Origin: a virus
DNA length: 64,000 nt
Virus record (IMG/VR): IMGVR_UViG_3300036766_000548
Location: 1 to 64,000 of that record
Strand: one strand, 5' to 3'
The position numbers and the translations under genes are program-made. How positions within the stretch are numbered: the first letter of the stretch is position 1; the number at the start of each line of letters is the position of its first letter. Below, in pieces: positions 1-64,000 of the stretch. The notes under the pieces are model-generated. The model ran no database searches. It was not told the origin of the DNA and saw nothing but the letters and a program-made list of their open reading frames with translations.

Positions 1-398
1 GCGATTCTGATTTCTTGATAAACAATATAAAGCAGTCTTTTCCTGTAATGTCATTAGTCGGTGAAAACGCCTTGATAACGGCAATATCAAATGATTCTTC
101 CCACGATCTTATTTTTGCCCAACAGATATTCGGCTACGGTAATTTCGGCGATGTGCTGTTGGCTATTAGCACTTCTGGCAACTCTAAAAATATTATTTAT
201 GCCTGTGAGATAGCAAAGGCCTTGGGATTAAAAGTGATAGGATTGACTGGCTTTGATGGTGGCGAGTTGAAGGAATTGTGTGATGTATGCATAAATGTTC
301 CTATAGATACAAAAGAGACATATATCATTCAAGAATATCATTTACCCATCTATCATTTGCTATGTATGGCAATTGAAAACGAATTCTTTGGAGAATAA
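1..398 (+). CDS. SIS-domain sugar-phosphate isomerase, GmhA-like (5' end cut by window)
   Basis: The reading frame is already open at the window edge, so the N-terminus is missing. About 130 residues remain. They match the C-terminal two thirds of a SIS domain: the GDVLLAISTSGNSKN phosphosugar-binding loop, then GLKVIGLTGFDGG, and an IIQEYHLPIYHLLC segment like the QExH helix of sedoheptulose-7-phosphate isomerase (GmhA). Known members isomerise or bind phosphorylated ketoses and aldoses. The next three recognisable genes are an aminotransferase, a CMP-sugar synthetase-like enzyme and a DUF115 protein, so a role in making an activated sugar is likely. The exact substrate cannot be read from the fragment. 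Confidence 0.85.
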   Translation, partial: DSDFLINNIKQSFPVMSLVGENALITAISNDSSHDLIFAQQIFGYGNFGDVLLAISTSGNSKNIIYACEIAKALGLKVIGLTGFDGGELKELCDVCINVPIDTKETYIIQEYHLPIYHLLCMAIENEFFGE

Positions 399-399
399 C

Positions 400-1632
400 A
401 TGAAGAAAAAACTAGATTTGGAATTATTGGCAAAACATGATTTATACCAAATAGAAGGGCCACAATGGGTTAAGGCAAAGAAAGGATATTTTATAGACAG
501 TGATGGCTATAAATGGATTGATATGACTTCTGGAATATTGACTGCAAATACTGGTCATAATAATAAAAAAGTGATTAAGAGTATAATGAAACCGTTAAGG
601 GATGGGATAGTTCAATCATGGTATAGACCTTCTGAATATAGATTAAATGCTCATCTTACTCTACAAAAGGTTTTACCAAAAAATTATACTAAAGCTATTT
701 TTTTAGTTACAGGATCGGAAGCAGTTGAACAAGCGTTGAAAATAGCGAAACATTTTATTGGTGATAAAGATATAATTAGTTTTACTTACAACTATCATGG
801 TTCTACTAATATGGCTTCTTCGATGAATATGATTCGTGAAGAACATTTGCAATTAAAGTCTCCTATTTGTTGCAAAGGATATTGTCCTTACGGAAAAGAT
901 AAATATGAAGGATGTGGGAAAGAATGTTTTGAAAAATCTGTAAAGAATCTAAAGAATCCTGGGGCAGTTATTTTTAGTCCATATCTAGGGGCATATTCTA
1001 CTTGGATGCCAGATGATTATTATTTGGCTTTTATAAAATGGGTAAGAGAAAATAATATATTCACAATTGATGACGAAGTACAATCAGGCTTTTTTAGGAC
1101 AGGAATTAAATGCTTTGGTATTGAAAATAGAGAATGTTATTTTGAACCTGATCTTATTTTAGGAGGAAAAGGCGCGACAGCATTATTACCGCTATCATTT
1201 TTATCTATAAATAATAAAATAAAAGTACCTATTGATGATTATTTTTCTACACATTCTGGCAATCCTGCTTGCTTATCTGCATTGGTTTCAGCTATAGATT
1301 TTTATATTGAAAATAATATTGGATTAAAAGTTGATAATATGGGTTTATATTTACAATTTATGTTAAGAAAATTAAGGCAGAAATATAGCAATATTATTAT
1401 GGATAATTTTGGGCAAGGGCTGGCGCAATCATTATTGTTTGTCAATAATGAACAAGGCAAAAAGTTAGTTCATGAAATATTTGTAGAAATGAGAAATAGG
1501 CATATTTTATTTATGGATACTGAAAGGCCAGTAATTAAATTTGTTCCTCCATTAGTGATAACAAAAAAGCAGATAGATAAAACAATAAACGAATTGGATA
1601 AAGTTATAGGGGAATTATATGGAACCAATTAA
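400..1632 (+). CDS. Class III PLP-dependent aminotransferase (GSA aminotransferase-like)
   Basis: This is a 410-residue fold-type I, class III aminotransferase related to glutamate-1-semialdehyde aminomutase and acetylornithine aminotransferases. Visible hallmarks are TGSEAVEQALKIAK (cofactor phosphate site), YNYHGST, the TIDDEVQSGFFRTG motif holding the Asp that contacts the pyridine nitrogen, and LGGKGATALLPL with the probable Schiff-base Lys257. ATG at 400 is preferred over an upstream TTG at 373 because GGAG lies at 390-393. Family members transfer an amino group or move it within a substrate. The neighbouring sugar genes suggest an amino-sugar or a small-molecule decoration, but this is inference. 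A Cys-rich insert (CCKGYCPYGKDKYEGCGKEC) after the cofactor domain is unusual and could bind a metal. Confidence 0.88.
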   Translation: MKKKLDLELLAKHDLYQIEGPQWVKAKKGYFIDSDGYKWIDMTSGILTANTGHNNKKVIKSIMKPLRDGIVQSWYRPSEYRLNAHLTLQKVLPKNYTKAIFLVTGSEAVEQALKIAKHFIGDKDIISFTYNYHGSTNMASSMNMIREEHLQLKSPICCKGYCPYGKDKYEGCGKECFEKSVKNLKNPGAVIFSPYLGAYSTWMPDDYYLAFIKWVRENNIFTIDDEVQSGFFRTGIKCFGIENRECYFEPDLILGGKGATALLPLSFLSINNKIKVPIDDYFSTHSGNPACLSALVSAIDFYIENNIGLKVDNMGLYLQFMLRKLRQKYSNIIMDNFGQGLAQSLLFVNNEQGKKLVHEIFVEMRNRHILFMDTERPVIKFVPPLVITKKQIDKTINELDKVIGELYGTN

Positions 1633-1939
1633 AATAGGTGAAAGAGTTGGTTTAGTATTAAAAACAAATGTTAGAAAGCATTATTGTTTCTTTTTAGGAT
1701 ATGGCGTTTATGAAGGACAGTTTATTCCTATTGATTCTATAGATAAAAGAGTAAAAAGGTTAAATGAAGAACAAAAAATTTGTTGTAGATTCAAATTGGA
1801 TTCTGGAGAAATTATTTACGATTTTCAATGTTGGTTTATGTCGGAAGAAAGATTTAATGAGGCATTTATAAATGATTGTTATGAAGAAGGATGGAAAATT
1901 ATCAATGTCGACAACAAAGGTAGAAGAAGGCATGTTTAG
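1619..1939 (+). CDS. Hypothetical protein, 106 aa
   Basis: No family recognised. It starts inside the end of the aminotransferase (14 bp overlap) after an AGGGG ribosome binding site, so it is translationally coupled to it. It is a mixed alpha/beta-looking sequence with no signal peptide or membrane segment and ends in a basic GRRRHV. The coupling suggests it belongs to the sugar module, possibly as a small accessory protein. Confidence 0.7.
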   Translation: MEPIKIGERVGLVLKTNVRKHYCFFLGYGVYEGQFIPIDSIDKRVKRLNEEQKICCRFKLDSGEIIYDFQCWFMSEERFNEAFINDCYEEGWKIINVDNKGRRRHV

Positions 1940-2015
1940 ATTATATATAAAAATGTTAATATAAGGCGTAGAACGATTATATGAGCAATAGGCGTATAGT
2001 TCTTCAAATTCTTGT

Positions 2016-2049
2016 ACAAAATCGCATAGTAAAATGATTTAATGGGTTT
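2016..2049 (+). promoter_or_regulatory. Repeated promoter-like motif, copy A
   Basis: ACAAAA, a 10-nt spacer, then AAATGATTTAATGGGTTT. The same 18-bp core occurs at 29164-29181 (plus) and 61668-61685 (minus). It contains an extended -10 pattern (TGA then TTTAAT at 2038-2043). It lies 27 bp before the GTG start of the cytidylyltransferase, whose ribosome binding site AAGGAG follows, so it is well placed to drive the genes to its right. Confidence 0.5.
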
Positions 2050-2075
2050 CAGGCCATTTTATAAGGAGAAAAACA

Positions 2076-2921
2076 GTGACGATAGCATTGATTACAGCTC
2101 GTGGGGGGTCGATAAGACTTCCGAGAAAGAATATTTTGCCATTTTGTGGGATACCATTGATTGCATGGAGTATTTTACAGGCCAAGGGATCAAAATATAT
2201 TTCTGATGTTTATGTTACAACTGATGATTCTGAAATTGCGGATATAAGCGTTGAATATGGCGCCAAAGTAATAATGAGACCAATTTATGATAATGATGTT
2301 TCCGCTGGATATGTATTAAAACTTGCTGTAGAAGAATTGAATAAAAATAATATATATCCTGATGAAATCGTTTATATGCTTCCAACTTCTCCACTTAAAA
2401 AAGTGAATGATTTAGATAGTTTAATTGCTTCTTTTCATAATATAAATGAATATGAGATTGTTGATGATTTGGGTATATGTAGTCCCGATAAAGAATGTTA
2501 TATTTATAGGAATGTTGATAATATGTTGGACAATTATGGTATACCATATAAAATGATTCCTATAATTAAGGATAAATCATGGAATTATTCCAGGACGGTA
2601 GGAGGATGGGGAGTAGCAAAAACAAGATATCTAATGGATTTTTGGAATAAACAAGGAATGTATGATTCTGTAATAGATAGTAAATTAGGTGCCATTGATA
2701 ATGTTCCGGTGTATGGATATGCTATAGAGCCTTGGCAATGTTTTGAAACTGATTATGAAGATTATTTTAGGTTATGTGAATTGATTATGAAAGAATTTAT
2801 ATTAAAAGGAAAAGGAATAAATGCTTATAATTGTTCTTTAATACAAAATAAAGAATCCGATGTTGATAAACAATTCATATTACAATATTCTGGCAATTCA
2901 AAACAATTAGAGGAAGAATAA
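2076..2921 (+). CDS. Acylneuraminate cytidylyltransferase-like (CMP-sugar synthetase family)
   Basis: 281 residues starting at GTG with AAGGAG upstream. The N-terminus TIALITARGGSIRLPRKNI is the nucleotide-binding signature of CMP-sialic, CMP-legionaminic and CMP-Kdo synthetases (consensus ARGGSKxxPxKN). VYVTTDDSEIADISVEYGAKVIMRP and YMLPTSPLKK follow, as expected for this fold. Known enzymes join CTP to a nonulosonic acid or related ketose, giving a CMP-sugar donor. The following gene (3 bp away) is a DUF115 protein, a family that includes Maf-type transferases that use such donors. The second half is more divergent, so the sugar is uncertain. Confidence 0.85.
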   Translation: MTIALITARGGSIRLPRKNILPFCGIPLIAWSILQAKGSKYISDVYVTTDDSEIADISVEYGAKVIMRPIYDNDVSAGYVLKLAVEELNKNNIYPDEIVYMLPTSPLKKVNDLDSLIASFHNINEYEIVDDLGICSPDKECYIYRNVDNMLDNYGIPYKMIPIIKDKSWNYSRTVGGWGVAKTRYLMDFWNKQGMYDSVIDSKLGAIDNVPVYGYAIEPWQCFETDYEDYFRLCELIMKEFILKGKGINAYNCSLIQNKESDVDKQFILQYSGNSKQLEEE

Positions 2922-2923
2922 TA

Positions 2924-4267
2924 ATGGATGAAAAAGAAATAAGGAATATAGAATCGACTATTAAAGCAGAATCTAATATGTATAATCAAGGAACAAAAAG
3001 CGCTCAACTTATACATGAAATTGTTAATTCTGCATATAATCATAAACCAATTATTGATAAGATAAAATCTGGACAAGCAAGGGATATATCCGATAGCGTA
3101 AAAATAACAGGAAATAAAAATTGTTTTATTTTAGGTTCTGGTCCTTCATTAGATGATTCTATACAATATTTGAAGGATTGGGAAGGTGGAATATTTTGCA
3201 CTCCTTCTCATGCTTTGAGTTTAATGTATTACGGAATTGAGCCTACATATATTTTAATACTTGATCCATTTGAGCAATGGGGGGATTTATCCGGGGTTGA
3301 TTGGTCAAAGACAAAAACAAAGTTAATCACTCACCCTGGATGCTATGTGGATTTGATAGAAAATTGGCCTAATGAGATTTTATTGTATTTGGAAAATGCC
3401 GCCAAACCAGATAGTTTTTATCAAGATGAACAACAAAAAATGTATTCATGGCGTACTGGAGATTTCAGAAAATCTACTTTTAATTTTTATATTAGAACCG
3501 CCATAACTATATTTGCTTGCAGCCCTCCAATGGAAATGTTTGCAGCAGAGATATTGGGATATGAAAAATTCTTTTTAGCCGGGTGTGATTTCGCATATCA
3601 TTCTGATAAGCAAAGATTTACTGATTATACAATAAAAGAAGCCTCCAAAATAAGTGACGAAATAATTGAATTATCCAATAGATTTAATGTTCCAATAGAT
3701 AAAAATTATAATAATATAGAATGGGAAAAGCATGAACATCCATTTAATCCTGACAATCCAAATTTGGTGAAAACAAACAGTGGCCTTTTATCAGAATCAA
3801 TACATATTTATTACTTAAAGAATTTAATGTCTGCATGGAGATTATGTGGCAAAACAGTTTATACCACGGATCATGGCGCGATGATACAAGTTCCATATCA
3901 TGATATAAAGGCCGTAATAAAAAAACAAGGTGATTTTCCCTTACAGCATAGGCCCTTTATAAATAAAATATGCGATGCTTATTTGGCTTCTACTGGTGCG
4001 TATGCAATTGAAACTAACCATGGGGTATTATTCGTAGAAAGTATGGATTATGAAAAAGAATTGCCATTATTCATGGTTGATATCATGAAGCGTTATCATT
4101 GTGCGACTTGTGGGGCTTCGATGAATAGCAATGATTCACTTCCTCATGATGGCGATGATTGTCCTAATTGTCATAAAGGTAAAATACAAAGATCGGTTAA
4201 TATTGATAGCGAAATGAATATGAATAGAATAAGAGAAAGCATAAAAAGGTATAAAAATGGCTTATAA
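2924..4267 (+). CDS. DUF115/Maf-like protein with C-terminal zinc ribbon
   Basis: 447 residues. The centre carries the DUF115 (MptE-like) signature: CFILGSGPSLDDSI, then ILILDPFEQW, and later a FFLAGCDFAYH segment. DUF115 is found in bacterial Maf proteins that attach nonulosonic acids to flagellin, in archaeal pterin pyrophosphokinases and in many phages. Near the C-terminus CATCG and CPNCH pairs form a probable zinc ribbon, which is not part of the core family. Position directly after the CMP-sugar synthetase supports a glycosyl-transfer role, for example on a virion or host surface protein. A role as a nucleotide-sugar-binding enzyme of another kind cannot be excluded. Confidence 0.75.
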   Translation: MDEKEIRNIESTIKAESNMYNQGTKSAQLIHEIVNSAYNHKPIIDKIKSGQARDISDSVKITGNKNCFILGSGPSLDDSIQYLKDWEGGIFCTPSHALSLMYYGIEPTYILILDPFEQWGDLSGVDWSKTKTKLITHPGCYVDLIENWPNEILLYLENAAKPDSFYQDEQQKMYSWRTGDFRKSTFNFYIRTAITIFACSPPMEMFAAEILGYEKFFLAGCDFAYHSDKQRFTDYTIKEASKISDEIIELSNRFNVPIDKNYNNIEWEKHEHPFNPDNPNLVKTNSGLLSESIHIYYLKNLMSAWRLCGKTVYTTDHGAMIQVPYHDIKAVIKKQGDFPLQHRPFINKICDAYLASTGAYAIETNHGVLFVESMDYEKELPLFMVDIMKRYHCATCGASMNSNDSLPHDGDDCPNCHKGKIQRSVNIDSEMNMNRIRESIKRYKNGL

Positions 4268-4808
4268 AAAAATAACTGATAAATTTATAATTGAAAATGA
4301 AGCTACGATAAGATATGCATTGAGCATATTTCCATTCATTGATGAATATGAGGATATTTTACAAGAAGCTAGATTATGTTTGATTACAGCCTGGCGAAAA
4401 TTCGATCCAAAAAAATCATCATGGAAAACTTATGCTGTTTATCAAATACGAAAAAGATATAGGGATTATATACGAAGTTCCTTGGCAAAAAAAAGATCTC
4501 CAGTATCTAATGGATATGTAATCAATAGTTTTGACGCTTTTATTAATGATGGTAATAATATTGAGCAAGCTTTTTTAGTTGATGATGGCAAATTGATAGA
4601 TGAAACAATATATGCCAGCGATATTTATTCCATTTCAATGAAATTGATAACTAATGAAAAATATAGAAAAATGGTTCAATTAAGATTGACCGGAATGGAA
4701 TTCAAGGAAATAGGAAATAGAATGGGTGTTACAAAACAATGGGTTCAATATATATATAAAAAAGAAATGGATAATATCAAGAAATATTTTTATGAGAATG
4801 TAAAATGA
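4257..4808 (+). CDS. Sigma-70 family-like factor
   Basis: 183 residues. The first part resembles sigma region 2: EYEDILQEARLCLITAWRKFDPKKSSWKTYA and then the basic QIRKRYRDYIRSSL. The C-terminus has a helix-turn-helix like region 4 (FKEIGNRMGVTKQWVQYIYKKEM) that would read a -35 element. It overlaps the DUF115 gene by 11 bp. A phage factor like this could redirect host RNA polymerase to phage promoters, and the repeated motif at 2016, 29148 and 61668 is a candidate target. A second sigma-like gene lies at 58898-59491. Confidence 0.75.
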   Translation: MAYKKITDKFIIENEATIRYALSIFPFIDEYEDILQEARLCLITAWRKFDPKKSSWKTYAVYQIRKRYRDYIRSSLAKKRSPVSNGYVINSFDAFINDGNNIEQAFLVDDGKLIDETIYASDIYSISMKLITNEKYRKMVQLRLTGMEFKEIGNRMGVTKQWVQYIYKKEMDNIKKYFYENVK

Positions 4809-5119
4809 AAGTATATATATCAGGCCCGATGAAAGGTAAAAATAATTTGAATAGGGAAGAATTCAATAAAGCGGAATCTTATCTATTTTCTAAAGGATAT
4901 ATTCCAATCAATCCTTTTAATTTAACTATCAATCTGAATAGAAATGAATATAAAAATGATCATGAATATTATCATGCTTGTATGAAAATTGATTTACTGG
5001 AAATAATAAACAATTGTCAAGGTATTTATATGTTGGATGATTGGAAAGAATCAAATGGTGCTAATATAGAATATTTGGTTGCCAAAACTATAGGGTTGGA
5101 AGAAATATATTATGAATAA
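4805..5119 (+). CDS. DUF4406-like / nucleoside 2-deoxyribosyltransferase-like protein
   Basis: 104 residues. It opens KVYISGPMKGKNNLNREEFNKAE, typical of the DUF4406 group of small phage proteins that share the Rossmann-like fold of nucleoside 2-deoxyribosyltransferases. MLDDWKESNGANIEYLVA matches the conserved W-x-S-x-GA-x-x-E region that contains the catalytic Glu. It could cleave or exchange nucleobases or salvage nucleotides, but activity is not established for most phage members. It overlaps the sigma-like gene by 4 bp. Confidence 0.75.
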   Translation: MKVYISGPMKGKNNLNREEFNKAESYLFSKGYIPINPFNLTINLNRNEYKNDHEYYHACMKIDLLEIINNCQGIYMLDDWKESNGANIEYLVAKTIGLEEIYYE

Positions 5120-5261
5120 AGCATATTATGAATTACTTCATTATACTATTATAATGACTAATTCTTTACAAGAATCCGTAGAAAAAGCCCTTGCTATTGT
5201 TTCTATAGCAAATATAATAATAATTGAAAGTGATTATATCGCATACTTTATAAAAAAGTGA
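5112..5261 (+). CDS. Hypothetical protein, 49 aa
   Basis: A small frame opening inside the end of the previous gene (8 bp overlap) and ending in YIAYFIKK. It is largely hydrophobic in the middle (ALAIVSIANIIII), which could be a buried helix or a weak membrane helix. No family recognised. Its tail overlaps the promoter ahead of the terminase genes. Confidence 0.55.
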   Translation: MNKAYYELLHYTIIMTNSLQESVEKALAIVSIANIIIIESDYIAYFIKK

Positions 5262-5275
5262 TAAAATGATATAAT
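5243..5275 (+). promoter_or_regulatory. Probable promoter of the packaging operon
   Basis: TTTATA (5247-5252), 17-bp spacer, and extended -10 TGATATAAT (TATAAT 5270-5275). A near copy stands at 12546-12574, sharing ATACTTTATA and then AAAATGATATAATATATA. The -10 ends only 7 bp before the ATG at 5283, so a transcript starting here would be leaderless or nearly so. Confidence 0.6.
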
Positions 5276-5282
5276 ATATAGT

Positions 5283-5813
5283 ATGAAAGTAACAAAAAAG
5301 TCAGATAAAAGCAACAAACAAACTTTAGATAATTCTATCAAAAAAGCTGTAGGAAGGCCAAAAGATTCCGGTATTAAATATAATCCTAAAATATATCCAG
5401 ATATTGTAAAATCATTATTGGCAAAGGGATATGTTGAATCTCAGATACAAGAAATAATACATATTTCAGTAGCAACATTTAATTCATGGAAAAAGAAATA
5501 TCCAGAATTTGTAAAAGCATTAAAAGAGGGCAAGCAAGGGCCGATTGATAGAACAGTAAATACATTAGAAAAAGTAGCAAATGGATTCAAGGAAACAGTA
5601 AAGAAAGCAATAGTAGTTTCCGATGGAGCACAGATAGGAAGTCATATTGAAATGGTTGATATTGAAGAATATATTCCACCGCAAGTATCAGCTATTCGTT
5701 ATTATCTAAATAATAGAGATAAGGATAATTGGTCTGATAAGCAGAATATTGAGATAAATGGCAAAATGGAATACAAAGTTATTCCAGATGACGAACTAGA
5801 GGAAAAGGAGTAA
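5283..5813 (+). CDS. terS: Terminase small subunit
   Basis: 176 residues. It begins with a basic stretch and AVGRPKDSG, followed by a helix-turn-helix of the kind seen in small terminases (SQIQEIIHISVATFNSWKKKYPEF), which recognises the phage packaging site. The middle YYLNNRDKDNW with a following acidic tail is also typical, the tail often contacting TerL. It sits in the usual place upstream of the large subunit, although small MGGPGSGR genes separate the two. No Shine-Dalgarno is visible before this ATG, in line with the very close promoter. Confidence 0.8.
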   Translation: MKVTKKSDKSNKQTLDNSIKKAVGRPKDSGIKYNPKIYPDIVKSLLAKGYVESQIQEIIHISVATFNSWKKKYPEFVKALKEGKQGPIDRTVNTLEKVANGFKETVKKAIVVSDGAQIGSHIEMVDIEEYIPPQVSAIRYYLNNRDKDNWSDKQNIEINGKMEYKVIPDDELEEKE

Positions 5814-5816
5814 ACT

Positions 5817-5969
5817 ATGGGTGGACCAGGATCAGGACGTAGAGCAGGTGGTGGTAAAGGTAAATTAAAGGTAAAAGGTAATCCTGGAAAAATGGATGTT
5901 ACTAGTAAAGCCGCTCAAAATTCAATGAAATCAGCAAGAAAATCTGCATTAAGGAAAAGAAGTAAATAA
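5817..5969 (+). CDS. MGGPGSGR-family small basic protein, copy 1 (50 aa)
   Basis: Begins MGGPGSGRRAGGGKGK and continues as a very basic, Ser/Lys/Ala-rich chain ending KSALRKRSK. Its first 14 codons are nearly identical to those at 6142, 10383 and 10717, while the rest differs. The function is unknown. Proteins with this start recur among phage head genes as far as I recall. RBS AAGGAG lies just upstream, and the stop abuts the next ATG. Confidence 0.75.
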   Translation: MGGPGSGRRAGGGKGKLKVKGNPGKMDVTSKAAQNSMKSARKSALRKRSK

Positions 5970-6176
5970 ATGGATTTATCAAAGTTAGAGCAACAAGTAT
6001 ATAAAACTCTTTTAGCTAGTGAAGCTAAGTATTCTAAACAAATACAAAAGACTTTACTTGATGCCTTAACTTCCATTTATGGTGAAATGACAAAGATATA
6101 TAAAAGATATGCAATTAATCAAGTAATGCAAGGAGTAAAACATGGGTGGACCAGGAAGTGGAAGAAAGAAAGGTAG
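5970..6176 (+). pseudogene. Duplicated 5' fragment of the Mu F-like head protein gene
   Basis: The first ~45 codons (MDLSKLEQQVYKTLL... YGEMTKIYKRYA) closely match the start of the head protein at 10928 (MDLSKLEHQALNTLL... YGEMTKIYSKYA). After that the frame runs into the next MGGPGSGR gene out of frame and stops. It is a truncated duplicate, probably left by recombination. It may still be translated as a 68-residue peptide. Confidence 0.75.
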
Positions 6177-6333
6177 TGCTGGGAGTAAACATCCCGGTAA
6201 ATCAAATAATATCGTATTGATGCAAAGAAGCCAATTAAATCATGCAAAGAAAATGGGTAAGAATATTTTATATGAAAAGAATAAATTAACTAAAATAAAG
6301 AATACATATTTGAAAAGCAATAAAAGCAAATAG
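6142..6333 (+). CDS. MGGPGSGR-family small basic protein, copy 2 (63 aa)
   Basis: Starts MGGPGSGRKKGSAGSKHPGK, then a Lys/Asn-rich helix-like chain ending KSNKSK. An AAGGAG ribosome binding site precedes it within the upstream fragment. It lies 5 bp before the large terminase. Very high pI suggests nucleic acid contact, for example near the packaged DNA, but this is inference. Confidence 0.75.
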   Translation: MGGPGSGRKKGSAGSKHPGKSNNIVLMQRSQLNHAKKMGKNILYEKNKLTKIKNTYLKSNKSK

Positions 6334-6338
6334 TATAA

Positions 6339-8816
6339 ATGCCCGAACAAATTGAAATAGACTTAAAGGGATTCTCAAAAAAGATAAATCCCAAGTTCAT
6401 TCCATTGATAAAGGATCGCCATCCATTACAAATAGTAGTTGGTGGTGCCAATAGTTCTAAATGTTTTGCCAAAGGCATGCAAATTGTAATGTATTCAGGT
6501 GAATTGAAAAATGTAGAAGATATCGTTATTGGTGATTTGTTAATGGGAATTGATTCAACTCCTAGAAAGGTATTAAATACAAATAATGGTTATGGGAAAC
6601 TATATAAAGTATACCAACACCGAGGAGATGATTATACAGTTAATGAAAATCATATTTTATGTTTGAAGAAAAGTAAAAGTTGCAATAGATATAAAGAAGA
6701 TGGAGATTATATAGAAATATCTGTTTCTGATTATTTGAATAAAAGCACAAGATGGAAAAGAAATTTTTTAGGATATAGGACTGGAATTGATTTCTCAAAT
6801 AAGGAAGTTTCTATCGATCCTTATTATCTTGGTTTGTGGTTAGGAGATGGTGATAAAAATAGATTGTCTATTACGTCAATAGATGATGAAATAATAGAAT
6901 ATATATATGATTATGCCAAGAAAATAGGCGAGCGTGTTTCAATGATAAATAAATATGGCTATAATATCAATCATATTAAATATTCAAATGAAGTAAAGAA
7001 AGAGATTGCTAATATTTTTGCTAATGGTATTGTTGGCCATGGTTGGAAAAAAGGAACATTGAGATTAGTATGTGATAAAACTGGAATAAGTAATAGAGTA
7101 TGTTATCAATGGCTGAAAAATAAATCATTCATTAAATTGGTGGAATATTATAAGAAGCATCCAAAAGAAATTGATTATGATATAATTGAAAAAGAAAAAC
7201 AACAGGAAACACTTTACAGTAAGTTTGTTGAATATAATCTATTTTACAATAAGCATATTCCTAATGATTATTTATATAATTCATATGATATTCGATTAAA
7301 GTTATTGGCTGGAATTATTGATACTGATGGAAGTATGAAGGCTAATTGTTATACAGTAATTCAAAAGGATGAAAAATTATCATTCCAAATAAAGTATTTA
7401 GCTAATTCATTAGGATTCAAGTGTTCAATAACTAAAAGAAAATGTGAATGTGTTAATAATGGAGTGATAGGCGATTACTATTCAATGTGTATTTCTGGTA
7501 ATACTGAAAAAATACCTTGTAGGATAAAAAGAAAGATAGTAAAAAATCAAAGTGATAGAAAAGATCATTCGGTAATAGGAATTGATATTATTCAAATGGA
7601 AGATGGCGAATATTATGGATTTACTGTAGATAAGGATAATAAAGTTTTACTATCTGATTTTACAATAACACACAATTCATATAGCTATGCAGAAAAGATT
7701 ATTTATCATACAATACGGGAAAAGTATTTCCGGTGTTTGGCTACACGAAAAGTAAAAAAGGATGTAAAGCATTCTGTCTACGATCAATTGCGCGAAGTAT
7801 TGAATAGGTATAAATTAGAAAACTATTTCACTTACAATAATACTGAAAGTAATATTGTTTGCAAGTTGAATGGAAATGATATATTAGGCGTAGGTCTTGA
7901 TGATGTAAACAAATTAAAATCATTCACCAATCCTACATTCTTTTGGGCAGAAGAAGCTGATCAAATGACTCCAGATGATATTGAGCAATTAAGTCTACGA
8001 TTGCGTGGCCCTGACTATTGTTTCTTTCAAGGTGGATTGACATTAAATCCAATCAACGCCCAGCATTGGATCAAGTTAAAATATTTTGATCATAAGAATG
8101 ATGGGTGGATAACACATCATTCTACATATAAGGATAATCAATTCCTTTCGCCTAAAATTATTCAAAGAATGGAAGCGATAACTGATCCATATTATATAAA
8201 AGTATATGTGAATGGAGAATGGGGAATATTTACAAATGGTGTATTCTCAAATTATATAATAGAGGATTTTGATTATACAGAAAACGATTTAGAAGATGTT
8301 TGTTATGGAATGGACTTTGGATTTACCCATGCCCAGGCGATTGAGTGCGCTGGATTCAAGGATGGCGAATTATATGTATTTGACGAGTTGTGGGAAAAGG
8401 GGAAAACAAACAATCAATTCATGGATGATGCGAAAGACTATTTCGGTGATAAATTATATGATATGAGGATGACATGTGATTCCGCCGATCCTGACAAGAT
8501 AATAGAATGGGATAGAAGTGGATTTAGAGTAGAATCCGCGAAAAAGGGCCCAGGATCAGTGCGGTTTGGCATTGAATATTTGGTTGATAAAAAGATACAT
8601 ATACATGAAAGCAAGTGTGCCAATATCGCAAAAGAGATTCAACAGTTCAGGCGCAAAGAAGACAAGAATGGAAATGTTACTGAGGATTTTATAGAAGTGA
8701 ATGATGATGGAATAGCGGCATTGCGATATGGTACTGAATATATTTGGTCAAATACAAATCAAGTTTTTTATGATGGCACTAATGATAAATGGTCATTAAG
8801 CGAATTGGGATTATAA
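6339..8816 (+). CDS. terL: Terminase large subunit with in-frame intein
   Basis: 825 codons. Removing an intein (residues 42-446) gives a ~420-residue terminase of the PBSX/SPP1 type. Splicing would rebuild the Walker A region as GGANSSK-SYSYAEK. Further marks are FFWAEEADQM (Walker B with catalytic Glu) and the nuclease half beginning YGMDFGFTHAQA, with CDSADPDKI and NDDGIAALRYG supplying acidic metal ligands. The protein translocates and cuts concatemeric DNA during head filling. Without protein splicing the ATPase site is split, so packaging would depend on splicing. It is followed 14 bp later by the portal gene, whose RBS is AAGGAG. Confidence 0.93.
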   Translation: MPEQIEIDLKGFSKKINPKFIPLIKDRHPLQIVVGGANSSKCFAKGMQIVMYSGELKNVEDIVIGDLLMGIDSTPRKVLNTNNGYGKLYKVYQHRGDDYTVNENHILCLKKSKSCNRYKEDGDYIEISVSDYLNKSTRWKRNFLGYRTGIDFSNKEVSIDPYYLGLWLGDGDKNRLSITSIDDEIIEYIYDYAKKIGERVSMINKYGYNINHIKYSNEVKKEIANIFANGIVGHGWKKGTLRLVCDKTGISNRVCYQWLKNKSFIKLVEYYKKHPKEIDYDIIEKEKQQETLYSKFVEYNLFYNKHIPNDYLYNSYDIRLKLLAGIIDTDGSMKANCYTVIQKDEKLSFQIKYLANSLGFKCSITKRKCECVNNGVIGDYYSMCISGNTEKIPCRIKRKIVKNQSDRKDHSVIGIDIIQMEDGEYYGFTVDKDNKVLLSDFTITHNSYSYAEKIIYHTIREKYFRCLATRKVKKDVKHSVYDQLREVLNRYKLENYFTYNNTESNIVCKLNGNDILGVGLDDVNKLKSFTNPTFFWAEEADQMTPDDIEQLSLRLRGPDYCFFQGGLTLNPINAQHWIKLKYFDHKNDGWITHHSTYKDNQFLSPKIIQRMEAITDPYYIKVYVNGEWGIFTNGVFSNYIIEDFDYTENDLEDVCYGMDFGFTHAQAIECAGFKDGELYVFDELWEKGKTNNQFMDDAKDYFGDKLYDMRMTCDSADPDKIIEWDRSGFRVESAKKGPGSVRFGIEYLVDKKIHIHESKCANIAKEIQQFRRKEDKNGNVTEDFIEVNDDGIAALRYGTEYIWSNTNQVFYDGTNDKWSLSELGL
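6462..7676 (+). mobile_element. Intein with LAGLIDADG homing endonuclease inside TerL
   Basis: 405 residues from Cys42 to Asn446 of the terL product. The N-terminal splice block begins CFAKGMQIVMYSGE with block B TVNENH. The C-terminal block ends FTITHN followed by Ser, the expected HN/S splice junction. Two LAGLIDADG-like helices, LGLWLGDG (about residue 164) and LAGIIDTDG (about 322), mark a homing endonuclease. The insertion lies exactly inside the ATPase P-loop, a classic intein target because it cannot be lost imprecisely. All splice residues seen are intact, so it is probably active. Confidence 0.92.
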
Positions 8817-8830
8817 AGGAGATTTAATAA

Positions 8831-10381
8831 ATGACTTTACAAAAGACTTCTAAAATAGTTTTAACTAATGAAGATATCTTGAAATATATTCAGGATTATG
8901 AGATTAAAACAGTCCCTCGCTTGAATGATTTATGGGAATACTACAAAGGTAAGAATGTAAAGATCACCAATAGGAAAACCCCAGATCCAAACAATCCTGA
9001 TAATAAAATAATTGTTAGCTATGGCAGGAAAATCGTCACTACTTATACTGGTTATGGGTATAGACCAAAATATATTACATATAAACCAAATATTAAGAAA
9101 ACAGAAGAACAGATAAATTCAAACGAAATGCATGTATCTGATGCCACTACAAATATTCCCGATCCTGTAGAAAAAGTATATACTAATGAAATACAAATTA
9201 TTTATAATTCAAATAATGAACATATTAAAACAAATAGAGCTGGTAGGAATATAGCTATATTTGGTTTTAGTTATGAATTGTTGTATGTGGATTCTGAATA
9301 TCAATTAAATGACGGGCAATTAAATACATTGGTGGCCCCTAAATTCTTTACTGTTGACCCTAGGGAAATGGTAGTATTATATAATTATGATCCAGAACCA
9401 AAAATAATAATGGCAATTCGTTATTATAAAATATCAGATAATGAATATAAAGTAGAAGTTTATTACAAAAATATGGTGGAAAGGTATGTTCGCTATAGGG
9501 ATGAAACAAATAATACTGTAAATGAATGGAGATTGAAAGCGGATATAGAAAACCCATCTACAATAAATTTCTTTTCCGGTATTCCTGTAGTGGCTTTTTA
9601 TCGCGGCGATGAAATGCAATCCATCATGGAAAATGTTTTGACATTGATAGATTCCTATGATGTGCTAATAAGCGATTCCATGAATGAATTTGATAGATTC
9701 GCTTTTGCTTATTTGATAATGAAACGGATAAGCCTGACCAACCCACAATCCAAAAAAGATCCTATAACAACAAGTAATGCATTAAAGGAATTAAAGAGAC
9801 GACGGGTGTTCGAGGGATTAGATAAAGATTCAGATGTAAAATTTCTAACAAAAGATATCCCCACAGAGTTCATTGAATATATGGCGAGTAAACTGAAAGA
9901 GGAAATACATTTACAATCCCATGTTCCCGATTTCACCACATTGACTGGGGCATTAAGCGGCGCTGCTATTGACAGGTTATTATTCGATTTTGAGAACTTA
10001 GTATCTAGCGATGAAGCTGATTTTGATGTGGCATTAATTAGAAGGGGAGAATTAATAACAGATTTTCTAGTTAAATTAGGAAGACTTTCTAAGGATTCTG
10101 ATTTTGCTACTATGATAAATATTTCGCATAAGCGTAATTTGCCATTGGACAGGAATAGTTTTGCTACAATGGCACAATTATTAGTAAATGGCGGATTTAG
10201 TAGAAGAATGATAGTATCGCAGATGCCCGAGGATATGGTGCCGGATGTAGAGGCAGAACTTGAGGAAGAAAAAAAGGAATACGTTGCGATGAATGGCGCT
10301 GATAATTTATATAATAATATAGATGAATTTGGAAATCCTATTGAAGAGATAGAAAATACTAATTTAGAACAAGGAGCATGA
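8831..10381 (+). CDS. Portal protein, SPP1 gp6-like
   Basis: 516 residues, next to terL as portals normally are. SPP1 gp6-type features are an N-terminal YIQDYEIKTVPRLNDLWEYYKGK, VSYGRKIVTTYTGYGY, YVDSEYQLND, and a long helical C-terminal part ending in an acidic tail (EAELEEEKKEY). A dodecameric ring of this protein forms the DNA entry vertex and docks the terminase. The stop (TGA) overlaps the ATG-bearing region of the next MGGPGSGR gene. Confidence 0.87.
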   Translation: MTLQKTSKIVLTNEDILKYIQDYEIKTVPRLNDLWEYYKGKNVKITNRKTPDPNNPDNKIIVSYGRKIVTTYTGYGYRPKYITYKPNIKKTEEQINSNEMHVSDATTNIPDPVEKVYTNEIQIIYNSNNEHIKTNRAGRNIAIFGFSYELLYVDSEYQLNDGQLNTLVAPKFFTVDPREMVVLYNYDPEPKIIMAIRYYKISDNEYKVEVYYKNMVERYVRYRDETNNTVNEWRLKADIENPSTINFFSGIPVVAFYRGDEMQSIMENVLTLIDSYDVLISDSMNEFDRFAFAYLIMKRISLTNPQSKKDPITTSNALKELKRRRVFEGLDKDSDVKFLTKDIPTEFIEYMASKLKEEIHLQSHVPDFTTLTGALSGAAIDRLLFDFENLVSSDEADFDVALIRRGELITDFLVKLGRLSKDSDFATMINISHKRNLPLDRNSFATMAQLLVNGGFSRRMIVSQMPEDMVPDVEAELEEEKKEYVAMNGADNLYNNIDEFGNPIEEIENTNLEQGA

Positions 10382-10382
10382 T

Positions 10383-10652
10383 ATGGGTGGACCAGGATCA
10401 GGAAGAAGGAAGGGCGGCGGTAAAGGATTTAGTACATCAGGTAAAAATCCAAGTTTAGGTAGGGCCGGGGCATTTAAATCAATGTTCCAAAAAGGGCCTT
10501 CAACAAAGCAAATGAGAACTGAAAAGAAAGCATTGCAAATTAAAAAAGCTACAAATAGAAAAAACGCTAGCGTGCAATTGTCTAAACCATCTACTAAAGG
10601 CGTTCAAAAAATGTATTATAAAAATGTTAGGTCTGCTAATAAGGCACATTAA
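10383..10652 (+). CDS. MGGPGSGR-family small basic protein, copy 3 (89 aa)
   Basis: Starts MGGPGSGRRKGGGKGFSTSGK, then a Lys-rich region with no other recognisable domain, ending KSANKAH-like residues. It lies between portal and head-protein genes and is followed directly by a 16-codon echo of the head-protein start. Same N-terminus as the copies at 5817, 6142 and 10717. Confidence 0.75.
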   Translation: MGGPGSGRRKGGGKGFSTSGKNPSLGRAGAFKSMFQKGPSTKQMRTEKKALQIKKATNRKNASVQLSKPSTKGVQKMYYKNVRSANKAH

Positions 10653-10703
10653 ATGACTTTATCAAAGTTAGAGCATCAAGCATTAAATACTCTATTAAAA
10701 TAA
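10653..10703 (+). pseudogene. 16-codon echo of the head-protein gene start
   Basis: Reads MTLSKLEHQALNTLLK then stops. This is nearly the same as the start of the gene at 10928 (MDLSKLEHQALNTLLK), and the DNA is almost identical over about 48 bp. It directly follows the stop of MGGPGSGR copy 3. It looks like a scar of duplication or gene insertion, not a working gene. Confidence 0.7.
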
Positions 10704-10716
10704 GAAGGAGCATAAT

Positions 10717-10923
10717 ATGGGTGGACCAGGATCAGGAAGAAGGAAAGGTGGTGGTAAAATGCAAGGTATCATGGGGGCAAAATTTAAAAGAACAAAACCA
10801 TTAAGTGAATATGAAAGAGTATTGAAAAAAAATCCAGCAATTCAGACTTCTAAGCTGGGAAGATCACCAACTAGAAAAACAAACATTAAAATACCATCTA
10901 GACGTCAATATCCTACGTGGTAA
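10717..10923 (+). CDS. MGGPGSGR-family small basic protein, copy 4 (68 aa)
   Basis: Starts MGGPGSGRRKGGGKMQGIM, preceded by AAGGAG. The rest is basic and Pro-rich (RSPTRKTNIKIPSRRQYPTW). It stands 4 bp before the intact Mu F-like head protein, as copy 1 stands before the truncated duplicate of that gene, so gene pair and order are repeated. Confidence 0.75.
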   Translation: MGGPGSGRRKGGGKMQGIMGAKFKRTKPLSEYERVLKKNPAIQTSKLGRSPTRKTNIKIPSRRQYPTW

Positions 10924-10927
10924 TTAA

Positions 10928-11926
10928 ATGGATTTATCAAAGTTAGAGCATCAAGCATTAAATACTCTATTAAAAAATGAAGCTAAGTATTCTAAACAAA
11001 TACAACAGGCCTTGCTTGATTCTCTAACTAATATTTATGGTGAAATGACAAAGATATATTCTAAGTATGCAAAAGTAATTAAGGCGGGCGAAGTTCCTAA
11101 ATTGACTAAAGCCGAAATGACCAAGTATAATAAATATTCCACGATGGAAGATTCCATAATGAAGCAATTAGACCCTGCAATAAAAGCGAATATAAAATCT
11201 ATAAAGAAATTATTGCCTGAACAATTCAACCAAAGCTTTTTCCATTATGCATGGGCAATAGATAATGCTACTGGATTGAGGTTATCATGGGGATTAGTAA
11301 ATACAAAAGCATTGATTGGGGCTTTCGATATAACCAATCCTAAAAATATTGAATTACAGGAAGCTCTAAAAAATTATGGGCCCACTGCAAAGAAAAGAAT
11401 TAGAGCGGCTTTGTTGAATGGTTTAAGTCAAGGAAAGAGTTATAGTCAAATGGCCGGTGATTTGAAAAAATCTATGAATAAGATATATAGTTCAGCTATG
11501 ACGATAGTCCGAACGGAAGGACAGACTGCCATCAATGCTGGGCAAACAATTGCTTATACTAGAGCAATAGAAAATGGTGTGCAGGGCAATGAAGTCTGGG
11601 AAGCCACTAGAGATGCAAGGACTAGACAAGATCATGGATATGCGGATGGGCAAAGGCGCGGAGAAATAATAGAAGGAGCATTTAGTATTGGTGGCAATCC
11701 AGCTTTATATCCTGCCGACCCACAATTACCAGCAGGTGAAAGAATTAATTGCCGATGTAATACTAGATTTGAAATAGATGGATATTCACCTCAATTAATG
11801 AGGACTAGGGAAGAAGGGATTCTGCCTTATATGAATTACCAGTCATATGCAGAACAATATCATCCAGACTGGGTAGATAAAGAAATTCGTTCAATTGTTA
11901 AAAGTAAGAAGTTTGCCGAAGTATAA
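10928..11926 (+). CDS. Mu F-like minor head / head morphogenesis protein
   Basis: 332 residues. The second half has the phage Mu F-like domain: IVRTEGQTAINAGQ, then EVWEATRDARTRQDH, the DGQRRGEI turn, YPADPQLPAGERINCRCNTRF. These proteins are minor capsid components that act in early head assembly and often follow the portal gene. The N-terminal ~60 residues are helical and are the part duplicated at 5970 and 10653. RBS is weak, and the gene may be translated by coupling from copy 4. Confidence 0.87.
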   Translation: MDLSKLEHQALNTLLKNEAKYSKQIQQALLDSLTNIYGEMTKIYSKYAKVIKAGEVPKLTKAEMTKYNKYSTMEDSIMKQLDPAIKANIKSIKKLLPEQFNQSFFHYAWAIDNATGLRLSWGLVNTKALIGAFDITNPKNIELQEALKNYGPTAKKRIRAALLNGLSQGKSYSQMAGDLKKSMNKIYSSAMTIVRTEGQTAINAGQTIAYTRAIENGVQGNEVWEATRDARTRQDHGYADGQRRGEIIEGAFSIGGNPALYPADPQLPAGERINCRCNTRFEIDGYSPQLMRTREEGILPYMNYQSYAEQYHPDWVDKEIRSIVKSKKFAEV

Positions 11927-11942
11927 AGTATCAAGTACCGGG

Positions 11943-11976
11943 ATAAAACGTTATAGCGTAAATGCTATATAGGTTA
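11943..11976 (+). promoter_or_regulatory. Promoter-like motif, divergent copy D
   Basis: ATAAAACGTTATAGCG followed by TAAATGCTATATAGG. It resembles the motif at 61668-61701 (ATAAAACGTCATAGTC then AAATGATTTAATGGG), and a CGGGATA box just upstream of the core is shared too. The extended -10 would be TGC-TATATA (11966-11971). It lies between the head protein and the gene at 12004. Confidence 0.4.
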
Positions 11977-12003
11977 TAGAAAAGATTTTAAGGGAGGTTT
12001 TGT

Positions 12004-12144
12004 ATGCCATTAACGAAAAAAGGTGTAAAGGTTAAGAAAGCATTCGAGGGAGAGTACGGAAAGAAGAAAGGTGAACAGGTATTTTATGCTACTGAGAACA
12101 AACGTAAAATGAAAGGTTCAGTAAAAGGCAAGAAAAAGAAATGA
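12004..12144 (+). CDS. Small basic protein, 46 aa
   Basis: Begins MPLTKKGVKVKKAFEGEYGKK and ends GKKKK, with AGGGAGG upstream. Short Lys-rich proteins of this shape are common beside phage scaffold and capsid genes, but the function is unknown. Its TGA overlaps the next ATG. Confidence 0.65.
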   Translation: MPLTKKGVKVKKAFEGEYGKKKGEQVFYATENKRKMKGSVKGKKKK

Positions 12145-12371
12145 TTACAATAGAAAAAGAAATGATTACAATGGAAAAACAAATTGCCATCATTAAGGAT
12201 TTGGAAATTATTGGTAAACAAATTTCCGATGAAATTGAAAAAAACAAAATTATGAAACAAATGATATTGAGCGAGGAGGCGGCATTAGATGTGAAATTAA
12301 CATATAACTATAAAGCAAAAGTAGATGCGTATGATGTATTAAAAGAAATAATAATCAAAGGAATTGTATGA
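12141..12371 (+). CDS. Hypothetical protein, 76 aa
   Basis: Mostly helical by composition, with a repeated start (MITIEKEMITMEKQ) and charged heptad-like spacing that suggests a short coiled coil. Overlaps both neighbours by 4 bp in an ATGA arrangement. No family recognised. Confidence 0.6.
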   Translation: MITIEKEMITMEKQIAIIKDLEIIGKQISDEIEKNKIMKQMILSEEAALDVKLTYNYKAKVDAYDVLKEIIIKGIV

Positions 12372-12541
12372 TTAGTACAACTGGAACGACAATAGAGAAT
12401 TATCTTGAATGGGTTAAAAATGAAATTGAAAAGAAAGATTATGGCGAAGTATCAATTGAATTTACAATTGGAAATCATCAATTGGTAAAAGTTAAGAAGG
12501 GTTCATTTGATAATGACAAGTTTGAGATGAGGAAACAATAG
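12368..12541 (+). CDS. Hypothetical protein, 57 aa
   Basis: Starts MISTTGTTIENYLEWVKNE and ends FEMRKQ. An N-terminal helix is followed by beta-like segments (VSIEFTIGNHQLVKVKKG). Coupled to the previous gene by an ATGA overlap. No family recognised. The operon segment ends here, just before a promoter and terminator pair. Confidence 0.6.
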   Translation: MISTTGTTIENYLEWVKNEIEKKDYGEVSIEFTIGNHQLVKVKKGSFDNDKFEMRKQ

Positions 12542-12545
12542 ATAC

Positions 12546-12574
12546 TTTATATAATAAATATAAAATGATATAAT
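12546..12574 (+). promoter_or_regulatory. Probable promoter, twin of the one at 5247
   Basis: TTTATA (12546-12551), 17-bp spacer, extended -10 TGATATAAT (TATAAT at 12569-12574). A terminator-like hairpin begins only ~45 bp downstream, so the immediate product would be a short RNA unless the hairpin is read through. Confidence 0.55.
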
Positions 12575-12616
12575 ATATATTATAGAATATATAGCATCGA
12601 GCAGAAATACTGTAGA

Positions 12617-12657
12617 TGGCTAGAAGTTCCTAATAATGGGATTTCAGCCATTTTTTT
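12617..12657 (+). terminator. Hairpin with T-run (terminator or attenuator)
   Basis: TGGCT (12617-12621) pairs with AGCCA (12646-12650), continuing with an imperfect GAA/TTC stem, and is followed by seven T residues. It stands between the promoter at 12546 and the gene at 12673, so it could attenuate that gene or end a ~75-nt RNA. Confidence 0.55.
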
Positions 12658-12672
12658 ATTTAGGAGAGTTTT

Positions 12673-12846
12673 ATGGGAAGGTATTCAAATGTTACTTGTT
12701 TGAATATAAATAAGCCTAATTGCGAATTTTATGATTCTAATAGATTATGCCCAGATAATTGTGAAGGATTTGTTACCGTTACAAGTCCCACTATAAAAGA
12801 TTTTGAGTTACTACCGATAGAAAAGAAAAATAAGGTTAAGGAGTAA
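12673..12846 (+). CDS. Cys-containing small protein, 57 aa
   Basis: Begins MGRYSNVTCLNINKPNCEFYD with further Cys in RLCPDNCEGF, giving four cysteines spaced as a possible zinc or disulfide knuckle. RBS AGGAG. No family recognised. Sits downstream of the attenuator-like hairpin. Confidence 0.6.
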   Translation: MGRYSNVTCLNINKPNCEFYDSNRLCPDNCEGFVTVTSPTIKDFELLPIEKKNKVKE

Positions 12847-12848
12847 TT

Positions 12849-13010
12849 ATGTCGAAAGAGAATGTCTTGAAGATTGTAGGGATTTCTGGAATTGTTGTGG
12901 GATCGGGTTGTTTATATTTTACTGGAACTAGCACTAGTCTTATTGGTACACTTGTCGGAGCGGTATTTGTTTTGATCGGCATCGTGATAAGTTTTTTCAA
13001 GAAAGCGTGA
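12849..13010 (+). CDS. Small membrane protein, 53 aa
   Basis: Two hydrophobic segments (IVGISGIVVGSGCLYF and LIGTLVGAVFVLIGIVISFF) separated by a short polar turn, with a basic C-terminus. A short hairpin membrane protein in the head gene region. No family recognised. It begins 3 bp after the previous stop. Confidence 0.6.
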   Translation: MSKENVLKIVGISGIVVGSGCLYFTGTSTSLIGTLVGAVFVLIGIVISFFKKA

Positions 13011-13023
13011 GGAGATATAATCT

Positions 13024-13350
13024 ATGTTAACGATCAGGCAAAGGAAACTTGACGCGCGGGCTCATAGGCAGGAATCTCTCCATGGGGTTACTACTGAAAA
13101 GACCTTAATCAAAACTCCACAGCCAAAGAATTTTCCTGTTAATGAAATTATAAAATTAGGTGCTCCATTATCAAAAGAATTAAAAAAAGAAATGCCATTA
13201 GTCAAGAAAATCTTAATTAAATCCCCTGTAGTTACAGAGGCAATCAAGCGTGGCCCTGGTCGCCCGCGAAAGATTGAATCTGAAAAAATATCAAAAGTAG
13301 AAAAGCGATTAACAGGGAAAAAGACTGTTAAGAGCAAAGGAAAAAGATAA
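13024..13350 (+). CDS. Basic protein with AT-hook-like motif, 108 aa
   Basis: Strongly basic, with RGPGRPRKIE near the C-terminus, the core of an AT-hook that binds the minor groove of AT-rich DNA. The start MLTIRQRKLDARAHRQESLHG follows GAGGAG. Its position just before the scaffold suggests a head-associated DNA-binding protein, but that is inference. Confidence 0.6.
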   Translation: MLTIRQRKLDARAHRQESLHGVTTEKTLIKTPQPKNFPVNEIIKLGAPLSKELKKEMPLVKKILIKSPVVTEAIKRGPGRPRKIESEKISKVEKRLTGKKTVKSKGKR

Positions 13351-13994
13351 TGGAAATCTCTTTAGACGACGTTAAGACTTTCATCGAAGCGAACAAGAAT
13401 GATCCGGCAGTATCTGAATATGTCATTTCTATTTCTGTTGATAGGCCATTAAACATTGAAGTGGTTAAGGGATATCTTGAAACGACCGAAGGCCAACAAG
13501 CAATGGAAAAGCATATCGATAGGGCGAGGACTCAGGCCGTACTAACTCATGATGAAAAAATCAAAAAGGAAAAGGAAGCCGAGATTGCCCGAAGAGTCAA
13601 TGAAAAATTAATGGAAATGAACAAGGAAGATACGCCTGAACAGAGGATGATTAAAGAACAGAATATTAGGATGAAGGAACTTGAGGATAAATATGAGAAT
13701 GATAAGAAGCTTTCTAAGATAAATGAAATTGCATATAAGGAAGGAATTGATCCAGCTTTTGTAGGTGGGATTTCATTTGATTCCGCTGAACAATTTGGTC
13801 TTTATGCGAATAATTTCAAGAATTATATCAAGAAAGCAAATGAAAAAGCATTAAATGAATTTATAGCATCAACATCAGTTAGGCCAAAGACTGGTAACGG
13901 GCCAGAAGATAAATTCAATGTTGATAATTTATCTGATAAGGAAATCCTAGCGATGGAAATGGCCGGTACATTGGATGCCGCGCTTAAAGGTTAA
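13350..13994 (+). CDS. Capsid scaffolding protein
   Basis: 214 residues directly ahead of the coat protein. The middle is a long charged coiled coil (KIKKEKEAEIARRVNEKLMEMNKED... RMKELEDKYENDKK), and the C-terminus is a small helical part, the usual architecture of phage scaffolds of the DUF4355 type. It would direct assembly of the coat shell and be lost from mature heads. Its start overlaps the previous stop by 1 bp. Confidence 0.72.
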   Translation: MEISLDDVKTFIEANKNDPAVSEYVISISVDRPLNIEVVKGYLETTEGQQAMEKHIDRARTQAVLTHDEKIKKEKEAEIARRVNEKLMEMNKEDTPEQRMIKEQNIRMKELEDKYENDKKLSKINEIAYKEGIDPAFVGGISFDSAEQFGLYANNFKNYIKKANEKALNEFIASTSVRPKTGNGPEDKFNVDNLSDKEILAMEMAGTLDAALKG

Positions 13995-14008
13995 AAGGAG
14001 TATATAAT

Positions 14009-14878
14009 ATGAGTTTAGACAAGTTCAAGCCGCAGATTTGGAGTTCTAAGCTATTTGTTAGGCTTCAAAAGAATTTAGTTTTTGCTTCTGTAGTGAATCG
14101 TGATTATGAAGGGGATATTTCTGGTTATGGTGATACTGTAAAGATCAATGAAATCGGTGATATTACTGTAAGTGATTATACTGGTACGCTTACTTGGCAG
14201 ACTCTTACTGACGCTCAAAAGATTCTATTAATTGATCAGAAGAAGTCTTTCAGCTTCTCCATTGATGATGTCGATTCTGCTCAAATGCATCCCAAGGTAA
14301 TGAATGCCGCTATGCAGGCAGCTTCTTATGCTATTGCAAATACTGTAGATTCTTTTATTGCTGGACTTTATTCTGGTGCTGGTATTACTAACTCTACCTA
14401 TATGGGAACAGCGACTGCACCTATTGCCATTACAACTGGCAACGTACTTTATACTCTTTCTTATGCTGCAAGATATATGGATGAGAATAATGTTCCTACC
14501 CAGGAACGTTTCTTAGTCATTCCTCCTTGGCTTCACCAGAAACTTTTACTTGTTGAAACAGGGTCTATCACTGCAGCGGCTGAACCTAAAGTATTTAGTG
14601 ATGATGTTCTAACTTCTGGTTATGTTGGCCAGCTTTATGGGTTTAATTTACTTCTTTCCAATAACGTTGTTAATGCTGGTACCGCTGCATCTGTAATTTC
14701 TGCTGTAATGGGTCTTAATAGAACTGCTATTAGTTATGCAGGGCAGATTTCTAAGATTGAAGCCGTGCAGAGAGAATCTACTTTCGATGATGGTGTTAAG
14801 GGTCTTTATGTTTATGGTGCTAAGGTTGTCCGCCCTGCTGCTTTAGCAACCTTATATCTTACTGAAGCTGCTGGCTAA
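14009..14878 (+). CDS. Major capsid (coat) protein
   Basis: 289 residues, P22 coat/Gp5-like group of HK97-fold proteins: SLDKFKPQIWSSKLFVRLQKNLVFA at the start, YGDTVKINEIGDITVSDYTG, SFSIDDVDSAQ, and a C-terminal GLYVYGAKVVRPAALATLYL. Codon use is richer in C and G at third positions than in neighbours, as expected for a highly expressed gene, and the RBS AAGGAG is strong. It is the main shell protein and follows the scaffold. Confidence 0.87.
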   Translation: MSLDKFKPQIWSSKLFVRLQKNLVFASVVNRDYEGDISGYGDTVKINEIGDITVSDYTGTLTWQTLTDAQKILLIDQKKSFSFSIDDVDSAQMHPKVMNAAMQAASYAIANTVDSFIAGLYSGAGITNSTYMGTATAPIAITTGNVLYTLSYAARYMDENNVPTQERFLVIPPWLHQKLLLVETGSITAAAEPKVFSDDVLTSGYVGQLYGFNLLLSNNVVNAGTAASVISAVMGLNRTAISYAGQISKIEAVQRESTFDDGVKGLYVYGAKVVRPAALATLYLTEAAG

Positions 14879-14896
14879 GGCTAGGAGGATAAAAAT

Positions 14897-15289
14897 ATGG
14901 CTGCTAGAACACTTGTTGCTACCACTCCCGCATTGACGGGAACTTCTATTGTTTCCGCTTCCAGTGCATTAGGAACTGGTGATATTTGTACCATTTCCTG
15001 CACTACTGCTCAAAGCTCTCTGGACCTTTCACAGACGTATATCAGGGCTACTAATGCTAATACAATCACTTCTGTTATTTTAACTATTAGTGTTGGTACT
15101 ATTTATTCTGAAGTTGGACAGGGTTCTGCTTCCATCACTCTTGCTACTGCTGATAGCATTATTATTGGTGGACAGGGTTTTGAAAGCGCCAGATTCCTGC
15201 AATGCACCGCAAAGACTGTACTGGTTTCCGCTACAGGTACTGGTCCTACAACTTTGGAATGCTATGTCTATCCAAAAGCAACCGAATAG
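14897..15289 (+). CDS. Probable head decoration or coat accessory protein, 130 aa
   Basis: Ser/Thr/Ala-rich, beta-type sequence directly after the coat gene and with the same expression-like codon use. Small proteins in this position often decorate the capsid surface. No specific family was recognised. Translation starts after AGGAGG, and a terminator follows the stop. Confidence 0.55.
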   Translation: MAARTLVATTPALTGTSIVSASSALGTGDICTISCTTAQSSLDLSQTYIRATNANTITSVILTISVGTIYSEVGQGSASITLATADSIIIGGQGFESARFLQCTAKTVLVSATGTGPTTLECYVYPKATE

Positions 15290-15298
15290 TTAAGTAAT

Positions 15299-15361
15299 AG
15301 GCCGAGGAAATTTCAAAATGATAGATATAAATCTATTAAAAATAAATCTTCGGCCTTTTTA
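15299..15361 (+). terminator. Rho-independent terminator after the coat operon
   Basis: AGGCCGA (15299-15305) pairs with TCGGCCT (15350-15356), followed by TTTTT. The loop holds a second hairpin (ATAGAT/ATCTAT). It would limit transcription of tail genes relative to coat. Confidence 0.7.
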
Positions 15362-15377
15362 TTCAGGGGGCATATAA

Positions 15378-15896
15378 ATGCCTGGTGTACCAGTAACCTC
15401 TAATCCCATTAGTAACGATGGTTATAGACTCGTAGAAGATCAAAGTGATTATGAAATAATTTTAGGACATAGATATTCTACATTTTATAGCACAACTATA
15501 TCAGGAAGTATAGGAACAAATATTTTAGCAATTACCACTAATTCTATAAAAATATGTGAAGCGTGGTTTTCAATAGAAGTTGATAAGGCTGGTTTATATG
15601 AATTATATGAAGGCGCGGTAATATCTTCTGGTTCGGTATTGACTTTATTTAATAATAATAGGAATAGTTCTAATGTTGCCGATTGTACAGTAGTAGGCAA
15701 TCCAAACGTTTCTACCGTAGGAACATTTATCGGAGCGCATGTGATAGGTTCTGCAACGGGTGGAACATCTAAATCTGGTGGAAGTTCTACTACGAATAAA
15801 TATCAATTAAAGTATAACACTACATATATATTAAGATTTACCGCAGATGTTTCTAGTACAAGAGTTACACAAGGAATTTATTGGAGGGAAATATAA
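15378..15896 (+). CDS. Structural protein paralogue 1, 172 aa
   Basis: Beta-rich, Ser/Thr/Asn-rich. It resembles the next gene: RYSTFYSTTI versus HYSTSYYEKI, VLTLFNNNRNSS versus AITCFNNNGNSS, ILRFTADVSSTR versus LIRFVADGASTR. The pair likely arose by tandem duplication and encodes virion proteins, for example capsid or tail decorations. RBS AGGGGG-like. No known family recognised. Confidence 0.6.
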   Translation: MPGVPVTSNPISNDGYRLVEDQSDYEIILGHRYSTFYSTTISGSIGTNILAITTNSIKICEAWFSIEVDKAGLYELYEGAVISSGSVLTLFNNNRNSSNVADCTVVGNPNVSTVGTFIGAHVIGSATGGTSKSGGSSTTNKYQLKYNTTYILRFTADVSSTRVTQGIYWREI

Positions 15897-16451
15897 ATGC
15901 CTTATCCATATAATCCTAAAATAAACATAAACATAAACAGTCCTTTAGATGATTCTGGATATCTTGTTGGAATTGATATTATACATCACGAAATACATGA
16001 GGGTAATCATTATTCCACATCTTACTACGAAAAAATTGGTTCTGGAACTGCAATAAATGTTTTAATTACTGTAGGCACTAAATCAATACATATGGTTGGC
16101 GAAATGGTTTCTGATAATCCTGGGATGGCCACATTTAGTAAATCCCCCAATGCCACTACTACAAGTTCTACAGCAATTACTTGTTTTAATAATAATGGCA
16201 ATAGTTCAAAAACAACTGATACGGTATTTACTGTTGGTGGTACATATACAAGTTCCGGAACTATATTAAGGACTTATTTATTTGGTAGTAGTTCAGGAAC
16301 TGGAGGCAATAAAATATCAATGGGTTCTACAGCTGGTGAAATAAACGAAGCTATTTTAACTCCTGGAGACAAATATTTAATTAGATTTGTTGCTGATGGA
16401 GCGTCTACAAGAACAATTATTAGAACAGCTTTTTATGAACAGGATTGGTAA
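15897..16451 (+). CDS. Structural protein paralogue 2, 184 aa
   Basis: Follows its paralogue with no gap. Same pattern of beta-rich sequence with a conserved FNNNGNSS loop and C-terminal DKYLIRFVADGASTR. Differences are concentrated in the N-terminal 40 residues, so the pair may bind different partners. Function is inferred only as virion-associated. Confidence 0.6.
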   Translation: MPYPYNPKINININSPLDDSGYLVGIDIIHHEIHEGNHYSTSYYEKIGSGTAINVLITVGTKSIHMVGEMVSDNPGMATFSKSPNATTTSSTAITCFNNNGNSSKTTDTVFTVGGTYTSSGTILRTYLFGSSSGTGGNKISMGSTAGEINEAILTPGDKYLIRFVADGASTRTIIRTAFYEQDW

Positions 16452-17045
16452 ATGGCCATAATAACCGCATCTGCTGTTTCTATATATGCCCCTAAAATAA
16501 CCGCCTCTGCGGGGACTATAACGGCAGGCAATTATATTCCCGTGGTTCAGGAACGCATATGCCTGATGCTTAACAATTATTTTGATTCCGAAATCGTCAA
16601 CCTGGAGACGACTTGCGTATTCAATGCCACGGCCAGATCGATAGTCATCAGGCAGAACAGTTGGGAGGAATATGGGTTTAAGGCTAATGATGATATATTG
16701 ATATATAAAAGTATTAGGAACGATAAAGTAGTAACAATAGAATCTTTAACCACTAATACTTGTGTTTTAACTTCTGCATGTTCTGTAGTTGACGAAAGTT
16801 ATTCTACCGCTACAGGAACATCTGTATGTTTCGCCTTAGTGCAATGGCCAATATCTGTAGTGCAAACTGCGGCACTCATGGTTTATTTTGATGTAGATAT
16901 AAGAGATAAAGTTTCTGGTAATATTAAATCAAGAAGTCTTGGCCCCCTTAGTGAGAGTTTTACTTCTGGTGATGAAGATGAGTATGGATATCCACGAAAA
17001 ATTACAGATAAATTAACTCCGTTTAAATTAGCGAGATTGAATTAA
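16452..17045 (+). CDS. Probable head-tail connector (adaptor) protein, 197 aa
   Basis: Directly follows the paralogue pair and precedes the head-tail joining genes. It has the mixed alpha/beta look of connector proteins (VQERICLMLNNYF then ETTCVFNATARSIV) but no decisive motif. Its first ~75 codons are richer in GC than the rest, which changes at about 16680, a possible recombination border. Confidence 0.45.
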   Translation: MAIITASAVSIYAPKITASAGTITAGNYIPVVQERICLMLNNYFDSEIVNLETTCVFNATARSIVIRQNSWEEYGFKANDDILIYKSIRNDKVVTIESLTTNTCVLTSACSVVDESYSTATGTSVCFALVQWPISVVQTAALMVYFDVDIRDKVSGNIKSRSLGPLSESFTSGDEDEYGYPRKITDKLTPFKLARLN

Positions 17046-17158
17046 TGAAAAGAGTAGGATATATTTATAAGACAACCAATCTCATAAATAATAAAATCTA
17101 TATTGGCCAACATCAAAGAGATGAATTGCGATTATTAAATAATAAGGAATCTGCTTAA
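17045..17158 (+). pseudogene. Remnant of a GIY-YIG homing endonuclease (37 aa)
   Basis: Reads MKRVGYIYKTTNLINNKIYIGQHQ and stops 13 residues later. GYIYKTTN... YIGQH is the start of a GIY-YIG nuclease domain, whose full length would be 200 or more residues. It sits exactly between two structural genes, sharing TAATG with the previous stop and ending flush with the next ATG. Probably the scar of a lost freestanding homing endonuclease. Confidence 0.75.
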
Positions 17159-17521
17159 ATGGCTTTAGTTGATATGCTGAATTTAGTTTCTGCCGTAAGC
17201 GTCATAAAAACTATAGAGACTAATGATGGCATGGGAGGAACTTCGGTTTCATCTACAACATATACAATTTCATTGTGTACAATGTGGACCAACGGCCAAA
17301 CGAATAAATGGGTGTCAGATAAATATGCAAAAGACTCGACTGATAGTCTGGTAATGGAATATGGGGCATATACATTTAACGATGTTTCCAGCTTGACTTC
17401 TACACAGTCATTGATTGAACAAGTTACATATAATGGCAATACTTATAAGACAGTTGGTTTTTCTAATAATATAATGAATCTTAATGAAATTATTTTACAA
17501 CAATTGGAAAGAATATCATGA
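17159..17521 (+). CDS. Head-tail joining protein, 120 aa
   Basis: Small beta-type protein between connector and HK97 gp10-like genes. The pattern VIKTIETNDGMGGTSVSSTTY... YNGNTYKTVGFSNN resembles SPP1 gp16/HK97 stopper-type head-tail adaptors, which contain a nucleic acid-binding-like barrel. It overlaps the next gene by 4 bp. Confidence 0.6.
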   Translation: MALVDMLNLVSAVSVIKTIETNDGMGGTSVSSTTYTISLCTMWTNGQTNKWVSDKYAKDSTDSLVMEYGAYTFNDVSSLTSTQSLIEQVTYNGNTYKTVGFSNNIMNLNEIILQQLERIS

Positions 17522-17970
17522 TTAAAACTACTGTAACGCAAGAATGGCATGGAAAGGAAGTCAAGGTTCAAGGGAAACAAGTGGTGGGTCATTCTGCTTA
17601 TGAAATAGGTTTGGTTGTGGAGGGACAAGCAAAATTATTGGCTCCCAGGGATACGGGACATTTAGCTGCTTCTATTACTACGCAATCATTTAACGAAGGA
17701 ACAGAGTTGGACAATCCTTCTAAATATGCCACAAAAGAAAAAAACAAGTTATGGAAAGTAGATGGCACATTCAAGAAGATAGCTAAGCCTAATGATGATA
17801 CAGAAGCATTAATTGGTACAGCATTATCATATGGCCCATATATGGAATTTGGGACTGTCGGGGCCGATGCCCAACCATTTCTTAGACCCGCATTAGATTT
17901 GGCCATGGGCAAGACATTGACGATCATACAAATGGCTGGAAAATTCTTTTTCAAGGAGTATTTAAAATAA
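17518..17970 (+). CDS. HK97 gp10-like tail completion protein
   Basis: 150 residues with the diagnostic family pattern: LAPRDTGHLAASI in the middle, and YGPYMEFGTVGADAQPFLRPALD near the end. These proteins terminate the tail tube and join it to the head. Overlaps both neighbours by 1-4 bp. Confidence 0.85.
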   Translation: MIKTTVTQEWHGKEVKVQGKQVVGHSAYEIGLVVEGQAKLLAPRDTGHLAASITTQSFNEGTELDNPSKYATKEKNKLWKVDGTFKKIAKPNDDTEALIGTALSYGPYMEFGTVGADAQPFLRPALDLAMGKTLTIIQMAGKFFFKEYLK

Positions 17971-18383
17971 TGACGCCTAGTCAATGCGTAGGATATTTAT
18001 TAAATCAAACAACTGCGATAACTGCAATTATAGGGACAAGAATATATAATGGATTACGTCCTGCGACTACAATAGTACCTTGTATAAATTATTTTGAAAT
18101 GCCAGGAGGGAGAAAACAGTATGGATTGTATTCACAAAAATATTCCATAAATTGCAGGGCCACCACGGCAGAAACGGCTTTAGGATTGGCAAGATTAGTC
18201 GAGGATACTTTTAATGGTACATCGGGAACAGGAATGTATGGGTATACATCGTCTGGGAGTTCTTTTGAAATTACCAGATCATCAACGGTGCAAATGCAAG
18301 GTTTGATTCCCGAACCAGATGATAATTTATATAATGCGCCAATTGATATTCAAATTATATTCCCTGCAAGTTCAATAGCATAA
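17970..18383 (+). CDS. Tail terminator-like protein (DUF3168-like)
   Basis: 137 residues: short N-terminal helix (CVGYLLNQTTAITAIIGTRIYNGLRP), a central beta hairpin, and ETALGLARLVEDTFNG, the order seen in tail terminator proteins that cap the tube. Position after the HK97 gp10-like gene and before the tube gene supports this. Sequence similarity is judged by eye only. Confidence 0.6.
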   Translation: MTPSQCVGYLLNQTTAITAIIGTRIYNGLRPATTIVPCINYFEMPGGRKQYGLYSQKYSINCRATTAETALGLARLVEDTFNGTSGTGMYGYTSSGSSFEITRSSTVQMQGLIPEPDDNLYNAPIDIQIIFPASSIA

Positions 18384-18396
18384 AAGGAGAAAAATT

Positions 18397-18942
18397 ATGC
18401 CACTTTATCAGAACAGTACGGTTACAGATTCCAAGATTGAAGTTGGAAATTACGCGATGTATGTGGGCAGTGCAGGCACTTCCGCTACTGCAATCACCAT
18501 CAATTTGGGCCTTGGGATGTTGAAGGGGTTCACTTATGTCCCTGAAAATTTCACTTCCCAGGCTGGAAACGGTGTTGATCCAATCACTGGTATTGCTAGG
18601 GAAACCGCAACGTTTGAATTTGATTTGATTGAATATGGCCCATCAGCATTCTCTCAGATTCTAGGTGGAGCAATGTCTACTCCAACTGCAGGAACCGTAA
18701 CTGTAGGTGGTCAGGTAACTGTAGTAACTGGAGTTGGTATTAAATTAGTTAATAGTAGAAAACTCAAATCTGGTTCCACCCAGACCACGACCTATGTATT
18801 GAATGATTGTTACATGAATGGTGGGTATTCATTCACCCCCAAATCTGATAATGATGCCGATCCTGTTGGAGTATATAGCTTTAGCATGACTGCAAAACAA
18901 TATGCCACTGCTGGAACTATTTATACGAAGACGGTAGCGTAA
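18397..18942 (+). CDS. Major tail (tube) protein
   Basis: 181 residues, Gly/Thr-rich beta protein in the standard tube position before the tail chaperones and tape measure. The codon use is richer in G and C than in neighbours, like the coat gene, and it has a strong RBS (AAGGAG), matching high expression. No contractile sheath gene precedes it. Overlaps the chaperone gene by 1 bp. Confidence 0.78.
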   Translation: MPLYQNSTVTDSKIEVGNYAMYVGSAGTSATAITINLGLGMLKGFTYVPENFTSQAGNGVDPITGIARETATFEFDLIEYGPSAFSQILGGAMSTPTAGTVTVGGQVTVVTGVGIKLVNSRKLKSGSTQTTTYVLNDCYMNGGYSFTPKSDNDADPVGVYSFSMTAKQYATAGTIYTKTVA

Positions 18943-19322
18943 TGAAAGTAGAAGATCTTGATGTTCTGCGTCCTGAACCTAGATATGTAAAAATAGGTGG
19001 GAAAGAAGTTGATGTTAGTTTCATCCCTTGCGGTATTACTTTTGAAATAGATAGAATTGTTAATGAATTAAGGGGATTCACTCAAGAGGATATGCTTAGT
19101 AACAATGAAATAACCAATAGGGCTTTTGATTTATCAATTGATATGTGCGTAGCTTTTTGCGAGCGGAAATATCCCGAATTAAACAAGGAATATTTCATGG
19201 ATAATTGCAGTCCCGAACAGATTAGGGCTTTTTCCGCCGCAATCAGTGAAGCACTATATAAGGCATATGCAGGGATAATCGAAATAAAAAACTTGAAAGC
19301 GCCCAAGAAGAAAAACCCATAA
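18942..19322 (+). CDS. Tail assembly chaperone (G-like), frame 0 product
   Basis: 126 residues, acidic helical, lying between tube and tape measure genes where siphoviruses encode their G and GT chaperones. The last codons are AAG AAG AAA AAC CCA TAA, containing G AAA AAC (19310-19316). A -1 slip there leads into the open frame of the next gene with no stop between, giving a 201-residue fusion. Confidence 0.8.
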   Translation: MKVEDLDVLRPEPRYVKIGGKEVDVSFIPCGITFEIDRIVNELRGFTQEDMLSNNEITNRAFDLSIDMCVAFCERKYPELNKEYFMDNCSPEQIRAFSAAISEALYKAYAGIIEIKNLKAPKKKNP

Positions 19323-19335
19323 ATCTTGGGCGCTT
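19297..19335 (+). promoter_or_regulatory. Probable -1 ribosomal frameshift site inside a 12-bp hairpin
   Basis: Slippery G AAA AAC at 19310-19316. A perfect inverted repeat, AAGCGCCCAAGA (19297-19308) and TCTTGGGCGCTT (19324-19335), encloses the slip site in its 15-nt loop. Usual stimulators sit wholly downstream, so this arrangement is odd. The frame after slipping (CCC ATA AAT CTT) stays open into the gene at 19346. Confidence 0.65.
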
Positions 19336-19345
19336 ATTTGTATCA

Positions 19346-19546
19346 ATGGCATTATTATATCCATGGGCCACAAAGGAATACCTGTTATGGGAAATGACGA
19401 TTGGGCAGATAATCATGTACTATAATAAGGGAATAGAAATAAAGTATGGAACAGAAAAAACCAAGTCCTCAGGGTTAGTGGATATGTCAGAGGGACAACT
19501 TCGGGCGTGGCGTGATGAGATGAAACAAAAATACGGAGCAATATAA
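19346..19546 (+). CDS. Tail assembly chaperone (T-like), made by frameshift as G-T fusion
   Basis: A 66-residue frame from the internal ATG. It lies in the -1 frame relative to the upstream chaperone, and the -1 frame is open from 19316. The main product is therefore probably the fusion covering 18942-19546. ALLYPWATKEYLLWEMTIGQI resembles the T domain of such proteins, which binds the tube protein or tape measure during tail assembly. It ends flush with the tape measure ATG. Confidence 0.72.
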   Translation: MALLYPWATKEYLLWEMTIGQIIMYYNKGIEIKYGTEKTKSSGLVDMSEGQLRAWRDEMKQKYGAI

Positions 19547-22500
19547 ATGCCTAATCCTATTGGCGATATGGTTGTTCGGATAGTAGCCGATAATGCCCAA
19601 TTTAATCATTCAATAGATGAAACTCAAAAAAAATTCTTAACGTTATCCCAAACGATTGCAAACAGTTCTAAAAATATTGTCTCATCAATGAAACAAATAG
19701 ATGGTGAAATATCGGTATGGGGTAAAAGTACTGATTTAATAAGACAAAAACAAGAAGTATTAAAAAATGAAATAAGTAATCTTATTGCTCAAGGCGTTGA
19801 TCCACTAGATAGAAGTATAGAAAAATTACAAAATGAATATTATAAATTAGGAAATGAAGCAATTGCATTAGATAAAAAACAACATGGTTTGAACGATTCC
19901 TTACAAGCATTTTCTTCTGTAGCTATTAAAGTAGGAACAGGATTGATGTTGGGAGTTACGGCTCCTTTGGTAGCAATGGGAAAAGCTGCCATTCAATCTT
20001 CTGCGGAAATGGAAATGTATACTTCTTCTTTTGAGGTAATGTTGGCGAGCAAGTCTAAAGCCGAAAAATTAACAAAAGAAGTGGTTGCATTAGCCGCTGT
20101 TACTCCATTTAATGTTCCTGAAGTTATGGATGCTACTAAAATGTTATTGCAATATGGAGTTTCAGTAAATAAAGTATTACCAATGGTTAGGCAATTGGGA
20201 GATGCTTCTGGAGGGATGAAAGATAAGTTCCAGTCCTTAGTTTTGGCTTTTTCACAAATGCAAGCAGCTGGTAAGGTATTATCACAAGATTTGCGACAAA
20301 TGTCTACAGCAGGTTTCAATCCTCTAAAAGCAATTTCTGATACTACCGGCGAGAGTATGAATTCTCTTACTAAAAGAATGGAACAAGGGAAAGTATCCAT
20401 CGAGGAAGTAAATAAGGCAATGGTTGCCGTTACTTCTGAGGGTGGGAGATTTTATCAAGGAATGGAAAAAGGTTCTAGAACTGTTTCTGGTTTATTTTCA
20501 ACACTACAGGATAATATAGGAATTACAAGTAGATCATTAGTTTCTGACTATATGCCTGCCATTAAAAATACAATAATTAGCCTTATAGATTTTACTAAAA
20601 ACCTTACAACAATTAATCCTGAATTAAAAACGTTTATAACTACAATGGCAATTGGAACTGCTTTATTGGGACCATTAGTATTAGGATTAGGTGGTTTATC
20701 TAAGGCAATTTTGACGATAAGAAGTATATTAACATCAACAATGGCTTCTAATCCAGTTGGGTGGATTACATTAATTGCATCTGCTGTAGCAGCATTAACG
20801 ATAACAATAATTGCATTAAAAAAAGCTTCCGATACAAAATATATTCAAGAAGGATTTTCAAATATAACAAAAGAATTAAAAAAATCTGTTGATGAAGGTG
20901 AGAAATTAGAAGATGCCATAAAAAGGATTTCTAAACAAACCGGGTTGTCCATATCTACTGTAATTGATTTAGCTAATAAAGAAAAATTGATTACTGAAGA
21001 AAACGAAAAACAAGTTACTGAATTAGAAAAACAAAATATACAAATAGGAATACAAAAAGAGAATGTAAAAGAAATATTAAAAACAAATGACGGAATAAAT
21101 AAGGATTTAACTTTTGCTTCTGATAATCATTTGAATATTCAAGATCAAATAAAAGCTATTTCAAATTATTGGGGTGTTACACAAGATAGGGTTATCGGGG
21201 TTGGCATTTCATCAAAAGATGTTACTTCTGAATATAAACAACAATTGATGTATATATATCAACAGACAATAGCAGAGGATAATCTTAAAAAAATAGTTTT
21301 TGATGGCGCAAAGCAAACTAAAGAACAATTAGAAGAAAGAAGAGTAAAAAATCAATTAGTATCTGAAGCTCAAGAAAAATTGGATAAATTGTCATCCGAA
21401 AGACTGGCTTCCATAAAAACACAAAGAGAATCCGCTGAAGTTTCTTATCAAAAAGAAATGACAGAAACACAAAATGTATTTACTGCTGGTGGTATAGAAA
21501 GACAAGCATTTTTAGAAAAAAATATTTCTGCAACAAAAGATTTTATATATGCATTGCAAGCTATGGGGTTTACTGGAGATAAAGCCACTAATTGGATAGG
21601 CGATCTTGATTTGGCAAAAGCTAAAGATGATTTATTATTATTTAATAACGAATTAAAAAAAGTAAATGGCGACCAGCTAAAGGAATATTCAGAACTCAAT
21701 GAGTCATTAAAAGAATCCGCAGACTGGGAAAAATATTTATTGACATTGAAGGACAACGAACAAAAAAAGGAAGCAGAATTAGCTGGTTATAGAGAAGAAT
21801 GGAGTAATAGAAACTTAACGTCATATGATAATGAAATAATAGCTATAAATAAAAAAGCGGCAGAATTTATTGCTGCTGGCGAAGATGAAATAGAAGTTAG
21901 AAAATGGCAAGCAAAAGAAACAGAAAAAATTCAAATATCGTTGGCGGGGTCTATTATAAGTATAACCTCTTCTATGATCGGAGAATTAAAAAGTTTATAT
22001 GACCAGAATGTTCAAAATCAATTATCTGCAAATGATACGGCCTTACAAGCGGCTCTAACTTCTGCTGGGGTACAAGACGATTCTGCTATAGAATCGGCAC
22101 AAAAAAAATTAGATGCGGCAAAATTGGCGTTATCTTCCGAAATAGATGAAACTAAAAAAGCCGCCGAACAACAAAATATAGTAGAAGCAGAAAAGGCATT
22201 AAAAAAGGCTCAAATAGAAAAAGATTATGCTCAAAAAGCTTATGAAATAAAATTAGCTGCATTTAAAAACGATCAAGTATTTTCATTGGCGCAAATAGCT
22301 ATGAACACCGCAATGGCAGTAGCAAAGGTATGGGGGCAAACTGGCGTAGCTGGTATCATAGCTGAATTAGCACCAATCGCCATGGGGCTTACACAAACCG
22401 CAATAGTCTTAGGCCAAGCTCCGCCTTCCCCTCCTGCATTAGGAGACGGTGGAATTGTAATGCCCAAGGTAGGTGGAGTGTCGGCAACGTTGGCTGAAAG

Positions 22501-22699
22501 AGGAAGTCCAGAAGTTGTTTTCCCATTGGATAAATTAAATCAATTCATATCACAAGGGAACATGCGAAATGTTACGGATAATTCTTCTAATATGTTAAAT
22601 TTAATTGTTAATATGGATGGGAAAGAAATATTAAAACAAATATTCCCAGCGACAAAGAATGGTACAGTACTAATATCAGCCCGAGCGGTGGTGGCATAA
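19547..22699 (+). CDS. Tape measure protein
   Basis: 1050 residues, the longest gene in the window, directly after the chaperones. The N-terminal third has the phage tape-measure domain (SSAEMEMYTSSFEVMLASKSKAEKL..., VPEVMDATKMLLQYG). Hydrophobic segments near residues 125-145, 360-390 and 405-425 may insert in the host membrane at DNA entry. Long charged coiled-coil stretches fill the rest, with a conserved beta-type end. At about 1.5 A per residue it predicts a tail near 150 nm. Overlaps nothing and ends 1 bp before the next ATG. Confidence 0.92.
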   Translation: MPNPIGDMVVRIVADNAQFNHSIDETQKKFLTLSQTIANSSKNIVSSMKQIDGEISVWGKSTDLIRQKQEVLKNEISNLIAQGVDPLDRSIEKLQNEYYKLGNEAIALDKKQHGLNDSLQAFSSVAIKVGTGLMLGVTAPLVAMGKAAIQSSAEMEMYTSSFEVMLASKSKAEKLTKEVVALAAVTPFNVPEVMDATKMLLQYGVSVNKVLPMVRQLGDASGGMKDKFQSLVLAFSQMQAAGKVLSQDLRQMSTAGFNPLKAISDTTGESMNSLTKRMEQGKVSIEEVNKAMVAVTSEGGRFYQGMEKGSRTVSGLFSTLQDNIGITSRSLVSDYMPAIKNTIISLIDFTKNLTTINPELKTFITTMAIGTALLGPLVLGLGGLSKAILTIRSILTSTMASNPVGWITLIASAVAALTITIIALKKASDTKYIQEGFSNITKELKKSVDEGEKLEDAIKRISKQTGLSISTVIDLANKEKLITEENEKQVTELEKQNIQIGIQKENVKEILKTNDGINKDLTFASDNHLNIQDQIKAISNYWGVTQDRVIGVGISSKDVTSEYKQQLMYIYQQTIAEDNLKKIVFDGAKQTKEQLEERRVKNQLVSEAQEKLDKLSSERLASIKTQRESAEVSYQKEMTETQNVFTAGGIERQAFLEKNISATKDFIYALQAMGFTGDKATNWIGDLDLAKAKDDLLLFNNELKKVNGDQLKEYSELNESLKESADWEKYLLTLKDNEQKKEAELAGYREEWSNRNLTSYDNEIIAINKKAAEFIAAGEDEIEVRKWQAKETEKIQISLAGSIISITSSMIGELKSLYDQNVQNQLSANDTALQAALTSAGVQDDSAIESAQKKLDAAKLALSSEIDETKKAAEQQNIVEAEKALKKAQIEKDYAQKAYEIKLAAFKNDQVFSLAQIAMNTAMAVAKVWGQTGVAGIIAELAPIAMGLTQTAIVLGQAPPSPPALGDGGIVMPKVGGVSATLAERGSPEVVFPLDKLNQFISQGNMRNVTDNSSNMLNLIVNMDGKEILKQIFPATKNGTVLISARAVVA

Positions 22700-22700
22700 T

Positions 22701-24467
22701 ATGAGAATAATTTATGATAATTTAATAGATAGTTTGACATCAGGAAGTATAATAGCATCTAGTCAAGCAACAAATTATCCTATTACTAATATTCAAGATC
22801 AGAGGTTATCAATAAAATATATTTCTTCTTCTTCCACTACACAAAGTATAACTATAACATTGCCTACTTTTCCAGAAATCCCCAATAACAGTGCTGGAAC
22901 TTTTTTTAATACGTCATTATCAACTGATTTTGCGAATTGGACAGCCGGAAATGGTACTATTTCTTTAGTAAATGATAAAATAAGATTATCTGCATCAACT
23001 GCGTCACCTTATTTAGGTAAAGCAATTACATTTAATCCATCTATATATAATAATGTTGTGGCTAATTTTACTAGAATTTCGGGAACTGGGACAACAATAG
23101 AAGTAAATGTTTATAATCCAGGTATAAATAGAGTAACTTCATTGTCCGTTTTTTCTTCTTCAAAAGTTAATTCTACAAATGTGTTTGATTTATCCGCAAT
23201 TACGACTACAATAACATCTGTTTATTTTGTTGTAATTGATGGGTCTGCAACTGACATATGGGATTTTGCATTTTGTTATATTGGAACTGGTTTATATGAT
23301 TCACAAATTACTGATATCTCAAACAATACCAATACTTCTGTTTTATGTACTGGGGTCACTCCAAGTAAAGGGCCAAAAAATAAAGCTTTATTTTTTAATG
23401 GGCATTCTTGTCATTTTGACTTATCTACTGAAAAAATAATTTCTAGTTCTGGTTCTGTATCGTTTTGGTATAAATCAAAATATAATGTTAATCAAGTTTT
23501 AGCATCAACAAATAGCGGATCTGCTTATTATTTATTTATTCTTAGCACCGGCAATTTTCAATTTTGTTTGGACAATGATTCGACTTATGCCATAGCTAGC
23601 GGTATTAATTATATTTTATTTGATGATAGCTGGCATTTTTATACTTTCAATTTTTCATCAAGTGGGGCTACATTTACTAGAGATAATATAATAAAATATA
23701 CTAATAGTACTGATTATTCAAATAATACTTGGCATTATCAATATTTTGGCTATTATAAATCAGGATCAAATACATGGCTCAAAGGGTCTATTTATGATTT
23801 TAGAATTTATTCTAGGGTTTTATCTGATATAGAAAAAAATAATTTATATCAATTAAAATCATTTTCAATGGAAAATTTTGGGTTAGAATATAGAATGGAA
23901 ATAGATAGCTATTTAGATGTAGATACAATAGCTATATTAGGACATAATTTTTTATCTGGTACAAAAATAAATATTCAAGCTATATTAGGTGATACTAATG
24001 AAAATTTAGTTATAAATGATAATGTAATATTGAAATTCATTTCTTCAGAAATAAATAATGTATGGAAGCTTTCTTTTTCTGGGCAAGGTTCTATAGAAAT
24101 AGGACGTTTATGGATTGGGAAATATTTAACTATTGATCCTTCATCATTAATTGATTTTTCTGTAACTAAAAAACGTTCTGATAATGTTGTTCACGGGAAA
24201 AATAGGCAAAAATTTGCCAGTATAGGTATAGGATGGAGAAAATTCAATTTGAGTTTTCCTCCAAGTAATGAAGCTATGTTATATTTAATAAATAAATTAT
24301 ATGATTCTGTTGGCAATCATTCTTCTTTTATATTTTGTAATTTTGATACCATTAGAGATTATTGTTTAGTCGAACCGTGTTATGTCAGTATAGCGGAGGA
24401 AATCGATTTTAATCATGGTAATAGAGATAATTTTTCATATGAATTAATCATGGAGGAAGAAAAATAA
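22701..24467 (+). CDS. Distal tail protein with LamG-like carbohydrate-binding domain
   Basis: 588 residues. The N-terminus (MRIIYDNLIDSLTSGSIIASSQ) and the C-terminal third look like a tail-tip component. In the middle, roughly residues 230-400, a LamG/concanavalin A-like domain is visible: FNGHSCHFDLSTEKII, GSVSFWYKSK, DDSWHFYTFNFSS, WLKGSIYDFRIYSRVLSDIE. Such domains bind glycans, so this may help the tail contact the host surface. The gene is very T-rich and Asn/Ser-rich. Confidence 0.72.
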   Translation: MRIIYDNLIDSLTSGSIIASSQATNYPITNIQDQRLSIKYISSSSTTQSITITLPTFPEIPNNSAGTFFNTSLSTDFANWTAGNGTISLVNDKIRLSASTASPYLGKAITFNPSIYNNVVANFTRISGTGTTIEVNVYNPGINRVTSLSVFSSSKVNSTNVFDLSAITTTITSVYFVVIDGSATDIWDFAFCYIGTGLYDSQITDISNNTNTSVLCTGVTPSKGPKNKALFFNGHSCHFDLSTEKIISSSGSVSFWYKSKYNVNQVLASTNSGSAYYLFILSTGNFQFCLDNDSTYAIASGINYILFDDSWHFYTFNFSSSGATFTRDNIIKYTNSTDYSNNTWHYQYFGYYKSGSNTWLKGSIYDFRIYSRVLSDIEKNNLYQLKSFSMENFGLEYRMEIDSYLDVDTIAILGHNFLSGTKINIQAILGDTNENLVINDNVILKFISSEINNVWKLSFSGQGSIEIGRLWIGKYLTIDPSSLIDFSVTKKRSDNVVHGKNRQKFASIGIGWRKFNLSFPPSNEAMLYLINKLYDSVGNHSSFIFCNFDTIRDYCLVEPCYVSIAEEIDFNHGNRDNFSYELIMEEEK

Positions 24468-25420
24468 TGGCCTTTACTCAAATTTCTACATCGGTAACCA
24501 TAATCAATTCCGGTTTAATAGGATATGATGGAATATCACTTACTAATTTCACTACGTCTACAGTATCGGCAATAGCTTCAGGAAGTTCTATCGAAATAGC
24601 TGGGGCTTTTTTTAAGGCTGATTCAGACATAACTATAAATGCATCTTCGTGGACTGCTATAACAACGGCGACTACTGCTTATTTAGGATTGACTCCTTCT
24701 GGAACTGCTGGTAGTCAAATAATCACGGCGGAATGGTTTAGTTATGTTCCAGTATGGTCAACATCAAAACAAGGTTGGTATGCTAGCGCTGCATCGGTTT
24801 CTAGGGTAATAGGTTCCGCATATAAAAATAGTAATGCTTCATTAAATAAAAAAAATATATTTTGTAAAATATATCAATGGCAAGGGATGATAGAAAGAAT
24901 AACTTCAGGCTCTGGTAATTGGATAGTCCCTGGGGGAGTTAGTAGAATTAGAGTAACTTGTGTTGGTGGTGGTGGAGGTGGTGGAGGGGCGGGATATTAT
25001 GATCCATTTTCGGGTGGTGGTGGCGGCGGGACAAATATTTCTCTTGTGTTAGGAGACATTATTCCGGTAATTCCTGGACAAAGCTTTGCTTATTCTGTTG
25101 GCGCAGGAGGAGGTGAAGGTCTAAAAGGCGGGGATACTACTTTTAGTGGAGCGACTACTGGAATAGGAGGAGGTGGGGGTGGTATGGCTACTAATAATCA
25201 TGGAGGTTCTGGAGGACGTGGTGGAGCTGGAGCAGGAAGAAGTGATGGAACTTGTGGAACCGAGGGGCTAATAGGAGGAACTGGAGGAGGGGCGGGCGGT
25301 AGCGGGAATGCCAATGCTATTTCTGAAGTTGGTTCTTATGGTGGTGGTGGCGGCGGTGGTGGTGGAGGTGGTGGTAGTGGCGGTGGTGGTGGCTCTGGTA
25401 TAATTATAATAGAGTATTAA
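24467..25420 (+). CDS. Polyglycine-rich adhesin-like tail protein
   Basis: 317 residues. The N-terminal half is beta/Thr-rich. From about residue 148, SGNWIVPGGVSRIRVTCVGGGGGGGG begins a domain dominated by glycine runs, ending SGIIIIEY. This pattern resembles the polyglycine sandwich domain of gp38-type receptor-binding adhesins of T-even phages, where loops between glycine sheets contact the receptor. Glycine-rich variable loops such as DPFSGG and GRSDGTCGTEG would be candidate contact sites. Assignment is by pattern, not by an alignment. Confidence 0.6.
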   Translation: MAFTQISTSVTIINSGLIGYDGISLTNFTTSTVSAIASGSSIEIAGAFFKADSDITINASSWTAITTATTAYLGLTPSGTAGSQIITAEWFSYVPVWSTSKQGWYASAASVSRVIGSAYKNSNASLNKKNIFCKIYQWQGMIERITSGSGNWIVPGGVSRIRVTCVGGGGGGGGAGYYDPFSGGGGGGTNISLVLGDIIPVIPGQSFAYSVGAGGGEGLKGGDTTFSGATTGIGGGGGGMATNNHGGSGGRGGAGAGRSDGTCGTEGLIGGTGGGAGGSGNANAISEVGSYGGGGGGGGGGGGSGGGGGSGIIIIEY

Positions 25421-25421
25421 T

Positions 25422-26873
25422 ATGTCTTTTTCTGATTATGCAAATAAATCTGTAAATAATCTCAGAACATTAGTTCAATTAGATATATCCAAAATTAATT
25501 TACAATGGGTAAATGCAGGCGCGGGAATATGGTATGTTAATTTCGATGGTTTATATCCAGAAGTAGGGCCTCCAGGCGATGATTTATTACAAGGATTTAC
25601 TTCACAATCTTTCGGAGATATTGGTTCAGTACTTGTAGATACGATTTCATATACAAAAGTAGATTCGTTACTATCTGTAACATCTAATAACATTTCTTTT
25701 TATTATGACGATACCAATAAAGAAGTATATGTCCATTTTATAAATAATGACGAACCATTTATTCATGATGTTTGGCTTAGTATTATTTATGGGTTTTCAT
25801 ATAATGATTTTATTCCAATAGGTTCTAATACTTTTTATGATGGTAGGATAACTGATGATATTTCTTTTTCGGAATCTCGTGATCCTTTATTTTTTGGTAA
25901 AATGCAATATAATATAGGTTCTGTTACATTGAATAATTCTGATGGATATTTTGATACCTTCCAGAATAACTTATTTTATGGCAATCCAATAAGATTTTTG
26001 CTTGGATTTTCTGAATTGGATATTGATGATTATATAACTGTCGCTAGTGGAATAATTGAAAAAATAAATATATCAGAAGATAAGGCGACTATAAGCTTAT
26101 CCGATAAAAGGAAAACACTTTCCAAGAACATAACATATTCATGTACGAATAAAAATGCCCTTGAAGTCATTAGGGAACTGCTTCTAACTCATTATAATGC
26201 ATATTATGATTCAAGTTATTATGATATGACAGCATGGGGAATTGCCGAAGCTGTTGCTCCAAATATTACTATAGATATCGCGCCTGGAAAGGGTATGGAA
26301 GATTCCGACGTAATAGATATTATTGAAATGATATGTACATCTATATTTGGATTATTCAAAATAACGCCAGAAAATAAGTATTCATTTAAGATTGTAGATA
26401 CAACTGCCTCTTCTTTATCTACAATAATAAATAACGATATTATAGGAAACAACTCTGTAGATTACGATCCTTATGAAGTTATATCTTCTGCTAAAATAGG
26501 TTATAATAAAAATTGGAATGAAGGTTATACTTCTCCATATACTTTTTATTATGATACTTCTTATGAAAACTCAGTATTTTTATTATATAAGGTATATAAT
26601 CAAAAACAGTTTAATACGGTATTAATTGATACCTCTGCGCTGACAGTCATAAAGGCTTTTTCAAATACCATCTTAAATTATTCAAAGGACGTACATGGAA
26701 TTGGTAGTATAAAAATACCAATTAAATATTATGAAATTGAGGTAGGTGATATTTATGACATAGAAATAAACAGGGAAACCACTACTATGTTAGGGACTAA
26801 AAAATGTGAAATATTATCTAAAAGTACATCTATATATGATGGATTTATAACTTGTGGATATAGAATTATATAA
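25422..26873 (+). CDS. Tail tip / baseplate protein, 483 aa
   Basis: Placed after the two host-contact genes. It has an N-terminal beta domain with an inserted Tyr-rich part, and a C-terminal half with a fold reminiscent of tail-hub proteins (YEIEVGDIYDIEINRETTTMLGTKKCEILSKS, a segment like the last strands of tail-associated hub domains). No catalytic motif was seen. Function as a distal tail structural protein is inferred from position. Confidence 0.55.
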   Translation: MSFSDYANKSVNNLRTLVQLDISKINLQWVNAGAGIWYVNFDGLYPEVGPPGDDLLQGFTSQSFGDIGSVLVDTISYTKVDSLLSVTSNNISFYYDDTNKEVYVHFINNDEPFIHDVWLSIIYGFSYNDFIPIGSNTFYDGRITDDISFSESRDPLFFGKMQYNIGSVTLNNSDGYFDTFQNNLFYGNPIRFLLGFSELDIDDYITVASGIIEKINISEDKATISLSDKRKTLSKNITYSCTNKNALEVIRELLLTHYNAYYDSSYYDMTAWGIAEAVAPNITIDIAPGKGMEDSDVIDIIEMICTSIFGLFKITPENKYSFKIVDTTASSLSTIINNDIIGNNSVDYDPYEVISSAKIGYNKNWNEGYTSPYTFYYDTSYENSVFLLYKVYNQKQFNTVLIDTSALTVIKAFSNTILNYSKDVHGIGSIKIPIKYYEIEVGDIYDIEINRETTTMLGTKKCEILSKSTSIYDGFITCGYRII

Positions 26874-26882
26874 GGAGATCGT

Positions 26883-27278
26883 ATGGAACTAAGAAAATTT
26901 CTTTCACAAATCCCATTTCTTTGTGAGGCTAAAAATGCCGCTAGGTGGTCGAGATTAATTGAATTGCAGTATGATGATGAATTGGAAAATGAGAATAGTG
27001 TATTTGCCTTGAATGAAGATGATATGCTTGAACCATCGAACAGAATGGAAACGGCATTTGGGTTTAGTGGGAATATAGAAAAGAATAATCATTGTAAAAC
27101 TATTGTCGAATTATTAATGCTTTTACATTATAAGAATAATCATAATGTGGCTGTATATGATAATAGAATAAAAGAACTTATGTTTTTTATTGAAGAAACA
27201 GAGAAGAACTATCCAGAAATTTATACTATGGCGCCTTCTTCTGAATTGTCTGCAATGTCGTGGTGGGATGGAGAATAA
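26883..27278 (+). CDS. Hypothetical protein, 131 aa
   Basis: Acidic, helical sequence after AAGGAG. No signal peptide, membrane segment or recognised family. It ends the tail gene block and is followed by membrane and lysis genes. Confidence 0.55.
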   Translation: MELRKFLSQIPFLCEAKNAARWSRLIELQYDDELENENSVFALNEDDMLEPSNRMETAFGFSGNIEKNNHCKTIVELLMLLHYKNNHNVAVYDNRIKELMFFIEETEKNYPEIYTMAPSSELSAMSWWDGE

Positions 27279-27283
27279 GTAAT

Positions 27284-27916
27284 ATGGAAAATAAAGTACA
27301 AGTACGAATTGGTAAGATATTGGCGATTTTTTGTCTTGTACTTTATTTTTCTAAATTAATTATATACATTACAAATAACACTTCGTTACTAAAAATGTTC
27401 GATATTCATAATTTAACTTTTATTGTTTTATTTTTTGTGTTTATAATTACTGTTTTTTGGAATCATGTAATTGCCAGAATTATACAATGTTTATCTATTT
27501 TTCTTTGTTCTATTTTTTCTTTATGTTTTAATCCAATTAATTGCTTCTTTGGATTAGGAATGATAATCATATTACTTATTCTAATATATACATATGAATT
27601 TTTTACTAAATATGGATTATTGAAATATTGTTTATTGAATATTATTTTTTATATAGTATTCATATTTATTTGTTTAGTAAATATATCTCATAAATATATA
27701 CATAGTTTTGAATGGTTATTGTTTATTAATATTTTTATTTTTATCTTATGGTGTATTTCAAAAGAGGCGTTAGAAAGACTCGAAAATAAAGAAAATCTAG
27801 AAAAAGATAAATTGATTCATTTATTAGATGAAGTTAAAGAATTGGCAAAAGATATATTAAGTGCTTATGAGGGGTACCTTAACAAATATGATAAAAATGA
27901 GGAACATAAATTATGA
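27284..27916 (+). CDS. Multi-pass membrane protein, 210 aa
   Basis: Five or six hydrophobic segments (for example ILAIFCLVLYFSKLIIYI, FIVLFFVFIITVFWNHVIA, IIILLILIYTYEFF, WLLFINIFIFILWCIS), then a charged coiled coil (ENKEKLEKDK-like). ATG at 27284 is chosen because GGAG lies just before it; an upstream start would overlap the previous gene. Possibly part of the lysis or superinfection-exclusion set. No family recognised. Confidence 0.6.
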   Translation: MENKVQVRIGKILAIFCLVLYFSKLIIYITNNTSLLKMFDIHNLTFIVLFFVFIITVFWNHVIARIIQCLSIFLCSIFSLCFNPINCFFGLGMIIILLILIYTYEFFTKYGLLKYCLLNIIFYIVFIFICLVNISHKYIHSFEWLLFINIFIFILWCISKEALERLENKENLEKDKLIHLLDEVKELAKDILSAYEGYLNKYDKNEEHKL

Positions 27917-28233
27917 GTACAACAGATATAGATATAGAAAACCTAAAAACAAGAATGTTCATCATAGAAGGAGAAATAGACGATGTAAAAAAAGAACAAG
28001 GAGAACAAAGAAAAGCTATGCATGAAGCGGCTATGGAGAGTGAAAAGATGAGTGGTAAAATAGAAGCCATTAAATCCATACTGGAAGAAATGGCGAAAGC
28101 TAAAATAAGAGGCGTTGATATTATAATAGCTATAGGAGTATTGTTAGTTGGAGCGATGTCTGCTTATGCAGCAATACAAAATAATTCAATCGCTACAGCC
28201 ATGTTTGAATTGTCAAAACATACAATAAAATAA
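27913..28233 (+). CDS. XhlA-like holin accessory protein, 106 aa
   Basis: An N-terminal coiled coil (ENLKTRMFIIEGEIDDVKKEQGEQRKAM... EKMSGKIEAIKSILEEM) is followed by one membrane helix (GVDIIIAIGVLLVGAMSAYAA). This layout matches the haemolysin XhlA family, which works with a holin and endolysin in Bacillus PBSX. It lies directly before the endolysin and holin-like genes. Confidence 0.6.
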   Translation: MSTTDIDIENLKTRMFIIEGEIDDVKKEQGEQRKAMHEAAMESEKMSGKIEAIKSILEEMAKAKIRGVDIIIAIGVLLVGAMSAYAAIQNNSIATAMFELSKHTIK

Positions 28234-28245
28234 AAGAGGCAATAT

Positions 28246-28734
28246 TTGAGTGTTTATTTAGAAGAACTAAGAGACGAAGAAACTAAAAATAGATTTATCG
28301 ATTTAGAAGCTACATTTAATGCACAAGGAATGCGATATATACGATGGGCAACAATAAGATTTGATAAAGAGCAATATGCATTATGGTGCCAAGGTAGGAA
28401 ACCATTATACGAAACAAATAACAATAGGATAGAAGCAGGGTTGTCAATAATATCAGAAAGCGAAAATAAAAACATTGTTACATCTTGTGATGGGTATAAG
28501 ATAAAATCTCAACATCAATTTGGCAATGCTGTAGATTATGTAATATTAGATAGACGGGGGAATCCTACTTGGGACTATATTAATTTTGCTTCAGAATATA
28601 GGGCATTGCGCGATATTGGAACTACATTAGGATTTAATTGCGGGGGTTCCTGGATGAAGCATTCTGATAGTAAAGATTCTGAATATATAAAAGTAAACCT
28701 TGGATGGGACCCTCCACATATTCAATTAGGATAA
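28246..28734 (+). CDS. Endolysin, M15-family peptidase (L-Ala-D-Glu / D-Ala-D-Ala type)
   Basis: 162 residues from a TTG start with AGAGG upstream. SQHQFGNAVDYVI carries the HxxGxAxD zinc-binding pattern of VanY/M15 peptidases, and the C-terminal PPHIQLG supplies the other zinc histidine. The enzyme would cut peptide bonds of peptidoglycan at the end of infection. No signal peptide, consistent with release through a holin. The neighbouring genes are holin-like. Confidence 0.82.
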   Translation: MSVYLEELRDEETKNRFIDLEATFNAQGMRYIRWATIRFDKEQYALWCQGRKPLYETNNNRIEAGLSIISESENKNIVTSCDGYKIKSQHQFGNAVDYVILDRRGNPTWDYINFASEYRALRDIGTTLGFNCGGSWMKHSDSKDSEYIKVNLGWDPPHIQLG

Positions 28735-28737
28735 ATC

Positions 28738-29073
28738 ATGAGTAAAATAAAACAATTCTGGAACAAGTTTTTTGATTTACTGGATGATATATTAGCCTAC
28801 ATATTAACAATTATAGGCATATTATGTTCTAATTATTTACCATTGTTAAAAAGTAATGAAGAAATAAATATAAATATAGGAATATGGAAAATCGTTCTGG
28901 CATCGATTGTAGCATTAATGATAATAGGCAGACAGGAAAATCTTGACATAGACGAAAACGGGTCCAAAATAAAGGCCAAGGAAGGAAGAAAGAAACGTTT
29001 CTTTAGTCGGATGATGAATGCTTTAGCCCAAGGGATTATGTGGAATCAATTGATGCAGCTAGCGTCTAATTGA
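28738..29073 (+). CDS. Holin-like membrane protein, 111 aa
   Basis: Two hydrophobic segments (ILAYILTIIGILCSNYL and IVLASIVALMIIG), followed by a basic, soluble tail (IKAKEGRKKRFFSRMM). It starts 3 bp after the endolysin stop. Size, topology and position fit a holin that opens the membrane for the endolysin. It ends the rightward late block. Confidence 0.6.
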   Translation: MSKIKQFWNKFFDLLDDILAYILTIIGILCSNYLPLLKSNEEININIGIWKIVLASIVALMIIGRQENLDIDENGSKIKAKEGRKKRFFSRMMNALAQGIMWNQLMQLASN

Positions 29074-29147
29074 AAAATATATTTCTATAAAAATTAAATT
29101 AATATTAAGGTTCAATAAGCTTGTCATATAGAATATCGTTTTCTCTT

Positions 29148-29181
29148 ACAAAACGTCGCTATCAAATGATTTAATGGGTTT
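29148..29181 (+). promoter_or_regulatory. Repeated promoter-like motif, copy B
   Basis: ACAAAACGTCGC..., then the same AAATGATTTAATGGGTTT core as copies A and C, with an extended -10 (TTTAAT at 29170-29175). It points rightward, yet all genes to its right are on the minus strand. A transcript from it would be antisense to the lysis-adjacent and deaminase genes. Confidence 0.45.
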
Positions 29182-29198
29182 GCGGGCATATTTTAGAG

Positions 29199-29426
29199 TT
29201 AATTTTTATCATCTATCCAAATTCTGGTAAACTCTTGATTCTTATTCCATTTATATATTTCTCTAGCACAAAATCTACAAACACACGCCCCAGTTATATC
29301 AGATTGATATATTGCCTTGTTCGTACAACGATGTACCGCTCTGCTTTGTATTTCAGGCCCATACCATCTTTCACATATTTTTTCATTTCTTTTTGGGAAT
29401 TTAAGTTCAGGATTTTTTATTTTCAT
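29199..29426 (-). CDS. Cys-rich hypothetical protein, 75 aa
   Basis: Four Cys in CERWYGPEIQ... RCTNKAIYQ and CVCRFCAREIY suggest a small zinc ribbon. Overlaps the transglycosylase stop by 4 bp. First (most distal) gene of the minus block. No family recognised. Confidence 0.6.
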   Translation of the reverse strand: MKIKNPELKFPKRNEKICERWYGPEIQSRAVHRCTNKAIYQSDITGACVCRFCAREIYKWNKNQEFTRIWIDDKN

Positions 29427-29953
29427 CTAAATAAATCTTTATATGTTTTATAAGATGCATTTGTTATTCTTTTAGCAAATTTTCTTGTACTATTTGGAAC
29501 GTTATTAATATATCCACAATTATAATAATACAATGCATGTTTCCAATTGCCAAATCGTTTATGTAAATCCGATAGATAATGTAACGACACTATAGAATTA
29601 TAAATAGGATTATAAATATCAAAAACGGTATTTGTATTCCAATATTTCCATAATAAATAATTGTAGTTTTTGGGTTCGGTATATATCTGGAATAATCCTT
29701 TCGCCTTATACCCATTTACGATTTGGCCATCTTGAAGTTCATCGCAGGATGATTCTTCTATCATCAATTGTGATGTTATTGAAAATGGTATATTATATGC
29801 TTTTCCTATTATCAATATCATATAATATTCTTTTTCCGTCAATGCAAATAATGGCAAAGATAGAATAAACACGATTGTAATTAATATAAAATTACGAATA
29901 GAATCGCTCCTCGTTAAAAATGATTTTTCATTTGGCATTAAGAAGATTTTCAA
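29423..29953 (-). CDS. Lytic transglycosylase (SLT-like)
   Basis: 176 residues. A hydrophobic N-terminal segment (FILITIVFILSLPLFALT) looks like a signal peptide or anchor. The SLT/goose-lysozyme fold follows: ITSQLMIEESSCDE with catalytic Glu in MIEES, GLFQIY, and the terminal ALYYYNCGYIN. It would cut the glycan strand. A second peptidoglycan enzyme on the opposite strand to the endolysin suggests a role in host entry or lysis. The start is TTG, overlapping the previous TGA. Confidence 0.75.
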   Translation of the reverse strand: MKIFLMPNEKSFLTRSDSIRNFILITIVFILSLPLFALTEKEYYMILIIGKAYNIPFSITSQLMIEESSCDELQDGQIVNGYKAKGLFQIYTEPKNYNYLLWKYWNTNTVFDIYNPIYNSIVSLHYLSDLHKRFGNWKHALYYYNCGYINNVPNSTRKFAKRITNASYKTYKDLFR

Positions 29954-30348
29954 TAATGGATCTCCTCCATATGCAACAATCCATCGTCACCTGAAAAAAA
30001 TATATATTTTATGGAAGCTTCGCGTATCGCCAAATTGCATATATTGCAAGGCCGAGCCATTCTCACAAGTCCAGTTGATGTCATTCTCACAACTATTATA
30101 GATTCTACCTTGCTTCTGTTTTTTACCAGTGATGCGATTTCGGCATGAAGATATTCCCTATTCCTTGTTCCAGCTTTTATTGATAAACGACTTTGCATGG
30201 GATGGGTTTTCTGATAACTATTCTCACCAATTGAAATAATATTGTTATGATGATCGAGCGAAGCGGCTATTACCCAGTATTTTTTACTTGAATCGATAGT
30301 AGGCGAAAGAGTATCAATCAATTTTTGGTAGACTTTTTCTAGCTTCAT
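29950..30348 (-). CDS. Cytidine/deoxycytidylate deaminase-like zinc enzyme
   Basis: 132 residues with the deaminase zinc signature: YLHAEIASL (HAE, proton-shuttling Glu) and ARPCNICNLAI (PCxxC). This family removes the amino group from cytosine or dCMP, or from other bases. Phage members often make dUMP for thymidylate. Substrate cannot be settled. Its first codons are duplicated upstream (30526-30549). Confidence 0.72.
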   Translation of the reverse strand: MKLEKVYQKLIDTLSPTIDSSKKYWVIAASLDHHNNIISIGENSYQKTHPMQSRLSIKAGTRNREYLHAEIASLVKNRSKVESIIVVRMTSTGLVRMARPCNICNLAIREASIKYIFFSGDDGLLHMEEIHY

Positions 30349-30509
30349 TTTAACACTATGTTACTTTTATCTTCATCTATTTCTATTTCAGCAATACAAT
30401 CACCAGCATAATCTCCTTTCATACAATAAGGATCAATTCCATATTTATTACAATATTCATCCCACAAATATAATTTAACTAAGTCCCTATATTTAACATT
30501 AATTTTCAT
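30345..30509 (-). CDS. Hypothetical protein, 54 aa
   Basis: Starts MKINVKYRDLVKLYLWDEYC and ends in an acidic part. ATGA overlap with the deaminase. It lies between a 7-codon echo of the deaminase start and the real deaminase, so it was probably inserted there. Confidence 0.6.
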   Translation of the reverse strand: MKINVKYRDLVKLYLWDEYCNKYGIDPYCMKGDYAGDCIAEIEIDEDKSNIVLK

Positions 30510-30525
30510 TTCAATACATCGCTAT

Positions 30526-30549
30526 TTAGTAGACTTTTTCTAGTTTCAT
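30526..30549 (-). pseudogene. 7-codon echo of the deaminase gene start
   Basis: Reads MKLEKVY and stops. The deaminase begins MKLEKVYQK. About 24 bp are duplicated with one change (A/G). The echo and the real start bracket the 54-residue gene, consistent with an insertion that duplicated the target. Confidence 0.65.
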
Positions 30550-30550
30550 T

Positions 30551-30799
30551 TTATTCTTGAAAATACAGGGGATATTCCCAAAAACCACAATCATCTAATT
30601 TACCATATCCTCTAGTTATAGTTATTGACTCATCTATTCCAGTTGCACATTTATATTTTATTCCAGCAAAATATCTATTTATTGCCGTAGGATGTGATTT
30701 ATGAATATCTATCAATCTTTCCATCTCTTGATTTATGGGCGGATTGACTTCTGGGTGTTCTCTACCAAATTGCTTTAATTGTTCTTGGAATAAGCTCAT
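30551..30799 (-). CDS. Hypothetical protein, 82 aa
   Basis: The ATG at 30799 is preferred over one at 30805, since AGGAGG then has normal spacing. Sequence MSLFQEQLKQFGREHPEVNPP with a C-terminal GKLDDCGFWEYPLYF. No family recognised. Confidence 0.6.
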   Translation of the reverse strand: MSLFQEQLKQFGREHPEVNPPINQEMERLIDIHKSHPTAINRYFAGIKYKCATGIDESITITRGYGKLDDCGFWEYPLYFQE

Positions 30800-30801
30800 T
30801 T

Positions 30802-30999
30802 TCATTCCTCCTTAATATCGATGTAGTCCCGATATTGAATTATCCTCAGTGAAAATGCCTTTAACCTAATCCACGGCATTAGGTACTTTTCCACATCCGC
30901 GCATAATTGCAAGGCATACAGTTGTACTTCTGTCGCCTCGCAGTTTTTGCTTCGCTCATTGTGGCAGGCTTGGCGAAGCTTGGAAATTAGGTTAGTCAT
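30802..30999 (-). CDS. Hypothetical protein, 65 aa
   Basis: Begins MTNLISKLRQACHNERSKNCE and is helical with a basic C-terminal half (LKAFSLRIIQYRDYID). ATG at 30999 follows the previous stop by 1 bp. A longer reading of this frame is rejected because the gene at 31001 occupies it. No family recognised. Confidence 0.6.
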   Translation of the reverse strand: MTNLISKLRQACHNERSKNCEATEVQLYALQLCADVEKYLMPWIRLKAFSLRIIQYRDYIDIKEE

Positions 31000-31000
31000 A

Positions 31001-31144
31001 TTATCTAAATACCTTGGCCCAAGCCTCGGCGGCTTTCGTATATTCTTCATCAGAACAATTCTGTACTTTTTGGCCGCTCTGGAATTTCTTAAGCTTGCCT
31101 GATTTGGTTTGATAATAATTCCAACCATTCCAACTAAACTGCAT
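31001..31144 (-). CDS. Small protein, 47 aa
   Basis: MQFSWNGWNYYQTKSGKLKKFQ with AEAWAKVF at the end. AGGAGG ribosome binding site 6 bp upstream, which is part of the repeated promoter unit at 31149. No family recognised. Confidence 0.6.
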   Translation of the reverse strand: MQFSWNGWNYYQTKSGKLKKFQSGQKVQNCSDEEYTKAAEAWAKVFR

Positions 31145-31148
31145 ATCT

Positions 31149-31184
31149 TCCTCCTATCAATCAACCTTAATAATATTATATCAT
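31149..31184 (-). promoter_or_regulatory. Early promoter and RBS unit (repeated at 61019)
   Basis: Extended -10 TGATATAAT on the minus strand (31175-31183), then ATTATTAAGGTTGATTGA and TAGGAGG. The 36 bp differ at one position from those at 61019-61054. A weak -35 only. Confidence 0.55.
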
Positions 31185-31222
31185 ATATTCGTTTGATTGA
31201 AACATTTATTTTCATTTTATTT

Positions 31223-31402
31223 TCAGTAATTTACCATATAAAGATACTGGGCAGCTATCAATGCCGCTTCAGGATGTTTTACTATATAGGCTTTCCTAGC
31301 TTTCTGAGCAGTTTCGGCTTTGATAGTCTCATGCGCCCAGTCCTTATACATTGCATAATCGCTAGGCTTCTTGTCACACTGAAATACATCATAAGCTTTC
31401 AT
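31223..31402 (-). CDS. Small protein, 59 aa
   Basis: MKAYDVFQCDKKPSDYAMYKD, then a helix-rich AWETIKAETAQKARKAY-like region. A TATAAT lies about 12 bp upstream of the ATG, so expression may be nearly leaderless. No family recognised. Confidence 0.55.
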   Translation of the reverse strand: MKAYDVFQCDKKPSDYAMYKDWAHETIKAETAQKARKAYIVKHPEAALIAAQYLYMVNY

Positions 31403-31577
31403 ACTTATATTATATATTATTTTGAAAAGTAAAACATAGAATAAAATATTTTATAGATGATTTTTCATATATTTATATTATAAATCTTAATATTCTACTT
31501 ATTAAATGTTAAGTATTTTCAATCGTTCCCGGCCCTATACTACTTTATACTGTTTCCTATGCAAAATCGATCCTAGG

Positions 31578-31967
31578 CTATTCTGCATTTAACATAGCGA
31601 TCTTTTTAGCATATTTCCTAATCAGCTTTTCATACTTTGCCCTGTCGTATTCACAAGGTATTAGAGAATCCATATATAGCTTTTCCATGAATGCCTTTGA
31701 ATGATTGTTATACATCCATCTGGCGTAATCAGGCGCTCGGCCATGATGGTGCTTGTAGTGGATTGAGCGGTTCATGGCATTGGCATTCCGCTCGTCAAAT
31801 CTAAGGTTCGGGCTTTGCATATAATCATAATAATGTGAGCAATGCAGATGATCCTTCAAGCCGGATAAAATGCATTGCCCATCGCGGAGGCGGATATAAT
31901 TGTTAAATAATTTGTCTAACTTGTTCCGTAATGATTTTAATGATGGGGGCTTTTTAATCTTCTTCAA
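31578..31967 (-). CDS. ninG: NinG / Rap-like recombination protein
   Basis: 129 residues, starting at TTG. The pattern SLRNKLDKLFNNYIRLRDGQCILSG then HCSHYYDYMQSPNLRFDERNANAMNRSIHYKHHHG matches NinG (lambda Rap), an HNH-like nuclease-related protein that helps recombination by cutting branched DNA. It sits upstream of recA-ssb genes on the same strand, so it belongs to the recombination set. A 175-bp gap follows its 3' end. Confidence 0.8.
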   Translation of the reverse strand: MKKIKKPPSLKSLRNKLDKLFNNYIRLRDGQCILSGLKDHLHCSHYYDYMQSPNLRFDERNANAMNRSIHYKHHHGRAPDYARWMYNNHSKAFMEKLYMDSLIPCEYDRAKYEKLIRKYAKKIAMLNAE

Positions 31968-32130
31968 ATTTATAACTTTCTCTTTGTTCAGAATGAATCT
32001 TTAATAAATTATCCAATCTGTTGTTTTCATTTCCTCGATCCGATAATTCTTTATATTGTTTCCAAAGTAAGGCATATCTACCCGTCCAATAATAAACTTG
32101 ATTTTCTAATATTTCTTTATCGCTTTTCAT
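31954..32130 (-). CDS. Hypothetical protein, 58 aa
   Basis: MKSDKEILENQVYYWTGRYALLW, helical, with a coiled-coil-like middle. Overlaps NinG by 14 bp and its upstream neighbour by 14 bp. No family recognised. Confidence 0.6.
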   Translation of the reverse strand: MKSDKEILENQVYYWTGRYALLWKQYKELSDRGNENNRLDNLLKIHSEQRESYKFEED

Positions 32131-32350
32131 TTTCTATCTCCTTGAAATATTCCTTGTTGATACTTTCAAATCCCAACAATATGAAATACTTGAATGCGTC
32201 AAAATTGATAGCATCTATGTTCATCACCATTTCGCTAATGGCATTCATCTTGCCGACTTTCAATGACAACCTATTCCACTGTACCCATACTTCATATAAT
32301 TGTTTCTTGTCTATGCCGAATTGATTAAGGTCAGATAGTTTATTTTTCAT
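32117..32350 (-). CDS. Hypothetical protein, 77 aa
   Basis: MKNKLSDLNQFGIDKKQLYEVW and a KEYFKEIENEKR end. Helical. In the recA operon. No family recognised. Confidence 0.6.
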   Translation of the reverse strand: MKNKLSDLNQFGIDKKQLYEVWVQWNRLSLKVGKMNAISEMVMNIDAINFDAFKYFILLGFESINKEYFKEIENEKR

Positions 32351-32502
32351 AAATCTTCCCTAATTGTACAAAATATAGTCATCATCCCAAATAATAATGC
32401 CATGCCTAAGAATAAATCGAAATGAGGTTGATTATTAAATATTAAAATCATAGAGGCAATTATAAACAATACAGTTATTATTAAACAGAATATTTTACCC
32501 AT
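32347..32502 (-). CDS. Small membrane protein, 51 aa
   Basis: Two hydrophobic helices (FCLIITVLFIIASMILIF and FLGMALLFGMMTIFC) with a short loop. ATGA overlap with the following gene and 8-bp overlap with recA. No family recognised. Confidence 0.55.
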   Translation of the reverse strand: MGKIFCLIITVLFIIASMILIFNNQPHFDLFLGMALLFGMMTIFCTIREDL

Positions 32503-33586
32503 CAGAATATTTTGGTTTGCGATTTAATTTGACGCTTTCTTCCAACGCTTCCCATTTATCCCTAACTTTTTTTCTCAATTCCTTTTGCAGATTATTTTTC
32601 TCTATATAATCAATCAATTCTTTCCTGTTCATAGATACTTCATTCCATTCACCACGAGGATTCTTCACCAATTGTCCCTTTGGTGTCAGGAAGTCATATA
32701 AATAATCAATTCCTGTTGTAATATCATCTAGGCCATATTCAAAAAATAATTTTAAATAACATTCCCGATATGGGCGCGGTGTTTTGCTTTTTGTGTTTTT
32801 CGCTTTTACTGTAATACCAATTGGAATGCCCTTGGCTAAAATCTTATTGACGTTTGCAAGCCATAGGACAGTATGGCAATAAAAATCCAGTGCCTTTCCA
32901 CCCGCCCTAGAATATTTCTCAAATGAGAATGGATCTAAATTAGTTCTAACTTGAGAAACAATAACTAGCATTCCATTTTTCTTTTCAATCAAATCAGCAA
33001 GGCCAGGGAAAAATGTCTGCGATAGATACTTGGCTTTTCCCATGCGATATGATCCGGCTAGCTTCTCTTCCTTTTCATTGTTGTTTTCTTTCCGCTTTTT
33101 GAATGAATTGAATTGCTCATCGGATAATTTTTTCCCTTCCTTGGAATCAAGCCCATCTAGCGAATCGATTATATAAATGCCAAATTCATCATCAGATAGT
33201 TTCTCGAAAAAATTACGGATATTGCAATATGCCTCTTCTACCGTAGGAGACTTGATACGCTTCTTTTCATCAAGGGGCATGATGGGGAAGCCATATAGCT
33301 TTTTAGTATTATGAGAAAATCCTGATTCGCAATCATCATAAACCCATTTCAGTTTATCACCAAATTTATAATGAGAAGCTGCCACGATTTCACAAGTCAA
33401 GAATGTCTTGCCGCTGGACTTATCGCCTACAATATTTATAATTTTTCCTACAGGATATCCTGGTCCTTCGCCACCACCTACAAGCACATCTAATAATTCA
33501 GAACCGGTTAAATATCTATTTGTGGGAATACGCTTAGGCTTTTTGTCTAATATGGTTTTTTCTATCTTGGACGTTTCTTCACTCAT
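32495..33586 (-). CDS. recA: RecA-like recombinase
   Basis: 363 residues with a RecA/UvsX-type core. GDKSSGKT (residues 54-61) is Walker A; IYIIDSLDGL is Walker B; VIVSQVRTNL... YSRAGGKALDFYCHTVLWL corresponds to the loop and DNA-contact region. The N-terminus KKPKRIPTNRYLTGSELLDVLVGGG is also typical. It drives strand exchange for recombination-dependent replication and repair. Operon partners are SSB and NinG. Confidence 0.9.
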   Translation of the reverse strand: MSEETSKIEKTILDKKPKRIPTNRYLTGSELLDVLVGGGEGPGYPVGKIINIVGDKSSGKTFLTCEIVAASHYKFGDKLKWVYDDCESGFSHNTKKLYGFPIMPLDEKKRIKSPTVEEAYCNIRNFFEKLSDDEFGIYIIDSLDGLDSKEGKKLSDEQFNSFKKRKENNNEKEEKLAGSYRMGKAKYLSQTFFPGLADLIEKKNGMLVIVSQVRTNLDPFSFEKYSRAGGKALDFYCHTVLWLANVNKILAKGIPIGITVKAKNTKSKTPRPYRECYLKLFFEYGLDDITTGIDYLYDFLTPKGQLVKNPRGEWNEVSMNRKELIDYIEKNNLQKELRKKVRDKWEALEESVKLNRKPKYSDG

Positions 33587-33714
33587 TGATTACTCATTTT
33601 TTCTAAATCTGTTAATCGCTTTTCAATTTTTATCAACTTTCTGCCCTCAATAGTATTTTGGATAATTCCTCCAATTAAAGAAATAATTATAGCTATATTT
33701 ACCCATAAATACAT
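33583..33714 (-). CDS. Small membrane protein, 43 aa
   Basis: One N-terminal membrane helix (YLWVNIAIIISLIGGIIQ), then a charged helix ending LEKMSNQ. AAGGAG upstream. ATGA overlap with recA. No family recognised. Confidence 0.55.
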   Translation of the reverse strand: MYLWVNIAIIISLIGGIIQNTIEGRKLIKIEKRLTDLEKMSNQ

Positions 33715-33735
33715 ATTATTTTCTCCTTAAAATAA

Positions 33736-33794
33736 AGTCCTGAATGTTTTTATATGGTAATTGATTTACACTTTTTGAAATAACATTCAGGACT
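33736..33794 (-). terminator. Inverted repeat, terminator-like
   Basis: A 13-bp perfect stem (33736-33748 and 33782-33794, AGTCCTGAATGTT) follows the ssb stop in the minus direction and leads to TTATTTT. The loop is long (33 nt). It probably reduces transcription from ssb into recA. Confidence 0.6.
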
Positions 33795-33801
33795 ATTATA
33801 T

Positions 33802-34971
33802 CTACTTCTTGGCTTTGAGCTTTTTCTGTTCTTTCGCGCAATCTGCCCAGATATCGCAGTCCGAGCAATCATCAGGAAACTTATCGCAATCCTTGCCGAA
33901 TACATGCTTCGATGGGCACTTGAAAACAGTAACCGGCTTGCCTACAGTAGTTTTTTTAGCTACTTGTTTTGCCTTAGCTTTCGGTGCAGGTTCGTCGTCC
34001 TCCTCATCTTCATCAGATTCCTCTTCTTCATCCTCATCTGATTCGTCGGTATCTTCCTCGTCGTCCGAATCGTCGTCCTCATCTTCCTCGTCGTCTTCAA
34101 TTACTGGCTTTTTTGTTTTCCCCTTGGTCTTTGGCTTCTCATCTTCATCATCGGAATCGGTATCTTCATCCTCGCTAGTATCACTAGATTCATCATCGTC
34201 TAAATCACCATAAAATAATTGCTCAATCTCTTCCTTAGCTTTGATTACCATAAATGAATCAAGCGATAATGCGTTAGGTTCTAGCTTCTTTAACAGCTTG
34301 ATTTCCTTGGCATCGCGCTCTTCAAAATTAAACTTCTTAAACTCGGGATACGGATAGCCCTTGCCTTCGTCATTGGTAAATGAAGCCTTTACGATCCTAA
34401 ATGTAAACGAATGTCCATCATCGATGTCTACATAATCGCAAATATCACCCGTTTCCTTATTGCCACTTGCTCCAGCCTCTTCACGAAGCTCCTCATGGAA
34501 ATTAGTATATGAAGCACGTAGTATCTGTATACCTTCATCTGGATTATCCATATCGACTACATTATAAATAGCATAATGCTTAGGGGCTAGAGCACCGCCT
34601 TCCTTTTTCATTCCCTTATTATAAAACTCCGCGCGTTTAGCACAAATAGGACAAGCGTCCATTCTATTATATGTTTTGTTAGGGCAAATGACATCAGCCT
34701 TAGTTGGGCCAACAAATTGATGGACAAAAACATCTAACATAAAATCAGAATCACCAATCTTCCTTTGCTTGGCTTTTACCTCGGGGTGATTTTTGGTAGC
34801 CATATTATACGGAATAATGTTTAGATGCTGGGTAGTCCCATACTGCTTTTCATCAAAAAACTTAGTATCTTTCGGCCAATTAAAAGCCTGTTCTCCGCGT
34901 CCATTCTTCGCCTTGTCCTTGTTCTCATAATCCTGCTTCATTCTTTCTTTTAGCGACTTCTTGTTAATCAC
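33802..34971 (-). CDS. Single-stranded DNA-binding protein, gp32-like, with long acidic tail
   Basis: 389 residues. The first ~225 hold a gp32-like ssDNA-binding core with a zinc knuckle CPNKTYNRMDACPIC. Then comes a tail of nearly pure Asp/Glu/Ser and Lys/Pro runs (residues ~255-340). It ends with a second Cys cluster, FKCPSKHVFGKDCDKFPDDCSDC. Acidic tails in SSBs recruit replisome partners. The sheer length and the extra C-terminal Cys domain are unusual. It coats ssDNA for polymerase, helicase and RecA. Confidence 0.82.
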   Translation of the reverse strand: MINKKSLKERMKQDYENKDKAKNGRGEQAFNWPKDTKFFDEKQYGTTQHLNIIPYNMATKNHPEVKAKQRKIGDSDFMLDVFVHQFVGPTKADVICPNKTYNRMDACPICAKRAEFYNKGMKKEGGALAPKHYAIYNVVDMDNPDEGIQILRASYTNFHEELREEAGASGNKETGDICDYVDIDDGHSFTFRIVKASFTNDEGKGYPYPEFKKFNFEERDAKEIKLLKKLEPNALSLDSFMVIKAKEEIEQLFYGDLDDDESSDTSEDEDTDSDDEDEKPKTKGKTKKPVIEDDEEDEDDDSDDEEDTDESDEDEEEESDEDEEDDEPAPKAKAKQVAKKTTVGKPVTVFKCPSKHVFGKDCDKFPDDCSDCDIWADCAKEQKKLKAKK

Positions 34972-34975
34972 TGAT

Positions 34976-35155
34976 TTACCCCTTTTCTGCTATTTGATGT
35001 TTTCTATATTTTACTGTAGCTAAATCCAATGCCTTCAATACATCATCGGGTTTTTGTCCATCGGCTACGGTAGCGACAAAATTGATATCCTCCGTTTCGT
35101 AGTTGCCAAGATTGAATTTACGAGTGAATGAAACTTGTGTGATTTTAATATCCAT
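34976..35155 (-). CDS. Hypothetical protein, 59 aa
   Basis: MDIKITQVSFTRKFNLGNYETEDI... DGQKPDDVLKALDLATVKY. A phage small protein with the recurrent FNLGNYE pattern, seen upstream of ssb genes, function unknown. It ends 4 bp before ssb. Confidence 0.65.
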   Translation of the reverse strand: MDIKITQVSFTRKFNLGNYETEDINFVATVADGQKPDDVLKALDLATVKYRKHQIAEKG

Positions 35156-35200
35156 TGTTTTGTCTCCATATCTAACTTTATTTGATACCTTTCCGATAAA

Positions 35201-35242
35201 TTATCCAGATCCTTTTTCTCTACCAGAACCTTGACCGCCCAT
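35201..35242 (-). CDS. 13-residue MGGQGSGREKGSG peptide
   Basis: Reads MGGQGSGREKGSG and stops. It resembles the common start of the packaging-region proteins at 5817, 6142, 10383 and 10717 (MGGPGSGRRKGGGK). It lies one base after the preceding stop (TAATATG). Either a tiny expressed peptide or the scar of a larger member. Confidence 0.45.
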   Translation of the reverse strand: MGGQGSGREKGSG

Positions 35243-35243
35243 A

Positions 35244-35705
35244 TTACTTCTTATTCAGCTTGCTTCTAATTTCCCTATCCACCGTTTTATTTGCATCCTT
35301 CTTATTCATATCAGGCGAAGCATAAAACCCGCCAATCAATAGTTCCTTTTCGCATTTCAACATATCGCGCCTATGTTCCATCGCGGTTACGGCGGCTATC
35401 AAAGTATTTACTTCATGCTGATTATCCCTGATGCTTGCCTTGGCCGCTAGATACTCCTCATCCCCTTCTAGTTGCGCCTTGACCCCTGCCTCTGTCTGCT
35501 TGCCCCATGCCTCATTCCAATTTTGCCTAATAAACATTTCCCGTTGCGCCGATACAAGTTTATAAGCATCCTCGCTATCGCCTAAATTATTCTTGGCCTT
35601 GGCAAGTTTATCTGCCCAATAAAAATAGATAGATGCGTGTTGCTCGCATTCGGAATCAAGCTTGTACTTATTGAACTTTACATCAGATTCAAAATCTCTA
35701 GTCAT
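35244..35705 (-). CDS. Hypothetical protein between ssb and replication genes, 153 aa
   Basis: Helical, with a probable coiled coil in the middle (EEYLAAKASIRDNQHEVNTLIAAVTAMEHRRDML). No motif. Its place in the recA-ssb cluster fits a recombination mediator or clamp-related factor, but there is no direct evidence. ATGA overlap with the upstream gene. Confidence 0.6.
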   Translation of the reverse strand: MTRDFESDVKFNKYKLDSECEQHASIYFYWADKLAKAKNNLGDSEDAYKLVSAQREMFIRQNWNEAWGKQTEAGVKAQLEGDEEYLAAKASIRDNQHEVNTLIAAVTAMEHRRDMLKCEKELLIGGFYASPDMNKKDANKTVDREIRSKLNKK

Positions 35706-36046
35706 TTATTCTCCTTTTTCCCTATTGTCTTAATATCATATTCAACCCAAAACGTATTTTCTTTTATCTCATTAAGTGCATTTATAATTATTTCAAGAAT
35801 AGATTTTACATTATAATTGTCAAAATCAATCCCAAAATAATTAACTTTTTCTTCTTTTGTAATAGGATTAATAAAAACGATCTTACAATAATGAGAATAG
35901 TTTTTACTAATATTCGGATTTTCATCTTCTGTTCTTAAAAAATTAAAATCTTTAATTAACCAACTTCCATTGTCCTGTCTAGTTTTCCCTTCTACTATAG
36001 AATCATTTTCTCTAAGCGCCGTAAACGAACTAATATCTTTTCCCAT
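35702..36046 (-). CDS. Hypothetical protein, 114 aa
   Basis: ATG at 36046 is used because AAGGAG lies 6 bp upstream. Sequence MGKDISSFTALRENDSIVEGKTRQDNG, beta-rich, with EVNYFGIDFDNYN-like segments. No family recognised. Confidence 0.6.
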   Translation of the reverse strand: MGKDISSFTALRENDSIVEGKTRQDNGSWLIKDFNFLRTEDENPNISKNYSHYCKIVFINPITKEEKVNYFGIDFDNYNVKSILEIIINALNEIKENTFWVEYDIKTIGKKENK

Positions 36047-36091
36047 TGTTTTCTCCTTATAAAAAGTGATATTTTTACATGGTTTGTTCAA

Positions 36092-36472
36092 TTACTCGTC
36101 GTCGTCTTCCTCTTCTTCACCTGAATCATCATCGGCATCAGATTCCTCGACAGGCTCATCCTCTTCATCATCTTCCTCGACAGGAGGCTTGGCCTTTGCC
36201 TTGGGCTTCGGGGCAGGCTTCTTGTCCGCCTTTTCGACCTTGGGCTTGGCCACGGGCTCATCGACACCGAGCTTGTCAAGATTGACCTTGGAAGCCTTCG
36301 TGGTGAGCTTGGCAAGAAGCGCAAGATATGCCTTGACTACCTTGGCAACTCCCTTGGCATCAAGATCAAGGCCACCGCGCCCACGCTTGCGCTCGAAACC
36401 GGAAGCATCCACCGCCTGCTTTACAAGCCCTTCATCCAGTCCAGCCTCTACAAGATCACGTACACTAGCCAT
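36092..36472 (-). CDS. GC-rich Lys/Ala protein with acidic tail, 126 aa
   Basis: The N-terminal half is helical and basic (LDLDAKGVAKVVKAYLALLAKLT). The C-terminal part alternates Lys/Pro/Ala with Asp/Glu runs, ending DDDE. Base composition is far richer in G+C than all its neighbours, with GCC, AAG and CTC codons. A histone-like or nucleoprotein role is suggested by charge layout, and the acidic end resembles that of ssb. Possible recent transfer. Confidence 0.6.
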   Translation of the reverse strand: MASVRDLVEAGLDEGLVKQAVDASGFERKRGRGGLDLDAKGVAKVVKAYLALLAKLTTKASKVNLDKLGVDEPVAKPKVEKADKKPAPKPKAKAKPPVEEDDEEDEPVEESDADDDSGEEEEDDDE

Positions 36473-36519
36473 TAGAATCTCCTTGAAAATATATATCTAT
36501 CCCATACGGGAAAGATTAT

Positions 36520-36657
36520 CTAAATTAGATACATCTTAATGTAAAAATCGCAGCCATCAAGCGACCCATTATAATCAATTATTTTGTTGTTGTTACGATC
36601 AAAATGATAAACACTGAATAGATCGAGATTCGATTCTATCCCATAAACAATGTTCAT
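36520..36657 (-). CDS. Small protein, 45 aa
   Basis: MNIVYGIESNLDLFSVYHFDRNN... GCDFYIKMYLI. AGGAGG 5 bp upstream, as part of the repeated promoter unit. No family recognised. Confidence 0.6.
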   Translation of the reverse strand: MNIVYGIESNLDLFSVYHFDRNNNKIIDYNGSLDGCDFYIKMYLI

Positions 36658-36680
36658 TTTATCCTCCTATCTATATTATA
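36653..36680 (-). promoter_or_regulatory. Early promoter and RBS unit (repeated at 50601)
   Basis: TATAAT at 36675-36680 then ATAGATAGGAGGATAAAATG. The 28 bp are identical to 50601-50628. Drives the 45-residue gene. Confidence 0.55.
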
Positions 36681-36688
36681 CAGTATCT

Positions 36689-37624
36689 CTATAAAATAGT
36701 TGAAATAGATGCTAAAATAATTCCATTTTTCCCGACGTTGTAAGTTGGCTCTGAAAATGCTTCCATCGCTGATATAGCGCGTTTATTCATAGAACCGTTT
36801 AACAGTACCGCCGACATATACCCTAGAATGATATACCTTACCGTTTCGGGCTCATCCAATTTATTGTTTTCTTTTAGCTTCTTTAATATCTTGGCAATAT
36901 CCTTCCATTGATTCTTTTCATTTAATAATGCCCTAGCCAATTCTATGATTTCAGGGTCTTCATCGTTGGTAGTATTAGATGATAAATATTCCAATTGCTC
37001 TTTTTCTGTTTCAAGTCCGATTACACTTTGCAGAATAACCAATGATTTGCGTGGTGAACCTTCGGCCTTTTCCGCGATGCTTTCTATGACTTCATTCGAT
37101 AGTTTTATTTTTTCCAGTTTCAACACTCTGTTTATTACTTCTGATAATTCCTCGATACACAGTGCTTTAAATTTTATTTCAGTACAACGATTACGAATAG
37201 TAGTTATTATTTTTGAAGGTTCGGTGGTGCAAATGAAGAAATAAACAAATTCTGGCGGCTCTTCAAGTGCCTTCAAAATAGCATTCATAAAGTTATTATT
37301 TAGTTTATGGGCTTCGTCCAGAATAAAAATAGTTACATTCCCATCGGAAGGACTATAGCGCATTTGCTGAATAATTTCCCTAGCAGTATCGATACCGCGA
37401 TCAGATGATGAATTGATTTCATTTATGCAAATATCGCTAGCGCCTAAAATGTTCTTTGCCATGATGCGTGCAACTGTCGTCTTTCCACAACCAGATGGGC
37501 CTGATAGCATATAGGCATGGGAATGGTTCTTTTTGGTTATTGCTTTTTGCAATGATGCTATGGCAGATTCATTACCGACCATTTCATCGAAGGTAGTTGG
37601 CCTATATTTGCAATATAATGTCAT
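36689..37624 (-). CDS. Clamp loader subunit (DnaX/RFC-like AAA+ ATPase)
   Basis: 311 residues. YRPTTFDEMVGNESAI starts the AAA+ module, GPSGCGKTT is Walker A, ILDEAHKLNN is Walker B, and FICTTEPSKIITTIRNRC carries sensor 1 and the arginine finger region. It resembles bacterial DnaX and archaeal/phage RFC small subunits and would load the sliding clamp on primed DNA. A single-subunit clamp loader suggests a homo-oligomer or host partners. Overlaps the HNH endonuclease gene by 4 bp. Confidence 0.88.
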   Translation of the reverse strand: MTLYCKYRPTTFDEMVGNESAIASLQKAITKKNHSHAYMLSGPSGCGKTTVARIMAKNILGASDICINEINSSSDRGIDTAREIIQQMRYSPSDGNVTIFILDEAHKLNNNFMNAILKALEEPPEFVYFFICTTEPSKIITTIRNRCTEIKFKALCIEELSEVINRVLKLEKIKLSNEVIESIAEKAEGSPRKSLVILQSVIGLETEKEQLEYLSSNTTNDEDPEIIELARALLNEKNQWKDIAKILKKLKENNKLDEPETVRYIILGYMSAVLLNGSMNKRAISAMEAFSEPTYNVGKNGIILASISTIL

Positions 37625-38088
37625 ATCTTATTTGCCTTTCTATCTGCCCACCATTTTGTTATTCTTATACTTTGTTCTTTCTTTTGTTGCTCAGTCATTG
37701 TTTTCCCTAAGTGTTTTTGTCTGTTCATTTCATTTGATTCTTTAGAGTGGTGTTTCCCATAGAAGGGGTGATTTTCCCCAGAAAAATCTGCATGGTTTTC
37801 GCTTAAGTGTTTTTTATGTATCTCTGATTGTGGCCTACCCTTTTTAACTTTACTTAATTTTATTTTTGTTTCTTCGGATAATGGTCTATCAATATTGTGT
37901 AATGAAAAATGATCGCCTTTAGTCATTTTCTGTAAATTATTAATATCATTATTTTTATGATTGCCGTCTTTATGATGAATTACATATCCTTTTTCTGGCA
38001 TTAAATTATCTGGATTATATTCATTCCATATTTTATGGACTTTTCTTGCGTCATTCATTCCATGTTTCATCGGTATTGTATTAATCAT
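37621..38088 (-). CDS. HNH homing endonuclease with NUMOD3 motifs
   Basis: 155 residues. An HNH nuclease core (VIHHKDGNHKNNDINNL) is followed by NUMOD3-like repeats (LSEETKIKLSKVKKGRPQSE, GENHPFYGKHHSKES) that bind DNA. Freestanding nucleases like this spread between phages. It is inserted between the clamp loader and MazG-like genes. ATG at 38088 is chosen for its AAAGGAG. Confidence 0.82.
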   Translation of the reverse strand: MINTIPMKHGMNDARKVHKIWNEYNPDNLMPEKGYVIHHKDGNHKNNDINNLQKMTKGDHFSLHNIDRPLSEETKIKLSKVKKGRPQSEIHKKHLSENHADFSGENHPFYGKHHSKESNEMNRQKHLGKTMTEQQKKEQSIRITKWWADRKANKI

Positions 38089-38121
38089 TCTATTTTCTCC
38101 TTTCAAATATATTATATACTC

Positions 38122-38418
38122 TTATTTGTCTTTTTTAGTACATATTTCCAATAATTTATTTTCGATCTTTTCCAGCTTATTTTGCTTGGCAGTATCTATT
38201 ATCTTATTACTATATATAATTTTTAATATATCAATGGCAATCTCCACGTCGGCCATTTCCTTTTGTATCTCAATTTCCGAATTACCCTTGGTTAAATGTT
38301 GCAAAATGGATGATGACAGCTCAGAGCATTCCTCGGCCAATTTCAATAAACACCATTCTTTGCCACGTACCTTCGCGCATCGCCTGATAATATTGTTTAT
38401 TTGATCTTTTGTATACAT
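38122..38418 (-). CDS. MazG-like nucleotide pyrophosphohydrolase
   Basis: 98 residues. LLKLAEECSELSSSILQHL and EIQKEMADVEIAIDIL form the EExxE...ExxD metal-binding pattern of the all-alpha NTP pyrophosphatases (MazG/dUTPase-like). Might hydrolyse dUTP or (p)ppGpp-related or modified nucleotides; phage MazG-like proteins act on host nucleotide pools. Residues 70-98 are basic. Confidence 0.72.
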   Translation of the reverse strand: MYTKDQINNIIRRCAKVRGKEWCLLKLAEECSELSSSILQHLTKGNSEIEIQKEMADVEIAIDILKIIYSNKIIDTAKQNKLEKIENKLLEICTKKDK

Positions 38419-38616
38419 TTATTTAGATTCTTTTAATATCAATATTTTTTGTCCATAATATTTCTTATTTTCTATTACAACTTCTATATAATGAGTGGCA
38501 ATAGCAATATCTGAATTAAAAGCAATAATATCATTATTAGAAGTTAAGACTTGAACTGGCCAAGGATTCTGTTCCTCTTTAATTATTTTCAATATTTTAT
38601 CATCATATAATTCCAT
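38419..38616 (-). CDS. Hypothetical protein, 65 aa
   Basis: ATG at 38616 follows AAGGAGG with normal spacing. MELYDDKILKIIKEEQNPWPVQVL, a beta-rich middle and a KKYYGQKILILKESK end. No family recognised. Confidence 0.6.
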   Translation of the reverse strand: MELYDDKILKIIKEEQNPWPVQVLTSNNDIIAFNSDIAIATHYIEVVIENKKYYGQKILILKESK

Positions 38617-38617
38617 T

Positions 38618-38944
38618 TTAATATCCTCCTTCAATTATCTTATCCAATATCTTCTTGGCGTATGCCTTTCTTACCTTTATATCTGTAGTCTCCGACCATG
38701 TTTTATATAATTTCAATCCTTCGATACAATTGTTTTCTAATGGGCATCCAGGGCAATTCCTAGTTCCATCATGCTTGTTATATACCGCGCAACATGGACA
38801 CCAATAATATAATTGCTTGATTATTGAATATAGTTTCCTGGGCAACTTGTATTTGTAATCAATCTCGGGAAAATTGTATAGATATCCCCACATGGTAATG
38901 CCGAGATAATATGCTTCCTTTTTAGTTATTTTTAGGTAAGTCAT
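38618..38944 (-). CDS. Cys-rich protein, 108 aa
   Basis: YYWCPCCAVYN... RNCPGCPLENNC gives seven Cys in two clusters, a likely zinc ribbon or iron-sulfur ligand set. Flanked by two short helices. No family recognised. Overlaps both neighbours. Confidence 0.6.
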   Translation of the reverse strand: MTYLKITKKEAYYLGITMWGYLYNFPEIDYKYKLPRKLYSIIKQLYYWCPCCAVYNKHDGTRNCPGCPLENNCIEGLKLYKTWSETTDIKVRKAYAKKILDKIIEGGY

Positions 38945-39435
38945 TTGATTATTGTAATTAACTCATTTGCATATGGCAATTTTTCAATCCATTTACAATA
39001 TTCTTTCCAATGTGGCAATCTATGATTCCTTCTAGCAAAATATATCCTTCGCAATGTTTGATAGTTAGTCATAAAGTATCGTGTCTGTAAAAATCCCTCT
39101 TTGATATTTTCCTTATAATTTATAAAATCATTTTCATTTTCAAACTTAGGCGCAGAATGCATAGTTGATTCAGAACCTAATTGTTCATTTCCAATTCTAT
39201 AGGCAACAAACTCATGCCAAAAATATCTAGGTGCAGTTAATGAATAATATACTTGTAATCCTCGTAATGATTTCGCTTCATCGTCACCATGTAAAACTAA
39301 TTTGGAAAGCAATTTAATATCGTCGTCTGTTGAATGCTCATTGTCTCTTTGTTTATGGGATAATCTAGCGGCAGCAGAACAAAAAGAAAAATCATAATCT
39401 TGTGGCACATCAAAACAATTTATATTTATAAACAT
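38941..39435 (-). CDS. ThyX-like phage protein, 164 aa
   Basis: VYYSLTAPRYFWHEFVAYRIGNEQLGSESTMHS and NYQTLRRIYFARRNHRLPHWKEYCKWIEKLP resemble a group of phage proteins related to flavin-dependent thymidylate synthase, as far as I recall. The strict ThyX RHRxxS pattern is not present (YRIGN... in its place), so catalysis is doubtful. It sits beside the polymerase gene with AGGAGG upstream. Confidence 0.4.
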   Translation of the reverse strand: MFININCFDVPQDYDFSFCSAAARLSHKQRDNEHSTDDDIKLLSKLVLHGDDEAKSLRGLQVYYSLTAPRYFWHEFVAYRIGNEQLGSESTMHSAPKFENENDFINYKENIKEGFLQTRYFMTNYQTLRRIYFARRNHRLPHWKEYCKWIEKLPYANELITIIK

Positions 39436-39444
39436 TTATCCTCC

Positions 39445-42159
39445 TTATTTGAAACTAAAATCAAAATACTGCTTCAATTTATTATTCTGTTCGCTAGTAA
39501 CTTCGCAATCTTTATGCGCTCCAATAATAGTTAATATATCATCTGCCTTTGTTTTCTTTCCTAGGTTATTATCAATATCGAAAAATCCATTATTTACTTT
39601 TGTTTTTCTATTGGCTATCTCTTTCGCCGTGCTTTCGCCAAATCCTTTAATCTCAATAAATGGGCAATAGATAATATCATTTTTTACTATCCATTTCTTG
39701 CTATCAGATTTTCCAATTTTAGGTGGCCTAATATCATAATCTTTTCTAAGCGCATTTTCAATAATATCAGGTTTATTCCCATCAGAACCACAAGTCAATG
39801 AAGCACAAATAAACTCTAATGGGTAATATACTTTTATAAACATCTGCCAAAAAGCCAATACAGAATAACCTACACTGTGGGATCTGTTAAATCCGTATGC
39901 GCCGAATGTAGCCAATTCATCCCATAATTTTTCTGCCTCCTCCCTATTTAATGTTTTATTCTTTATACAACCTTTAGCAAATGTATTTTTGAATTTTGCA
40001 AACTCTTCGCCGCCCTTGCTTTTAGCGACTATTTTCCTAACTTTATCTGCTATTGTCCAATCTAATCCGGCTACTTCATTTACTATCTGCATTAATTGCT
40101 CTTGATATACTACGATCCCATAAGTGTCTTTTGTAATTTTTTCTATAATGGTGTTTTGCTTAGGTATTTTCTTACCGTTCTTTTTTCTATCAATGAATAT
40201 ATCAACCATTCCCGCCTGCAATGGGCCTGGCCTAAATAAAGCATTGATATGTGATAAAGTTATGAAATCATTTACTTTCATTTCATTGCAAAGCTTTTTT
40301 ATTCCATAAGTACCAAATTGAAAAATACCAGTAGTATTGCCATTAGAAAACTCTTTTAATATTTTAGGATCATCCAATTCAATATCTTCATAAACAATAT
40401 CTTTATCAGTATTTATCTTAATCAATTCCTTGGCTTCATTCAATATAGTTAATGCGTTTATCCCTAAAATATCCAGCTTCATCAAGCCTTCAAACTCTAT
40501 ATCATATTTATCCCAATTGACCGTCAATTCTTTTTTTGACTTACCGCCATATTGTAAGGATACTTTATTTCCGTTTGTCAAATCATCTTTTGAAATCACT
40601 ACTGCCGCCGCATGGCTTCCTTTGCCCCTAACTTGATTTTCCAGTTTAGTGCAAACACTAAATACTTCCGGGTATTCTTTCTTAAAGCGTTTTCCTTCAT
40701 TAAAATTATTCAACAACTTTATTACAGAATCTTCGCTTTCCTCATCTCCTTCGACTTCATCTATGGATTTATTCAATTCATTTATTCTGTCAAATGGAAT
40801 ATCAAATACCCGCGAAACATCCTTTAATGCGCTCTTGCCTTTCATTGTCAAGAAAGTGGAAACGCAAGCTACATGATTTTCGCCGTAAGTATCCTTGAAA
40901 TGATTTATAACCAATTGCCTTTTATCGTCCTGGAAATCATTATCAATATCGGGTAAGTCTATTCTATCTGGAGATATAAACCTAGAGAAAAGCAAATTAA
41001 ATTCAATAGGATCAATTTTAGTAATTCCTAATAAATAACAAACTAATGAACCGCCCGCACTTCCTCGGCCTGGACCTGTCATTATATTGTTATTTTTGCA
41101 CCATTGTATAACTTCATCGACAATAAGAAAATATTCGCAAAATCCTTGTTTCATTATCAATTCCATTTCATCTGTCAATCGTTGTCTATAAAGAGATATA
41201 TTAAATTTTCTTTTGGGATTATTTATTATTTTATTCTTGAACTCTACTGAACATTTATGTTTTAATAGTTCCTCGGCAGTACACCCGCATTCTTTCAATT
41301 CTGGCGTTTTTGGCAATTCTACTTTACGTTCTGTTATCCTGAAATCCTTGCATTTATTGAATACTTCAATGGTATTATTCAAATATTCTTCTATTTGTTT
41401 ATCATCAAATTGTTTTTGCTTTTTGAATGTCAGAAACATCTCATCATAATTTTTCGCATATAATCCTTCAACTTCAAATCGCCACCTATCAGGATCATTC
41501 CATTTCTTTTTTGTCTGTATTGCCAATAATACTTCTTGCGCCTTCGCATCATCCTTATGTATATAATGGCAATCATTAGTGGCTATTACTTTTATTCCTA
41601 GTGCTTCTGAATATTTAATAGCCAATTCATTAACTTCTAATTGTTCTTTCATGTTATGTGGCATCACTTCTGTATATAGATCATCGCCTATTTGTTTATA
41701 TAAATCCTTTAATAGCTTGATGCCCCATTTTTCTTTTATGAATGAAGCGGTACAAGCGGTAGAAATAATCAGCCCTTCGCAATGTTTTAACAATATTTCT
41801 GGAGATATACGCGGCCTGTAATATTGCCCTTCAAGATTGGCAATGGTAAGCATCTGTAAAATATTTGTCCAACCAATATCATTTTTAACTAATGCCAATA
41901 AATGAGAACGCTTCTCACCTTTTGTATGATCCTTGATATCATTGACAATATAAAACTCGCATCCATGGATAGGAATAAGGCCATTTGAAATAAACTCATT
42001 CTGGAATTTTATATTGCCATCTACATTTGAATGATTGGTCAATGCCATTCCTAATTGATTGTTTTCTAATATCTTTGAAGCGTAATTCTTGGCGGCTCCA
42101 AATCCATCGAGCAGGGAATATTCATTGTGTACATGAAGATGGATAAAATCTTTAGGCAT
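39445..42159 (-). CDS. dnaE: DNA polymerase III alpha subunit (C-family, DnaE-like)
   Basis: 904 residues. An N-terminal PHP domain (FIHLHVHNEYSLLDGFGAAKNY) precedes the polymerase core. TGPGRGSAGGSLVCYLLGITKIDP and LPDIDNDFQDDKR near residue 400 carry the catalytic aspartates. AYGFNRSHSVGYSVLAFWQM is also diagnostic. It is ~250 residues shorter than bacterial DnaE and ends just after the helix-hairpin-helix region, so the OB and tau-binding C-terminal part is missing or replaced. It is the phage replicative polymerase, clamp-dependent. Confidence 0.93.
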   Translation of the reverse strand: MPKDFIHLHVHNEYSLLDGFGAAKNYASKILENNQLGMALTNHSNVDGNIKFQNEFISNGLIPIHGCEFYIVNDIKDHTKGEKRSHLLALVKNDIGWTNILQMLTIANLEGQYYRPRISPEILLKHCEGLIISTACTASFIKEKWGIKLLKDLYKQIGDDLYTEVMPHNMKEQLEVNELAIKYSEALGIKVIATNDCHYIHKDDAKAQEVLLAIQTKKKWNDPDRWRFEVEGLYAKNYDEMFLTFKKQKQFDDKQIEEYLNNTIEVFNKCKDFRITERKVELPKTPELKECGCTAEELLKHKCSVEFKNKIINNPKRKFNISLYRQRLTDEMELIMKQGFCEYFLIVDEVIQWCKNNNIMTGPGRGSAGGSLVCYLLGITKIDPIEFNLLFSRFISPDRIDLPDIDNDFQDDKRQLVINHFKDTYGENHVACVSTFLTMKGKSALKDVSRVFDIPFDRINELNKSIDEVEGDEESEDSVIKLLNNFNEGKRFKKEYPEVFSVCTKLENQVRGKGSHAAAVVISKDDLTNGNKVSLQYGGKSKKELTVNWDKYDIEFEGLMKLDILGINALTILNEAKELIKINTDKDIVYEDIELDDPKILKEFSNGNTTGIFQFGTYGIKKLCNEMKVNDFITLSHINALFRPGPLQAGMVDIFIDRKKNGKKIPKQNTIIEKITKDTYGIVVYQEQLMQIVNEVAGLDWTIADKVRKIVAKSKGGEEFAKFKNTFAKGCIKNKTLNREEAEKLWDELATFGAYGFNRSHSVGYSVLAFWQMFIKVYYPLEFICASLTCGSDGNKPDIIENALRKDYDIRPPKIGKSDSKKWIVKNDIIYCPFIEIKGFGESTAKEIANRKTKVNNGFFDIDNNLGKKTKADDILTIIGAHKDCEVTSEQNNKLKQYFDFSFK

Positions 42160-42652
42160 TATTTAATATCTTAATTGCTTTTTCTGCATTTTCTTTTGAT
42201 AAACCAGTTTTATTATCTACTAATACTAAATTTTCAATTAAATCTTCCATATCAGAATCATCGTCAATAATTACAAATGATTCTATTGGTTCTTTATAAA
42301 TACACCATTGAGAATCTTTATATTTAACTATTTTAGATGCATGTTCAATTAACCAACATTTAATTTCTGCTCCTCTATATGAATCTAATCGAGGAGTAAT
42401 ATCAATAACTTCTCCAATAATTCCTAATGCGTGAAAATATCTATCAAATAAAGAAGCGTGATTCCCATGACGCCAAGTAGAACTAATAACTATTTTTGCA
42501 TCGGTTTTTTCTATAATTAAATTTAACCATCCAATATTTTCTATTGAAGGTTCATCCGACCATTTTCTATCATCAGATTCTGTCATTGATTTAACTGAAT
42601 TTAATACTCCATCTATATCTAAAAATATAATCTTAATTTTATTCTCCTCCAT
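42152..42652 (-). CDS. HAD-like hydrolase, 166 aa
   Basis: IIFLDIDGVLNSV is the HAD motif I, with motif II in IVISSTWR and an acidic IIDDDSDMEDL like motif III. A group of such HAD domains in phages is linked to nucleotide or RNA end processing, as far as I know. ATG at 42652 lies inside the end of the clamp gene (14 bp overlap). No RBS is evident. Confidence 0.65.
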   Translation of the reverse strand: MEENKIKIIFLDIDGVLNSVKSMTESDDRKWSDEPSIENIGWLNLIIEKTDAKIVISSTWRHGNHASLFDRYFHALGIIGEVIDITPRLDSYRGAEIKCWLIEHASKIVKYKDSQWCIYKEPIESFVIIDDDSDMEDLIENLVLVDNKTGLSKENAEKAIKILNNA

Positions 42653-43718
42653 CGAACGTCGAGATAAGCTGAATACCAAATTCTGATACGAACACCACCC
42701 TGGTCTTAACTTTCTCTTGCACTACGGTATTTTTTAGATAGAAACTCTTACTATATTTTATCCCGTTCTGTATCATCGAATAATCCACATAAATGCTTAT
42801 AGGCGAAATATCATTCTTGAACGGCTTTTCCCATGGAACATTTTCAGTATACTTGCCGCTTGGCCTTTGACTGAATACTTCTATATTGTCCTTAGTAAAA
42901 GTCAATTTAACCGTATCGAAACTTTCTATATTCTGGCTAAGTGCCGCTGCTCTGTTCACTGCATCAATCAACTTATTAGGAAGCTCATTTGAAATATCGC
43001 CTTTTTCCTTTTTATGACTTTCAATAAAATCAATTACTTTACTATATGGATAATTTTCCTGAGCCAATCGCTTGCAACTGAAGATAGTTTTGTCCTCTGT
43101 CTGGAAATGCACCCAAGAATCCGACACATAATATTTTACGACATTATTCAATTTCAATAGTTCGGTAACAGCATCATTATTGATCCAGAATGAAGTTACA
43201 ATCTCATCATCCAAAGTATAATGATTAACCTTCAAATTATCGGTTGAAATGATATTCTTATCTGAACAATAAACACCGGACAATTGTGATTGTGACTTGA
43301 AATTGCATATTGCCAAGCCCTCGAAAAACCGTTCAAGAATATTTACCCATTTGAACTTACCATTGGTTATTCCCTGGATACGCTCAATGAGATTGTTTTC
43401 AAGCAATGTCAATTCAGCTCGGGCATTCTCAGATTTTACAATCCACATATCAGACTTTGGAACGATGGAAATGGTATCACCTTCATAGCGGGAAATAAGA
43501 TCGTAAAAATCCTTGGCCTTGATGGCGGCAGAAATGTTCTCGCCTGCCTTATTGGTGATAGGAAAATGCACTGATACCGAGATGGTGTCATTATAGGTAT
43601 GGATAAACCCATCATGGAAAATGAAGGTATCGGCACCTTGCAGGATGGTGTTGCCGGATTCAACACCGGGCATGGCTTGTTTCATCGCGGTCAGGAATTC
43701 TGATCTTTGTAAAATCAT
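42639..43718 (-). CDS. Sliding-clamp-like protein 1, 359 aa
   Basis: Divergent. MILQRSEFLTAMKQAMPGVESGNTILQGAD with FIHTYNDTISVSVHFP resembles the first domain of a beta clamp, and three-fold repetition of such beta-alpha modules is suggested. A second, more standard clamp-like gene lies at 44699. It overlaps the Dcm gene's downstream end closely. Function as DNA clamp or clamp-associated factor is likely but not proven. Confidence 0.6.
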   Translation of the reverse strand: MILQRSEFLTAMKQAMPGVESGNTILQGADTFIFHDGFIHTYNDTISVSVHFPITNKAGENISAAIKAKDFYDLISRYEGDTISIVPKSDMWIVKSENARAELTLLENNLIERIQGITNGKFKWVNILERFFEGLAICNFKSQSQLSGVYCSDKNIISTDNLKVNHYTLDDEIVTSFWINNDAVTELLKLNNVVKYYVSDSWVHFQTEDKTIFSCKRLAQENYPYSKVIDFIESHKKEKGDISNELPNKLIDAVNRAAALSQNIESFDTVKLTFTKDNIEVFSQRPSGKYTENVPWEKPFKNDISPISIYVDYSMIQNGIKYSKSFYLKNTVVQEKVKTRVVFVSEFGIQLISTFDGGE

Positions 43719-44593
43719 TTATTTATCTCCTTTGTTATCTTCTTCAAATCTATACCATCCTTGACTAAGTATAATAAATGCGACCGCTGCCACTGAAGGA
43801 ACTTGTCCATTCCCAATGGCTGCAATGCGGTCCACTCTATTGGCCAACCCATCAGCCACTCTACCCAATTCGGATTCAGTTGACCACCAGTTTCTATTGC
43901 TTCCTTTGCCGTTATTCTTGTTAGGCTGTCTTTCCTGTTTATATTTATTTGTTTCAATAAACTTTCTTTGCTGTATGTAGATGTTATTGAATCCATTTTC
44001 ATTGGAGTCGGATACATTCTTACATATCGATCCAATGTCATTTGACTTTTTCCGTTGCGGACTAGATTCAATGTATGTTCCGATTTTCCTGCTTCGCTTT
44101 TCATTGGTGTTGGCAAGAATCCAGATTCGTTCCCGTTTATGTTTCGCCCCAACATCGCAAGCTCCCAGCACTCCCCATCTAGCATCATACCCCATCGTGG
44201 CCAAGTCTCCAAGAACGATTCCAAGTCCTCGAATAGTGAGAAGTGGTGAGTTTTCAATAAGACACCATTCTGGTTTAATTTCGCAAACGATCCTGGCCAT
44301 TTCTTTCCAAAGTCCAGAACGCTTGCCTTCCAGTCCAGCTCCCTTTCCTGCTGCGGAAATGTCTTGACAAGGGAATCCGCCGGTAATAATATCCACTCTT
44401 CCTTTCCACGGTTTACCGTCAAATGTTGTAATATCATCCCATATAGGGAATCTTGGTAGTATTCCGTCCCTTTGTCTTTGTAATAGGATTTCAATACAAT
44501 ATTTTTCGATTTCGACGGCGCAAACCGTTTTCCATCCCAGCAAAGTCCCTCCGAGGATTCCGCCGCCCGCTCCACTAAATAATGAAAGCTCAC
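43715..44593 (-). CDS. Overlapping frame inside dcm, possible second protein (292 aa)
   Basis: From a GTG 4 bp inside dcm, the +1-shifted frame stays open for 292 codons and ends 4 bp past the dcm stop. It reads SLFEDLESFLETWPRWGMMLDGECWELAML, GFLPTPMKS and WVEWLMGWPIEWTALQPLGMDKF. These motifs recall a phage protein family of unknown function that I have seen in annotated genomes. The same bases encode the LGRVADGLANRVDR... AIGNGQVP end of Dcm. Real expression is unproven. Confidence 0.5.
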   Translation of the reverse strand: MSFHYLVERAAESSEGLCWDGKRFAPSKSKNIVLKSYYKDKGTEYYQDSLYGMILQHLTVNRGKEEWILLPADSLVKTFPQQERELDWKASVLDFGKKWPGSFAKLNQNGVLLKTHHFSLFEDLESFLETWPRWGMMLDGECWELAMLGRNINGNESGFLPTPMKSEAGKSEHTLNLVRNGKSQMTLDRYVRMYPTPMKMDSITSTYSKESLLKQININRKDSLTRITAKEAIETGGQLNPNWVEWLMGWPIEWTALQPLGMDKFLQWQRSHLLYLVKDGIDLKKITKEINK

Positions 44594-44597
44594 GCAT
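43719..44597 (-). CDS. dcm: DNA (cytosine-5)-methyltransferase
   Basis: 292 residues. SLFSGAGGGILGG is motif I, GGFPCQDIS holds the catalytic Cys77, ENSPLL is motif VI, RERIW is motif VIII and AIGNGQVP is motif X. ATG 44597 has GGAG upstream. The enzyme methylates cytosine in a short target, probably protecting phage DNA from host restriction. No cognate nuclease is visible. The whole gene is also open in a second frame (43715-44593). Confidence 0.9.
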   Translation of the reverse strand: MRELSLFSGAGGGILGGTLLGWKTVCAVEIEKYCIEILLQRQRDGILPRFPIWDDITTFDGKPWKGRVDIITGGFPCQDISAAGKGAGLEGKRSGLWKEMARIVCEIKPEWCLIENSPLLTIRGLGIVLGDLATMGYDARWGVLGACDVGAKHKRERIWILANTNEKRSRKIGTYIESSPQRKKSNDIGSICKNVSDSNENGFNNIYIQQRKFIETNKYKQERQPNKNNGKGSNRNWWSTESELGRVADGLANRVDRIAAIGNGQVPSVAAVAFIILSQGWYRFEEDNKGDK

Positions 44598-44658
44598 TCT
44601 CCTTTTCTCCAAATAATGATTGCCCGATCAATGTCATCCCCTTTTTCTTATTAGCCAT
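44590..44658 (-). CDS. Possible small peptide, 22 aa
   Basis: MANKKKGMTLIGQSLFGEKENA. The frame also reads upstream to an ACG triplet that has GGAG at the right distance, so the true start is unsure. It overlaps the dcm start by 8 bp and may act as a leader peptide coupling dcm translation. Confidence 0.35.
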   Translation of the reverse strand: MANKKKGMTLIGQSLFGEKENA

Positions 44659-44698
44659 TTTCAGATTAGCTACTGATTGATTATTCGTACTGTTCTCC

Positions 44699-45799
44699 TT
44701 AGTCTAATTGCATCGGCATAATAATATGATTACTTCCATCTTTATAAATGAAAGTAATTGCTTTTACAAAACTAGTAAATTGTATCTCTTTTAATTCTTT
44801 TAGGGTCAATGCGTCATTCAGATATTTATAATTTATTGCCAAACTAGTCAATAAAGACACAAACGGTTTTCTGGGATTTTCTATAGTATCTTCAATATGC
44901 TTCCAACATTTATTTTCATTTTCAATTCTATCATTATCATAAAATCCTTTCCATTGCATAGTGCCCATTGTTTTGTTTTCCCATTCAACTATTACCATAT
45001 CATCTTTATCGTGTTTAATTATTATTCTTTCCATAGTATCCTTGTTTTTCAACTGCATTGTTTTGGAATAAATATCTTTCCATGCAATTATATCAAGGAT
45101 ATTAATTGTATATGTTTGTTTTTCAGGGACTACTTTCCTCCAATTAGGGAATTGCCCTTCGATATTTGTAGTGCAATAATAAAATACATTACCTTTGTAT
45201 TCGAATTGAAATACATAAAATGCCTTATCAATCTTATACTTTATATTGGCGCCTTTTTTCAATAGCCATTCAAGCATCTTTGAATTAGGAAGTATAACCG
45301 CCGGAAACTTATCAAATCCTTGTGAGGAAAATAGCCTTCGTCCATCTGTAGATACTACATTTCCTTCATCAAAATAAATACCATTCATGAAATATTTAGT
45401 TTCATCATCAGAAACAAACCTGAAAGCATCCAGCATCAATTGTGATTGAACGCTATTTATATCTACCCATTCTCCAGTAATATCAATTTCTGTTTGCGGA
45501 AACTTTTCTAGCGTATTGTTATTTGTATTAAATCCATCCAACTTCTTGAATGCTTTGCTCAGGGTGTATTCATAGATACCATTTTCTTCATTTCCATTAT
45601 AAGGCATGACAAGAAAACTTTTGATATTAGTTGCCAATAGTTTGTTTTCGTTTTTTGCAATATAAGAACAAATCGATAAACTATTTTTGGATAGTTCCAT
45701 GTGTGAAGCAGCATCTAAAAAAGCATTGACAGGATCAACCACAACTTGTTTCTTTTCGGGCTTTTCATGTTTCATTTCCTCGCCAAATATATTTTGCAT
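44699..45799 (-). CDS. Sliding clamp (beta-clamp DnaN-like) protein 2, 366 aa
   Basis: Later segments match the DnaN fold: VSTDGRRLFSSQGF, IEGQFPNWRKVVP (cf. FPDYRRVIP) and, at the end, FIYKDGSNHIIMPMQLD (cf. the MPM-x-L terminus). A long N-terminal extension contains VDPVNAFLDAASHMELSKNSL. It probably encircles DNA and tethers the polymerase. With the gene at 42639 the phage has two clamp-like proteins. Confidence 0.7.
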   Translation of the reverse strand: MQNIFGEEMKHEKPEKKQVVVDPVNAFLDAASHMELSKNSLSICSYIAKNENKLLATNIKSFLVMPYNGNEENGIYEYTLSKAFKKLDGFNTNNNTLEKFPQTEIDITGEWVDINSVQSQLMLDAFRFVSDDETKYFMNGIYFDEGNVVSTDGRRLFSSQGFDKFPAVILPNSKMLEWLLKKGANIKYKIDKAFYVFQFEYKGNVFYYCTTNIEGQFPNWRKVVPEKQTYTINILDIIAWKDIYSKTMQLKNKDTMERIIIKHDKDDMVIVEWENKTMGTMQWKGFYDNDRIENENKCWKHIEDTIENPRKPFVSLLTSLAINYKYLNDALTLKELKEIQFTSFVKAITFIYKDGSNHIIMPMQLD

Positions 45800-45809
45800 A
45801 TTTACTCCT

Positions 45810-46088
45810 TTATTCTAGCATCTTGATATTTTCGTTCTTCACATATTCTATCATGCCAATATTTTTATTGTAGCTATCCTTTCCTTCAAATGATTTTACT
45901 ATTTCCTTTTCAATACAAGACATATGAAAAGCACCACGATAAGAACATTGCTCTTTTATATAATCTAAAATATCGCCCTTGCCTGCCGATGGCTCAAGAA
46001 TATTTGAAATATCGTTATGGTCTATTTTACTCCACATTTTAGCGATGAGTTTTTTAGGTGTAGGATAAAATGATTTATTCAATAACAT
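45810..46088 (-). CDS. Truncated adenine methyltransferase-like protein, 92 aa
   Basis: FYPTPKKLIAKMWSKI then ILEPSAGKGDILDYI, which is the SAM-binding motif I of N6-adenine methylases. The protein stops about 40 residues later, before an NPPY motif. It is either a remnant or a cofactor-binding fragment. A good promoter lies upstream at 46106, which argues it is still expressed. Confidence 0.6.
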   Translation of the reverse strand: MLLNKSFYPTPKKLIAKMWSKIDHNDISNILEPSAGKGDILDYIKEQCSYRGAFHMSCIEKEIVKSFEGKDSYNKNIGMIEYVKNENIKMLE

Positions 46089-46105
46089 TCATATTCCTTT
46101 CATCT

Positions 46106-46134
46106 ATTATATATCATTACTCAACATTTTTCAA
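46106..46134 (-). promoter_or_regulatory. Sigma-70 promoter
   Basis: TTGAAA (46129-46134), 17-bp spacer, TATAAT (46106-46111) on the minus strand. The best standard promoter seen in the window. It drives the methyltransferase fragment and the genes downstream of it. Confidence 0.65.
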
Positions 46135-46904
46135 AACAAATCGTATTTACTTTTTCTTCCTTTTAATTGTTTTTCTGGGTTTCTTATTCTATCTACGGAT
46201 AAATTGAAATATTTTTCATCCTTTTCTATTCCTATAAAATTTCTGTTTATATATTTACAAGCTATTCCTGTTGATCCTGAACCCATGCAATTGTCCAATA
46301 CTGTTTCATTTTCTAAAGTATACGTTTTGATTAAATATTGTAGTAATAATACTGGCTTTTGAGTTGGATGCAATCTATTTTTATCTCTTTTGAATTTTAT
46401 AATTGATACTGGAAATCTATCCCCATTATTTTTTGTAATTATGTTTGTTTGATCTCCATAATTTTTACTACCATTGCCACTTTTACAAGTATATGGAATC
46501 CCTTTTCTCATTTGTGGATTATATATTGATTGTTTTTTATAAAATACTAAAATATTTTCGTGGTTTTTTAATGGCATTATTTTTGAATTCAAATGGCCAC
46601 TTCCTATTTCCTTATTCCAAATCCATTCATATTTTAACATTTTTAGATTAGAATAACTTAAAACTTTATCAAATGGGGTTTGAGAAAATAACACTATAGC
46701 TGAGTTATCTTTACAAACTCTATTATATTGTTTCCAAAGTAAAGATAAATCTATAACAGAATCCCATGAATTATTTGTAGTTCCATATGGCAAATCACAC
46801 AAAATCATATTAATACTTTTATCAGGAATGATTTTCATCACTTCCAGACAATCGCCTAGATATAAAGTGGAATTATCAATTATAGTTTTATTGTATTTAT
46901 TCAT
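46131..46904 (-). CDS. DNA N4/N6 methyltransferase (beta class)
   Basis: 257 residues. ILCDLPYGTTNN is the catalytic motif IV (DLPY variant of DPPY), and HPTQKPVLLLQYLIKTYT then VLDNCMGSGSTGIACK is the target-recognition end and SAM-binding motif I. Order (catalytic then SAM motif) defines the beta class (MT-A70-unlike, DpnA/M.MunI-like). Methylates adenine or N4-cytosine in phage DNA. Confidence 0.85.
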   Translation of the reverse strand: MNKYNKTIIDNSTLYLGDCLEVMKIIPDKSINMILCDLPYGTTNNSWDSVIDLSLLWKQYNRVCKDNSAIVLFSQTPFDKVLSYSNLKMLKYEWIWNKEIGSGHLNSKIMPLKNHENILVFYKKQSIYNPQMRKGIPYTCKSGNGSKNYGDQTNIITKNNGDRFPVSIIKFKRDKNRLHPTQKPVLLLQYLIKTYTLENETVLDNCMGSGSTGIACKYINRNFIGIEKDEKYFNLSVDRIRNPEKQLKGRKSKYDLF

Positions 46905-48330
46905 TTATTTTTCGTTTATATCTACATTTTTCTTCACTTTTATTCTCATATCCTATAACCTCTTTTTTCATCCTTGAATCGATGCATGGCCTGCCTAAAT
47001 CCAAGCATTGCAACACCACGGCCTGATCCGATATATGTCTACCTTCCCGCACTTCCATTAACCCTAACCTGATTATGTTATTCTCATTTTCCTTGTCTGT
47101 AGCGTTCAAGCTCACTGCCAATGTCACATGGTTTATTTTCCTGATATCCTCAGATGCCTGCGAAGTCTTTATGTCGCTATCAAATGTTTTCTTTTCTGTA
47201 TGGCTTGCCGTGATTATAGCTATATTCCGTTCATTAGCCATATCGCGTAAGCCTTTCCAAATAGTGTTTATTTTATCCCTATTATCAGTATATTTTTTCC
47301 CAGGCTCCATGTAATCTGCATAATCAATAATAATCACATCTGGAATGAAGTTCTCATAATAATATAAATTATCACAAAGGCTTTCAATCATATTCACCGT
47401 TGCCCCAACCATAGGAACTATTTTTATCCTGCCTTTTCTATATAACCTCCTCAATTTTTTCTGGAAATCCTCGATGGTGTTCAAGTCCGTTCCTTGCATG
47501 TCAATCTCATCTTGTTCTATTTTATATTTATTGGTAGATTCATCCAATTCAAAATGCGCCGAATGGATAGTACGATTATATAACGGTTCTCCGGTAAGTG
47601 AAGGCCATGAACGCTTTATTATTGATACATCATTCATCTCCAAAGGAATATAAATGACCTTATTCCCTTGGCTCATTGCTACTTCCGACGTATACCAAAG
47701 CCAGAATGACTTGCCACGTTTGGCAGGCCCAAAATACGACATGAAATCGCCACGAGAAATAGGTTGGATGATTGTCCCTACGGCACCAGGAAATTTTATT
47801 ATCTCTGAATGCTCTTTTGTCAATGCGTCTAGTATTTTGTTATGGTCATGAAGTAAATCGATGCCTTGGCCTGTCGGCTTTTCTACTCGCTTATAATTTG
47901 ATACGTATTGTTCGGCCTTCACAGGATCATTACTAGCTATAGCATCTTCTAATTGTTCTTTTAATAATTCAGCAGAACGTATCTTCAAATAATTCACACA
48001 CTGGGTTATTTCAAAATTGATATTTATGTTTTCTGATTCTTCGTAGCTCTTACTTAACGATTGCAGCAAGACAGAAATATTATCAGATGTTTCCTCATCA
48101 TCCTGCAATGATAATTTATTATTTAAATAGATATCCTTGATGTGCTGTTTTGGCGCGCAGGAAAATTCGGAATAGAACTTTTCGACCCACTTATGGATTT
48201 CGCGCCCGTATGAAGTTTTCCAATATGAACTTCTGATTATAGGCAATACTTCTTGGCAAAATCTTGTATTAGTTATGAGGAGCGTTAAAATTTTTCTTTC
48301 AAAATCCAAGGAAATTTTCGTTCGCGTCAA
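46897..48330 (-). CDS. Replicative DNA helicase, DnaB-like
   Basis: 477 residues. An N-terminal helical domain precedes the RecA-like motor: GPAKRGKSFWLWYTSE (Walker A, ~200-207), IYIPLEMNDVSI, IIIDYADYM (Walker B) and IITASHTEKK. It unwinds DNA as a hexamer ahead of the polymerase and works with the primase at 55216. Overlaps the methyltransferase genes on both sides by 4-8 bp. Confidence 0.88.
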   Translation of the reverse strand: MTRTKISLDFERKILTLLITNTRFCQEVLPIIRSSYWKTSYGREIHKWVEKFYSEFSCAPKQHIKDIYLNNKLSLQDDEETSDNISVLLQSLSKSYEESENININFEITQCVNYLKIRSAELLKEQLEDAIASNDPVKAEQYVSNYKRVEKPTGQGIDLLHDHNKILDALTKEHSEIIKFPGAVGTIIQPISRGDFMSYFGPAKRGKSFWLWYTSEVAMSQGNKVIYIPLEMNDVSIIKRSWPSLTGEPLYNRTIHSAHFELDESTNKYKIEQDEIDMQGTDLNTIEDFQKKLRRLYRKGRIKIVPMVGATVNMIESLCDNLYYYENFIPDVIIIDYADYMEPGKKYTDNRDKINTIWKGLRDMANERNIAIITASHTEKKTFDSDIKTSQASEDIRKINHVTLAVSLNATDKENENNIIRLGLMEVREGRHISDQAVVLQCLDLGRPCIDSRMKKEVIGYENKSEEKCRYKRKINE

Positions 48331-48905
48331 ATAATATCCTTTTTATTCAAGATATATTTTTGAATATCTATGAACCTAATCAGTGGTTCCTTATATTCTG
48401 GTTTCTTAGAAAAATGATACCAAGCATAAACCATCATTCCAGTATGTATTTTATTATCCTTTCGTAATGGTTCACCTAACATCGGATATCGATCAAATAC
48501 ATAAATACAATTTAATGGGAATATCTTATCTGAATAAATATAATCTAACCGTTGTTTCCCATGCAAATATGATAATGGAAGCAGAAAATAAAAATCATTA
48601 CATAAAGTTTTTGCCTTTTGTATAAATTGAAACGCCAATGAATAAGGTGGATTAGTTATGATAGTTTTATACTTATTGGTTTCTGATAAAAAATCCTGCC
48701 CATGTTTAATATCATAAAAATCCACATTTTCATATTCTTTTAATAATATCTTTACTATCGCTCCATTGCCACAAGCTGGTTCTAATATCGGCTCTTTTAA
48801 TTTAACTAATTCTAATAATTTAATAGTAAGACATGAAGGAGTTTCATAAAAATCAGATTTCTTGCGTTGTCCAACATTATTACAAGAAAAGTTTTTACCT
48901 TTCAA
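48327..48905 (-). CDS. Class I SAM-dependent adenine methyltransferase-like, 192 aa
   Basis: DFYETPSCLTIKLLELV, LEPACGNGAIVKILL (motif I) and TNPPYSLAFQF (NPPY catalytic motif). The order is that of gamma-class DNA N6-adenine enzymes such as those of phages. Length is short, so no separate target-recognition domain is obvious. It could methylate adenine in phage DNA; this would be the third methylase in the cluster. Confidence 0.78.
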   Translation of the reverse strand: MKGKNFSCNNVGQRKKSDFYETPSCLTIKLLELVKLKEPILEPACGNGAIVKILLKEYENVDFYDIKHGQDFLSETNKYKTIITNPPYSLAFQFIQKAKTLCNDFYFLLPLSYLHGKQRLDYIYSDKIFPLNCIYVFDRYPMLGEPLRKDNKIHTGMMVYAWYHFSKKPEYKEPLIRFIDIQKYILNKKDII

Positions 48906-49267
48906 ACGATATCCTTTTTACTTATATCTAAAATCCAATCCTCACACATTAATCCTAAATCGCTAGGGTGTGGGTCAAATACTAATTTGCCATTTTTATA
49001 AATACAAACATGATTGCATCCACGTTCTGATTTTCCCATAACAATATAATATCCGTCTTTTATATATCTATCATATTCTTTATCAAATCTTACCAATCCA
49101 TTATATTCATATCCAATACTATCTAAATACTCAATTACTTGACTCCAAAAATCTTTCATTCCAATAAAATCAGGAATATCATTTATGTCTTTTTCAAATA
49201 TAGAAGCAAAACAAGCTGATAAACAATTACCACCAGGATAAAGGGTGGTTTGTTTTACTTTTACCAT
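48902..49267 (-). CDS. Papain-like cysteine peptidase fold protein, 121 aa
   Basis: GGNCLSACFASIFEKD supplies a candidate catalytic Cys, and GCNHVCIYKNGKLVFDPHPSDLGL the His and Asp. This N-C-x5-hydrophobic and NHVxIYxNGKxxxDPHPS pattern recurs in phage small proteins with a papain-like fold; activity is undefined. It sits next to a zinc metalloprotease-like gene. Confidence 0.6.
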   Translation of the reverse strand: MVKVKQTTLYPGGNCLSACFASIFEKDINDIPDFIGMKDFWSQVIEYLDSIGYEYNGLVRFDKEYDRYIKDGYYIVMGKSERGCNHVCIYKNGKLVFDPHPSDLGLMCEDWILDISKKDIV

Positions 49268-49620
49268 ATTATCCTATCCTTTAATTTTTCTATCAATGCT
49301 TTTGAATATAATCCCGTAATTCCAACTATTGTTTCTTCATATCGCTTAGAAAAACATTTACCCATGTGATAACAAGTTTCAATAGCGGCGTGGCAACATT
49401 CATGGACTATCGTATCAATCGTCAAATCTTCTTTTGATAATTTCACGCTGCCTATATATGAACTATTTTGACTAGCAGGAACAAATAAACCAAACGATCC
49501 TTTTAATCTTTTATTATCCTCGATCATTTCTTCTCTAGAATCATACAAATAAACCGCTAATTCATATTCCTTGTGTTTATGCTCGGGCATATACCAATAT
49601 GAACCAATATATTCTTTCAA
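49261..49620 (-). CDS. Zincin-like metalloprotease, 119 aa
   Basis: TIVHECCHAAIETCY carries an HExxH zinc-binding motif (HECCH). The KRYEETIVGITGLY segment is spaced like the third ligand region. Small phage zincins of this size exist but their substrates are unknown. It overlaps the cysteine-peptidase-like gene by 7 bp, which suggests a joint role, for example against host proteins. Confidence 0.6.
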   Translation of the reverse strand: MKEYIGSYWYMPEHKHKEYELAVYLYDSREEMIEDNKRLKGSFGLFVPASQNSSYIGSVKLSKEDLTIDTIVHECCHAAIETCYHMGKCFSKRYEETIVGITGLYSKALIEKLKDRIIW

Positions 49621-49850
49621 GGTATCTTCTTAAACAGTTTCCAGAATAATCTATAAATGATATTCTTTTCGTTTATAGCAATATCCATGGCATTGTTTAT
49701 CGACATTCCACCAGCTCTATATAAGATTTCATAATCCTTGCTTTCAAAACCCATTATATCATAAATCAATTTTCTAAAAGCACCCTTGCCCGCATTTTCA
49801 CATATCTTAGTAAATACCCATGCAACTTGCTCAACGGTTGGTTTGTCCAT
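49617..49850 (-). CDS. Hypothetical protein, 77 aa
   Basis: VEQVAWVFTKICENAGKGAFRKLIYDIMGF is a helical, conserved-looking segment. The C-terminus (RLFWKLFKKIP) is amphipathic. No family recognised. ATGA overlap with the metalloprotease. Confidence 0.6.
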   Translation of the reverse strand: MDKPTVEQVAWVFTKICENAGKGAFRKLIYDIMGFESKDYEILYRAGGMSINNAMDIAINEKNIIYRLFWKLFKKIP

Positions 49851-50041
49851 TATATGTCCTTGGTAAAAATATGAAAACCTAAAATATACAAAAATCCTAC
49901 TTTCATCGATTCATTGGCAAAATATTTTACATCCTTCCTGAAATCAATTATGAAATATGAGAATATCGGGAAACTGAAAATGATTATAGAAAATATATCT
50001 TTTCGCCTGCCGCCCTTGATAGTACCAAATGGATATTTCAT
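49850..50041 (-). CDS. Small membrane protein, 63 aa
   Basis: A basic N-terminus (IKGGRRK) and a hydrophobic segment (FSIIIFSFPIFSYFIIDF), then a second weak one (VGFLYILGFHIF). Shares a stop/start base with its neighbours. No family recognised. Confidence 0.55.
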   Translation of the reverse strand: MKYPFGTIKGGRRKDIFSIIIFSFPIFSYFIIDFRKDVKYFANESMKVGFLYILGFHIFTKDI

Positions 50042-50247
50042 AATGAAAATACCATAATAAATAATCTAACAAAATGATATAACATACCTAAGCTAATAAG
50101 TAAAAATAAAATAAAGTTGATTTTATGAAATAATGGATAATCTGAAAAATAAAAATTATATCCTGCTATCGTTCCATTATAAATAACTCCCATAATTGCA
50201 AACAATAAACCGTTAATAAGTAATATTTTCAACTCTAAATTATTCAT
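50038..50247 (-). CDS. Small membrane protein, 69 aa
   Basis: Two hydrophobic segments (ILLINGLLFAIMGVIYNG and INFILFLLISLGMLYHFVRLFI). Overlaps the next genes by 4 bp. No family recognised. Confidence 0.55.
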   Translation of the reverse strand: MNNLELKILLINGLLFAIMGVIYNGTIAGYNFYFSDYPLFHKINFILFLLISLGMLYHFVRLFIMVFSL

Positions 50248-50441
50248 ATAATCACCACCTCCCCATTATAAGCTTCTGCCGCTTTCCGTGCAGTACTTTC
50301 AGAACAATATTTATGGGCATGTTCAATATCGATTCCATACTTGATGCCCGACCATTGCTTTTTATAGCTTGTCACTTTATAGATATAGAAAATCATTCGC
50401 CAATTGAAAGATGACTTGGAAAGCTTGACTATATATTTCAT
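50244..50441 (-). CDS. Hypothetical protein, 65 aa
   Basis: KYIVKLSKSSFNWRMIFYIYKVTSYKK followed by HAHKYCSESTARKAAEAYNGEVVII. Looks like a small soluble beta-alpha protein. No family recognised. Confidence 0.6.
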   Translation of the reverse strand: MKYIVKLSKSSFNWRMIFYIYKVTSYKKQWSGIKYGIDIEHAHKYCSESTARKAAEAYNGEVVII

Positions 50442-50605
50442 GAATAAAAAATAGCTTCTATTTCAGTTGAACGTATTTGACAATTATTAAAAATCAATAC
50501 AGATTTATTTCCTAAAAATGCTTCGCAAATATCATCCCATTCATCTTCCTGATATTCAGCAATTATGGTATTCCCACTTTTCAAATATACTTCGCAATTT
50601 TTCAT
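50438..50605 (-). CDS. Small protein, 55 aa
   Basis: MKNCEVYLKSGNTIIAEYQEDEWD... CEAFLGNKSVLIFNN. AGGAGG upstream and a promoter at 50623. No family recognised. ATGA overlap with the next gene. Confidence 0.6.
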   Translation of the reverse strand: MKNCEVYLKSGNTIIAEYQEDEWDDICEAFLGNKSVLIFNNCQIRSTEIEAIFYS

Positions 50606-50628
50606 TTTATCCTCCTATCTATATTATA
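50601..50628 (-). promoter_or_regulatory. Early promoter and RBS unit (repeated at 36653)
   Basis: TATAAT at 50623-50628, then ATAGATAGGAGG and ATG. Identical to the 28 bp at 36653-36680. Serves the cluster of small genes that follows. Confidence 0.55.
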
Positions 50629-50633
50629 TCGCC

Positions 50634-52088
50634 TTATTGCAAATTTTTTAGCAATATTTCGTCAAAACTATAATTAAAAATTCCTTTAGATTCTTTGCCA
50701 TCGAGTATCATTGACATTGACCTAAAGCTTTCCTCTATTCTGTCTGCAACTATATTCTCAATAGTTCCATTGGCAAATGGGAAATATACATTAGCCCTTT
50801 CCGCTTTTTGTCCATATCGATCTATCCTGCTTAATACTTGTATAACCTGTCCTGGTGTATCTGGCATTTCTACTATTCCTATCCCTTCGCTTGCCGTTAA
50901 TGTTAAACCCTCCCCACCCGCTTCTGTTTGGATAAAAATCAATTTAACCTTTTTATCTTTTTGAAAACTATCTTCGGCCTTCTGCCTATTTATTCCAGAA
51001 ATACTTCCATCTATTTTAACTGCTACATTTTTATATTTAGTGTATAAATCATCCATGACGTTTTTATGCCAAACAGAAATAACCAGTTTATCGTGATCTT
51101 CTAAATATTCGTCTATCCATACAAATAATGCTTTTTGCTTTGCTAAATATGCTAATCGTTTTAATTCACTTAACGTATTCTTTCTATCTTTCTTGTTCAG
51201 TATCTTATTAAAATCATTGCTTAGATTATTGTAATTCTTAGCTTCTAATTTTGTCAATTCCAATGGGATAACAGTAAATATTGGTTCTTTTCTTGTTTTC
51301 TTTCTTCGTATCATTATCTTTTTTAATTTTTCATTTAATTCTTTTTCGTTACTCGATCCGTTAAATTCCCATCCGCCTTTATATCCGATGGTAGGCTCGC
51401 AATAATGCCAATAATAAGAATATTCTTTAGGGAATAATTTAGGCGCTGTTAAATGCAATATGGTCCAAAAATTACGTGGACGCTTCCTGATTGGTGTTCC
51501 TGATAATGGAATGAACACCTTGGGCTTTAATTTATTTACTAATTCGACAAAACACATTGTCCAAATAGCTTTTGGATTCCCAAGTCTATGCGCTTCATCC
51601 GGTATTACACCGATTATATTTAATTTAGTTAATTCTTTCCACCACCCTTCTAACCTGACTATGCCCTTTTTATATCTATGCTTTTTATATTTTGTTCCAT
51701 TCAATTCACATTCTTGCTTTATCAATAATTCTTCTTTATCAAATTTCAATTTTCGTTTATCTTCTAATTTTCTGTCTTTAGCGTTTTCCTTTCCTAATAT
51801 ATGATAATTGATAATATAGTAACAATAATTTTTAGATAAACTGAATTGCTTTTCGCCATTGATTATATATGAATCTTTTCCCGTCCACTTTTCTATTTCT
51901 CGTGCCCATTTGAGTTTCATTGATTTGGTGCAGACAATTAAATATTTCCCTGGATAGCTGATATCGCTTATACCGATAGCTTCTATTGTTTTGCCAAGGC
52001 CACACTCATCCCCAATAATAGCATAGCCATTATGTTCCTCGACAAATTTAATACATTCTTTTTGATACGGAAGATACTTAAGCTTCAA
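50634..52088 (-). CDS. SNF2-family DNA translocase/helicase (SMARCAL1-like)
   Basis: 484 residues from TTG (AAAGGA upstream). YQKECIKFVEEHNGYAIIGDECGLGKT is motif I, GVIPDEAHRLG is motif II, PLSGTPIRK is motif III, and QTEAGGEGLTLTAS and VLSRIDRYGQK are motifs V and VI. This compact SNF2 form in phages is thought to remodel branched DNA, such as stalled forks. It precedes the radical SAM cassette in the plus direction but is transcribed after it. Confidence 0.87.
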   Translation of the reverse strand: MKLKYLPYQKECIKFVEEHNGYAIIGDECGLGKTIEAIGISDISYPGKYLIVCTKSMKLKWAREIEKWTGKDSYIINGEKQFSLSKNYCYYIINYHILGKENAKDRKLEDKRKLKFDKEELLIKQECELNGTKYKKHRYKKGIVRLEGWWKELTKLNIIGVIPDEAHRLGNPKAIWTMCFVELVNKLKPKVFIPLSGTPIRKRPRNFWTILHLTAPKLFPKEYSYYWHYCEPTIGYKGGWEFNGSSNEKELNEKLKKIMIRRKKTRKEPIFTVIPLELTKLEAKNYNNLSNDFNKILNKKDRKNTLSELKRLAYLAKQKALFVWIDEYLEDHDKLVISVWHKNVMDDLYTKYKNVAVKIDGSISGINRQKAEDSFQKDKKVKLIFIQTEAGGEGLTLTASEGIGIVEMPDTPGQVIQVLSRIDRYGQKAERANVYFPFANGTIENIVADRIEESFRSMSMILDGKESKGIFNYSFDEILLKNLQ

Positions 52089-52133
52089 TTATTTTCCTTT
52101 AATAATAGGCTGTTTTTTATTTTTCCAACCCAT
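52089..52133 (-). CDS. Possible 14-residue peptide
   Basis: MGWKNKKQPIIKGK with AAAGGA upstream, ending directly before the SNF2 TTG. Too short to assign; may only couple translation between the radical SAM cassette and the SNF2 gene. Confidence 0.3.
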   Translation of the reverse strand: MGWKNKKQPIIKGK

Positions 52134-52144
52134 TATATTATCCT

Positions 52145-52267
52145 TTAATTCTCACAGATAATAGCGAGTTGACCACAAGCAGCACCGGCGTTAATTTCGG
52201 CTTGTGTCGCGATTGCAATGGCATAATCATAACCAGACTTCTGTAATTCTTCCTTAATGCGTTCCAT
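52145..52267 (-). CDS. RlmN-type C-terminal methyl-carrier segment as a separate 40-aa protein
   Basis: Begins MERIKEELQKSGYDYAIAIATQ and continues with EINAGAACGQLAIICEN. In RlmN and Cfr the C-terminus reads roughly ExxxxFxxxLxxxG...RGxDIDAACGQLA, where the Cys carries the methyl group to the RNA. Here the same AACGQLA is on its own protein, with AAGGAG and ATG, overlapping the end of the adjacent radical SAM gene by 14 bp. The matching core enzyme (53376) lacks this end. It may complete that enzyme in trans. Confidence 0.65.
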   Translation of the reverse strand: MERIKEELQKSGYDYAIAIATQAEINAGAACGQLAIICEN

Positions 52268-53069
52268 ATATTTCTCCTTCTACTAAAATAGGATCGTCGA
52301 TAAATCCGTTCCTCAAAGAATGAATATCAAGTACTAAATTACCCGCAATGCATTTCATTTGATTATTTACTTCACGTTGATATATTTTTGGATATGGATA
52401 TTTGTTGTATATAAAATTAGCACATGAACAACCGTCCCTTTCCATTGATATTGTTTTTCTATAACCAATTAAATCATTTATTGCGACATAATGATTGACA
52501 CTATAATCGTTTACTTTCATAAGACCCACAAATCCAAAATCCAATACTCCTTTATTTGAATAATATTCTATATATTCATTTATTTTTTCGTTTGAATCAA
52601 CAAGTCCTTTTTGTAGAACGCATGATAAATGCAATTTATCATTCCCATAAATATCAATCATTGAATCAATCTCGAAATCGTTTATTGAATGCCTACTTAA
52701 TGAAATACTATTCACTAATTCATTATTCAACTCGATGCCCTTTCTAGTGTTTATAATTATAAACATTTCAGGGAAAAATGACCGTATCAATTTACATGCC
52801 TGTTCTACCTCATTAGTAAAATATCCTGGCTCACCTCCAGTAAAAGAAACCCTGTTTATATTGATATTTTTGTCTTTTATGCTAGTCAAAATATAAGACA
52901 AAAGGTCCAAAGAAAATACATCCTTTTTATCTGAACTATATACACAAAATGGACACCCCATATCACAATAATCAGATACGCGAATAAATAAATTAACATA
53001 AGGATCGCAATATTTTTGAGATAAACAATCAAAATTTTTTGTCTTTACAACATCTATCCAACTAGACAT
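52254..53069 (-). CDS. Radical SAM protein, cassette enzyme 1 (271 aa)
   Basis: CDMGCPFC at residues 35-42 is the CxxxCxxC cluster-binding loop, and FTGGEPGYF (GGEP 78-81) binds SAM. The rest shows a partial TIM barrel with extra Cys near the C-terminus (DGCSC and MKCIAGN). It begins 3 bp after the Cys-rich peptide gene and overlaps the 40-residue gene. Its reaction is unknown. A role in modifying the neighbouring peptide or an RNA is plausible. ATG 53069 chosen over an in-frame TTG upstream. Confidence 0.82.
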   Translation of the reverse strand: MSSWIDVVKTKNFDCLSQKYCDPYVNLFIRVSDYCDMGCPFCVYSSDKKDVFSLDLLSYILTSIKDKNININRVSFTGGEPGYFTNEVEQACKLIRSFFPEMFIIINTRKGIELNNELVNSISLSRHSINDFEIDSMIDIYGNDKLHLSCVLQKGLVDSNEKINEYIEYYSNKGVLDFGFVGLMKVNDYSVNHYVAINDLIGYRKTISMERDGCSCANFIYNKYPYPKIYQREVNNQMKCIAGNLVLDIHSLRNGFIDDPILVEGEIYGTH

Positions 53070-53071
53070 TT

Positions 53072-53362
53072 TTAGCAATGCCCACTACCACAACCACAAC
53101 CACCGCTACTACCGCCTCTATTTATATCACTAGAATTAATAATCTTTTTTTTACTCATGTTTTTAATAGGCTTGTCCTCACAATATTTATTATCGATAAA
53201 ATGAATTAGTAAATCAAAACACTCATTAGATATGGCGCCGTCAATATGGAGCTGATTTATTCTTTTATACACATTTATTATACCATTTGTTTTTATGCTC
53301 TCTTTTATACTCGGTAGCCAGAATTCCATTTCTTCGTTCAATTCTCTTTCATTTGATTGCAT
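53072..53362 (-). CDS. Cys/Gly-tailed protein, candidate radical SAM substrate (96 aa)
   Basis: MQSNERELNEEMEF starts a helical, acidic 80-residue region, followed by a GGSSGGCGCGSGHC tail. The N-terminal part could be a leader or docking domain and the tail a modified core, like a RiPP precursor. An alternative is a metal-binding tail. RBS GGAG is 9 bp upstream of ATG 53362. It lies between two radical SAM genes in a tight operon (stop to next ATG 2 bp). No family recognised. Confidence 0.7.
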   Translation of the reverse strand: MQSNERELNEEMEFWLPSIKESIKTNGIINVYKRINQLHIDGAISNECFDLLIHFIDNKYCEDKPIKNMSKKKIINSSDINRGGSSGGCGCGSGHC

Positions 53363-53375
53363 TTTTAGTACTCCT

Positions 53376-54161
53376 TTATATGATATTAATGCCTTGAATG
53401 GCACCATTTCCCATATTGTTTTTCTCAGAAATCGTATTTTTATTTATTGGTGATAACTTGATAAAAAATCTATTCTTGTCAAAAAGTCTCTTTAATTCTT
53501 CTATATCAAAATCGCCTTCTTCAACCAATGTCATGTTAATAGTTGTTTTAAGATTGCTTTTGGTCCGTATATTGCTTAATTGTTCTAGTGTCATTTTATT
53601 TTTATATGGAATAAGCCAATTTCGTTTTTCATTTTTAAGAGAATGCACGGATATTTGAAGGGTTATGTTGTCCTTTATCCAAGAAAAATCAGAACCAATA
53701 ATGCCTATCGTAGAAATATAATGATGAGTTTTAGGATATTTTTCATCTATTTTAAATATAGCATCCTTTACATTATCTATATTTAGGAACGGTTCACCCA
53801 TTCTAGTATAATTTATCTTGTGTTCAAATGCTTCTTGAAAACGTTCAGTTCTTTTAGATAAAACAAATTCAACTTGTTCCACAATTTCTTGCGATGTAAG
53901 GTTCCTGTATTTTTTCATTGCACCCGTAGCACAAAATTTGCATCTAACTGGACATCCCGACATCGTAGAAACGCCAATCATCCAACGTTCTTTTCTACTC
54001 CCTATTTTTGTATCATGAAGTATATTTTGTTTTTGTCCAATAGCATCTTTAGTATATGAAGGCAAAAATGTATCGGTTACCTCAATAAGAAAATTATCTT
54101 CTGTTTTTAAGGCATATACAATTCCATTTGCGAATTCTTTATGCTTAATTTCTGTCAACAT
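53376..54161 (-). CDS. RlmN/Cfr-like radical SAM core lacking the C-terminal end (261 aa)
   Basis: GCPVRCKFCATG (C70, C74, C77) is the cluster motif. RMGEPFLN (121-127), ISTIGI, LQISVHSLKNEKRNWLIPYKNK and INMTLVEEGDFDIEELK follow the RlmN order, with FIKLSPINKN last. RlmN normally continues ~60 residues with a methyl-carrying Cys (Cys355 in E. coli). Here the stop comes first. The Cys118 partner seven residues before the cluster (E. coli numbering) is Gly63. So by itself it is not a standard rRNA methylase. Confidence 0.8.
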   Translation of the reverse strand: MLTEIKHKEFANGIVYALKTEDNFLIEVTDTFLPSYTKDAIGQKQNILHDTKIGSRKERWMIGVSTMSGCPVRCKFCATGAMKKYRNLTSQEIVEQVEFVLSKRTERFQEAFEHKINYTRMGEPFLNIDNVKDAIFKIDEKYPKTHHYISTIGIIGSDFSWIKDNITLQISVHSLKNEKRNWLIPYKNKMTLEQLSNIRTKSNLKTTINMTLVEEGDFDIEELKRLFDKNRFFIKLSPINKNTISEKNNMGNGAIQGINII

Positions 54162-54251
54162 TTACCATCTCCTTATTCCATTTTCTACTATTCAATGTCG
54201 TAACCAAATCATCCACATCTCCAGTATAATATCTCCAATAATCCCGCTTGT

Positions 54252-55226
54252 CTATTTTGTTATATTCCCTTGACCAATATCCTTTGCCTTATTATTATGA
54301 TCTATACAAACATCCAAACAATTTTTTCTGCAAATAAGATCGTTATAAGTATTTGTTTTTTCAAACCATATTTTTCTTTCTTGTCTAATTTCTTTAATAG
54401 ATTTCCCATAAACATTCCCAATAGCTTCGCCTTGCTCGCGCATATAAATTACACAAGGAAAATGTTTTCCATGTAAAATAACCATATCATCTTTTACTAA
54501 ATGGCATTTATTGCAATCGGTTTCTTTCATGCCTCTAACATGCCTTCCATTATTTATATTATTGATCCTATATTTCAATATCTTATATTTTGTTTTTACG
54601 TTTATATTCAAATAATGATTTGATTGTGCTGTAGGAATAATTCTAATATCTGATACTTTTAATTTAGTTGCAAATTCAATAATATTTTTCAATTCATCAT
54701 TATTTTGTTTGTCCAATACCACCCCTACAGTTACATAAGTCAATTTAGATAATTCTTTTATAATCATCGCTATATGCTCAAAATGAGAATTGGTCCCTGC
54801 CATAATATCGGCAGTAGAAGAGCAACAGGCATCTAGCGAAATTGAAAAATCATTTATTCCGGCTTTGTGTAATTGCTTATAATATTCTAATTCTGCCGAT
54901 CCATTTGTAGAAATAGCAATATGTTTAATACATTTTTTGCTTTTAGTGTATTGAACCAATTCTAATAAATCTTTCCATATAGTAGGCTCACCACCTGAAA
55001 ATCTTATATTATGTAAATTAGCAGAAGTCCAGATATCTACAATTTCTTTTGCTTGCTCTAAAGTTAAATCCCCTTGAAGGTCTTTTACTATCCCTCGGCA
55101 ATAAGGACATTTGAAATTACAACGATTAGTCAATATCAATTCACACCGTTGTAAATCACTTTCCCAAGAAACGTTTTTTGCCCTTTTATCGGAAAGAGTA
55201 TAAAATCCAATATCTTCAAGTTTCAA
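54252..55226 (-). CDS. Radical SAM protein with SPASM-like C-terminus, cassette enzyme 3 (324 aa)
   Basis: TTG start after AAAGGAG. CNFKCPYC (36-43) is the cluster loop and FSGGEPTIW the SAM-binding turn. The C-terminus has further Cys: TDCNKC, FPCVIY and CRKNCLDVC, like a SPASM/Twitch domain that holds auxiliary iron-sulfur clusters. SPASM enzymes modify peptides, for example in RiPP maturation. It lies between primase and the RlmN-like gene. This supports peptide modification, but the substrate is inferred only from neighbours. Confidence 0.82.
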   Translation of the reverse strand: MKLEDIGFYTLSDKRAKNVSWESDLQRCELILTNRCNFKCPYCRGIVKDLQGDLTLEQAKEIVDIWTSANLHNIRFSGGEPTIWKDLLELVQYTKSKKCIKHIAISTNGSAELEYYKQLHKAGINDFSISLDACCSSTADIMAGTNSHFEHIAMIIKELSKLTYVTVGVVLDKQNNDELKNIIEFATKLKVSDIRIIPTAQSNHYLNINVKTKYKILKYRINNINNGRHVRGMKETDCNKCHLVKDDMVILHGKHFPCVIYMREQGEAIGNVYGKSIKEIRQERKIWFEKTNTYNDLICRKNCLDVCIDHNNKAKDIGQGNITK

Positions 55227-56097
55227 TATTTAACTCCTTTCTAACTATATTTTCCTCATCCTTTGTATAATCACCAGGATCATGTTCAAACTCAGGATTG
55301 AATATTTCCACTTCCACGCCTAATGCCGATAACTGCTCACCATATTTTCTCGCCCTATCCTGCGCCATTTTCTCATTGTCGAATAAAAATATAACTTTCT
55401 TGAATCGTTTGGAAAGTAGGTTTATTTGTTCCGGTGTAATTTCAATACCGAAAGAACAAGAAACATTATTGTGGCCTAATCTCCAACAATCGAATGGCCC
55501 TTCTACCAATATTATATAGTTATTCATACAATTATCTAGGTTATATAGTATTTTTTTATTGGAAATAATTGCTTTATCTGTTTTTAAATTTCTATATCTA
55601 ATTTCATTGTTTACAATTGTTCTCCCTAAGAATGTCACTAATTTATTTTGATAAAAAACTGGAATAATAATTCTAAAATTCCATTCTCCTATAATCCCTC
55701 CACCTTGTATTTTATATGTATCTACTAAATAATAAGGATCAAAATTCCTTTTAATCAAATATTTCCTTTCTTTTTCATTTAATATACTTCCAGGCAATTC
55801 AATATTATGTATTTTACCTTGTGTTTTATTCAATTTATTCAATACTATTTTATCAATAGTATTTTCATTTAATAATATATTAAGATCATTAAACGACAAA
55901 TTCAATAATTTTTGTAAAATATCCTTTGCATTTATTCCACCACATCGCCAACAATTATAATAAAATTCATTTAGATTAAATCCACCATGATATTTAGTAT
56001 CATTACAATTTGGACAGCAAACATTTATCCATCCATTATCACCTACTTGATATTTTATTCCATATTGTTTGAACATACTAGGAAGATCAATTTTCAT
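55216..56097 (-). CDS. DNA primase, DnaG-like
   Basis: 293 residues. An N-terminal zinc ribbon (CCPNC... CWRCGG) is followed by a polymerase core with a TOPRIM motif, ILVEGPFDCWRLG, and IFLFDNEKMAQDRA with the second TOPRIM acid pair. It makes RNA primers for the DnaB helicase and polymerase set. The RBS AAGGAAG precedes ATG 56097, which overlaps the homing endonuclease by 11 bp. Its end overlaps the radical SAM gene by 11 bp. Confidence 0.87.
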   Translation of the reverse strand: MKIDLPSMFKQYGIKYQVGDNGWINVCCPNCNDTKYHGGFNLNEFYYNCWRCGGINAKDILQKLLNLSFNDLNILLNENTIDKIVLNKLNKTQGKIHNIELPGSILNEKERKYLIKRNFDPYYLVDTYKIQGGGIIGEWNFRIIIPVFYQNKLVTFLGRTIVNNEIRYRNLKTDKAIISNKKILYNLDNCMNNYIILVEGPFDCWRLGHNNVSCSFGIEITPEQINLLSKRFKKVIFLFDNEKMAQDRARKYGEQLSALGVEVEIFNPEFEHDPGDYTKDEENIVRKELNIET

Positions 56098-56860
56098 TGT
56101 TCTTCCTTTTTGCTGCTTCTTTTCGTTCTCTAGTTTTACGTTTTGTTTCTTTTAATTTGTTTATAGATTCTTGTGTCCATACTCTACCTACGCCTCTTAA
56201 TCCAATTATTCTTTTTTGTTCATCTGTTAAATGTTTATGTAATCTTAATTGCGCTTGTCTATTTTTTTCTATTTGTTCTGGAGTCTTTTTTCTGCCCTTT
56301 TGTGCATCGCTAATTTTCTTTTTAGTTTCCTCTGATACTGGATGACCTTTTATCCTTTGTGATAATTTCTTTTTGGCCTCTTCTGTATGATGTCTACCTA
56401 GATGAGCTAATCTGTTTTTTTCTTTTGCTTCTTTAGATGGTTTCCATCCTAAATTTCTTAATCTAGATTTTTCACAAAACTCTTTTGATCTTTTTTGTCC
56501 TTTATTAGCTATGCTTAATTTCTTTCTTGTAACTTCGTTGGGTATTCCTCCTGATCCACCGCCGTCCATAAGGTTATATCCATATTTGCTGTTTGTGCTT
56601 TTATATTCTTTAATCCAATATTTTTCTTTTCTATCTAATGTTCTTTTTGAGTAAGCAAAATCTATTGTAGCCCATTTGAAATTGTTTTTGCCATATTTTT
56701 TTAACGCCCTTTGAAAATAATAACCATCCCCTCTTTGAGCACTAGATAAATGCAATGATTTTCTTCTTCTTAATGTTCCAGTAGTTTGCCCAATATAAAC
56801 TTTATCATTCATGATGTTTCTAGCTCTGTAAATAATGCCATAAAGTTTCTTTTCTTTCAT
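56087..56860 (-). CDS. GIY-YIG homing endonuclease with NUMOD3 motifs
   Basis: 257 residues. YGIIYRARNIMNDKVYIGQTTGTLRRRKSLH is the GIY-YIG nuclease domain with the catalytic Arg and Tyr. Repeats such as KKISDAQKGRKK and KLSIANKGQKRSKE are NUMOD3 DNA-binding modules. It is inserted between primase and a small gene with a large hairpin beside it. The remnant at 17045 is a shorter, different member. Confidence 0.85.
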   Translation of the reverse strand: MKEKKLYGIIYRARNIMNDKVYIGQTTGTLRRRKSLHLSSAQRGDGYYFQRALKKYGKNNFKWATIDFAYSKRTLDRKEKYWIKEYKSTNSKYGYNLMDGGGSGGIPNEVTRKKLSIANKGQKRSKEFCEKSRLRNLGWKPSKEAKEKNRLAHLGRHHTEEAKKKLSQRIKGHPVSEETKKKISDAQKGRKKTPEQIEKNRQAQLRLHKHLTDEQKRIIGLRGVGRVWTQESINKLKETKRKTRERKEAAKRKNNEN

Positions 56861-56881
56861 AAATATTTGTTAAATAAAAAA

Positions 56882-56945
56882 CCATTAGTGAAGCGGGCTG
56901 GCAGGCCTTCATAGGAATGCACGTTCCTATTCGCTTCACTAATGG
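56882..56945 (-). terminator. 14-bp stem with inner hairpins, terminator-like
   Basis: CCATTAGTGAAGCG (56882-56895) pairs with its complement at 56932-56945. The loop contains a second stem, ATAGGAA/TTCCTAT (56911-56917 and 56924-56930). On the minus strand the hairpin is followed by TTTTTT, so it may terminate before the endonuclease gene. The nested form is unusual for a simple terminator. Confidence 0.55.
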
Positions 56946-56973
56946 CTCTATTTTCTCCGTGCAAAGTTTTAGA

Positions 56974-57108
56974 TTAGTTACTGCCATAACTATTCCATAC
57001 ATATAATATATACTCCTTTTGACAAAATGTAAAGTACCTTATCCATCCATCCACTTCTTGCTTGTAATCAATATTATTGTCTTTCAGCAGACGGATGAAA
57101 TCAATCAT
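56974..57108 (-). CDS. Small protein, 44 aa
   Basis: MIDFIRLLKDNNIDYKQEVDGWIRYF, then FCQKEYILYVWNSYGSN. Starts 1 bp after the previous stop. No family recognised. Its end lies before the hairpin. Confidence 0.55.
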   Translation of the reverse strand: MIDFIRLLKDNNIDYKQEVDGWIRYFTFCQKEYILYVWNSYGSN

Positions 57109-57405
57109 TTACTTAATTTCAAAAATATCTTTAACATCTGGATGGGTAAAATTATCTGATTCTGTTGTTTTTTTAAACATCTTTTTATGATAATATTTAC
57201 AACTTCTCAATTCTGATATTGCACATGAAAAAGCAAAAATAGGGTTTAATTGTTTAAATTCCGGTTGATAATCTCTAGTCCTTTCTTCATGAAAAATAGC
57301 TCTACTAATCAATTGATTATAAGCATTTTTATTTTTGCAATAACTAATAATTCCCATCATAGTAATATCATATGAATAATTTTTGCAGCTTTCACATACG
57401 CTCAT
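57109..57405 (-). CDS. Cys-containing hypothetical protein, 98 aa
   Basis: MSVCESCKNYSYDI, ISYCKNKNAY, SCAISELRSCKYY: six Cys in four places, probably a metal site. Middle and C-terminus are charged. No family recognised. Confidence 0.55.
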   Translation of the reverse strand: MSVCESCKNYSYDITMMGIISYCKNKNAYNQLISRAIFHEERTRDYQPEFKQLNPIFAFSCAISELRSCKYYHKKMFKKTTESDNFTHPDVKDIFEIK

Positions 57406-57409
57406 TTAA

Positions 57410-57793
57410 TTACTCCTTTCCATTATCAAGAGGAAGCAATTCATTCCTAGTCGGTAGTTCCACCTTCGGCTTTGCCCTGCTCTTCCTTACCTTTGGTTTT
57501 GCCTCGATGATCATATCAGCCACTGCCTCAATTTTCTCATCCTCGCATGAAGTGATCTTGGTAATATATTCTGTTACCTTCGCACGGCACTCATGATTCG
57601 GCAGAATGATATATGACCCATTGCTAAATGTCTCCCACATAAGCTGGATGAGTTTATTGATGTCCGTCCTGCCATTAGCATCGGTGTACAGGTTTTCCAC
57701 CTTCGCCCTCTGCAATGCCTTATAAAAATACTCCTCGGTGACATAGCCATAAACCTTGTGATTCGTCGGATCATTCATCTTCACTTCCATCAT
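57410..57793 (-). CDS. Hypothetical protein, 127 aa
   Basis: NHKVYGYVTEEYFYKALQRAKVENL begins a helical region. ECRAKVTEYITKITSC and a basic AKPKVRKSRAKPKVELP tail follow. Codon use is richer in G+C than in neighbours. It could bind DNA through the basic tail; no family recognised. Confidence 0.5.
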   Translation of the reverse strand: MMEVKMNDPTNHKVYGYVTEEYFYKALQRAKVENLYTDANGRTDINKLIQLMWETFSNGSYIILPNHECRAKVTEYITKITSCEDEKIEAVADMIIEAKPKVRKSRAKPKVELPTRNELLPLDNGKE

Positions 57794-57805
57794 ATACTCC
57801 TTTGA

Positions 57806-58540
57806 TTAAAAACCTTTATAAACATAAAATATTCCATCCTTATCCCACATATATCCATAACCCAATTTCCAGATTTCCCAAACTTTATTAAAAAAATCAA
57901 TAGCTATTGAATCTTCAGAAATAATAGATGCGGCTGACTCTGCGGCTGACTCTGCGGCTGACCATGCGGCTGACCTTGCGGCTGACCTTGCGGCTGACCA
58001 TGTGGCTGACTCTGCGGCTGACCATGCGGCTGACCATGCGGCTGACCTTGCGGCTGACTTTGCGGCTGACTTTGCGGCTGACTTTGCGGCTGACCATGCG
58101 GCTGACTTTGCGGCTGACCATGCGGCTGACTCTGCGGCTGACCATGCGGCTGACCTTGCGGCTTCATAAGTATCAAACACTTTCCAATTTTCTTTTATCT
58201 CGCCATGATTATCAAACCATTTTACATTCTTGATGTCATTTATGAATTTCTGAGCATTCAACCACCATTCATTTTTAATATTACCTTTTGCATCATACCT
58301 TACGCCAGCAACACCAAAGCATTTTGCCATCTTATCCATATGGCCATCATTTATTCTTTTAGCAATCTGTACGGGAACCTTTTGCCAATTCTCATGGTGA
58401 GTACCAGCAATTCCATAATATTTTTCTATTGCTGAATGTCCGATAGCATCTTCAAATTCAAGTCCTTTGGCCTCGATGATGTCATCTTCAAGCCAATACA
58501 ATTTCCGTCCTACTGATACCCAAGAACAAAAATCGCACAT
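57806..58540 (-). CDS. Repeat-containing protein with (SAAx)19 tract, 244 aa
   Basis: The N-terminus (MCDFCSWVSVGRKLYWLEDDIIEAKGLEFEDAIG) and C-terminus look globular. Between them 19 consecutive four-residue units of SAAW, SAAE, SAAK or SAAR form a helix-like tract, encoded by 12-bp tandem repeats. The tract should be length-variable. The N-terminal sequence holds a CDFC pair. Function is unknown. RBS AGGAGG. Confidence 0.65.
   Translation of the reverse strand: MCDFCSWVSVGRKLYWLEDDIIEAKGLEFEDAIGHSAIEKYYGIAGTHHENWQKVPVQIAKRINDGHMDKMAKCFGVAGVRYDAKGNIKNEWWLNAQKFINDIKNVKWFDNHGEIKENWKVFDTYEAARSAAWSAAESAAWSAAKSAAWSAAKSAAKSAAKSAARSAAWSAAWSAAESATWSAARSAARSAAWSAAESAAESAASIISEDSIAIDFFNKVWEIWKLGYGYMWDKDGIFYVYKGF
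57929..58163. repeat. 12-bp tandem repeat, about 19 copies
   Basis: Unit TGCGGCTGACYN with variation at the last bases, continuous over ~230 bp. All three minus-strand frames and one plus-strand frame are open across it because no stop fits the unit. It encodes the SAAx tract and is a likely site of slippage-driven length change. Confidence 0.9.
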
Positions 58541-58574
58541 TCAAAATACCTCCTATAAAATAACTTCTGATCTA

Positions 58575-58895
58575 TTATATATTAACTTTAAGTTTTTTCC
58601 TCTCACAAATGAAATATTCTGAAAGTATTTTTATTATCTCCTCCTTGTTCTGCCAAATATCATTTTGAATAATTGCCCTTTCGATCTTTCGGCACTCGTC
58701 ATATCGATGCAATGGCCGCATGGCATTCCTGATGCTTGGCCAAAAATCAAAGCCAGTTTTCCAATGCCGAGATATCTTCAATACAGGCTTTTCATATACT
58801 TTTACTTCTTCAACCTTATTTCGCTTTTGTATCCTGCCCATTCGCATTTTGTCTTTTTGCTCTTGAGATAATACAAATCCTTTTGGTCTACCCAT
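58575..58895 (-). CDS. Hypothetical DNA-binding-like protein, 106 aa
   Basis: The start MGRPKGFVLSQEQKDKMRMGRIQ looks like a NUMOD3-type or AT-hook-like DNA-binding peptide. The C-terminal part is helical and basic. ATG 58895 is preferred since GGAGG in the end of the sigma-like gene is its RBS. No firm family. Confidence 0.5.
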   Translation of the reverse strand: MGRPKGFVLSQEQKDKMRMGRIQKRNKVEEVKVYEKPVLKISRHWKTGFDFWPSIRNAMRPLHRYDECRKIERAIIQNDIWQNKEEIIKILSEYFICERKKLKVNI

Positions 58896-58897
58896 TT

Positions 58898-59491
58898 TCA
58901 TGCCTCCATGCAAAAAGAATCTTTATTAGACTCTTGCCACCACAATTTTATCTCTTGCCATGTCCTTAGTATCCTTGAATTTTTCCAACCCCTCAAACCA
59001 TATATTTCCTTTATATGTGAAAATCTCGGTATCCAGTTCTTTTCTACATCTTCCCATTCCCGCGATAAAATATATTGTAAAATGTCCTTTGCATCGCCTG
59101 ACAAGGAAATTTCATAATCCATTTTATCCAATACTTTTTCAAATATGGAATAATCATAAATTGTCGCATCATCAGTATATAAGCGATTAATATAAATATT
59201 ATGCCCATATCCCCTAACCTTTGGATGCTTAATACGTTGTACTGATTTCAGATTGTTTCTATGTTCATTTTTACAATATCTATCTAATCTATTTAATTCT
59301 CCATAAAGATATGTAGCAAAAGATGCTTTAGTTGGATCGAGTTTTTCTAGCGCCTCGCAAAAAATCAAATACCCTTGCCCTTCGATTTCCGAAAAATCAA
59401 GATGATATTTTTTTGAATATTCCCATGCCGCCTTCTCGACCATCGGGCGGAATTGGTTGAATTGCCTTGTAGAATATTCTTTTGTTATCAT
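58898..59491 (-). CDS. Sigma-like transcription factor 2, 197 aa
   Basis: FSEIEGQGYLIFCEALEKLDPTKASFATYLYGELNRLDRYCKNEHRN matches sigma region 2, with a basic DNA-contact part. The C-terminus has a helix-turn-helix-like stretch near SHIKEIYGLRGWKNSRIL. It differs in sequence from the sigma-like gene at 4257. An ATGA overlap couples it to the upstream gene. It may recognise the early promoters of this block. Confidence 0.65.
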   Translation of the reverse strand: MITKEYSTRQFNQFRPMVEKAAWEYSKKYHLDFSEIEGQGYLIFCEALEKLDPTKASFATYLYGELNRLDRYCKNEHRNNLKSVQRIKHPKVRGYGHNIYINRLYTDDATIYDYSIFEKVLDKMDYEISLSGDAKDILQYILSREWEDVEKNWIPRFSHIKEIYGLRGWKNSRILRTWQEIKLWWQESNKDSFCMEA

Positions 59492-59637
59492 TTTTCTATG
59501 ATCCAACCTAAAAACAACCATCTATATATTTTGGGATAACCTTGTCTATATCCAATTTTATTCAGCATAACGGGCTTCCAATACCAATTATGTGCATTGA
59601 CAAACCAATTCATAAAATGAAATTCGATATGCTTCAT
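59488..59637 (-). CDS. Small aromatic-rich protein, 49 aa
   Basis: MKHIEFHFMNWFVNAHNWYWKP and RQGYPKIYRWLFLGWIIEK. Six Trp in 49 residues. Possibly membrane-associated or a binding peptide. Overlaps both neighbours by 4 bp. No family recognised. Confidence 0.55.
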   Translation of the reverse strand: MKHIEFHFMNWFVNAHNWYWKPVMLNKIGYRQGYPKIYRWLFLGWIIEK

Positions 59638-59810
59638 TCGACTTCCTCCATTGAAGGTATTTCATTCTCAGAAAAAATAATACTTGCTCTTGAAATCGGA
59701 ACTGAAGCAATTATATGTTTTGTTGCATTATATATATTGATCTTGCCATTTTCATTCCTTATATCAAAAGCCATAAAGACGATCCCGGTTTCCTTATCCA
59801 TTACTTTCAA
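59634..59810 (-). CDS. Hypothetical protein, 58 aa
   Basis: TTG start with AAAGGAG upstream; reads MKVMDKETGIVFMAFDIRNENGK, then beta-like segments and an acidic end. No family recognised. ATGA overlap with the gene downstream. Confidence 0.55.
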   Translation of the reverse strand: MKVMDKETGIVFMAFDIRNENGKINIYNATKHIIASVPISRASIIFSENEIPSMEEVE

Positions 59811-59822
59811 TTCATCACTCCT

Positions 59823-60044
59823 TTATTCAAACTTGGTGGAAATCCTACCTTCACGCCACATCTCAAAAAGTCTATTCTTTATCTTGTTCTCGCAAAGCTC
59901 CAATTCGTGTTTCATGAAATCGTGTTCATCCTCGGAACATGCTGCCAAGTCATCCCTTGCGACAAAATATCTTTTTACCATCTTCCCAAAAGATATTTCA
60001 GAATCTGCCTTTTCAATATGCCCCATGGCGTAATTCTTACTCAT
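59823..60044 (-). CDS. Hypothetical protein, 73 aa
   Basis: MSKNYAMGHIEKADSEISFGKMVKRYFVARDD, then LAACSEDEHDFMKHELELCENKIKNRLFE. Helical. AAGGAG upstream. No family recognised. Confidence 0.55.
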   Translation of the reverse strand: MSKNYAMGHIEKADSEISFGKMVKRYFVARDDLAACSEDEHDFMKHELELCENKIKNRLFEMWREGRISTKFE

Positions 60045-60232
60045 TTATTTCTCCTTGCACAATCCTTCTTGGCTTCTTCCGTAGTCAATGCTATTTTCCG
60101 TTTCTTGTAGTCGTCTTTTTCAGAATAAAAAACAGGATAAGGACGCGGATCGTCATTGGACATATAATATCCAACAATCATCGGAGATTTTTCTTTTTTG
60201 ATCATTTTGTATTTGCACCATGAAGTTGCCAT
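60041..60232 (-). CDS. Hypothetical protein, 63 aa
   Basis: MATSWCKYKMIKKEKSPMIVGYYMSNDDPRPYPVFYSEKDDY... KDCARRNK. Basic. Overlaps the previous 38-residue gene by 31 bp and the next by 4 bp. No family recognised. Confidence 0.5.
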   Translation of the reverse strand: MATSWCKYKMIKKEKSPMIVGYYMSNDDPRPYPVFYSEKDDYKKRKIALTTEEAKKDCARRNK

Positions 60233-60318
60233 ATAGCAATGGCAAAAGTAAGTTCAGTTTTGGAAATCTCGTCCCGATGAAATGCCTGGAAATAATACTT
60301 CAACTCTTCATAGCTCAT
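60202..60318 (-). CDS. Small protein, 38 aa
   Basis: MSYEELKYYFQAFHRDEISKTELTFAIAIWQLHG. The YEELxxYFxAF...ISxxELxxAIAxWQ pattern recurs in tiny phage proteins whose role is unknown, as far as I recall. TAGGAG upstream. Confidence 0.6.
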   Translation of the reverse strand: MSYEELKYYFQAFHRDEISKTELTFAIAIWQLHGANTK

Positions 60319-60343
60319 AATAACTCCTATCAATTAAATCTAT

Positions 60344-60418
60344 TAGCTCCAGTCAGATTTGAACTGACACTGAATGGATTTTAAGTCCATTGCCTACTGC
60401 CAATTGGGCTATGGAGCC
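60344..60418 (-). tRNA. tRNA-Leu (anticodon UAA)
   Basis: 75 nt that fold as a full cloverleaf. The acceptor stem is GGCTCCA/TGGAGCT with a G-U first pair and A as discriminator. The anticodon loop is CTTAAAA with UAA at 60381-60383, which reads UUA. The T arm is GTCAG/CTGAC with TTCAAAT. CCA is not encoded. The variable loop has only 5 nt (class I), unlike normal leucine tRNAs with a long arm. UUA is a common leucine codon in this AT-rich genome. Confidence 0.85.
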
Positions 60419-60426
60419 ATAAAAAT

Positions 60427-60567
60427 CTATTTTTGCATCCGCCACATCTTATAATCATCTATGGTGTCAAAAAACATCCATCCGCCAGAGACTTTGATGA
60501 TCTTTGCCCAGTCATGACCGGCCCTCTGTAATGCCTCTTCCCTAGTATCAGCCTCGATGAACTTCAT
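60427..60567 (-). CDS. Hypothetical protein, 46 aa
   Basis: MKFIEADTREEALQRAGHDWAKIIKV then GGWMFFDTIDDYKMWRMQK. AGGAGG 5 bp upstream within the previous gene. No family recognised. Looks like a small soluble domain. Confidence 0.6.
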   Translation of the reverse strand: MKFIEADTREEALQRAGHDWAKIIKVSGGWMFFDTIDDYKMWRMQK

Positions 60568-60700
60568 TTGGTCCTCCTATAAAAAGACTATTGGCAAGGC
60601 GAAGAGCATCAATGCTAGTCGGGGCTTCTTGGACGATTGTCCCGAGTCCATGCCACGCGGGCTGTTTGAAAAGAAAGCAAGTCTCTACATTAGCGCTCAT
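60548..60700 (-). CDS. Truncated DUF932-like protein, 50 aa
   Basis: MSANVETCFLFKQPAWHGLGTIVQEAPTSIDALRLANS resembles the start of phage/plasmid DUF932 (TIGR03299-type) proteins. The frame then stops after 50 residues, while the full proteins are ~250-350. It is therefore a remnant or a miniature. More G+C in codons than the neighbours. It runs into the 46-residue gene by 20 bp. Confidence 0.65.
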   Translation of the reverse strand: MSANVETCFLFKQPAWHGLGTIVQEAPTSIDALRLANSLFIGGPNEVHRG

Positions 60701-60806
60701 TAGTGACTCCTTTTGAATCCTTAATCTTCTTCGTGCAAAGCTTCAATGCCATGCAGCCCCGACAGCCGCGCAAATGCCTCCGTTCGCAATCAGTTTTGAT
60801 TTTCAT
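60690..60806 (-). CDS. Small Cys-rich protein, 38 aa
   Basis: MKIKTDCERRHLRGCRGCMALKLCTKK. Cys at 7, 15, 18 and 24 could bind zinc. Overlaps the DUF932-like start by 11 bp. No clear Shine-Dalgarno precedes the ATG. No family recognised. Confidence 0.5.
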   Translation of the reverse strand: MKIKTDCERRHLRGCRGCMALKLCTKKIKDSKGVTNER

Positions 60807-60810
60807 TTAT

Positions 60811-61014
60811 TTATACGGATTTTAGTTGACCACTATCGGCATCATAAATCTTATTTACTGTAAGGTTATAAATCGAAATGCGATATGGTTCATAACCTTT
60901 ATCAATTAGTCTTTGACGATCCTGGAGAGCTTCGCTTAAATCTGAATCCCAATAAAACTTATCTTCCAGTTCCATTACGCAACTTTCCGCCGTAACCAAA
61001 TAATTCTTATACAT
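60811..61014 (-). CDS. Hypothetical protein, 67 aa
   Basis: MYKNYLVTAESCVMELEDKFYWDSDL, then EALQDRQRLIDKGYEPYRISIYNL. Beta-alpha-beta look. AGGAGG upstream as part of the repeated promoter unit at 61019. No family recognised. Confidence 0.6.
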   Translation of the reverse strand: MYKNYLVTAESCVMELEDKFYWDSDLSEALQDRQRLIDKGYEPYRISIYNLTVNKIYDADSGQLKSV

Positions 61015-61018
61015 TCCG

Positions 61019-61054
61019 TCCTCCTATCAATCAACCTTAATAATAGTATATCAT
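61019..61054 (-). promoter_or_regulatory. Early promoter and RBS unit (repeated at 31149)
   Basis: TGATATACT extended -10 (61045-61053), ATTATTAAGGTTGATTGA leader, AGGAGG. Thirty-six bp differ from 31149-31184 at one position (TATACT versus TATAAT). Drives the 67-residue gene. Confidence 0.55.
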
Positions 61055-61133
61055 AAAATAGAAACAATAAAATATAAAACATAGCAAATAATCATTTATT
61101 CTAACTATTTGCTACGATTTTACTTAACAGACG

Positions 61134-61472
61134 TTAAGCAGAAACGATAACTCCTAAAATCTCGTTGTTATTAATTAGGCTCTCATCAGGATCGCAATAT
61201 ACCTCATGAGCGTTATGGCATCGTCCGCGGAGAAGAAAAACATATTTACCATATTTCTTCGCCCTGGCTATTTTGTTAATAATTTGATCGGAAAAATCGA
61301 GCTTGAAACAAGAAATTCCGTCAAGTTCAAACTCAGATTCTTCGTCACCGTGATAGTGCGAATTGGCAAAAGAAACTTCAGGGACATAATCATCGCCGCG
61401 AATTGCGAAATCGTCAAAAGAATCGGCGCTATCAATAATTGTAATGGCCTCCGAAACCGTCAACTCTTTCAT
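61134..61472 (-). CDS. Hypothetical protein, 112 aa
   Basis: MKELTVSEAITIIDSADSFDDFAIRG, acidic, with FELDGISCFKLDFSDQIINKIARAKKYGKY later. Beta-rich, no motif. It lies ~190 bp downstream of promoter-like copy C, which could drive it. No family recognised. Confidence 0.55.
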   Translation of the reverse strand: MKELTVSEAITIIDSADSFDDFAIRGDDYVPEVSFANSHYHGDEESEFELDGISCFKLDFSDQIINKIARAKKYGKYVFLLRGRCHNAHEVYCDPDESLINNNEILGVIVSA

Positions 61473-61667
61473 TTTCGTCTCCTAAGCAATCCTTGATAAT
61501 CCAATTATAAAGTATATTCTCAAATTGAAAAGCCACAAAATAAACAATTCTTTAGCTAAATTGATTATTTAGCCTTAATTTGCCTATACGAATGTTAAGT
61601 TAATTTTTTATAGCTTTTGCTTGTCTTGACTAGGAATCGGTAGAAACTATTCCTCTAAAACCGTCAG

Positions 61668-61701
61668 AAACCCATTAAATCATTTGACTATGACGTTTTA
61701 T
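61668..61701 (-). promoter_or_regulatory. Repeated promoter-like motif, copy C
   Basis: Minus strand ATAAAACGTCATAGTC then AAATGATTTAATGGGTTT. Core identical to copies A and B. Extended -10 TGA-TTTAAT at 61674-61679. The 284-bp gap that holds it also has an AGGAAT...ATTCCT hairpin (61632-61654). Points toward the gene at 61134. Confidence 0.5.
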
Positions 61702-61756
61702 AGCCTATCCCGATACTTTCCTAGTGGTATGGCTGGAAAATAGATCCTGGAAATGA

Positions 61757-61954
61757 TCAAATGTCTTCGTGTTCAAGACAACCGGCAATTTCTTCGGCAG
61801 GATAAACCTCCATTCTACCCAAAATATTTATAGCCTTTTCGTATAAAATTCTATCCTGTTCCCATTCCCATATTTTTCCTGTTGACGAATGTGTCCAGCT
61901 GCCCACTTCTTCCAGGTAATCGATAACGTCCCTAGCAAAATCATATATGTCCAT
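61757..61954 (-). CDS. Hypothetical protein, 65 aa
   Basis: MDIYDFARDVIDYLEEVGSWTHSSTGKIWEWEQDR then EIAGCLEHEDI. Acidic, helical. RBS GGAGG. No family recognised. Confidence 0.55.
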   Translation of the reverse strand: MDIYDFARDVIDYLEEVGSWTHSSTGKIWEWEQDRILYEKAINILGRMEVYPAEEIAGCLEHEDI

Positions 61955-62005
61955 TTATTGCCTCCTGCCACTATTATATCGTGTATTCATATATTTTATC
62001 CCTCT

Positions 62006-63223
62006 TTATTCATCTATCCCATGTTGTTCTTTCATTTCATCCATGAACCATTTCCAAGTCGGGCATTTCGCTCCAAAATGTTTCAAGTGTTTTATCCCTA
62101 AATGGCTGTTCAGAAAATCATAATAGCTATGAATGAACGTATCCTCATCCTCCAAACAATATTTGTAATTTATGTTTTCAGCTATCAGGTCATCGGCATT
62201 GTCTCGATACCATGTATGCACGGAATATACCCTGGTCCAATATGCAAGGCCATCCCAATCACTATTATATAGCTCTTCAAAGTAATTTTTATAGATTTCT
62301 GGAACTTTATTGTAGATAGACTCGGCAATTACTTCGCGGGTCTTGGATGCCTTCTTCAAAATGGTTATATAAAACATTGAACTATTATTTATTGGATTAA
62401 ACATGAATGACCCTATATCTCGCGTCAACCAATTCTTGTTTTCTGATTCCCTGTCGTTTTCAAACCATGATAAATAATTCTTGGCCGAGCATTTCAGAAC
62501 CATATATATTTGATTCCAATTTCCTTTGCACCTGTTTATCTCTTTTATTGTTTCATTTGTTATGTATGAAATATTCTTTTCAATAAACCAATCAGCTAGT
62601 TTATGCCTAGATAGATATCGCCCTTCATAAAGATCATATAGGGCATCCTGGAATTTCTTCATTGATTTTGTATATATCTTGTGATCGGTCGGAAAGGTGA
62701 AGCTGAATAACTTTCTATTGTCCGGCAATCGCAATTTGTCTAATTCAATTAATATTTTTTCGGTATTGGGAAGTAATTGTCCTAGTGATTTTTTAGTTTC
62801 TTGTTTGGGTTGTAATTTATTGATAATGCCTTCATCGAATAATCCATCGGTATATTGTACGCCTTTCATTTTAGCTATCACCTCCGGGCGAATGGCAACA
62901 AATGATTTATTGACTAGATTGATATTTACTTTCTGCCGTATCAATGGATATTCATTATAATTGCTTTTATTCTTTCCTGAAAGCCTATTTAACATGGCAT
63001 TTATGGAAGTATTGTTTTTTAGATATAACAAAGGAAGGTCTTTTATCACTTTTGTATAGGTGATCCAATAATAATCATGTTCTTTTTCTTCATTCAAATC
63101 ATCAGGTAATTTTAGCATTCTGTTTGAATCCTTGAAGTTTATGAGCCATTCAAGGAAATAAGCATCATCCAAGGTTAAACCAAGTTTTACCAATTCCTTG
63201 TCATCATAGGATGCTATATACAT
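62006..63223 (-). CDS. Probable replication initiation protein, 405 aa
   Basis: The N-terminal ~90 residues (KLGLTLDDAYFLEWLINF... YYWITYTKVIKDLPLLYLKNNTSINAMLNRLS) look like the winged-helix domain of phage replication or DnaD-like proteins, which read LxxAYFLxxL and WITYxKVIKDLP. The rest is helical. It has an attenuator-like leader (63241-63321)and strong AAAGGGAG, which is usual for regulated replication genes. The origin itself is not recognised. Confidence 0.55.
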   Translation of the reverse strand: MYIASYDDKELVKLGLTLDDAYFLEWLINFKDSNRMLKLPDDLNEEKEHDYYWITYTKVIKDLPLLYLKNNTSINAMLNRLSGKNKSNYNEYPLIRQKVNINLVNKSFVAIRPEVIAKMKGVQYTDGLFDEGIINKLQPKQETKKSLGQLLPNTEKILIELDKLRLPDNRKLFSFTFPTDHKIYTKSMKKFQDALYDLYEGRYLSRHKLADWFIEKNISYITNETIKEINRCKGNWNQIYMVLKCSAKNYLSWFENDRESENKNWLTRDIGSFMFNPINNSSMFYITILKKASKTREVIAESIYNKVPEIYKNYFEELYNSDWDGLAYWTRVYSVHTWYRDNADDLIAENINYKYCLEDEDTFIHSYYDFLNSHLGIKHLKHFGAKCPTWKWFMDEMKEQHGIDE

Positions 63224-63240
63224 TTTTTAACTCCCTTTAG

Positions 63241-63321
63241 TAAAAAGAAAACCCTTCCTTGCGCCACTACACGCTTAGAAGGGTTATATTATCCAAGAAA
63301 ATCAGCTATTCAAGGTAGTGG
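63241..63321 (-). promoter_or_regulatory. Attenuator-like leader of the replication gene
   Basis: AACCCTTC and GAAGGGTT (63278-63285 and 63250-63257 on minus) form a hairpin followed by TTCTTTTT. The loop holds GTAGTGG (63264-63270), complementary to CCACTAC at 63315-63321 upstream. These could form a pseudoknot or rival structure, so expression of the 405-residue gene may be controlled by transcription attenuation. Confidence 0.55.
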
Positions 63322-63537
63322 TCTCGAATAGGTGATCTTGTTTTTCTTGACTCTATAAATATAACACATATCTATATAAAAATAAAATGGCTAAAAATAG
63401 AAATAACAGGAAGCGAAAAGCTTCTATGTATTTATTACTATAAATACTCTATCTCTTCTAATGTATTCTATCTCTTATACATAGAAAATGAACATTTTTC
63501 ATCGATAGATAATATCCATTTTCTATGGTAAAAACAA
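63286..63537. other. AT-rich intergenic stretch
   Basis: Beyond the CCACTAC strand of the leader (63315-63321), I see no gene. It is AT-rich with short runs (TATTTATTACTATAAATACTC) that form a partial inverted repeat near 63426-63445. It probably contains the promoter for the leftward replication gene. Confidence 0.4.
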
Positions 63538-64000
63538 TTAAGCCTTCTTTGTCTTTGTCTTTAATTTTTCTTGTTCTTGTTCTATATATTCATATGTTAC
63601 CTTTTCCATTTGTTCTTTATTCTTTTCAATGGTATCATCTATTTTATTAATTTGCTTTTTCAATGAATCTTTTTGTTTATCTAATACTTTCATTTGTTTA
63701 ATCAATTCTTTGTTTTTAGTTGATTTTATATATGTATCTTTAATATCAATCTTTTTTCTCTTTTCATCTGGGAATTGCACCCATAATCCATTATAATGGT
63801 CTTGTGGACGTATAGAGGTAATAACACCTTCTTTATAAAATGTGCTATGAATTTCCCAATCATCATCTACAAATATTGGAACATTTAATTTATATAGGTT
63901 TGGTTTATCGATTCTATCGTCAATGAATCTTTTAGCTTCTTTCAAAGAAGTGTGTTCAGATTCTAAATCTTTATTGCCATCTTCTACTTCCCATGTTTCA
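63538..64000 (-). CDS. Coiled-coil protein (5' end cut by window)
   Basis: The frame is open from the window edge (reading GETWEVEDGNKDLE-like residues) to 63538. About 153 residues visible. A mixed N-terminal part, ending DEKRKKIDIKD, is followed by a long charged coiled coil (IKQMKVLDKQKDSLKKQINKIDDTIEKNKEQMEK). An internal TTG at 63945 is not taken as the start because coding continues upstream. Function unknown. Confidence 0.65.
   Translation of the reverse strand, partial: ETWEVEDGNKDLESEHTSLKEAKRFIDDRIDKPNLYKLNVPIFVDDDWEIHSTFYKEGVITSIRPQDHYNGLWVQFPDEKRKKIDIKDTYIKSTKNKELIKQMKVLDKQKDSLKKQINKIDDTIEKNKEQMEKVTYEYIEQEQEKLKTKTKKA

Follow-up and report, generated by a model that had tools for sequence, protein, structure and literature searches.

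A phage cytosine methyltransferase gene maintained in two overlapping frames that very likely encode the two chains of one enzyme

Two-chain C5-cytosine methyltransferases have been described in bacteria in two forms. M.EcoHK31I has a large chain with motifs I to VIII and X and a small chain with motif IX only, and in M.AquI the break follows motif VIII and lies in the variable region (PMC3404938). The small-chain gene of M.EcoHK31I reportedly lies within the large-chain gene but is read in a different frame (Lee, Kam and Shaw 1995). The small chain has about 176 aa. Here, we describe a locus in a 64-kb window, the whole stretch of DNA that was analyzed and the first part of a 78,011-base virus record, that very likely (probability roughly 0.87) specifies an M.EcoHK31I-like two-chain C5-cytosine DNA methyltransferase from a single DNA stretch. 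The reading frames and their conservation are observed; translation, assembly, and activity are inferred.

The features of the locus are listed in Table 1. The alpha frame runs from an ATG at 44597 to a stop at 43719, with an additional in-frame TTG upstream at 44612. The beta frame, +1 relative to alpha, runs from a GTG at 44593 to a stop at 43715 and is open for 292 codons, so that the two frames share 875 of 879 nt. An earlier note, made from sequence alone, had claimed a dcm gene open in two frames, with the motifs SLFEDLESFLETWPRWG, LPTP, and EWLMGWPIEWT in the second. Both claims held: the two ORFs each encode 292 aa, and all of these motifs are present in the +1 translation. Even the bases of alpha motif X, GNGQVP, double as code for beta residues around LGMDKF.

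Table 1. Features of the double-coded methyltransferase locus (positions in the window)
Feature	Position	Strand	Basis
Alpha: C5-cytosine methyltransferase catalytic chain, 292 aa	43719..44597	-	PF00145, phrog_363, and M.HhaI matches
Beta: +1-frame protein, 292 aa	43715..44593	-	phrog_1008, phrog_26627; no internal stops in homologues; alignment
Tandem start codons ATGCGTG (alpha ATG, beta GTG 4 nt downstream)	44591..44597	-	NTG conserved in homologues
Two Shine-Dalgarno-like GGAG motifs	44599..44610	-	Sequence; spacing scan over homologues
Alpha motif IV Pro-Cys-Gln, residues 76-78, catalytic Cys77	44364..44372	-	Translation
Beta conserved block, SLFEDLESFLETWPRWGMMLDGECWEL region, residues 119-145	44159..44239	-	Invariant residues; excess conservation over shuffles
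Beta first LPTP unit, variable target-recognition-like region	44105..44116	-	T162 and P163 >=90% conserved
Beta second unit, YPTP	44003..44014	-	T196 and P197 >=90% conserved
Beta motif-IX-like block LNPNWVEWLMGWPIEWT, residues 239-255	43829..43879	-	Invariant residues, hhalign, fourfold-site agreement
Alpha motif X GNGQVP, residues 262-267	43797..43814	-	Translation; conserved in homologues
Next gene, 359 aa, no Pfam match	42639..43718	-	ATG overlaps beta stop as ATGA

The surroundings of the locus were also inspected. Two genes downstream of the methylase, positions 42152-42679 encode a HAD_SAK_2 domain protein (PF18143, 5e-25); this domain takes its name from RNA repair proteins. At 46131-46904, an ORF with DLPYGTTNNSWD resembles an amino-methyltransferase (adenine or N4-cytosine), an inference from its sequence only. 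No restriction enzyme was recognized adjoining the window methylase gene. The sign of the GC skew flips at about 30 to 31 kb of the window, as at a divergent transcription boundary or a replication origin.

Alpha meets the criteria of a C5-cytosine methyltransferase, with motif I, PCQ (IV), EN (VI), a QxRxR-like motif (VIII), and GN(x)VP (X), and it matches phrog_363 at 5e-72. Its match to PF00145 (2e-39) nevertheless pairs residues 1-225 with profile positions 1-227 of 324 only, and its match to M.HhaI ends at residue 166, after motif VIII. Motif IX is absent from the alpha chain: WWSTESELGRVADGLAN occupies the expected place, where the PF00145 match has already stopped. Alpha is therefore the catalytic chain of a PF00145 family enzyme rather than a complete single-chain member. 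The block resembling the missing motif IX is present in beta.

The length of the second frame is far outside the background of the window. Among its 60 non-overlapping ORFs, the next longest +1 shadow run spans 96 codons, and at the background +1 stop rate of 0.088 per codon, 292 open codons would arise with a P of ~2e-12. Synonymous-codon shuffles that kept the same protein and codon usage placed a mean of 7.4 stops in the +1 frame of the window gene, where none is seen. Across 150 loci, the +1 frame contained 245 stops versus 952 expected from such shuffles, and the +2 frame contained 2541 versus 2274 expected. Nearly every +1 stop falls at the first codon or among the last few codons, and in three distant loci the first 66 codons hold stops as well. 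For 98 homologues, non-redundant at 80% alpha identity, +1 codons 16-255 contained 0 stops versus ~406 expected. Conventional Dcm controls, C5 methylases from Priestia, Streptomyces, Enterococcus, Bifidobacterium, and E. coli, had 98 stops versus 104 expected, and the absence of depletion there indicates that the effect is not general to Dcm genes.

Conservation of bases that alpha does not need points the same way. Agreement at alpha fourfold-degenerate sites was above expectation overall and at every divergence level. In the most distant pairs (<45% alpha identity), the excess was concentrated in the C-terminal half and reached 0.57 versus 0.26 expected in alpha codons 241-270, the motif-IX region, while codons 1-60 were near random; the first ~90 beta codons are only weakly conserved between distant clades (0.25-0.30 versus 0.26). 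A neighboring gene served for comparison in the pair formed by the window and its closest relative (L001:2431-3198, 70% alpha identity in the tblastn match). For this pair, alpha has 80% amino acid identity and 85% identical fourfold sites, whereas the adjacent downstream single-frame gene has 94% amino acid identity and only 54% identical fourfold sites. In a comparison of alpha third positions, 5 of 1135 differences create a beta stop, although stop-making changes account for ~6% of the weighted opportunities. A synonymous/nonsynonymous ratio for beta is undefined at these positions, because the third position of an alpha codon is the second of a beta codon, so that no change there leaves beta unaltered.

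A first rival explanation holds that the +1 ORF is passive, kept open by alpha residues and codon usage, with its apparent homology induced. In its favor, shuffled genes retain 25% +1-frame identity, so part of the second-frame tblastn similarity is indeed induced by alpha homology; we therefore relied on tests that remove this effect. Nor were shuffle Z-scores taken as probabilities, since shuffled genes no longer reflect shared ancestry; the evidence relied on instead consists of stop counts, fourfold sites in distant pairs, the neighbor-gene comparison, and the start-codon test described below. Against the passive reading, synonymous shuffling brings back about 400 stops where 0 exist, third bases are conserved where alpha has no need of them, the other frame keeps a conserved start codon, beta LPTP motifs fall where alpha has no conservation, and conventional Dcm genes lack the effect. 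This explanation is all but excluded, and both frames are under long-term selection. The remaining claims of the earlier note fared accordingly. That so long a shadow frame is unexpected by chance held against the window background, codon shuffles, and homologues, and the proposal that the frame is genuinely coding and carries motifs familiar from phage proteins near Dcm was supported. Neither of the two results named there as refuting it was obtained: second-frame stops did not appear in codons 16-255 of the 98 homologues, and an absence of selection beyond Dcm is contradicted by the fourfold-site agreement. The identity of the second protein had been left unstated; the evidence now favors reading it as the methylase's own motif-IX (target recognition) subunit.

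The two frames also have a conserved pair of start codons. The alpha start could be assigned in 61 homologues, and in 60 of these the beta-frame codon 4 nt after it is NTG (56 ATG and 4 GTG); the window reads ATGCGTG and a typical homologue ATGAATGAG. Alpha residue 2 is Asn, encoded by AAT in 55/55 cases although AAC is the commoner Asn codon in alpha genes (log10 P = -22.5 with the Asn codon usage of each gene taken into account). Of the two GGAG motifs in the window, one lies 9 nt before the alpha ATG and the other 5 nt before the beta GTG, and in 55/61 homologues a beta-frame TGA immediately precedes the beta start. Start-codon conservation, GGAG spacing, and this TGA together favor separate initiation of the two chains. 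The rival view that ribosomes reach the beta frame from alpha through a programmed frameshift, producing an alpha-beta fusion and no free beta, gains some support from single-chain phages, which are in a sense such fusions. However, beta owns a conserved start 4 nt after that of alpha, and the TGA that usually stands directly before it would not be needed by a fusion; on this start-site evidence, we consider frameshifting very unlikely.

Beta matches phrog_1008 (7e-23) and phrog_26627 (1.4e-14). Alone, it has no Pfam or NCBIfam family match and no significant PDB sequence match; a search of PDB with the beta alignment gave one weak hit to an uncharacterized protein (E 0.19), which was rejected as not significant. 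The AlphaFold model of beta alone was poor (pLDDT 57.6, pTM 0.26), and for these reasons the identification of motif IX depends on architecture and profile comparison. Conservation in beta is highest at LNPxWVEWLMGWPxxWT, at the SxETWPxWG block, and at the LPTP units, with P132, G135, and G140 invariant in 81 sequences and L247, M248, and T255 invariant in the alignment of beta homologues. The N-terminal 110 residues match nothing known, and the first ~90 codons have no counterpart in conventional C5 methylases.

Relatives with other architectures show where the beta segment belongs. We classified 291 loci by counting motifs per frame with HMMs: 237 were nested (motif IX in the +1 frame, motif X in alpha), 26 were single-chain, and 20-odd were split. 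Geralt-type phages have a single chain with motifs I to VIII, LPTP units, FPEWMMGWPAGWV, and, after a further 26 residues, GNGVCPQQA, which is how a conventional C5 methylase is laid out. The AlphaFold model of this chain matches M.HhaI 12-327 (Z ~22, 232-241 residues aligned) and has a strand followed by a helix at the motif-IX-like block. In EricB, Catdawg, and L050, which are split, alpha ends after motif VIII and the +1 frame holds an EWMMGWP-like block together with a motif-X-like GNG segment. Profile comparison of beta with the segment of single-chain relatives (hhalign) gave 96% probability and an E of 1.9e-9, and motif IX of E. coli Dcm, RLTPRECARLMGF, lines up with beta QLNPNWVEWLMGW. 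From the architecture of relatives, the profile alignment, and the Dcm alignment, LNPxWVEWLMGWPxxWT is best read as motif IX. Alpha residues 165-235 are not conserved, the LPTP units are conserved in beta, and split relatives put the recognition region in the second chain. Most simply, beta is the missing part of the methylase, supplying motif IX and, by inference, probably target recognition as well.

Beta might instead be translated as a separate protein, such as an anti-restriction factor, a nuclease, or a regulator, and not as a methylase subunit. This view is favored by the lack of a detectable Pfam match to the methylase family and by an N-terminal 110 residues resembling nothing known. 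Against it, alpha consistently lacks motif IX, beta always accompanies alpha, and single-chain and split relatives hold the same segment between methylase motifs VIII and X. We regard a separate role as unlikely.

The association of beta with alpha was seen in every set of loci. All 70 loci found with alpha alone as the search carry beta in the +1 frame, as do 20/20 inspected phage and plasmid records (HMM) and 80/80 retained bacterial and archaeal genome loci, the last of which were selected with the beta pattern. These genome loci include Acinetobacter, Pseudomonas, Halomonas, Spirochaetia, Akkermansia, and archaeal bins. No beta away from alpha was found in the loci searched. In a distant Nodularia phage (L214), the motif-IX region of beta is degenerate.

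Several variations on the arrangement were observed. Single-chain (Geralt-type) phages (L155:1462-1977 and L167-L189) retain a +1 ORF that includes the SETWPTSGMTRNG block and the first LPTP units, even though motifs IX and X are now in the alpha frame. The nested arrangement or its split form extends to archaea, with one case on a Methanomethylovorans hollandica plasmid and another in a euryarchaeal genome bin (L164, L289). The number of LPTP-like units differs widely among homologues; one beta (L051:3005-4528) has about nine versus two in the window, and its alpha shows matching ADAD-like repeats. On the Picosynechococcus PCC 7002 plasmid pAQ5 (L297:1845-2657), a Dcm lacking an evident motif IX is open throughout its +1 frame, which contains FSPEAMAMYMGFPWHLF, possibly a further, distant case of a double-coded methylase.

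Our preferred reading is thus a single enzyme made of two chains. Ribosomes would initiate either chain at tandem starts 4 nt apart, allowing co-expression from a single message. Frame 1 would supply alpha, with the AdoMet binding, catalytic PCQ, ENS, RxR, and GN(G)xxP motifs (I to VIII and X) but neither motif IX nor a conserved target-recognition segment; the +1 frame would supply beta, with a recognition-like segment (LPTP units) and motif IX (LNPxWVEWLMGWPxxWT); and the two are predicted to assemble into one complete enzyme. Translation of both chains, their assembly, methylation, and the assignment of target reading to one chain are all inferred. A role in shielding phage DNA from host restriction, or in regulation, is inferred only from the general behavior of phage orphan methylases. 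Several points weigh against the two-chain reading. Direct evidence is lacking for translation, for a complex, and for activity; beta alone has no family match and only a poor structural model; the N-terminal ~90 codons of beta are weakly conserved and have no conventional counterpart; and in the closest relative, L001, alpha is interrupted by a stop between motifs VIII and X, through truncation or a sequence error, although beta there is open over its full length.

The same double-coded gene occurs in hundreds of phages and prophages, and annotation usually keeps one frame. If the two-chain reading is true, many single "DNA cytosine methyltransferase" annotations in phages and prophages represent half an enzyme, with gene callers usually retaining one frame only, and alpha alone from a recoded gene should be inactive. 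A bolder reading is that a very common class of phage "Dcm" is a two-chain enzyme with ~290 codons co-encoded from tandem starts, in which beta is a modular specificity chain whose target is set by the number and make-up of its LPTP units; changing specificity would then mean rewriting two proteins at once. We hold this extension only tentatively and would not at present bet on it. The locus is also a case of extended same-strand dual coding, strongly supported by comparison, in the DNA phages and prophages of bacteria and archaea. Its origin can be traced through the single-chain and split relatives, and it is well suited to the question of how two subunits that are both needed can evolve when almost all of their bases are shared.

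Existing resources record parts of this arrangement. The profiles phrog_1008 and phrog_363 cover beta-like and alpha-like proteins, respectively; however, both are named "DNA methyltransferase," and PHROG does not present them as two frames of one gene. Likewise, in the gp55/gp56 pair of Paenibacillus phage Shelly, gp56 is annotated "g55 internal gene" at the equivalent place, but this is annotation only, with function taken no further than "DNA methyltransferase." A paper describing phage Dcm genes as dual-coding was not found in the open-licence literature searched. Like M.AquI (CYCGRG), the locus would make one enzyme of two chains, and EricB, Catdawg, and L050 have motifs IX and X in the second chain. 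The M.AquI-type criterion, both of these motifs in the second chain, is met by ~20 relatives but not by the window, where motif X (GNGQVP) stays in alpha; moreover, window-type genes overlap throughout. The likeness to M.EcoHK31I (YGGCCR) is closer. This heterodimeric C5 methyltransferase has a large chain with motifs I to VIII and X but not IX, as does the window alpha, and a small chain with motif IX, as does the window beta by architecture and profile, without a direct Pfam match. The window-type family also meets the M.EcoHK31I-type criterion of a second chain in an overlapping frame of the large-chain gene. It differs in that the window beta spans essentially the whole alpha gene, starting 4 nt after the alpha start, and in that the recognition domain of M.EcoHK31I is predicted in the large chain, whereas the conserved variable segment (LPTP) of the window type is in beta. 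The two-subunit principle was already known; what appears to be new is that the two frames overlap almost completely, that their starts are tandem, that the gene is spread so broadly over phages, prophages, and plasmids, and that it has three related architectures.

Follow-up and report, generated by a model that had tools for sequence, protein, structure and literature searches.

A putative split RlmN and a Cys-tailed protein with a dedicated radical SAM partner in a phage operon, with relatives clustering near NAD-salvage genes

RlmN and Cfr are the textbook radical SAM methylases (class A), acting at C2 or C8 of A2503 or A37, and the two cysteines on which they depend—a methyl carrier and a resolving residue, both held to be essential—reside in a single polypeptide chain. 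As for the NARP1 and NARP2 pathways of NAD+ reconstitution in phages, we know of no radical SAM step in those described. In Escherichia coli RlmN, the C118A substitution abolishes methylation (no m2A is formed) and traps a covalent Cys-CH2-adenosine adduct with the RNA (PMC5130265, PMC9692996). Our literature search found no paper describing a split RlmN, none on radical SAM enzymes together with NAMPT in phages and none on PnuC or NadR with radical SAM peptides. Neither of the two gene units reported here appears to have been described before.

Layout of the operon

The window analyzed in this study is a stretch of 64,000 nucleotides, i.e., positions 1 to 64,000 of the IMG/VR virus record IMGVR_UViG_3300036766_000548. 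Five leftward open reading frames reported in a first-pass annotation were all recovered on the minus strand between 52145 and 55226, together with the motif pairs of three radical SAM enzymes (CNFKCPYC/GGEP, CPVRCKFC/MGEP and CDMGCPFC/GGEP). Four of these genes make up two conserved units, and the fifth (54252–55226) is a neighbor. The first unit, a putative split RlmN judging from its sequence, comprises the core P0002 (53376–54161; 261 aa), with a β-hairpin and a radical SAM barrel bearing CPVRCKFC and TRMGEP, and the tail P0005 (52145–52267; 40 aa), a putative methyl-carrier segment with Cys31 in AACGQL, the sequence of which includes ...AGAACGQLAIICEN. The second unit combines P0003 (53072–53362; 96 aa), a Cys-tailed protein with the C-terminal end GGSSGGCGCGSGHC and a putative scaffold or precursor for the adjoining radical SAM enzyme, with that dedicated enzyme, P0004 (52254–53069), hereafter rSAM-B. 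Good ribosome-binding sites were found upstream of P0001, P0002, P0003 and P0005. The open frame of P0004 extends to a TTG at 53078, and its start is most likely the ATG at 53069 (MSSWIDVV), directly after the P0003 stop. P0001 and P0002 are 90 bp apart and P0002 and P0003 13 bp apart, with a 14-bp overlap between P0005 and P0004; these values correct the first-pass description.

P0001 (54252–55226), a MoaA-like radical SAM protein of the 'DIGFYTLSD' family, had been labeled SPASM-like and grouped with the other two enzymes. Neither assignment held. Pfam called Radical_SAM and Fer4_12 only, with no SPASM domain in P0001 or P0004, and the PADLOC matches of both were of the general viperin type. 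Among 58 IMG/VR relatives of P0001, a core or tail gene was located within 4 kb in none and rSAM-B in one—ruling the protein out as a member of the system and placing it in a separate phage family.

The core and tail of the split RlmN

Profile comparison of P0002 against the PDB retrieved RlmN (6e-21) and Cfr (9e-17), and the AF2 model (pLDDT of 91.2) had RlmN/Cfr as its only Foldseek matches at E<0.001. P0002 has the radical SAM core, with the CX3CX2C motif and the RlmN fold; the segment harboring the methyl-carrier Cys355 is encoded by a separate gene instead of the same chain. Indeed, 13 tails of the P0005 family aligned exactly onto the C-terminal Cys355 segment of full-length RlmN (hhalign, single-comparison E of 1.5e-5). 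This profile–profile comparison is the real test of tail homology; a concatenated core-plus-tail HMM added too little signal to be of use, gaining 2 to 8 bits over the core alone on five of seven fused RlmN proteins but not on BUCTxx99 or L037b. Of 67 distinct phage core loci, nearly all have both the core and a separately encoded AACGQL protein of 40 aa. These comparisons identify the two proteins as halves of one predicted RlmN/Cfr-type enzyme, with the putative methyl-accepting cysteine on the small half, and we infer that the tail binds the core. The first pass had described P0005 as an RlmN-like tail and missed its likely role, as the half of the split enzyme that carries the methyl group.

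The split is fixed across very different phage groups, including the Bacteroides crAss-like Kehishuvirus, a Moorella phage, Pectobacterium and Yersinia phages, a Vibrio jumbo phage and many IMG/VR contigs. The tail gene follows the core in most loci and precedes it in L008, with other genes separating the two in about 20 loci. The tail is present in two tandem copies in L019, is fused to rSAM-B in L069 (a single case that could reflect a lost stop codon) and, in L099, is disrupted by what looks like a frame error.

A glycine occupies the position of RlmN Cys118 in 67 of 67 distinct split cores (Gly63 in P0002), against a cysteine in 7 of 7 fused RlmN proteins compared. Both this loss and the NAD-salvage islands around relatives of the locus had escaped the first-pass annotation. 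The cysteines of P0002 are the three cluster ligands only, and no other Cys is conserved among the split cores. The N-terminal helical RNA-binding domain of RlmN is absent from P0002 as well—69 residues precede the first cluster Cys, as against 128 in a reference RlmN from Klebsiella, and the PDB profile alignment spans core positions 56–241 only. Loss of this domain alone does not account for the loss of C118, since fused phage RlmN proteins lacking the domain retain that residue.

The Cys-tailed protein, rSAM-B and the NAD-salvage context

P0003 had no meaningful E-value match in Pfam, NCBIfam or PHROGs and, as a single query, no match in phage records; P0004 as a single query of the viral scan likewise yielded no relatives, which were reached by an alignment query alone. 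Among aligned relatives of P0003, 22 of 22 terminate in Cys, and most have a second Cys ~10–14 residues before the end. This invariant final Cys sits on a flexible tail of Gly and Ser, whereas the rest of the sequence varies. A Cys-ending neighbor is located beside rSAM-B in about 31 of 33 relatives, Firmicutes MAGs included—a partly manual count, because crude gene calling made the automatic one (20/33) miss some genes that were added by eye—as compared to 2 of 181 background genes. The pair thus displays two features of RiPP systems, i.e., a small gene conserved beside a modifying enzyme and conserved core residues within a variable peptide. The Cys-tailed gene is duplicated in L057 and L104, a repetitive protein is found in L144, and the Cys-tailed gene frequently lies between the core and tail genes. 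In the neighborhoods read by eye, we noticed neither a peptidase nor an exporter beside the pairs.

In rSAM-B, an alignment of 22 relatives revealed four invariant non-SAM cysteines (C18, C153, C217 and C219, in TTG-start numbering), arranged otherwise than in the SPASM/twitch auxiliary-cluster motif, which is missing after the P0004 barrel. The AF2 model (pLDDT of 84.6) had CteB (5why) as its best Foldseek match, followed by viperins, GDGT-MAS, EpeE and SkfB. The Cys-tailed protein and its own radical SAM enzyme appear to constitute an undescribed RiPP-like family common to phages and rare Firmicutes. The RiPP-like arrangement suggested earlier therefore stands for this conserved pair, which co-occurs with the core and tail in many phages, but not for the three enzymes as one set.

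Among 16 loci found by rSAM-B alone, a split core was located within about 3 kb in about nine distinct contigs. In most phages the core and tail have no rSAM-B with them; bacteria and huge phages have rSAM-B and the Cys-peptide but no core. The scattering of homologues named beforehand as counterevidence is thus seen in part: either unit can be found alone, so that one joint product is not required, yet the units repeatedly adjoin. NAMPT was detected ≤6 kb from the core in 15 of 27 records of relatives (2.8 expected) and PnuC ≤4 kb from the unit-2 enzyme in 6 of 8 (0.26 expected), with 0/17 for ribonucleotide reductase, the control of the neighborhood test. Relatives of the two pairs are thus grouped with one another and with genes of NAD salvage. 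A gene in such surroundings may have a function other than in NAD chemistry; RtcB, Tpt1 and RNA-ligase-like genes, too, lie near some cores. No NAD-salvage gene was recognizable in the 78-kb record from which the window comes, and neither of the NAMPT and NMNAT genes that would mark a NARP2-like island was found there.

Proposed mechanism, alternatives and relation to known systems

Our preferred reading, to which we give an even chance, is a radical SAM system tied to NAD metabolism, in which the methylene carrier is detachable and the Cys-tailed protein serves as a scaffold. The 40-aa protein would dock onto the core and complete the barrel; a first SAM would methylate its Cys31, and a second would generate the 5'-deoxyadenosyl radical and, from it, a Cys-S-CH2 radical that could add to an sp2 carbon of the substrate. 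A nucleotide or nucleotide-linked molecule is a likelier substrate than 23S rRNA, because the RNA domain is gone and NAD genes are the neighbors. With an invariant Gly for Cys118, the adduct would be resolved in trans or be the product itself, which would make the 40-aa protein a detachable methylene carrier or tag. In turn, rSAM-B, with a probable auxiliary Fe-S cluster, may modify the C-terminal Cys region of the RiPP-like scaffold and, where the two pairs are neighbors, scaffold and C1 unit would probably serve one NAD-linked product. In a decidedly improbable variant, the split enzyme would be a natural stalled RlmN whose Cys-S-CH2 bridge links the 40-aa protein to NAD or a related nucleotide (at the adenine or at some other sp2 carbon), or the CH2 would pass to the Cys-tailed scaffold; the result would be a protein–nucleotide conjugate or modified NAD, made by phages and some Firmicutes and possibly unusable by host NAD-degrading defenses.

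The split RlmN could instead methylate adenosine C2 (or C8) in tRNA or rRNA, e.g., as protection of tRNA against anticodon nucleases of the host; the carrier would then be supplied in trans, another residue would act as the base and the Cys-peptide pair would be a separate neighbor. RlmN and Cfr, the closest relatives by sequence and fold, act on RNA; RtcB, Tpt1 or RNA-ligase-like genes are found near some cores, and clusters of phage tRNA genes are located close to Arno18 and to the fused enzyme of BUCTxx99. We nevertheless consider a role in RNA modification somewhat unlikely, given the missing N-terminal domain, an invariant Gly in place of the C118 that methylation requires (and that fused phage proteins lacking the domain still have) and the more specific neighborhood of NAD genes. 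A classical phage RiPP, in which all radical SAM enzymes present act on the 96-aa peptide, later cleaved and released as an antimicrobial or signaling molecule, would explain why a small Gly/Ser/Cys-tailed protein adjoins such enzymes, and it would fit the gene duplications and repetitive protein noted above as well as the fold of rSAM-B, closest among peptide enzymes to CteB, EpeE and SkfB. We hold it to be unlikely: P0001 lies outside the module, the core and tail mostly occur without the peptide, no peptidase or exporter was noticed beside the pairs in the loci read, and an NAD context is unusual for a bacteriocin.

Assembly of a small molecule on the C-terminal Cys, to be cut off as the scaffold is regenerated, has a precedent in TglA (PMC9016710), and it would suit an invariant final Cys on a flexible, otherwise variable protein in an NAD-cluster setting suggestive of a cofactor or metabolite. 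This proposal seems quite doubtful, as the Cys is genetically encoded and release would use it up; in passing, neither a PEARL ligase nor a protease for the release was noticed. It is very improbable that the Cys-tailed protein provides the resolving thiol lost by the split RlmN; the core lacks conserved cysteines apart from the cluster ligands and the peptide gene often sits between core and tail, but the peptide is absent from the loci of most split cores and, in bacteria and huge phages, accompanies rSAM-B where there is no core. Decay or sequencing error, for which the damaged L099 tail might speak, can be ruled out as the origin of the split by an identical split point, conserved residues and a dedicated ribosome-binding site in dozens of divergent phages.

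On our preferred reading, a large phage family that carries the methylene on its own 40-residue protein and has dropped the resolver would represent a natural version of the C118A trap—making it testable whether the carrier acts in trans or stays on the substrate. The location of the Cys-tailed pair within clusters of NAD genes suggests an as yet unrecognized NAD chemistry, which might matter in the contest between phage and host over NAD.

The split enzyme shares CX3CX2C, MGEP, the barrel fold and the ACGQL methyl-carrier cysteine with RlmN and Cfr (PDB 3RFA, 4PL1, 5HR7 and 9P0P), and differs from them in bearing the carrier Cys on a separate 40-aa protein, in having Gly for Cys118 and in lacking the N-terminal RNA-binding domain. 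Fused RlmN-like proteins of Salmonella phage Arash, Aeromonas phage Ahp1, Stenotrophomonas phage BUCTxx99 and Vibrio phage 496E54-1 (the last adjoining NAMPT and PRPP synthetase genes) also lack this domain but, unlike the split pair, are single polypeptides (GGGCGQLW fused) that keep Cys118. The NAMPT and NMNAT genes of the NARP1 and NARP2 pathways adjoin the split RlmN in many relatives but were not found in the window's record. The nearest folds of rSAM-B are viperin and the maturases of ranthipeptides, sactipeptides and related products (CteB, SkfB and EpeE); the small partner protein next door recalls RiPP pathways, whereas rSAM-B differs from these maturases in that no SPASM/twitch domain is called and the extra cysteines comprise one N-terminal, one mid-chain and a C-terminal CxC. 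P0003 resembles the TglA/pearlin scaffolds in being a small, ribosomally made protein with a reactive Cys at its C terminus, except that this Cys is the encoded last codon instead of being added by a tRNA-dependent ligase, and that the partner is a radical SAM enzyme rather than a nonheme iron one. Finally, in bacterial operons a relative of the HemN-like radical SAM proteins STM4012/HutW, scoring below family cut-offs, lies between or beside the Cys-peptide and rSAM-B; no such protein was seen in the phage counterpart, which often has the split RlmN next to it.

Gene content of the operon region

Reading of the window sequence, which covers 64 kb of an IMG/VR virus record of 78,011 bases, confirmed that the five ORFs proposed by the first-pass annotation exist in the order claimed, all on the minus strand: P0001, a MoaA-like radical SAM protein (54252-55226); P0002, the split-RlmN core (53376-54161); P0003, a 96-aa Cys-tailed protein (53072-53362); P0004, a radical SAM enzyme termed rSAM-B (52254-53078, with a better start at ATG 53069); and P0005, the 40-aa split-RlmN tail (52145-52267). 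The three radical SAM enzymes had been grouped as one set, from which P0001 is to be separated: none of its 58 IMG/VR relatives had a core or tail within 4 kb and one had rSAM-B, and its membership of the system was rejected on this basis. This phage radical SAM family (motif 'DIGFYTLSD...RCELILTxxCNFKCPYCRG'; 54252-55226 and loci L166-L216) is widespread and apparently undescribed; RtcB lies directly downstream in one locus (L166), whereas in another (L167) NadE lies two genes downstream.

The gap between P0001 and P0002 (54162-54251) is open in another frame (GYWSREYNKIDKRDYWRYYTGDVDDLVTTLNSRKWNKEMVNVDRN) that lacks a start codon and is perhaps a gene remnant. Elsewhere in the window, positions 57806-58540 encode a protein with a long imperfect AAxSAAW/E/K repeat run, 6339-8816 holds a terminase-like ORF with what seems an intein-like insert, and 1-4267 carries SIS, class III aminotransferase, cytidylyltransferase and MptE-like genes—a phage-borne set resembling sugar-nucleotide (sialic-acid-like) biosynthesis.

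A split RlmN and the loss of its resolving cysteine

Family models matching P0002 were those of RlmN and Cfr, and its profile retrieved the same two proteins among solved structures (RlmN, 6e-21; Cfr, 9e-17). The AF2 model (pLDDT 91.2) likewise gave Foldseek E-values below 0.001 only for RlmN and Cfr. P0002 ends in '...GINII', where fused relatives continue into the methyl-carrier cysteine segment; a profile of 13 tails aligned with full-length RlmN over 35 columns, covering exactly the C-terminal Cys355 segment (single-comparison E of 1.5e-5). At the sequence level, P0005 is the missing methyl-carrier segment of P0002, and the two together make up a split RlmN.

An aligned-core scan recovered 79 loci, or 67 distinct ones when cores were required to differ over a 100-residue stretch. 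Within the sequence stretch examined, a tail ORF was present in 65 of these 67; for one of the other two (L085), the tail lies 5.6 kb off, in the overlapping locus L104. Core and tail were within 70 bp of each other or overlapping in 41 of the 65, and nearly all were within 3 kb. Named phages with the split include Kehishuvirus 'tikkala' (crAss-like), Moorella phage MTATph1, Pectobacterium phage Arno18, Yersinia phage P778 and Vibrio phage D479, the last with two tandem tail copies. In L008 the order is reversed, with the tail ahead of the core, and in a single case (L069) the tail is fused to rSAM-B; because the start Met of the tail persists, this fusion may reflect a lost stop codon. The split itself is ancient and fixed.

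The position of RlmN Cys118 is Gly in 67/67 distinct split cores with a readable motif and Cys in 7/7 fused proteins compared, some of them from phages and likewise without the N-terminal domain; the only cysteines of P0002 are the three cluster ligands. As these alignments read, the split accompanies loss of the resolving cysteine. The C118A variant of E. coli RlmN no longer forms m2A in tRNA; its Cys355-CH2-adenosine adduct has been trapped and crystallised with tRNA (PMC5130265, PMC9692996). By analogy, and given Gly at this position, we infer that the phage enzyme would either release its product by an alternative route or leave the 40-aa protein on the substrate.

rSAM-B, its Cys-tailed partner and alternative cassettes

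Relatives of rSAM-B share four invariant cysteines besides the SAM cluster (C18, C153, C217 and C219; alignment of 22 sequences), which may ligate a putative auxiliary cluster. The top fold matches—CteB, viperins, GDGT-MAS, EpeE and SkfB—are distant, with TM about 0.5. Nearly every rSAM-B adjoins a protein, roughly 80-210 aa long, that terminates in Cys; its C-terminal sequence is commonly '...D(P/G)C(S/G)(R/H)G...(S/T/R/P)xC'. By automatic count, a Cys-ending neighbour lies within 150 bp in 20/33 cases vs 2/181 background genes; reading of the loci, with additional cases judged by eye, raised this to about 31/33. The exceptions are L020 and L115, close relatives of each other. L144 is a doubtful case, its repetitive neighbour not being Cys-ending in the frame read; this possible partner (2309-2746) contains GHPACGNGYPSGGY four times over and may be a multi-core precursor.

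The core/tail pair and the rSAM-B pair are linked: among loci from the rSAM-B query alone, 10 of 16 (nine distinct contigs) have a split core within about 3 kb; in bacteria and huge phages rSAM-B occurs without it. The window and L004, L044, L054, L055, L056, L057, L061, L067, L069, L086 and L088 have rSAM-B placed between core and tail or fused to the tail. Other loci (L002, L005, L008, L051, L063 and L104) hold an alternative cassette at the core, in most instances placed between it and the tail. The radical SAM enzyme of this cassette is a different one, often showing a long gap in its Cys motif (CNMN...GNCYFC), and most of these loci add a short class I methyltransferase-like protein (LDFGSGYNPKKGYKTCD). 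Since the radical SAM cassettes beside it vary, the core/tail pair seems to take up cassettes, often radical SAM ones.

Bacterial rSAM-B is rare (2/391, 5/288 and 2/238 genomes in three overlapping sets of Clostridia and Bacilli relatives), and the Cys-tailed gene is again adjacent or one gene off. In some of these operons (L130-L133, L157, L161-L164), from three MAG lineages, a HemN/HutW/STM4012-like radical SAM gene accompanies the pair. The split core is absent from rSAM-B-bearing bacterial genomes and huge-phage records, the core query giving only an ordinary RlmN-level match in the former.

NAD genes and a proposed mechanism

Under a simple null of uniform placement, and with near-duplicate records (L079/L083) and many fragments counted, NAMPT lay no farther than 6 kb from the core in 15/27 records with both (expected 2.8), NMNAT-type genes were near it in 15/23 (expected 2.6), ribonucleotide reductase, the control, in 0/17, and PnuC lay within 4 kb of rSAM-B in 6/8 genomes or records with both (expected 0.26). 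An NAD gene was found in 21/79 core and 9/23 viral rSAM-B loci vs 2/58 for the P0001 family as control, the flank lengths of the three sets differing somewhat. In the bacterial MAG G684, a near-complete cluster of NAD genes surrounds rSAM-B and its Cys-tailed partner: NadE, Prs, NadD, PnuC, NadR, ADP-ribosylglycohydrolase, PncC, NtrR-like and NAD kinase. In huge phage LR745206, PnuC and NadR are followed by the Cys-tail gene and then rSAM-B. No NAD gene was detectable by tblastn in the window's own record. The neighbourhood reaches an unsplit RlmN form as well: in Vibrio phage 496E54-1 (L151), a fused RlmN that lacks the N-domain and keeps Cys118 adjoins NAMPT and PRPP synthetase.

Beyond the homology, split, residue loss, pairing and co-location demonstrated here, we propose that P0005 would complete P0002, with Cys31 of the tail being methylated and then carrying a CH2 radical, after which the carrier would be swapped out or remain on the substrate. 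That the tail acts as a methyl/methylene carrier in trans is quite probable, and rSAM-B, working on the Cys tail, probably modifies the Cys-tailed protein. More tentatively, at slightly less than even chances, the substrate would be NAD-related, or the product NAD-linked; it seems unlikely that the end product is a modified NAD or a covalent conjugate. The first steps of the core/tail pair would resemble those of RlmN, but the defining features of that enzyme—two cysteines in one chain and the N-terminal domain—are missing, and for this reason we do not file the pair as RlmN. At the level of their genes, rSAM-B and the Cys-tailed protein show the features of a RiPP-like system.

Follow-up and report, generated by a model that had tools for sequence, protein, structure and literature searches.

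The Cys-tailed protein and its operon

A small viral gene set tightly between radical-SAM genes raises the question of what its product is for, and in particular whether its short C-terminal tail is a peptide substrate of a neighboring enzyme, as an earlier note on this DNA had proposed. The gene lies in the window, here meaning the whole stretch of 64,000 nucleotides that was analyzed (positions 1 to 64,000 of IMG/VR record IMGVR_UViG_3300036766_000548). The virus record itself comprises 78,011 bases and contains DnaE-, clamp- and terminase-like genes, as judged by eye from the ORF list. The features of the cassette are:

53072..53362 (-): tailed protein, 96 aa, with a helical leader and a Gly/Ser/Cys tail that ends in Cys
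53174..53362 (-): leader, residues 1-63, predicted three-helix bundle (AlphaFold model m8e47892f8f8c, pLDDT about 90)
53075..53116 (-): tail GGSSGGCGCGSGHC, residues 83-96, proposed site of modification
53371..53377 (-): ribosome-binding site of the tailed protein, AAAGGAG
52254..53069 (-): rSAM_C, cognate radical-SAM protein of 271 aa with a Radical_SAM Pfam match, proposed tail maturase

The ORF of 96 residues holds up well. The AAAGGAG motif, a good ribosome-binding site, is found 8 nt 5' of the ATG at 53362, and the protein ends in ...DINRGGSSGGCGCGSGHC with Cys89, Cys91 and Cys96, just as first described. An alternative start gives a 111-aa version of the protein; this longer version is unnecessary. 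The tight flanking by radical-SAM genes is equally evident, with 13 nt between the stop of the RlmN-like gene and the start of the tailed protein and 2 nt between the stop of the latter and the ATG of rSAM_C (53069). Among the ORFs of at least 20 aa in all frames of the 64-kb window, the tailed ORF alone has at least three Cys and at least three Gly in its last 16 residues. The protein is unnamed by Pfam, PHROGs and NCBIfam, and a search for direct relatives in IMG/VR and the phage collection returned none, so rSAM_C was used as the search handle instead. The cassette is flanked by genes for a helicase, a primase, a GIY-YIG protein, DnaB and small proteins, and no protease or exporter was seen among these flanking genes.

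Two further ORFs of the window deserve mention. The 244-aa protein encoded at 57806-58540 contains a long tandem repeat of the SAAWSAAK type, and the large-terminase-like ORF at 6339-8816 has an apparent intein at its P-loop (GGANSSK|C...HN|SYSY), as seen by eye.

Pairing of Cys-tailed genes with rSAM_C

The gene order of the window recurs at locus L004, where a 100-aa protein ending in DPCGYSGGGRSPC accompanies a radical-SAM gene that shares 31% identity with 52254-53069. Profile searches with rSAM_C yielded more phage loci, including those of phages of 634-735 kb, as well as bacterial loci. According to the ORF lists, a Cys-ending gene is located directly upstream of rSAM_C in 17 of the 20 distinct phage loci; measured against the background of Cys-ending ORFs in the collected loci (98 of 2926, about 3.3%), this corresponds to a binomial P of about 9e-23. 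Variants of the arrangement occur at L083, which has two tandem Cys-ending genes, one small gene further upstream of rSAM_C, and at L084, where the Cys-ending tailed gene is directly downstream. Typical phage tails end in DGCGGGSYRRSSC, DPCGRGGKTSNFSHC, SCGGGYSTPGC or SCGNHQSSNGRC, and some have the terminal Cys alone. Absence of the tail beside the same enzymes, which the earlier note named as evidence against a substrate role, was encountered in one phage lineage only (L024/L049/L078); the 735 kb genome of L024 carries a second rSAM_C beside a Cys-ending gene. In a tree of rSAM_C, in which the window sequence forms a long branch, the Bacteroidales and Clostridia sequences form clades, while Cys-tailed partners are spread over the remainder, on both sides of the deepest forks.

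All three neighboring radical-SAM genes were examined individually as possible partners of the tail. The downstream rSAM_C alone qualifies, since the RlmN-like and SPASM-like genes occur widely without a tail gene. Numerous phages, among them the crAss-like Kehishuvirus and Moorella phage MTATph1, carry close relatives of the RlmN-like gene (up to 69%), mostly without a tail gene beside them; L004 was reached through these relatives. With the tail gene missing at seven split-RlmN loci, the RlmN-like gene was rejected as the cognate enzyme. The SPASM-like radical-SAM gene at 54252-55226 was likewise rejected, as the tail cassette is present at 1 of 58 of its loci. This single locus, L107, which was reached via another gene, carries the tail/rSAM_C pair too. 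The SPASM-like gene (L092-L142) is itself widespread in phages, with about 50 close loci, and is unlinked to the tail cassette.

Leader and tail of the tailed protein

In the AlphaFold models (16 relatives), residues 3-63 form three helices with a pLDDT of about 90 and the remainder is disordered. The helical character that had been assigned to the N-terminal 80 residues is therefore retained for residues 3-63 and lost beyond, with the modeled disorder extending over more than the last 16 residues. When the leader was searched against PDB folds, nothing matched (best E 2.2), and no known family or fold was matched that would place the protein in a known non-substrate family, the other observation that had been expected to speak against a substrate role. 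A leader-only HMM, built from the sister clade with the window left out, ranked the window protein first after the members among 4208 ORFs (E=0.0013). Homology between the window leader and the other leaders is weak, at this E-value and 12-25% identity.

Across the phage relatives, the residue of the tail that never varies is its C-terminal Cys. The earlier note had proposed to look for a strictly conserved tail next to a drifting leader, and the reverse is seen in most close pairs: leader and tail identities are 69 vs 43%, 62 vs 46% and 48 vs 30%, meaning that the tail drifts faster, its Cys excepted. In the close pair L026/L021, conservation of the tail is not below that of the leader.

The partner enzyme rSAM_C

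All catalytic residues are kept in rSAM_C, and extra Cys residues are present. The CX3CX2C motif together with C14, C213 and C215 is common to 26-27 rSAM_C relatives, and C149 is nearly so (numbering of the 270-aa A11 sequence). The conserved extra Cys, a C-terminal CxC pair and one N-terminal residue, may hold an auxiliary Fe-S cluster. The enzyme scores far under every NCBIfam cut-off, and no SPASM domain was found in it by Pfam at E up to 1. Furthermore, no RRE-type (PqqD-like) Pfam or NCBIfam match was obtained in the neighboring proteins, and rSAM_C has ~30 residues before CX3CX2C. An RRE and a leader protease or exporter are common near radical-SAM RiPPs, but not universal, and many RiPP systems lack an RRE.

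The rSAM_C model (pLDDT 86) aligns with MoaA, SuiB, viperin, SkfB, CteB and anSME with Z-scores of 14-17; loci from annotated phage records were left out of the structure-related alignments. MoaA and viperin act on nucleotides. With MoaA, SuiB, viperin and GDGT-MAS level, the fold comparison cannot choose between a peptide and a nucleotide substrate.

Bacterial versions

The operon in Clostridia and Bacilli (L054, L063, L064, L067) consists of the tailed protein, a HemW-like radical-SAM protein and rSAM_C. The tailed protein has 117-152 aa, and most of its tails are multi-Cys. The tail at L091 does not end in Cys and consists of three exact GHPACGNGYPSGGY repeats plus the start of a fourth; judging from the sequence, these triple repeats may be a sign of repeated substrate sites. 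The Bacteroidales partner of rSAM_C is larger (292-606 aa) and in most cases has internal DGPCHPEV and SCGEGKGPN motifs instead of a Cys end. Overall, rSAM_C is rare in bacterial genome surveys (at least 1 of 291, at least 1 of 198 and at least 2 of 296).

Two side observations concern these bacterial loci. The DGPCHPEV...SCGEGKGPN domain (L060:4097-5917; L051:2693-3955) is fused to variable N-terminal domains, which in L060 is tubulin/FtsZ-like. In addition, the Clostridia cluster of L054 encodes a second Ser/Gly/Glu repeat protein with WGES/GESR motifs (L054:6595-7014), adjacent to an ATP-grasp-like gene.

Proposed role of the tail and alternative explanations

From its gene context, the Cys tail of the 96-aa protein is probably the substrate of rSAM_C, with a probability of roughly two in three. 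The original suggestion of a peptide substrate is thereby strengthened: one and the same radical-SAM family is accompanied by Cys-tailed proteins in distant phages and in some Clostridia and Bacilli, and L091 has core-like repeats. In favor of this role are the frequency and spread of the pairing, the L091 repeats, the better conservation of the leader than of the tail in most close pairs, and an rSAM_C that keeps its catalytic residues and extra Cys and aligns with the peptide-modifying SuiB, SkfB, CteB and anSME, among others. Counting against it are the equally good MoaA/viperin fold, the lack of any RRE, protease or exporter in the searches and flanking genes described above, the L024/L049/L078 lineage, the different Bacteroidales partner, the L026/L021 pair and the weak leader homology. 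The tailed protein and rSAM_C most likely constitute an undescribed phage-borne protein-modification system.

In such a system, the three-helix leader would dock on rSAM_C and the disordered Gly/Ser/Cys tail would enter the active site, where the 5'-deoxyadenosyl radical would modify it at or beside a Cys, the C-terminal one being of chief importance. The likeliest chemistry would be abstraction of a hydrogen from a tail residue followed by bond formation to the Cys sulfur, possibly aided by the auxiliary Fe-S cluster. The resulting thioether is a guess, and as the actual tail product it is possible but on the doubtful side. As no protease or exporter is encoded nearby, the modified protein probably retains its leader and functions within the infected cell.

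Different roles for the tail have to be weighed against that of a substrate. It could be a redox or thiol-transfer swinging arm, of which the C-terminal Cys donates a thiol, a hydrogen atom or sulfur to rSAM_C while the true substrate is a nucleotide, an RNA or another protein. Some reductases have C-terminal, Cys-bearing flexible tails, which the Cys on its flexible Gly/Ser arm resembles, and such a function would agree with the C-terminal Cys being the one invariant feature, with an rSAM_C fold near MoaA and viperin, and with the NAD-salvage genes that often adjoin. However, the triple repeats of L091 without a Cys end, the multi-Cys tails of Clostridia and the other partner in Bacteroidales suggest alternative or repeated sites of modification rather than a catalytic arm, and a swinging arm is considered unlikely. 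An unmodified tail that acts as a metal-binding or Fe-S delivery arm, supplying the operon's radical-SAM enzymes with iron, zinc or a cluster, is quite improbable. The CGCGSGHC of the window does resemble a metal site and Fe-S enzymes adjoin the tail gene, but the tails of many relatives, such as L069 (SSYSRSSC), L079 (PAYRGC), L083 (FRSTTC), L068 (SYSGC) and L107 (VTNSRC), have a single Cys and no nearby His; single-Cys tails cannot alone form a metal site, which argues against a metal chaperone. Moreover, the partnership is limited to rSAM_C and does not extend to Fe-S enzymes generally. Lastly, unrelated small genes mix in phage operons and leader homology is weak, as would be expected if the tailed protein had a structural or regulatory role in the phage and came to lie beside a radical-SAM gene through chance operon shuffling. 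Against this, the pairing is not tied to one branch of the rSAM_C tree but occurs on every side of it, in jumbo and smaller phages as well as in Clostridia/Bacilli, which makes a chance neighbor highly improbable.

If the tail is indeed the substrate of rSAM_C, a family of radical-SAM-modified proteins, not represented in Pfam, PHROGs, NCBIfam or PADLOC, would be common to a few gut bacteria and to phages with sizes between less than 100 kb and 735 kb. Such a family would also provide a compact two-gene system (about 0.3 + 0.8 kb) in which novel chemistry of the tail and a novel strategy of phages could be probed. No description of a Cys-tail/rSAM_C system or of a split RlmN was found in the literature, and a jumbo-phage review does not mention radical SAM (PMC7824862).

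Comparison with known systems

A short precursor conserved beside a radical-SAM enzyme, a criterion for radical-SAM RiPPs, is present at 17/20 phage loci and at the Clostridia/Bacilli loci. Sactipeptides and ranthipeptides are radical-SAM thioether RiPPs, and their systems (SkfA/SkfB, CteA/CteB, PapA/PapB) are similar in having a small precursor gene beside a radical-SAM gene and a Cys-containing, Gly/Ser-rich C-terminal core; the rSAM_C barrel also aligns with SkfB and CteB. In contrast to these systems, no NCBIfam maturase model comes near its cut-off for rSAM_C and no SPASM, RRE, exporter or protease was seen, and the tailed protein has a folded leader of ~63 residues, carries its Cys at the extreme C-terminus and is phage-encoded. 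In mycofactocin biosynthesis, the radical-SAM enzyme MftC acts on the extreme C-terminal residues of its precursor, Val-Tyr. Targeting of a C-terminal end would be a shared trait, but here the end is Cys and the match to the mycofactocin model is weak.

HxsC of the HxsB/HxsC His-Xaa-Ser system (TIGR03977) is among the best weak profile matches of rSAM_C, but its cut-off of 267.9 bits is not reached (window 24, L026 50.7) and the tailed proteins lack His-Xaa-Ser repeats. Prokaryotic viperins are likewise weakly matched by profile (cut-off 180 bits; window 26.5, L026 52.4) and similar in fold (Z about 16.5), whereas rSAM_C has extra Cys and a tailed partner. The HemW-like protein of the bacterial rSAM_C operons best matches the STM4012 model, which recalls the STM4012-family/HemW-like cassette; however, it scores 137/380 bits, under the cut-off, and it was not found beside rSAM_C in the phage loci.

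The split RlmN around the cassette

The tail cassette is enclosed by the two parts of a second system:

53376..54161 (-): RlmN-like core, first half of a split RlmN, without the C-terminal Cys motif and with Gly at the Cys118 position
52145..52267 (-): 40-aa ORF MERIKEELQKSGYDYAIAIATQAEINAGAACGQLAIICEN, C-terminal piece of the split RlmN with the AACGQL Cys

When joined, the products of these two ORFs align to RlmN structures over 57-296, including the C-terminal AACGQL, of which the Cys carries the methyl group in RlmN. The 40-aa ORF, considered as a second precursor peptide, was rejected as such, being the RlmN C-terminus. A two-piece RlmN is also present in Kehishuvirus, MTATph1, Vibrio phage D479, Yersinia phage P778 and Pectobacterium phage Arno18. 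Kehishuvirus and MTATph1 carry the split RlmN alone, and no cultured phage with the tail cassette was encountered. Ten phage loci have both systems, and in 9 of them the RlmN halves enclose the tail cassette. The resolving Cys118 (E. coli) is replaced by Gly in all 19 distinct split cores, while the unsplit protein of phage Arash retains the Cys. Besides the window, split RlmN with Gly at this position was noted at L016, L017, L028, L029, L150 and L151.

The split raises a clear question: why does a methyl Cys on a separate peptide go with a missing resolving Cys? The titles of PDB entries 5hr6 and 5hr7 indicate that C118A RlmN can be trapped in a cross-link with tRNA, and by analogy the 40-aa peptide could, speculatively, stay on its target. 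Two unusual products would then come from the operon: besides the Cys-tailed protein, modified by the radical-SAM enzyme encoded with it, there would be an RlmN in two pieces whose methyl-Cys peptide could stay covalently on the RNA target. This combined outcome is distinctly unlikely; if true, phages would make peptide-RNA conjugates during infection.

The NAD-salvage genes of these regions, identified by Pfam as NAMPT, NAPRT, NadR-like and PnuC genes, adjoin split RlmN or tail cassettes at L010, L014, L019, L021, L022, L026, L069 and L084. Phages reconstitute NAD against host defence, according to a published study (PMC12774641). A CYFCYQ-motif radical-SAM gene and a small methyltransferase occur in or beside split RlmN at L002, L005, L008, L009, L083 and L085, of which L083 and L085 carry both cassettes. 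In Vibrio phage D479 (L028:4929-5210), the Cys-bearing RlmN piece is duplicated in tandem within one ORF.
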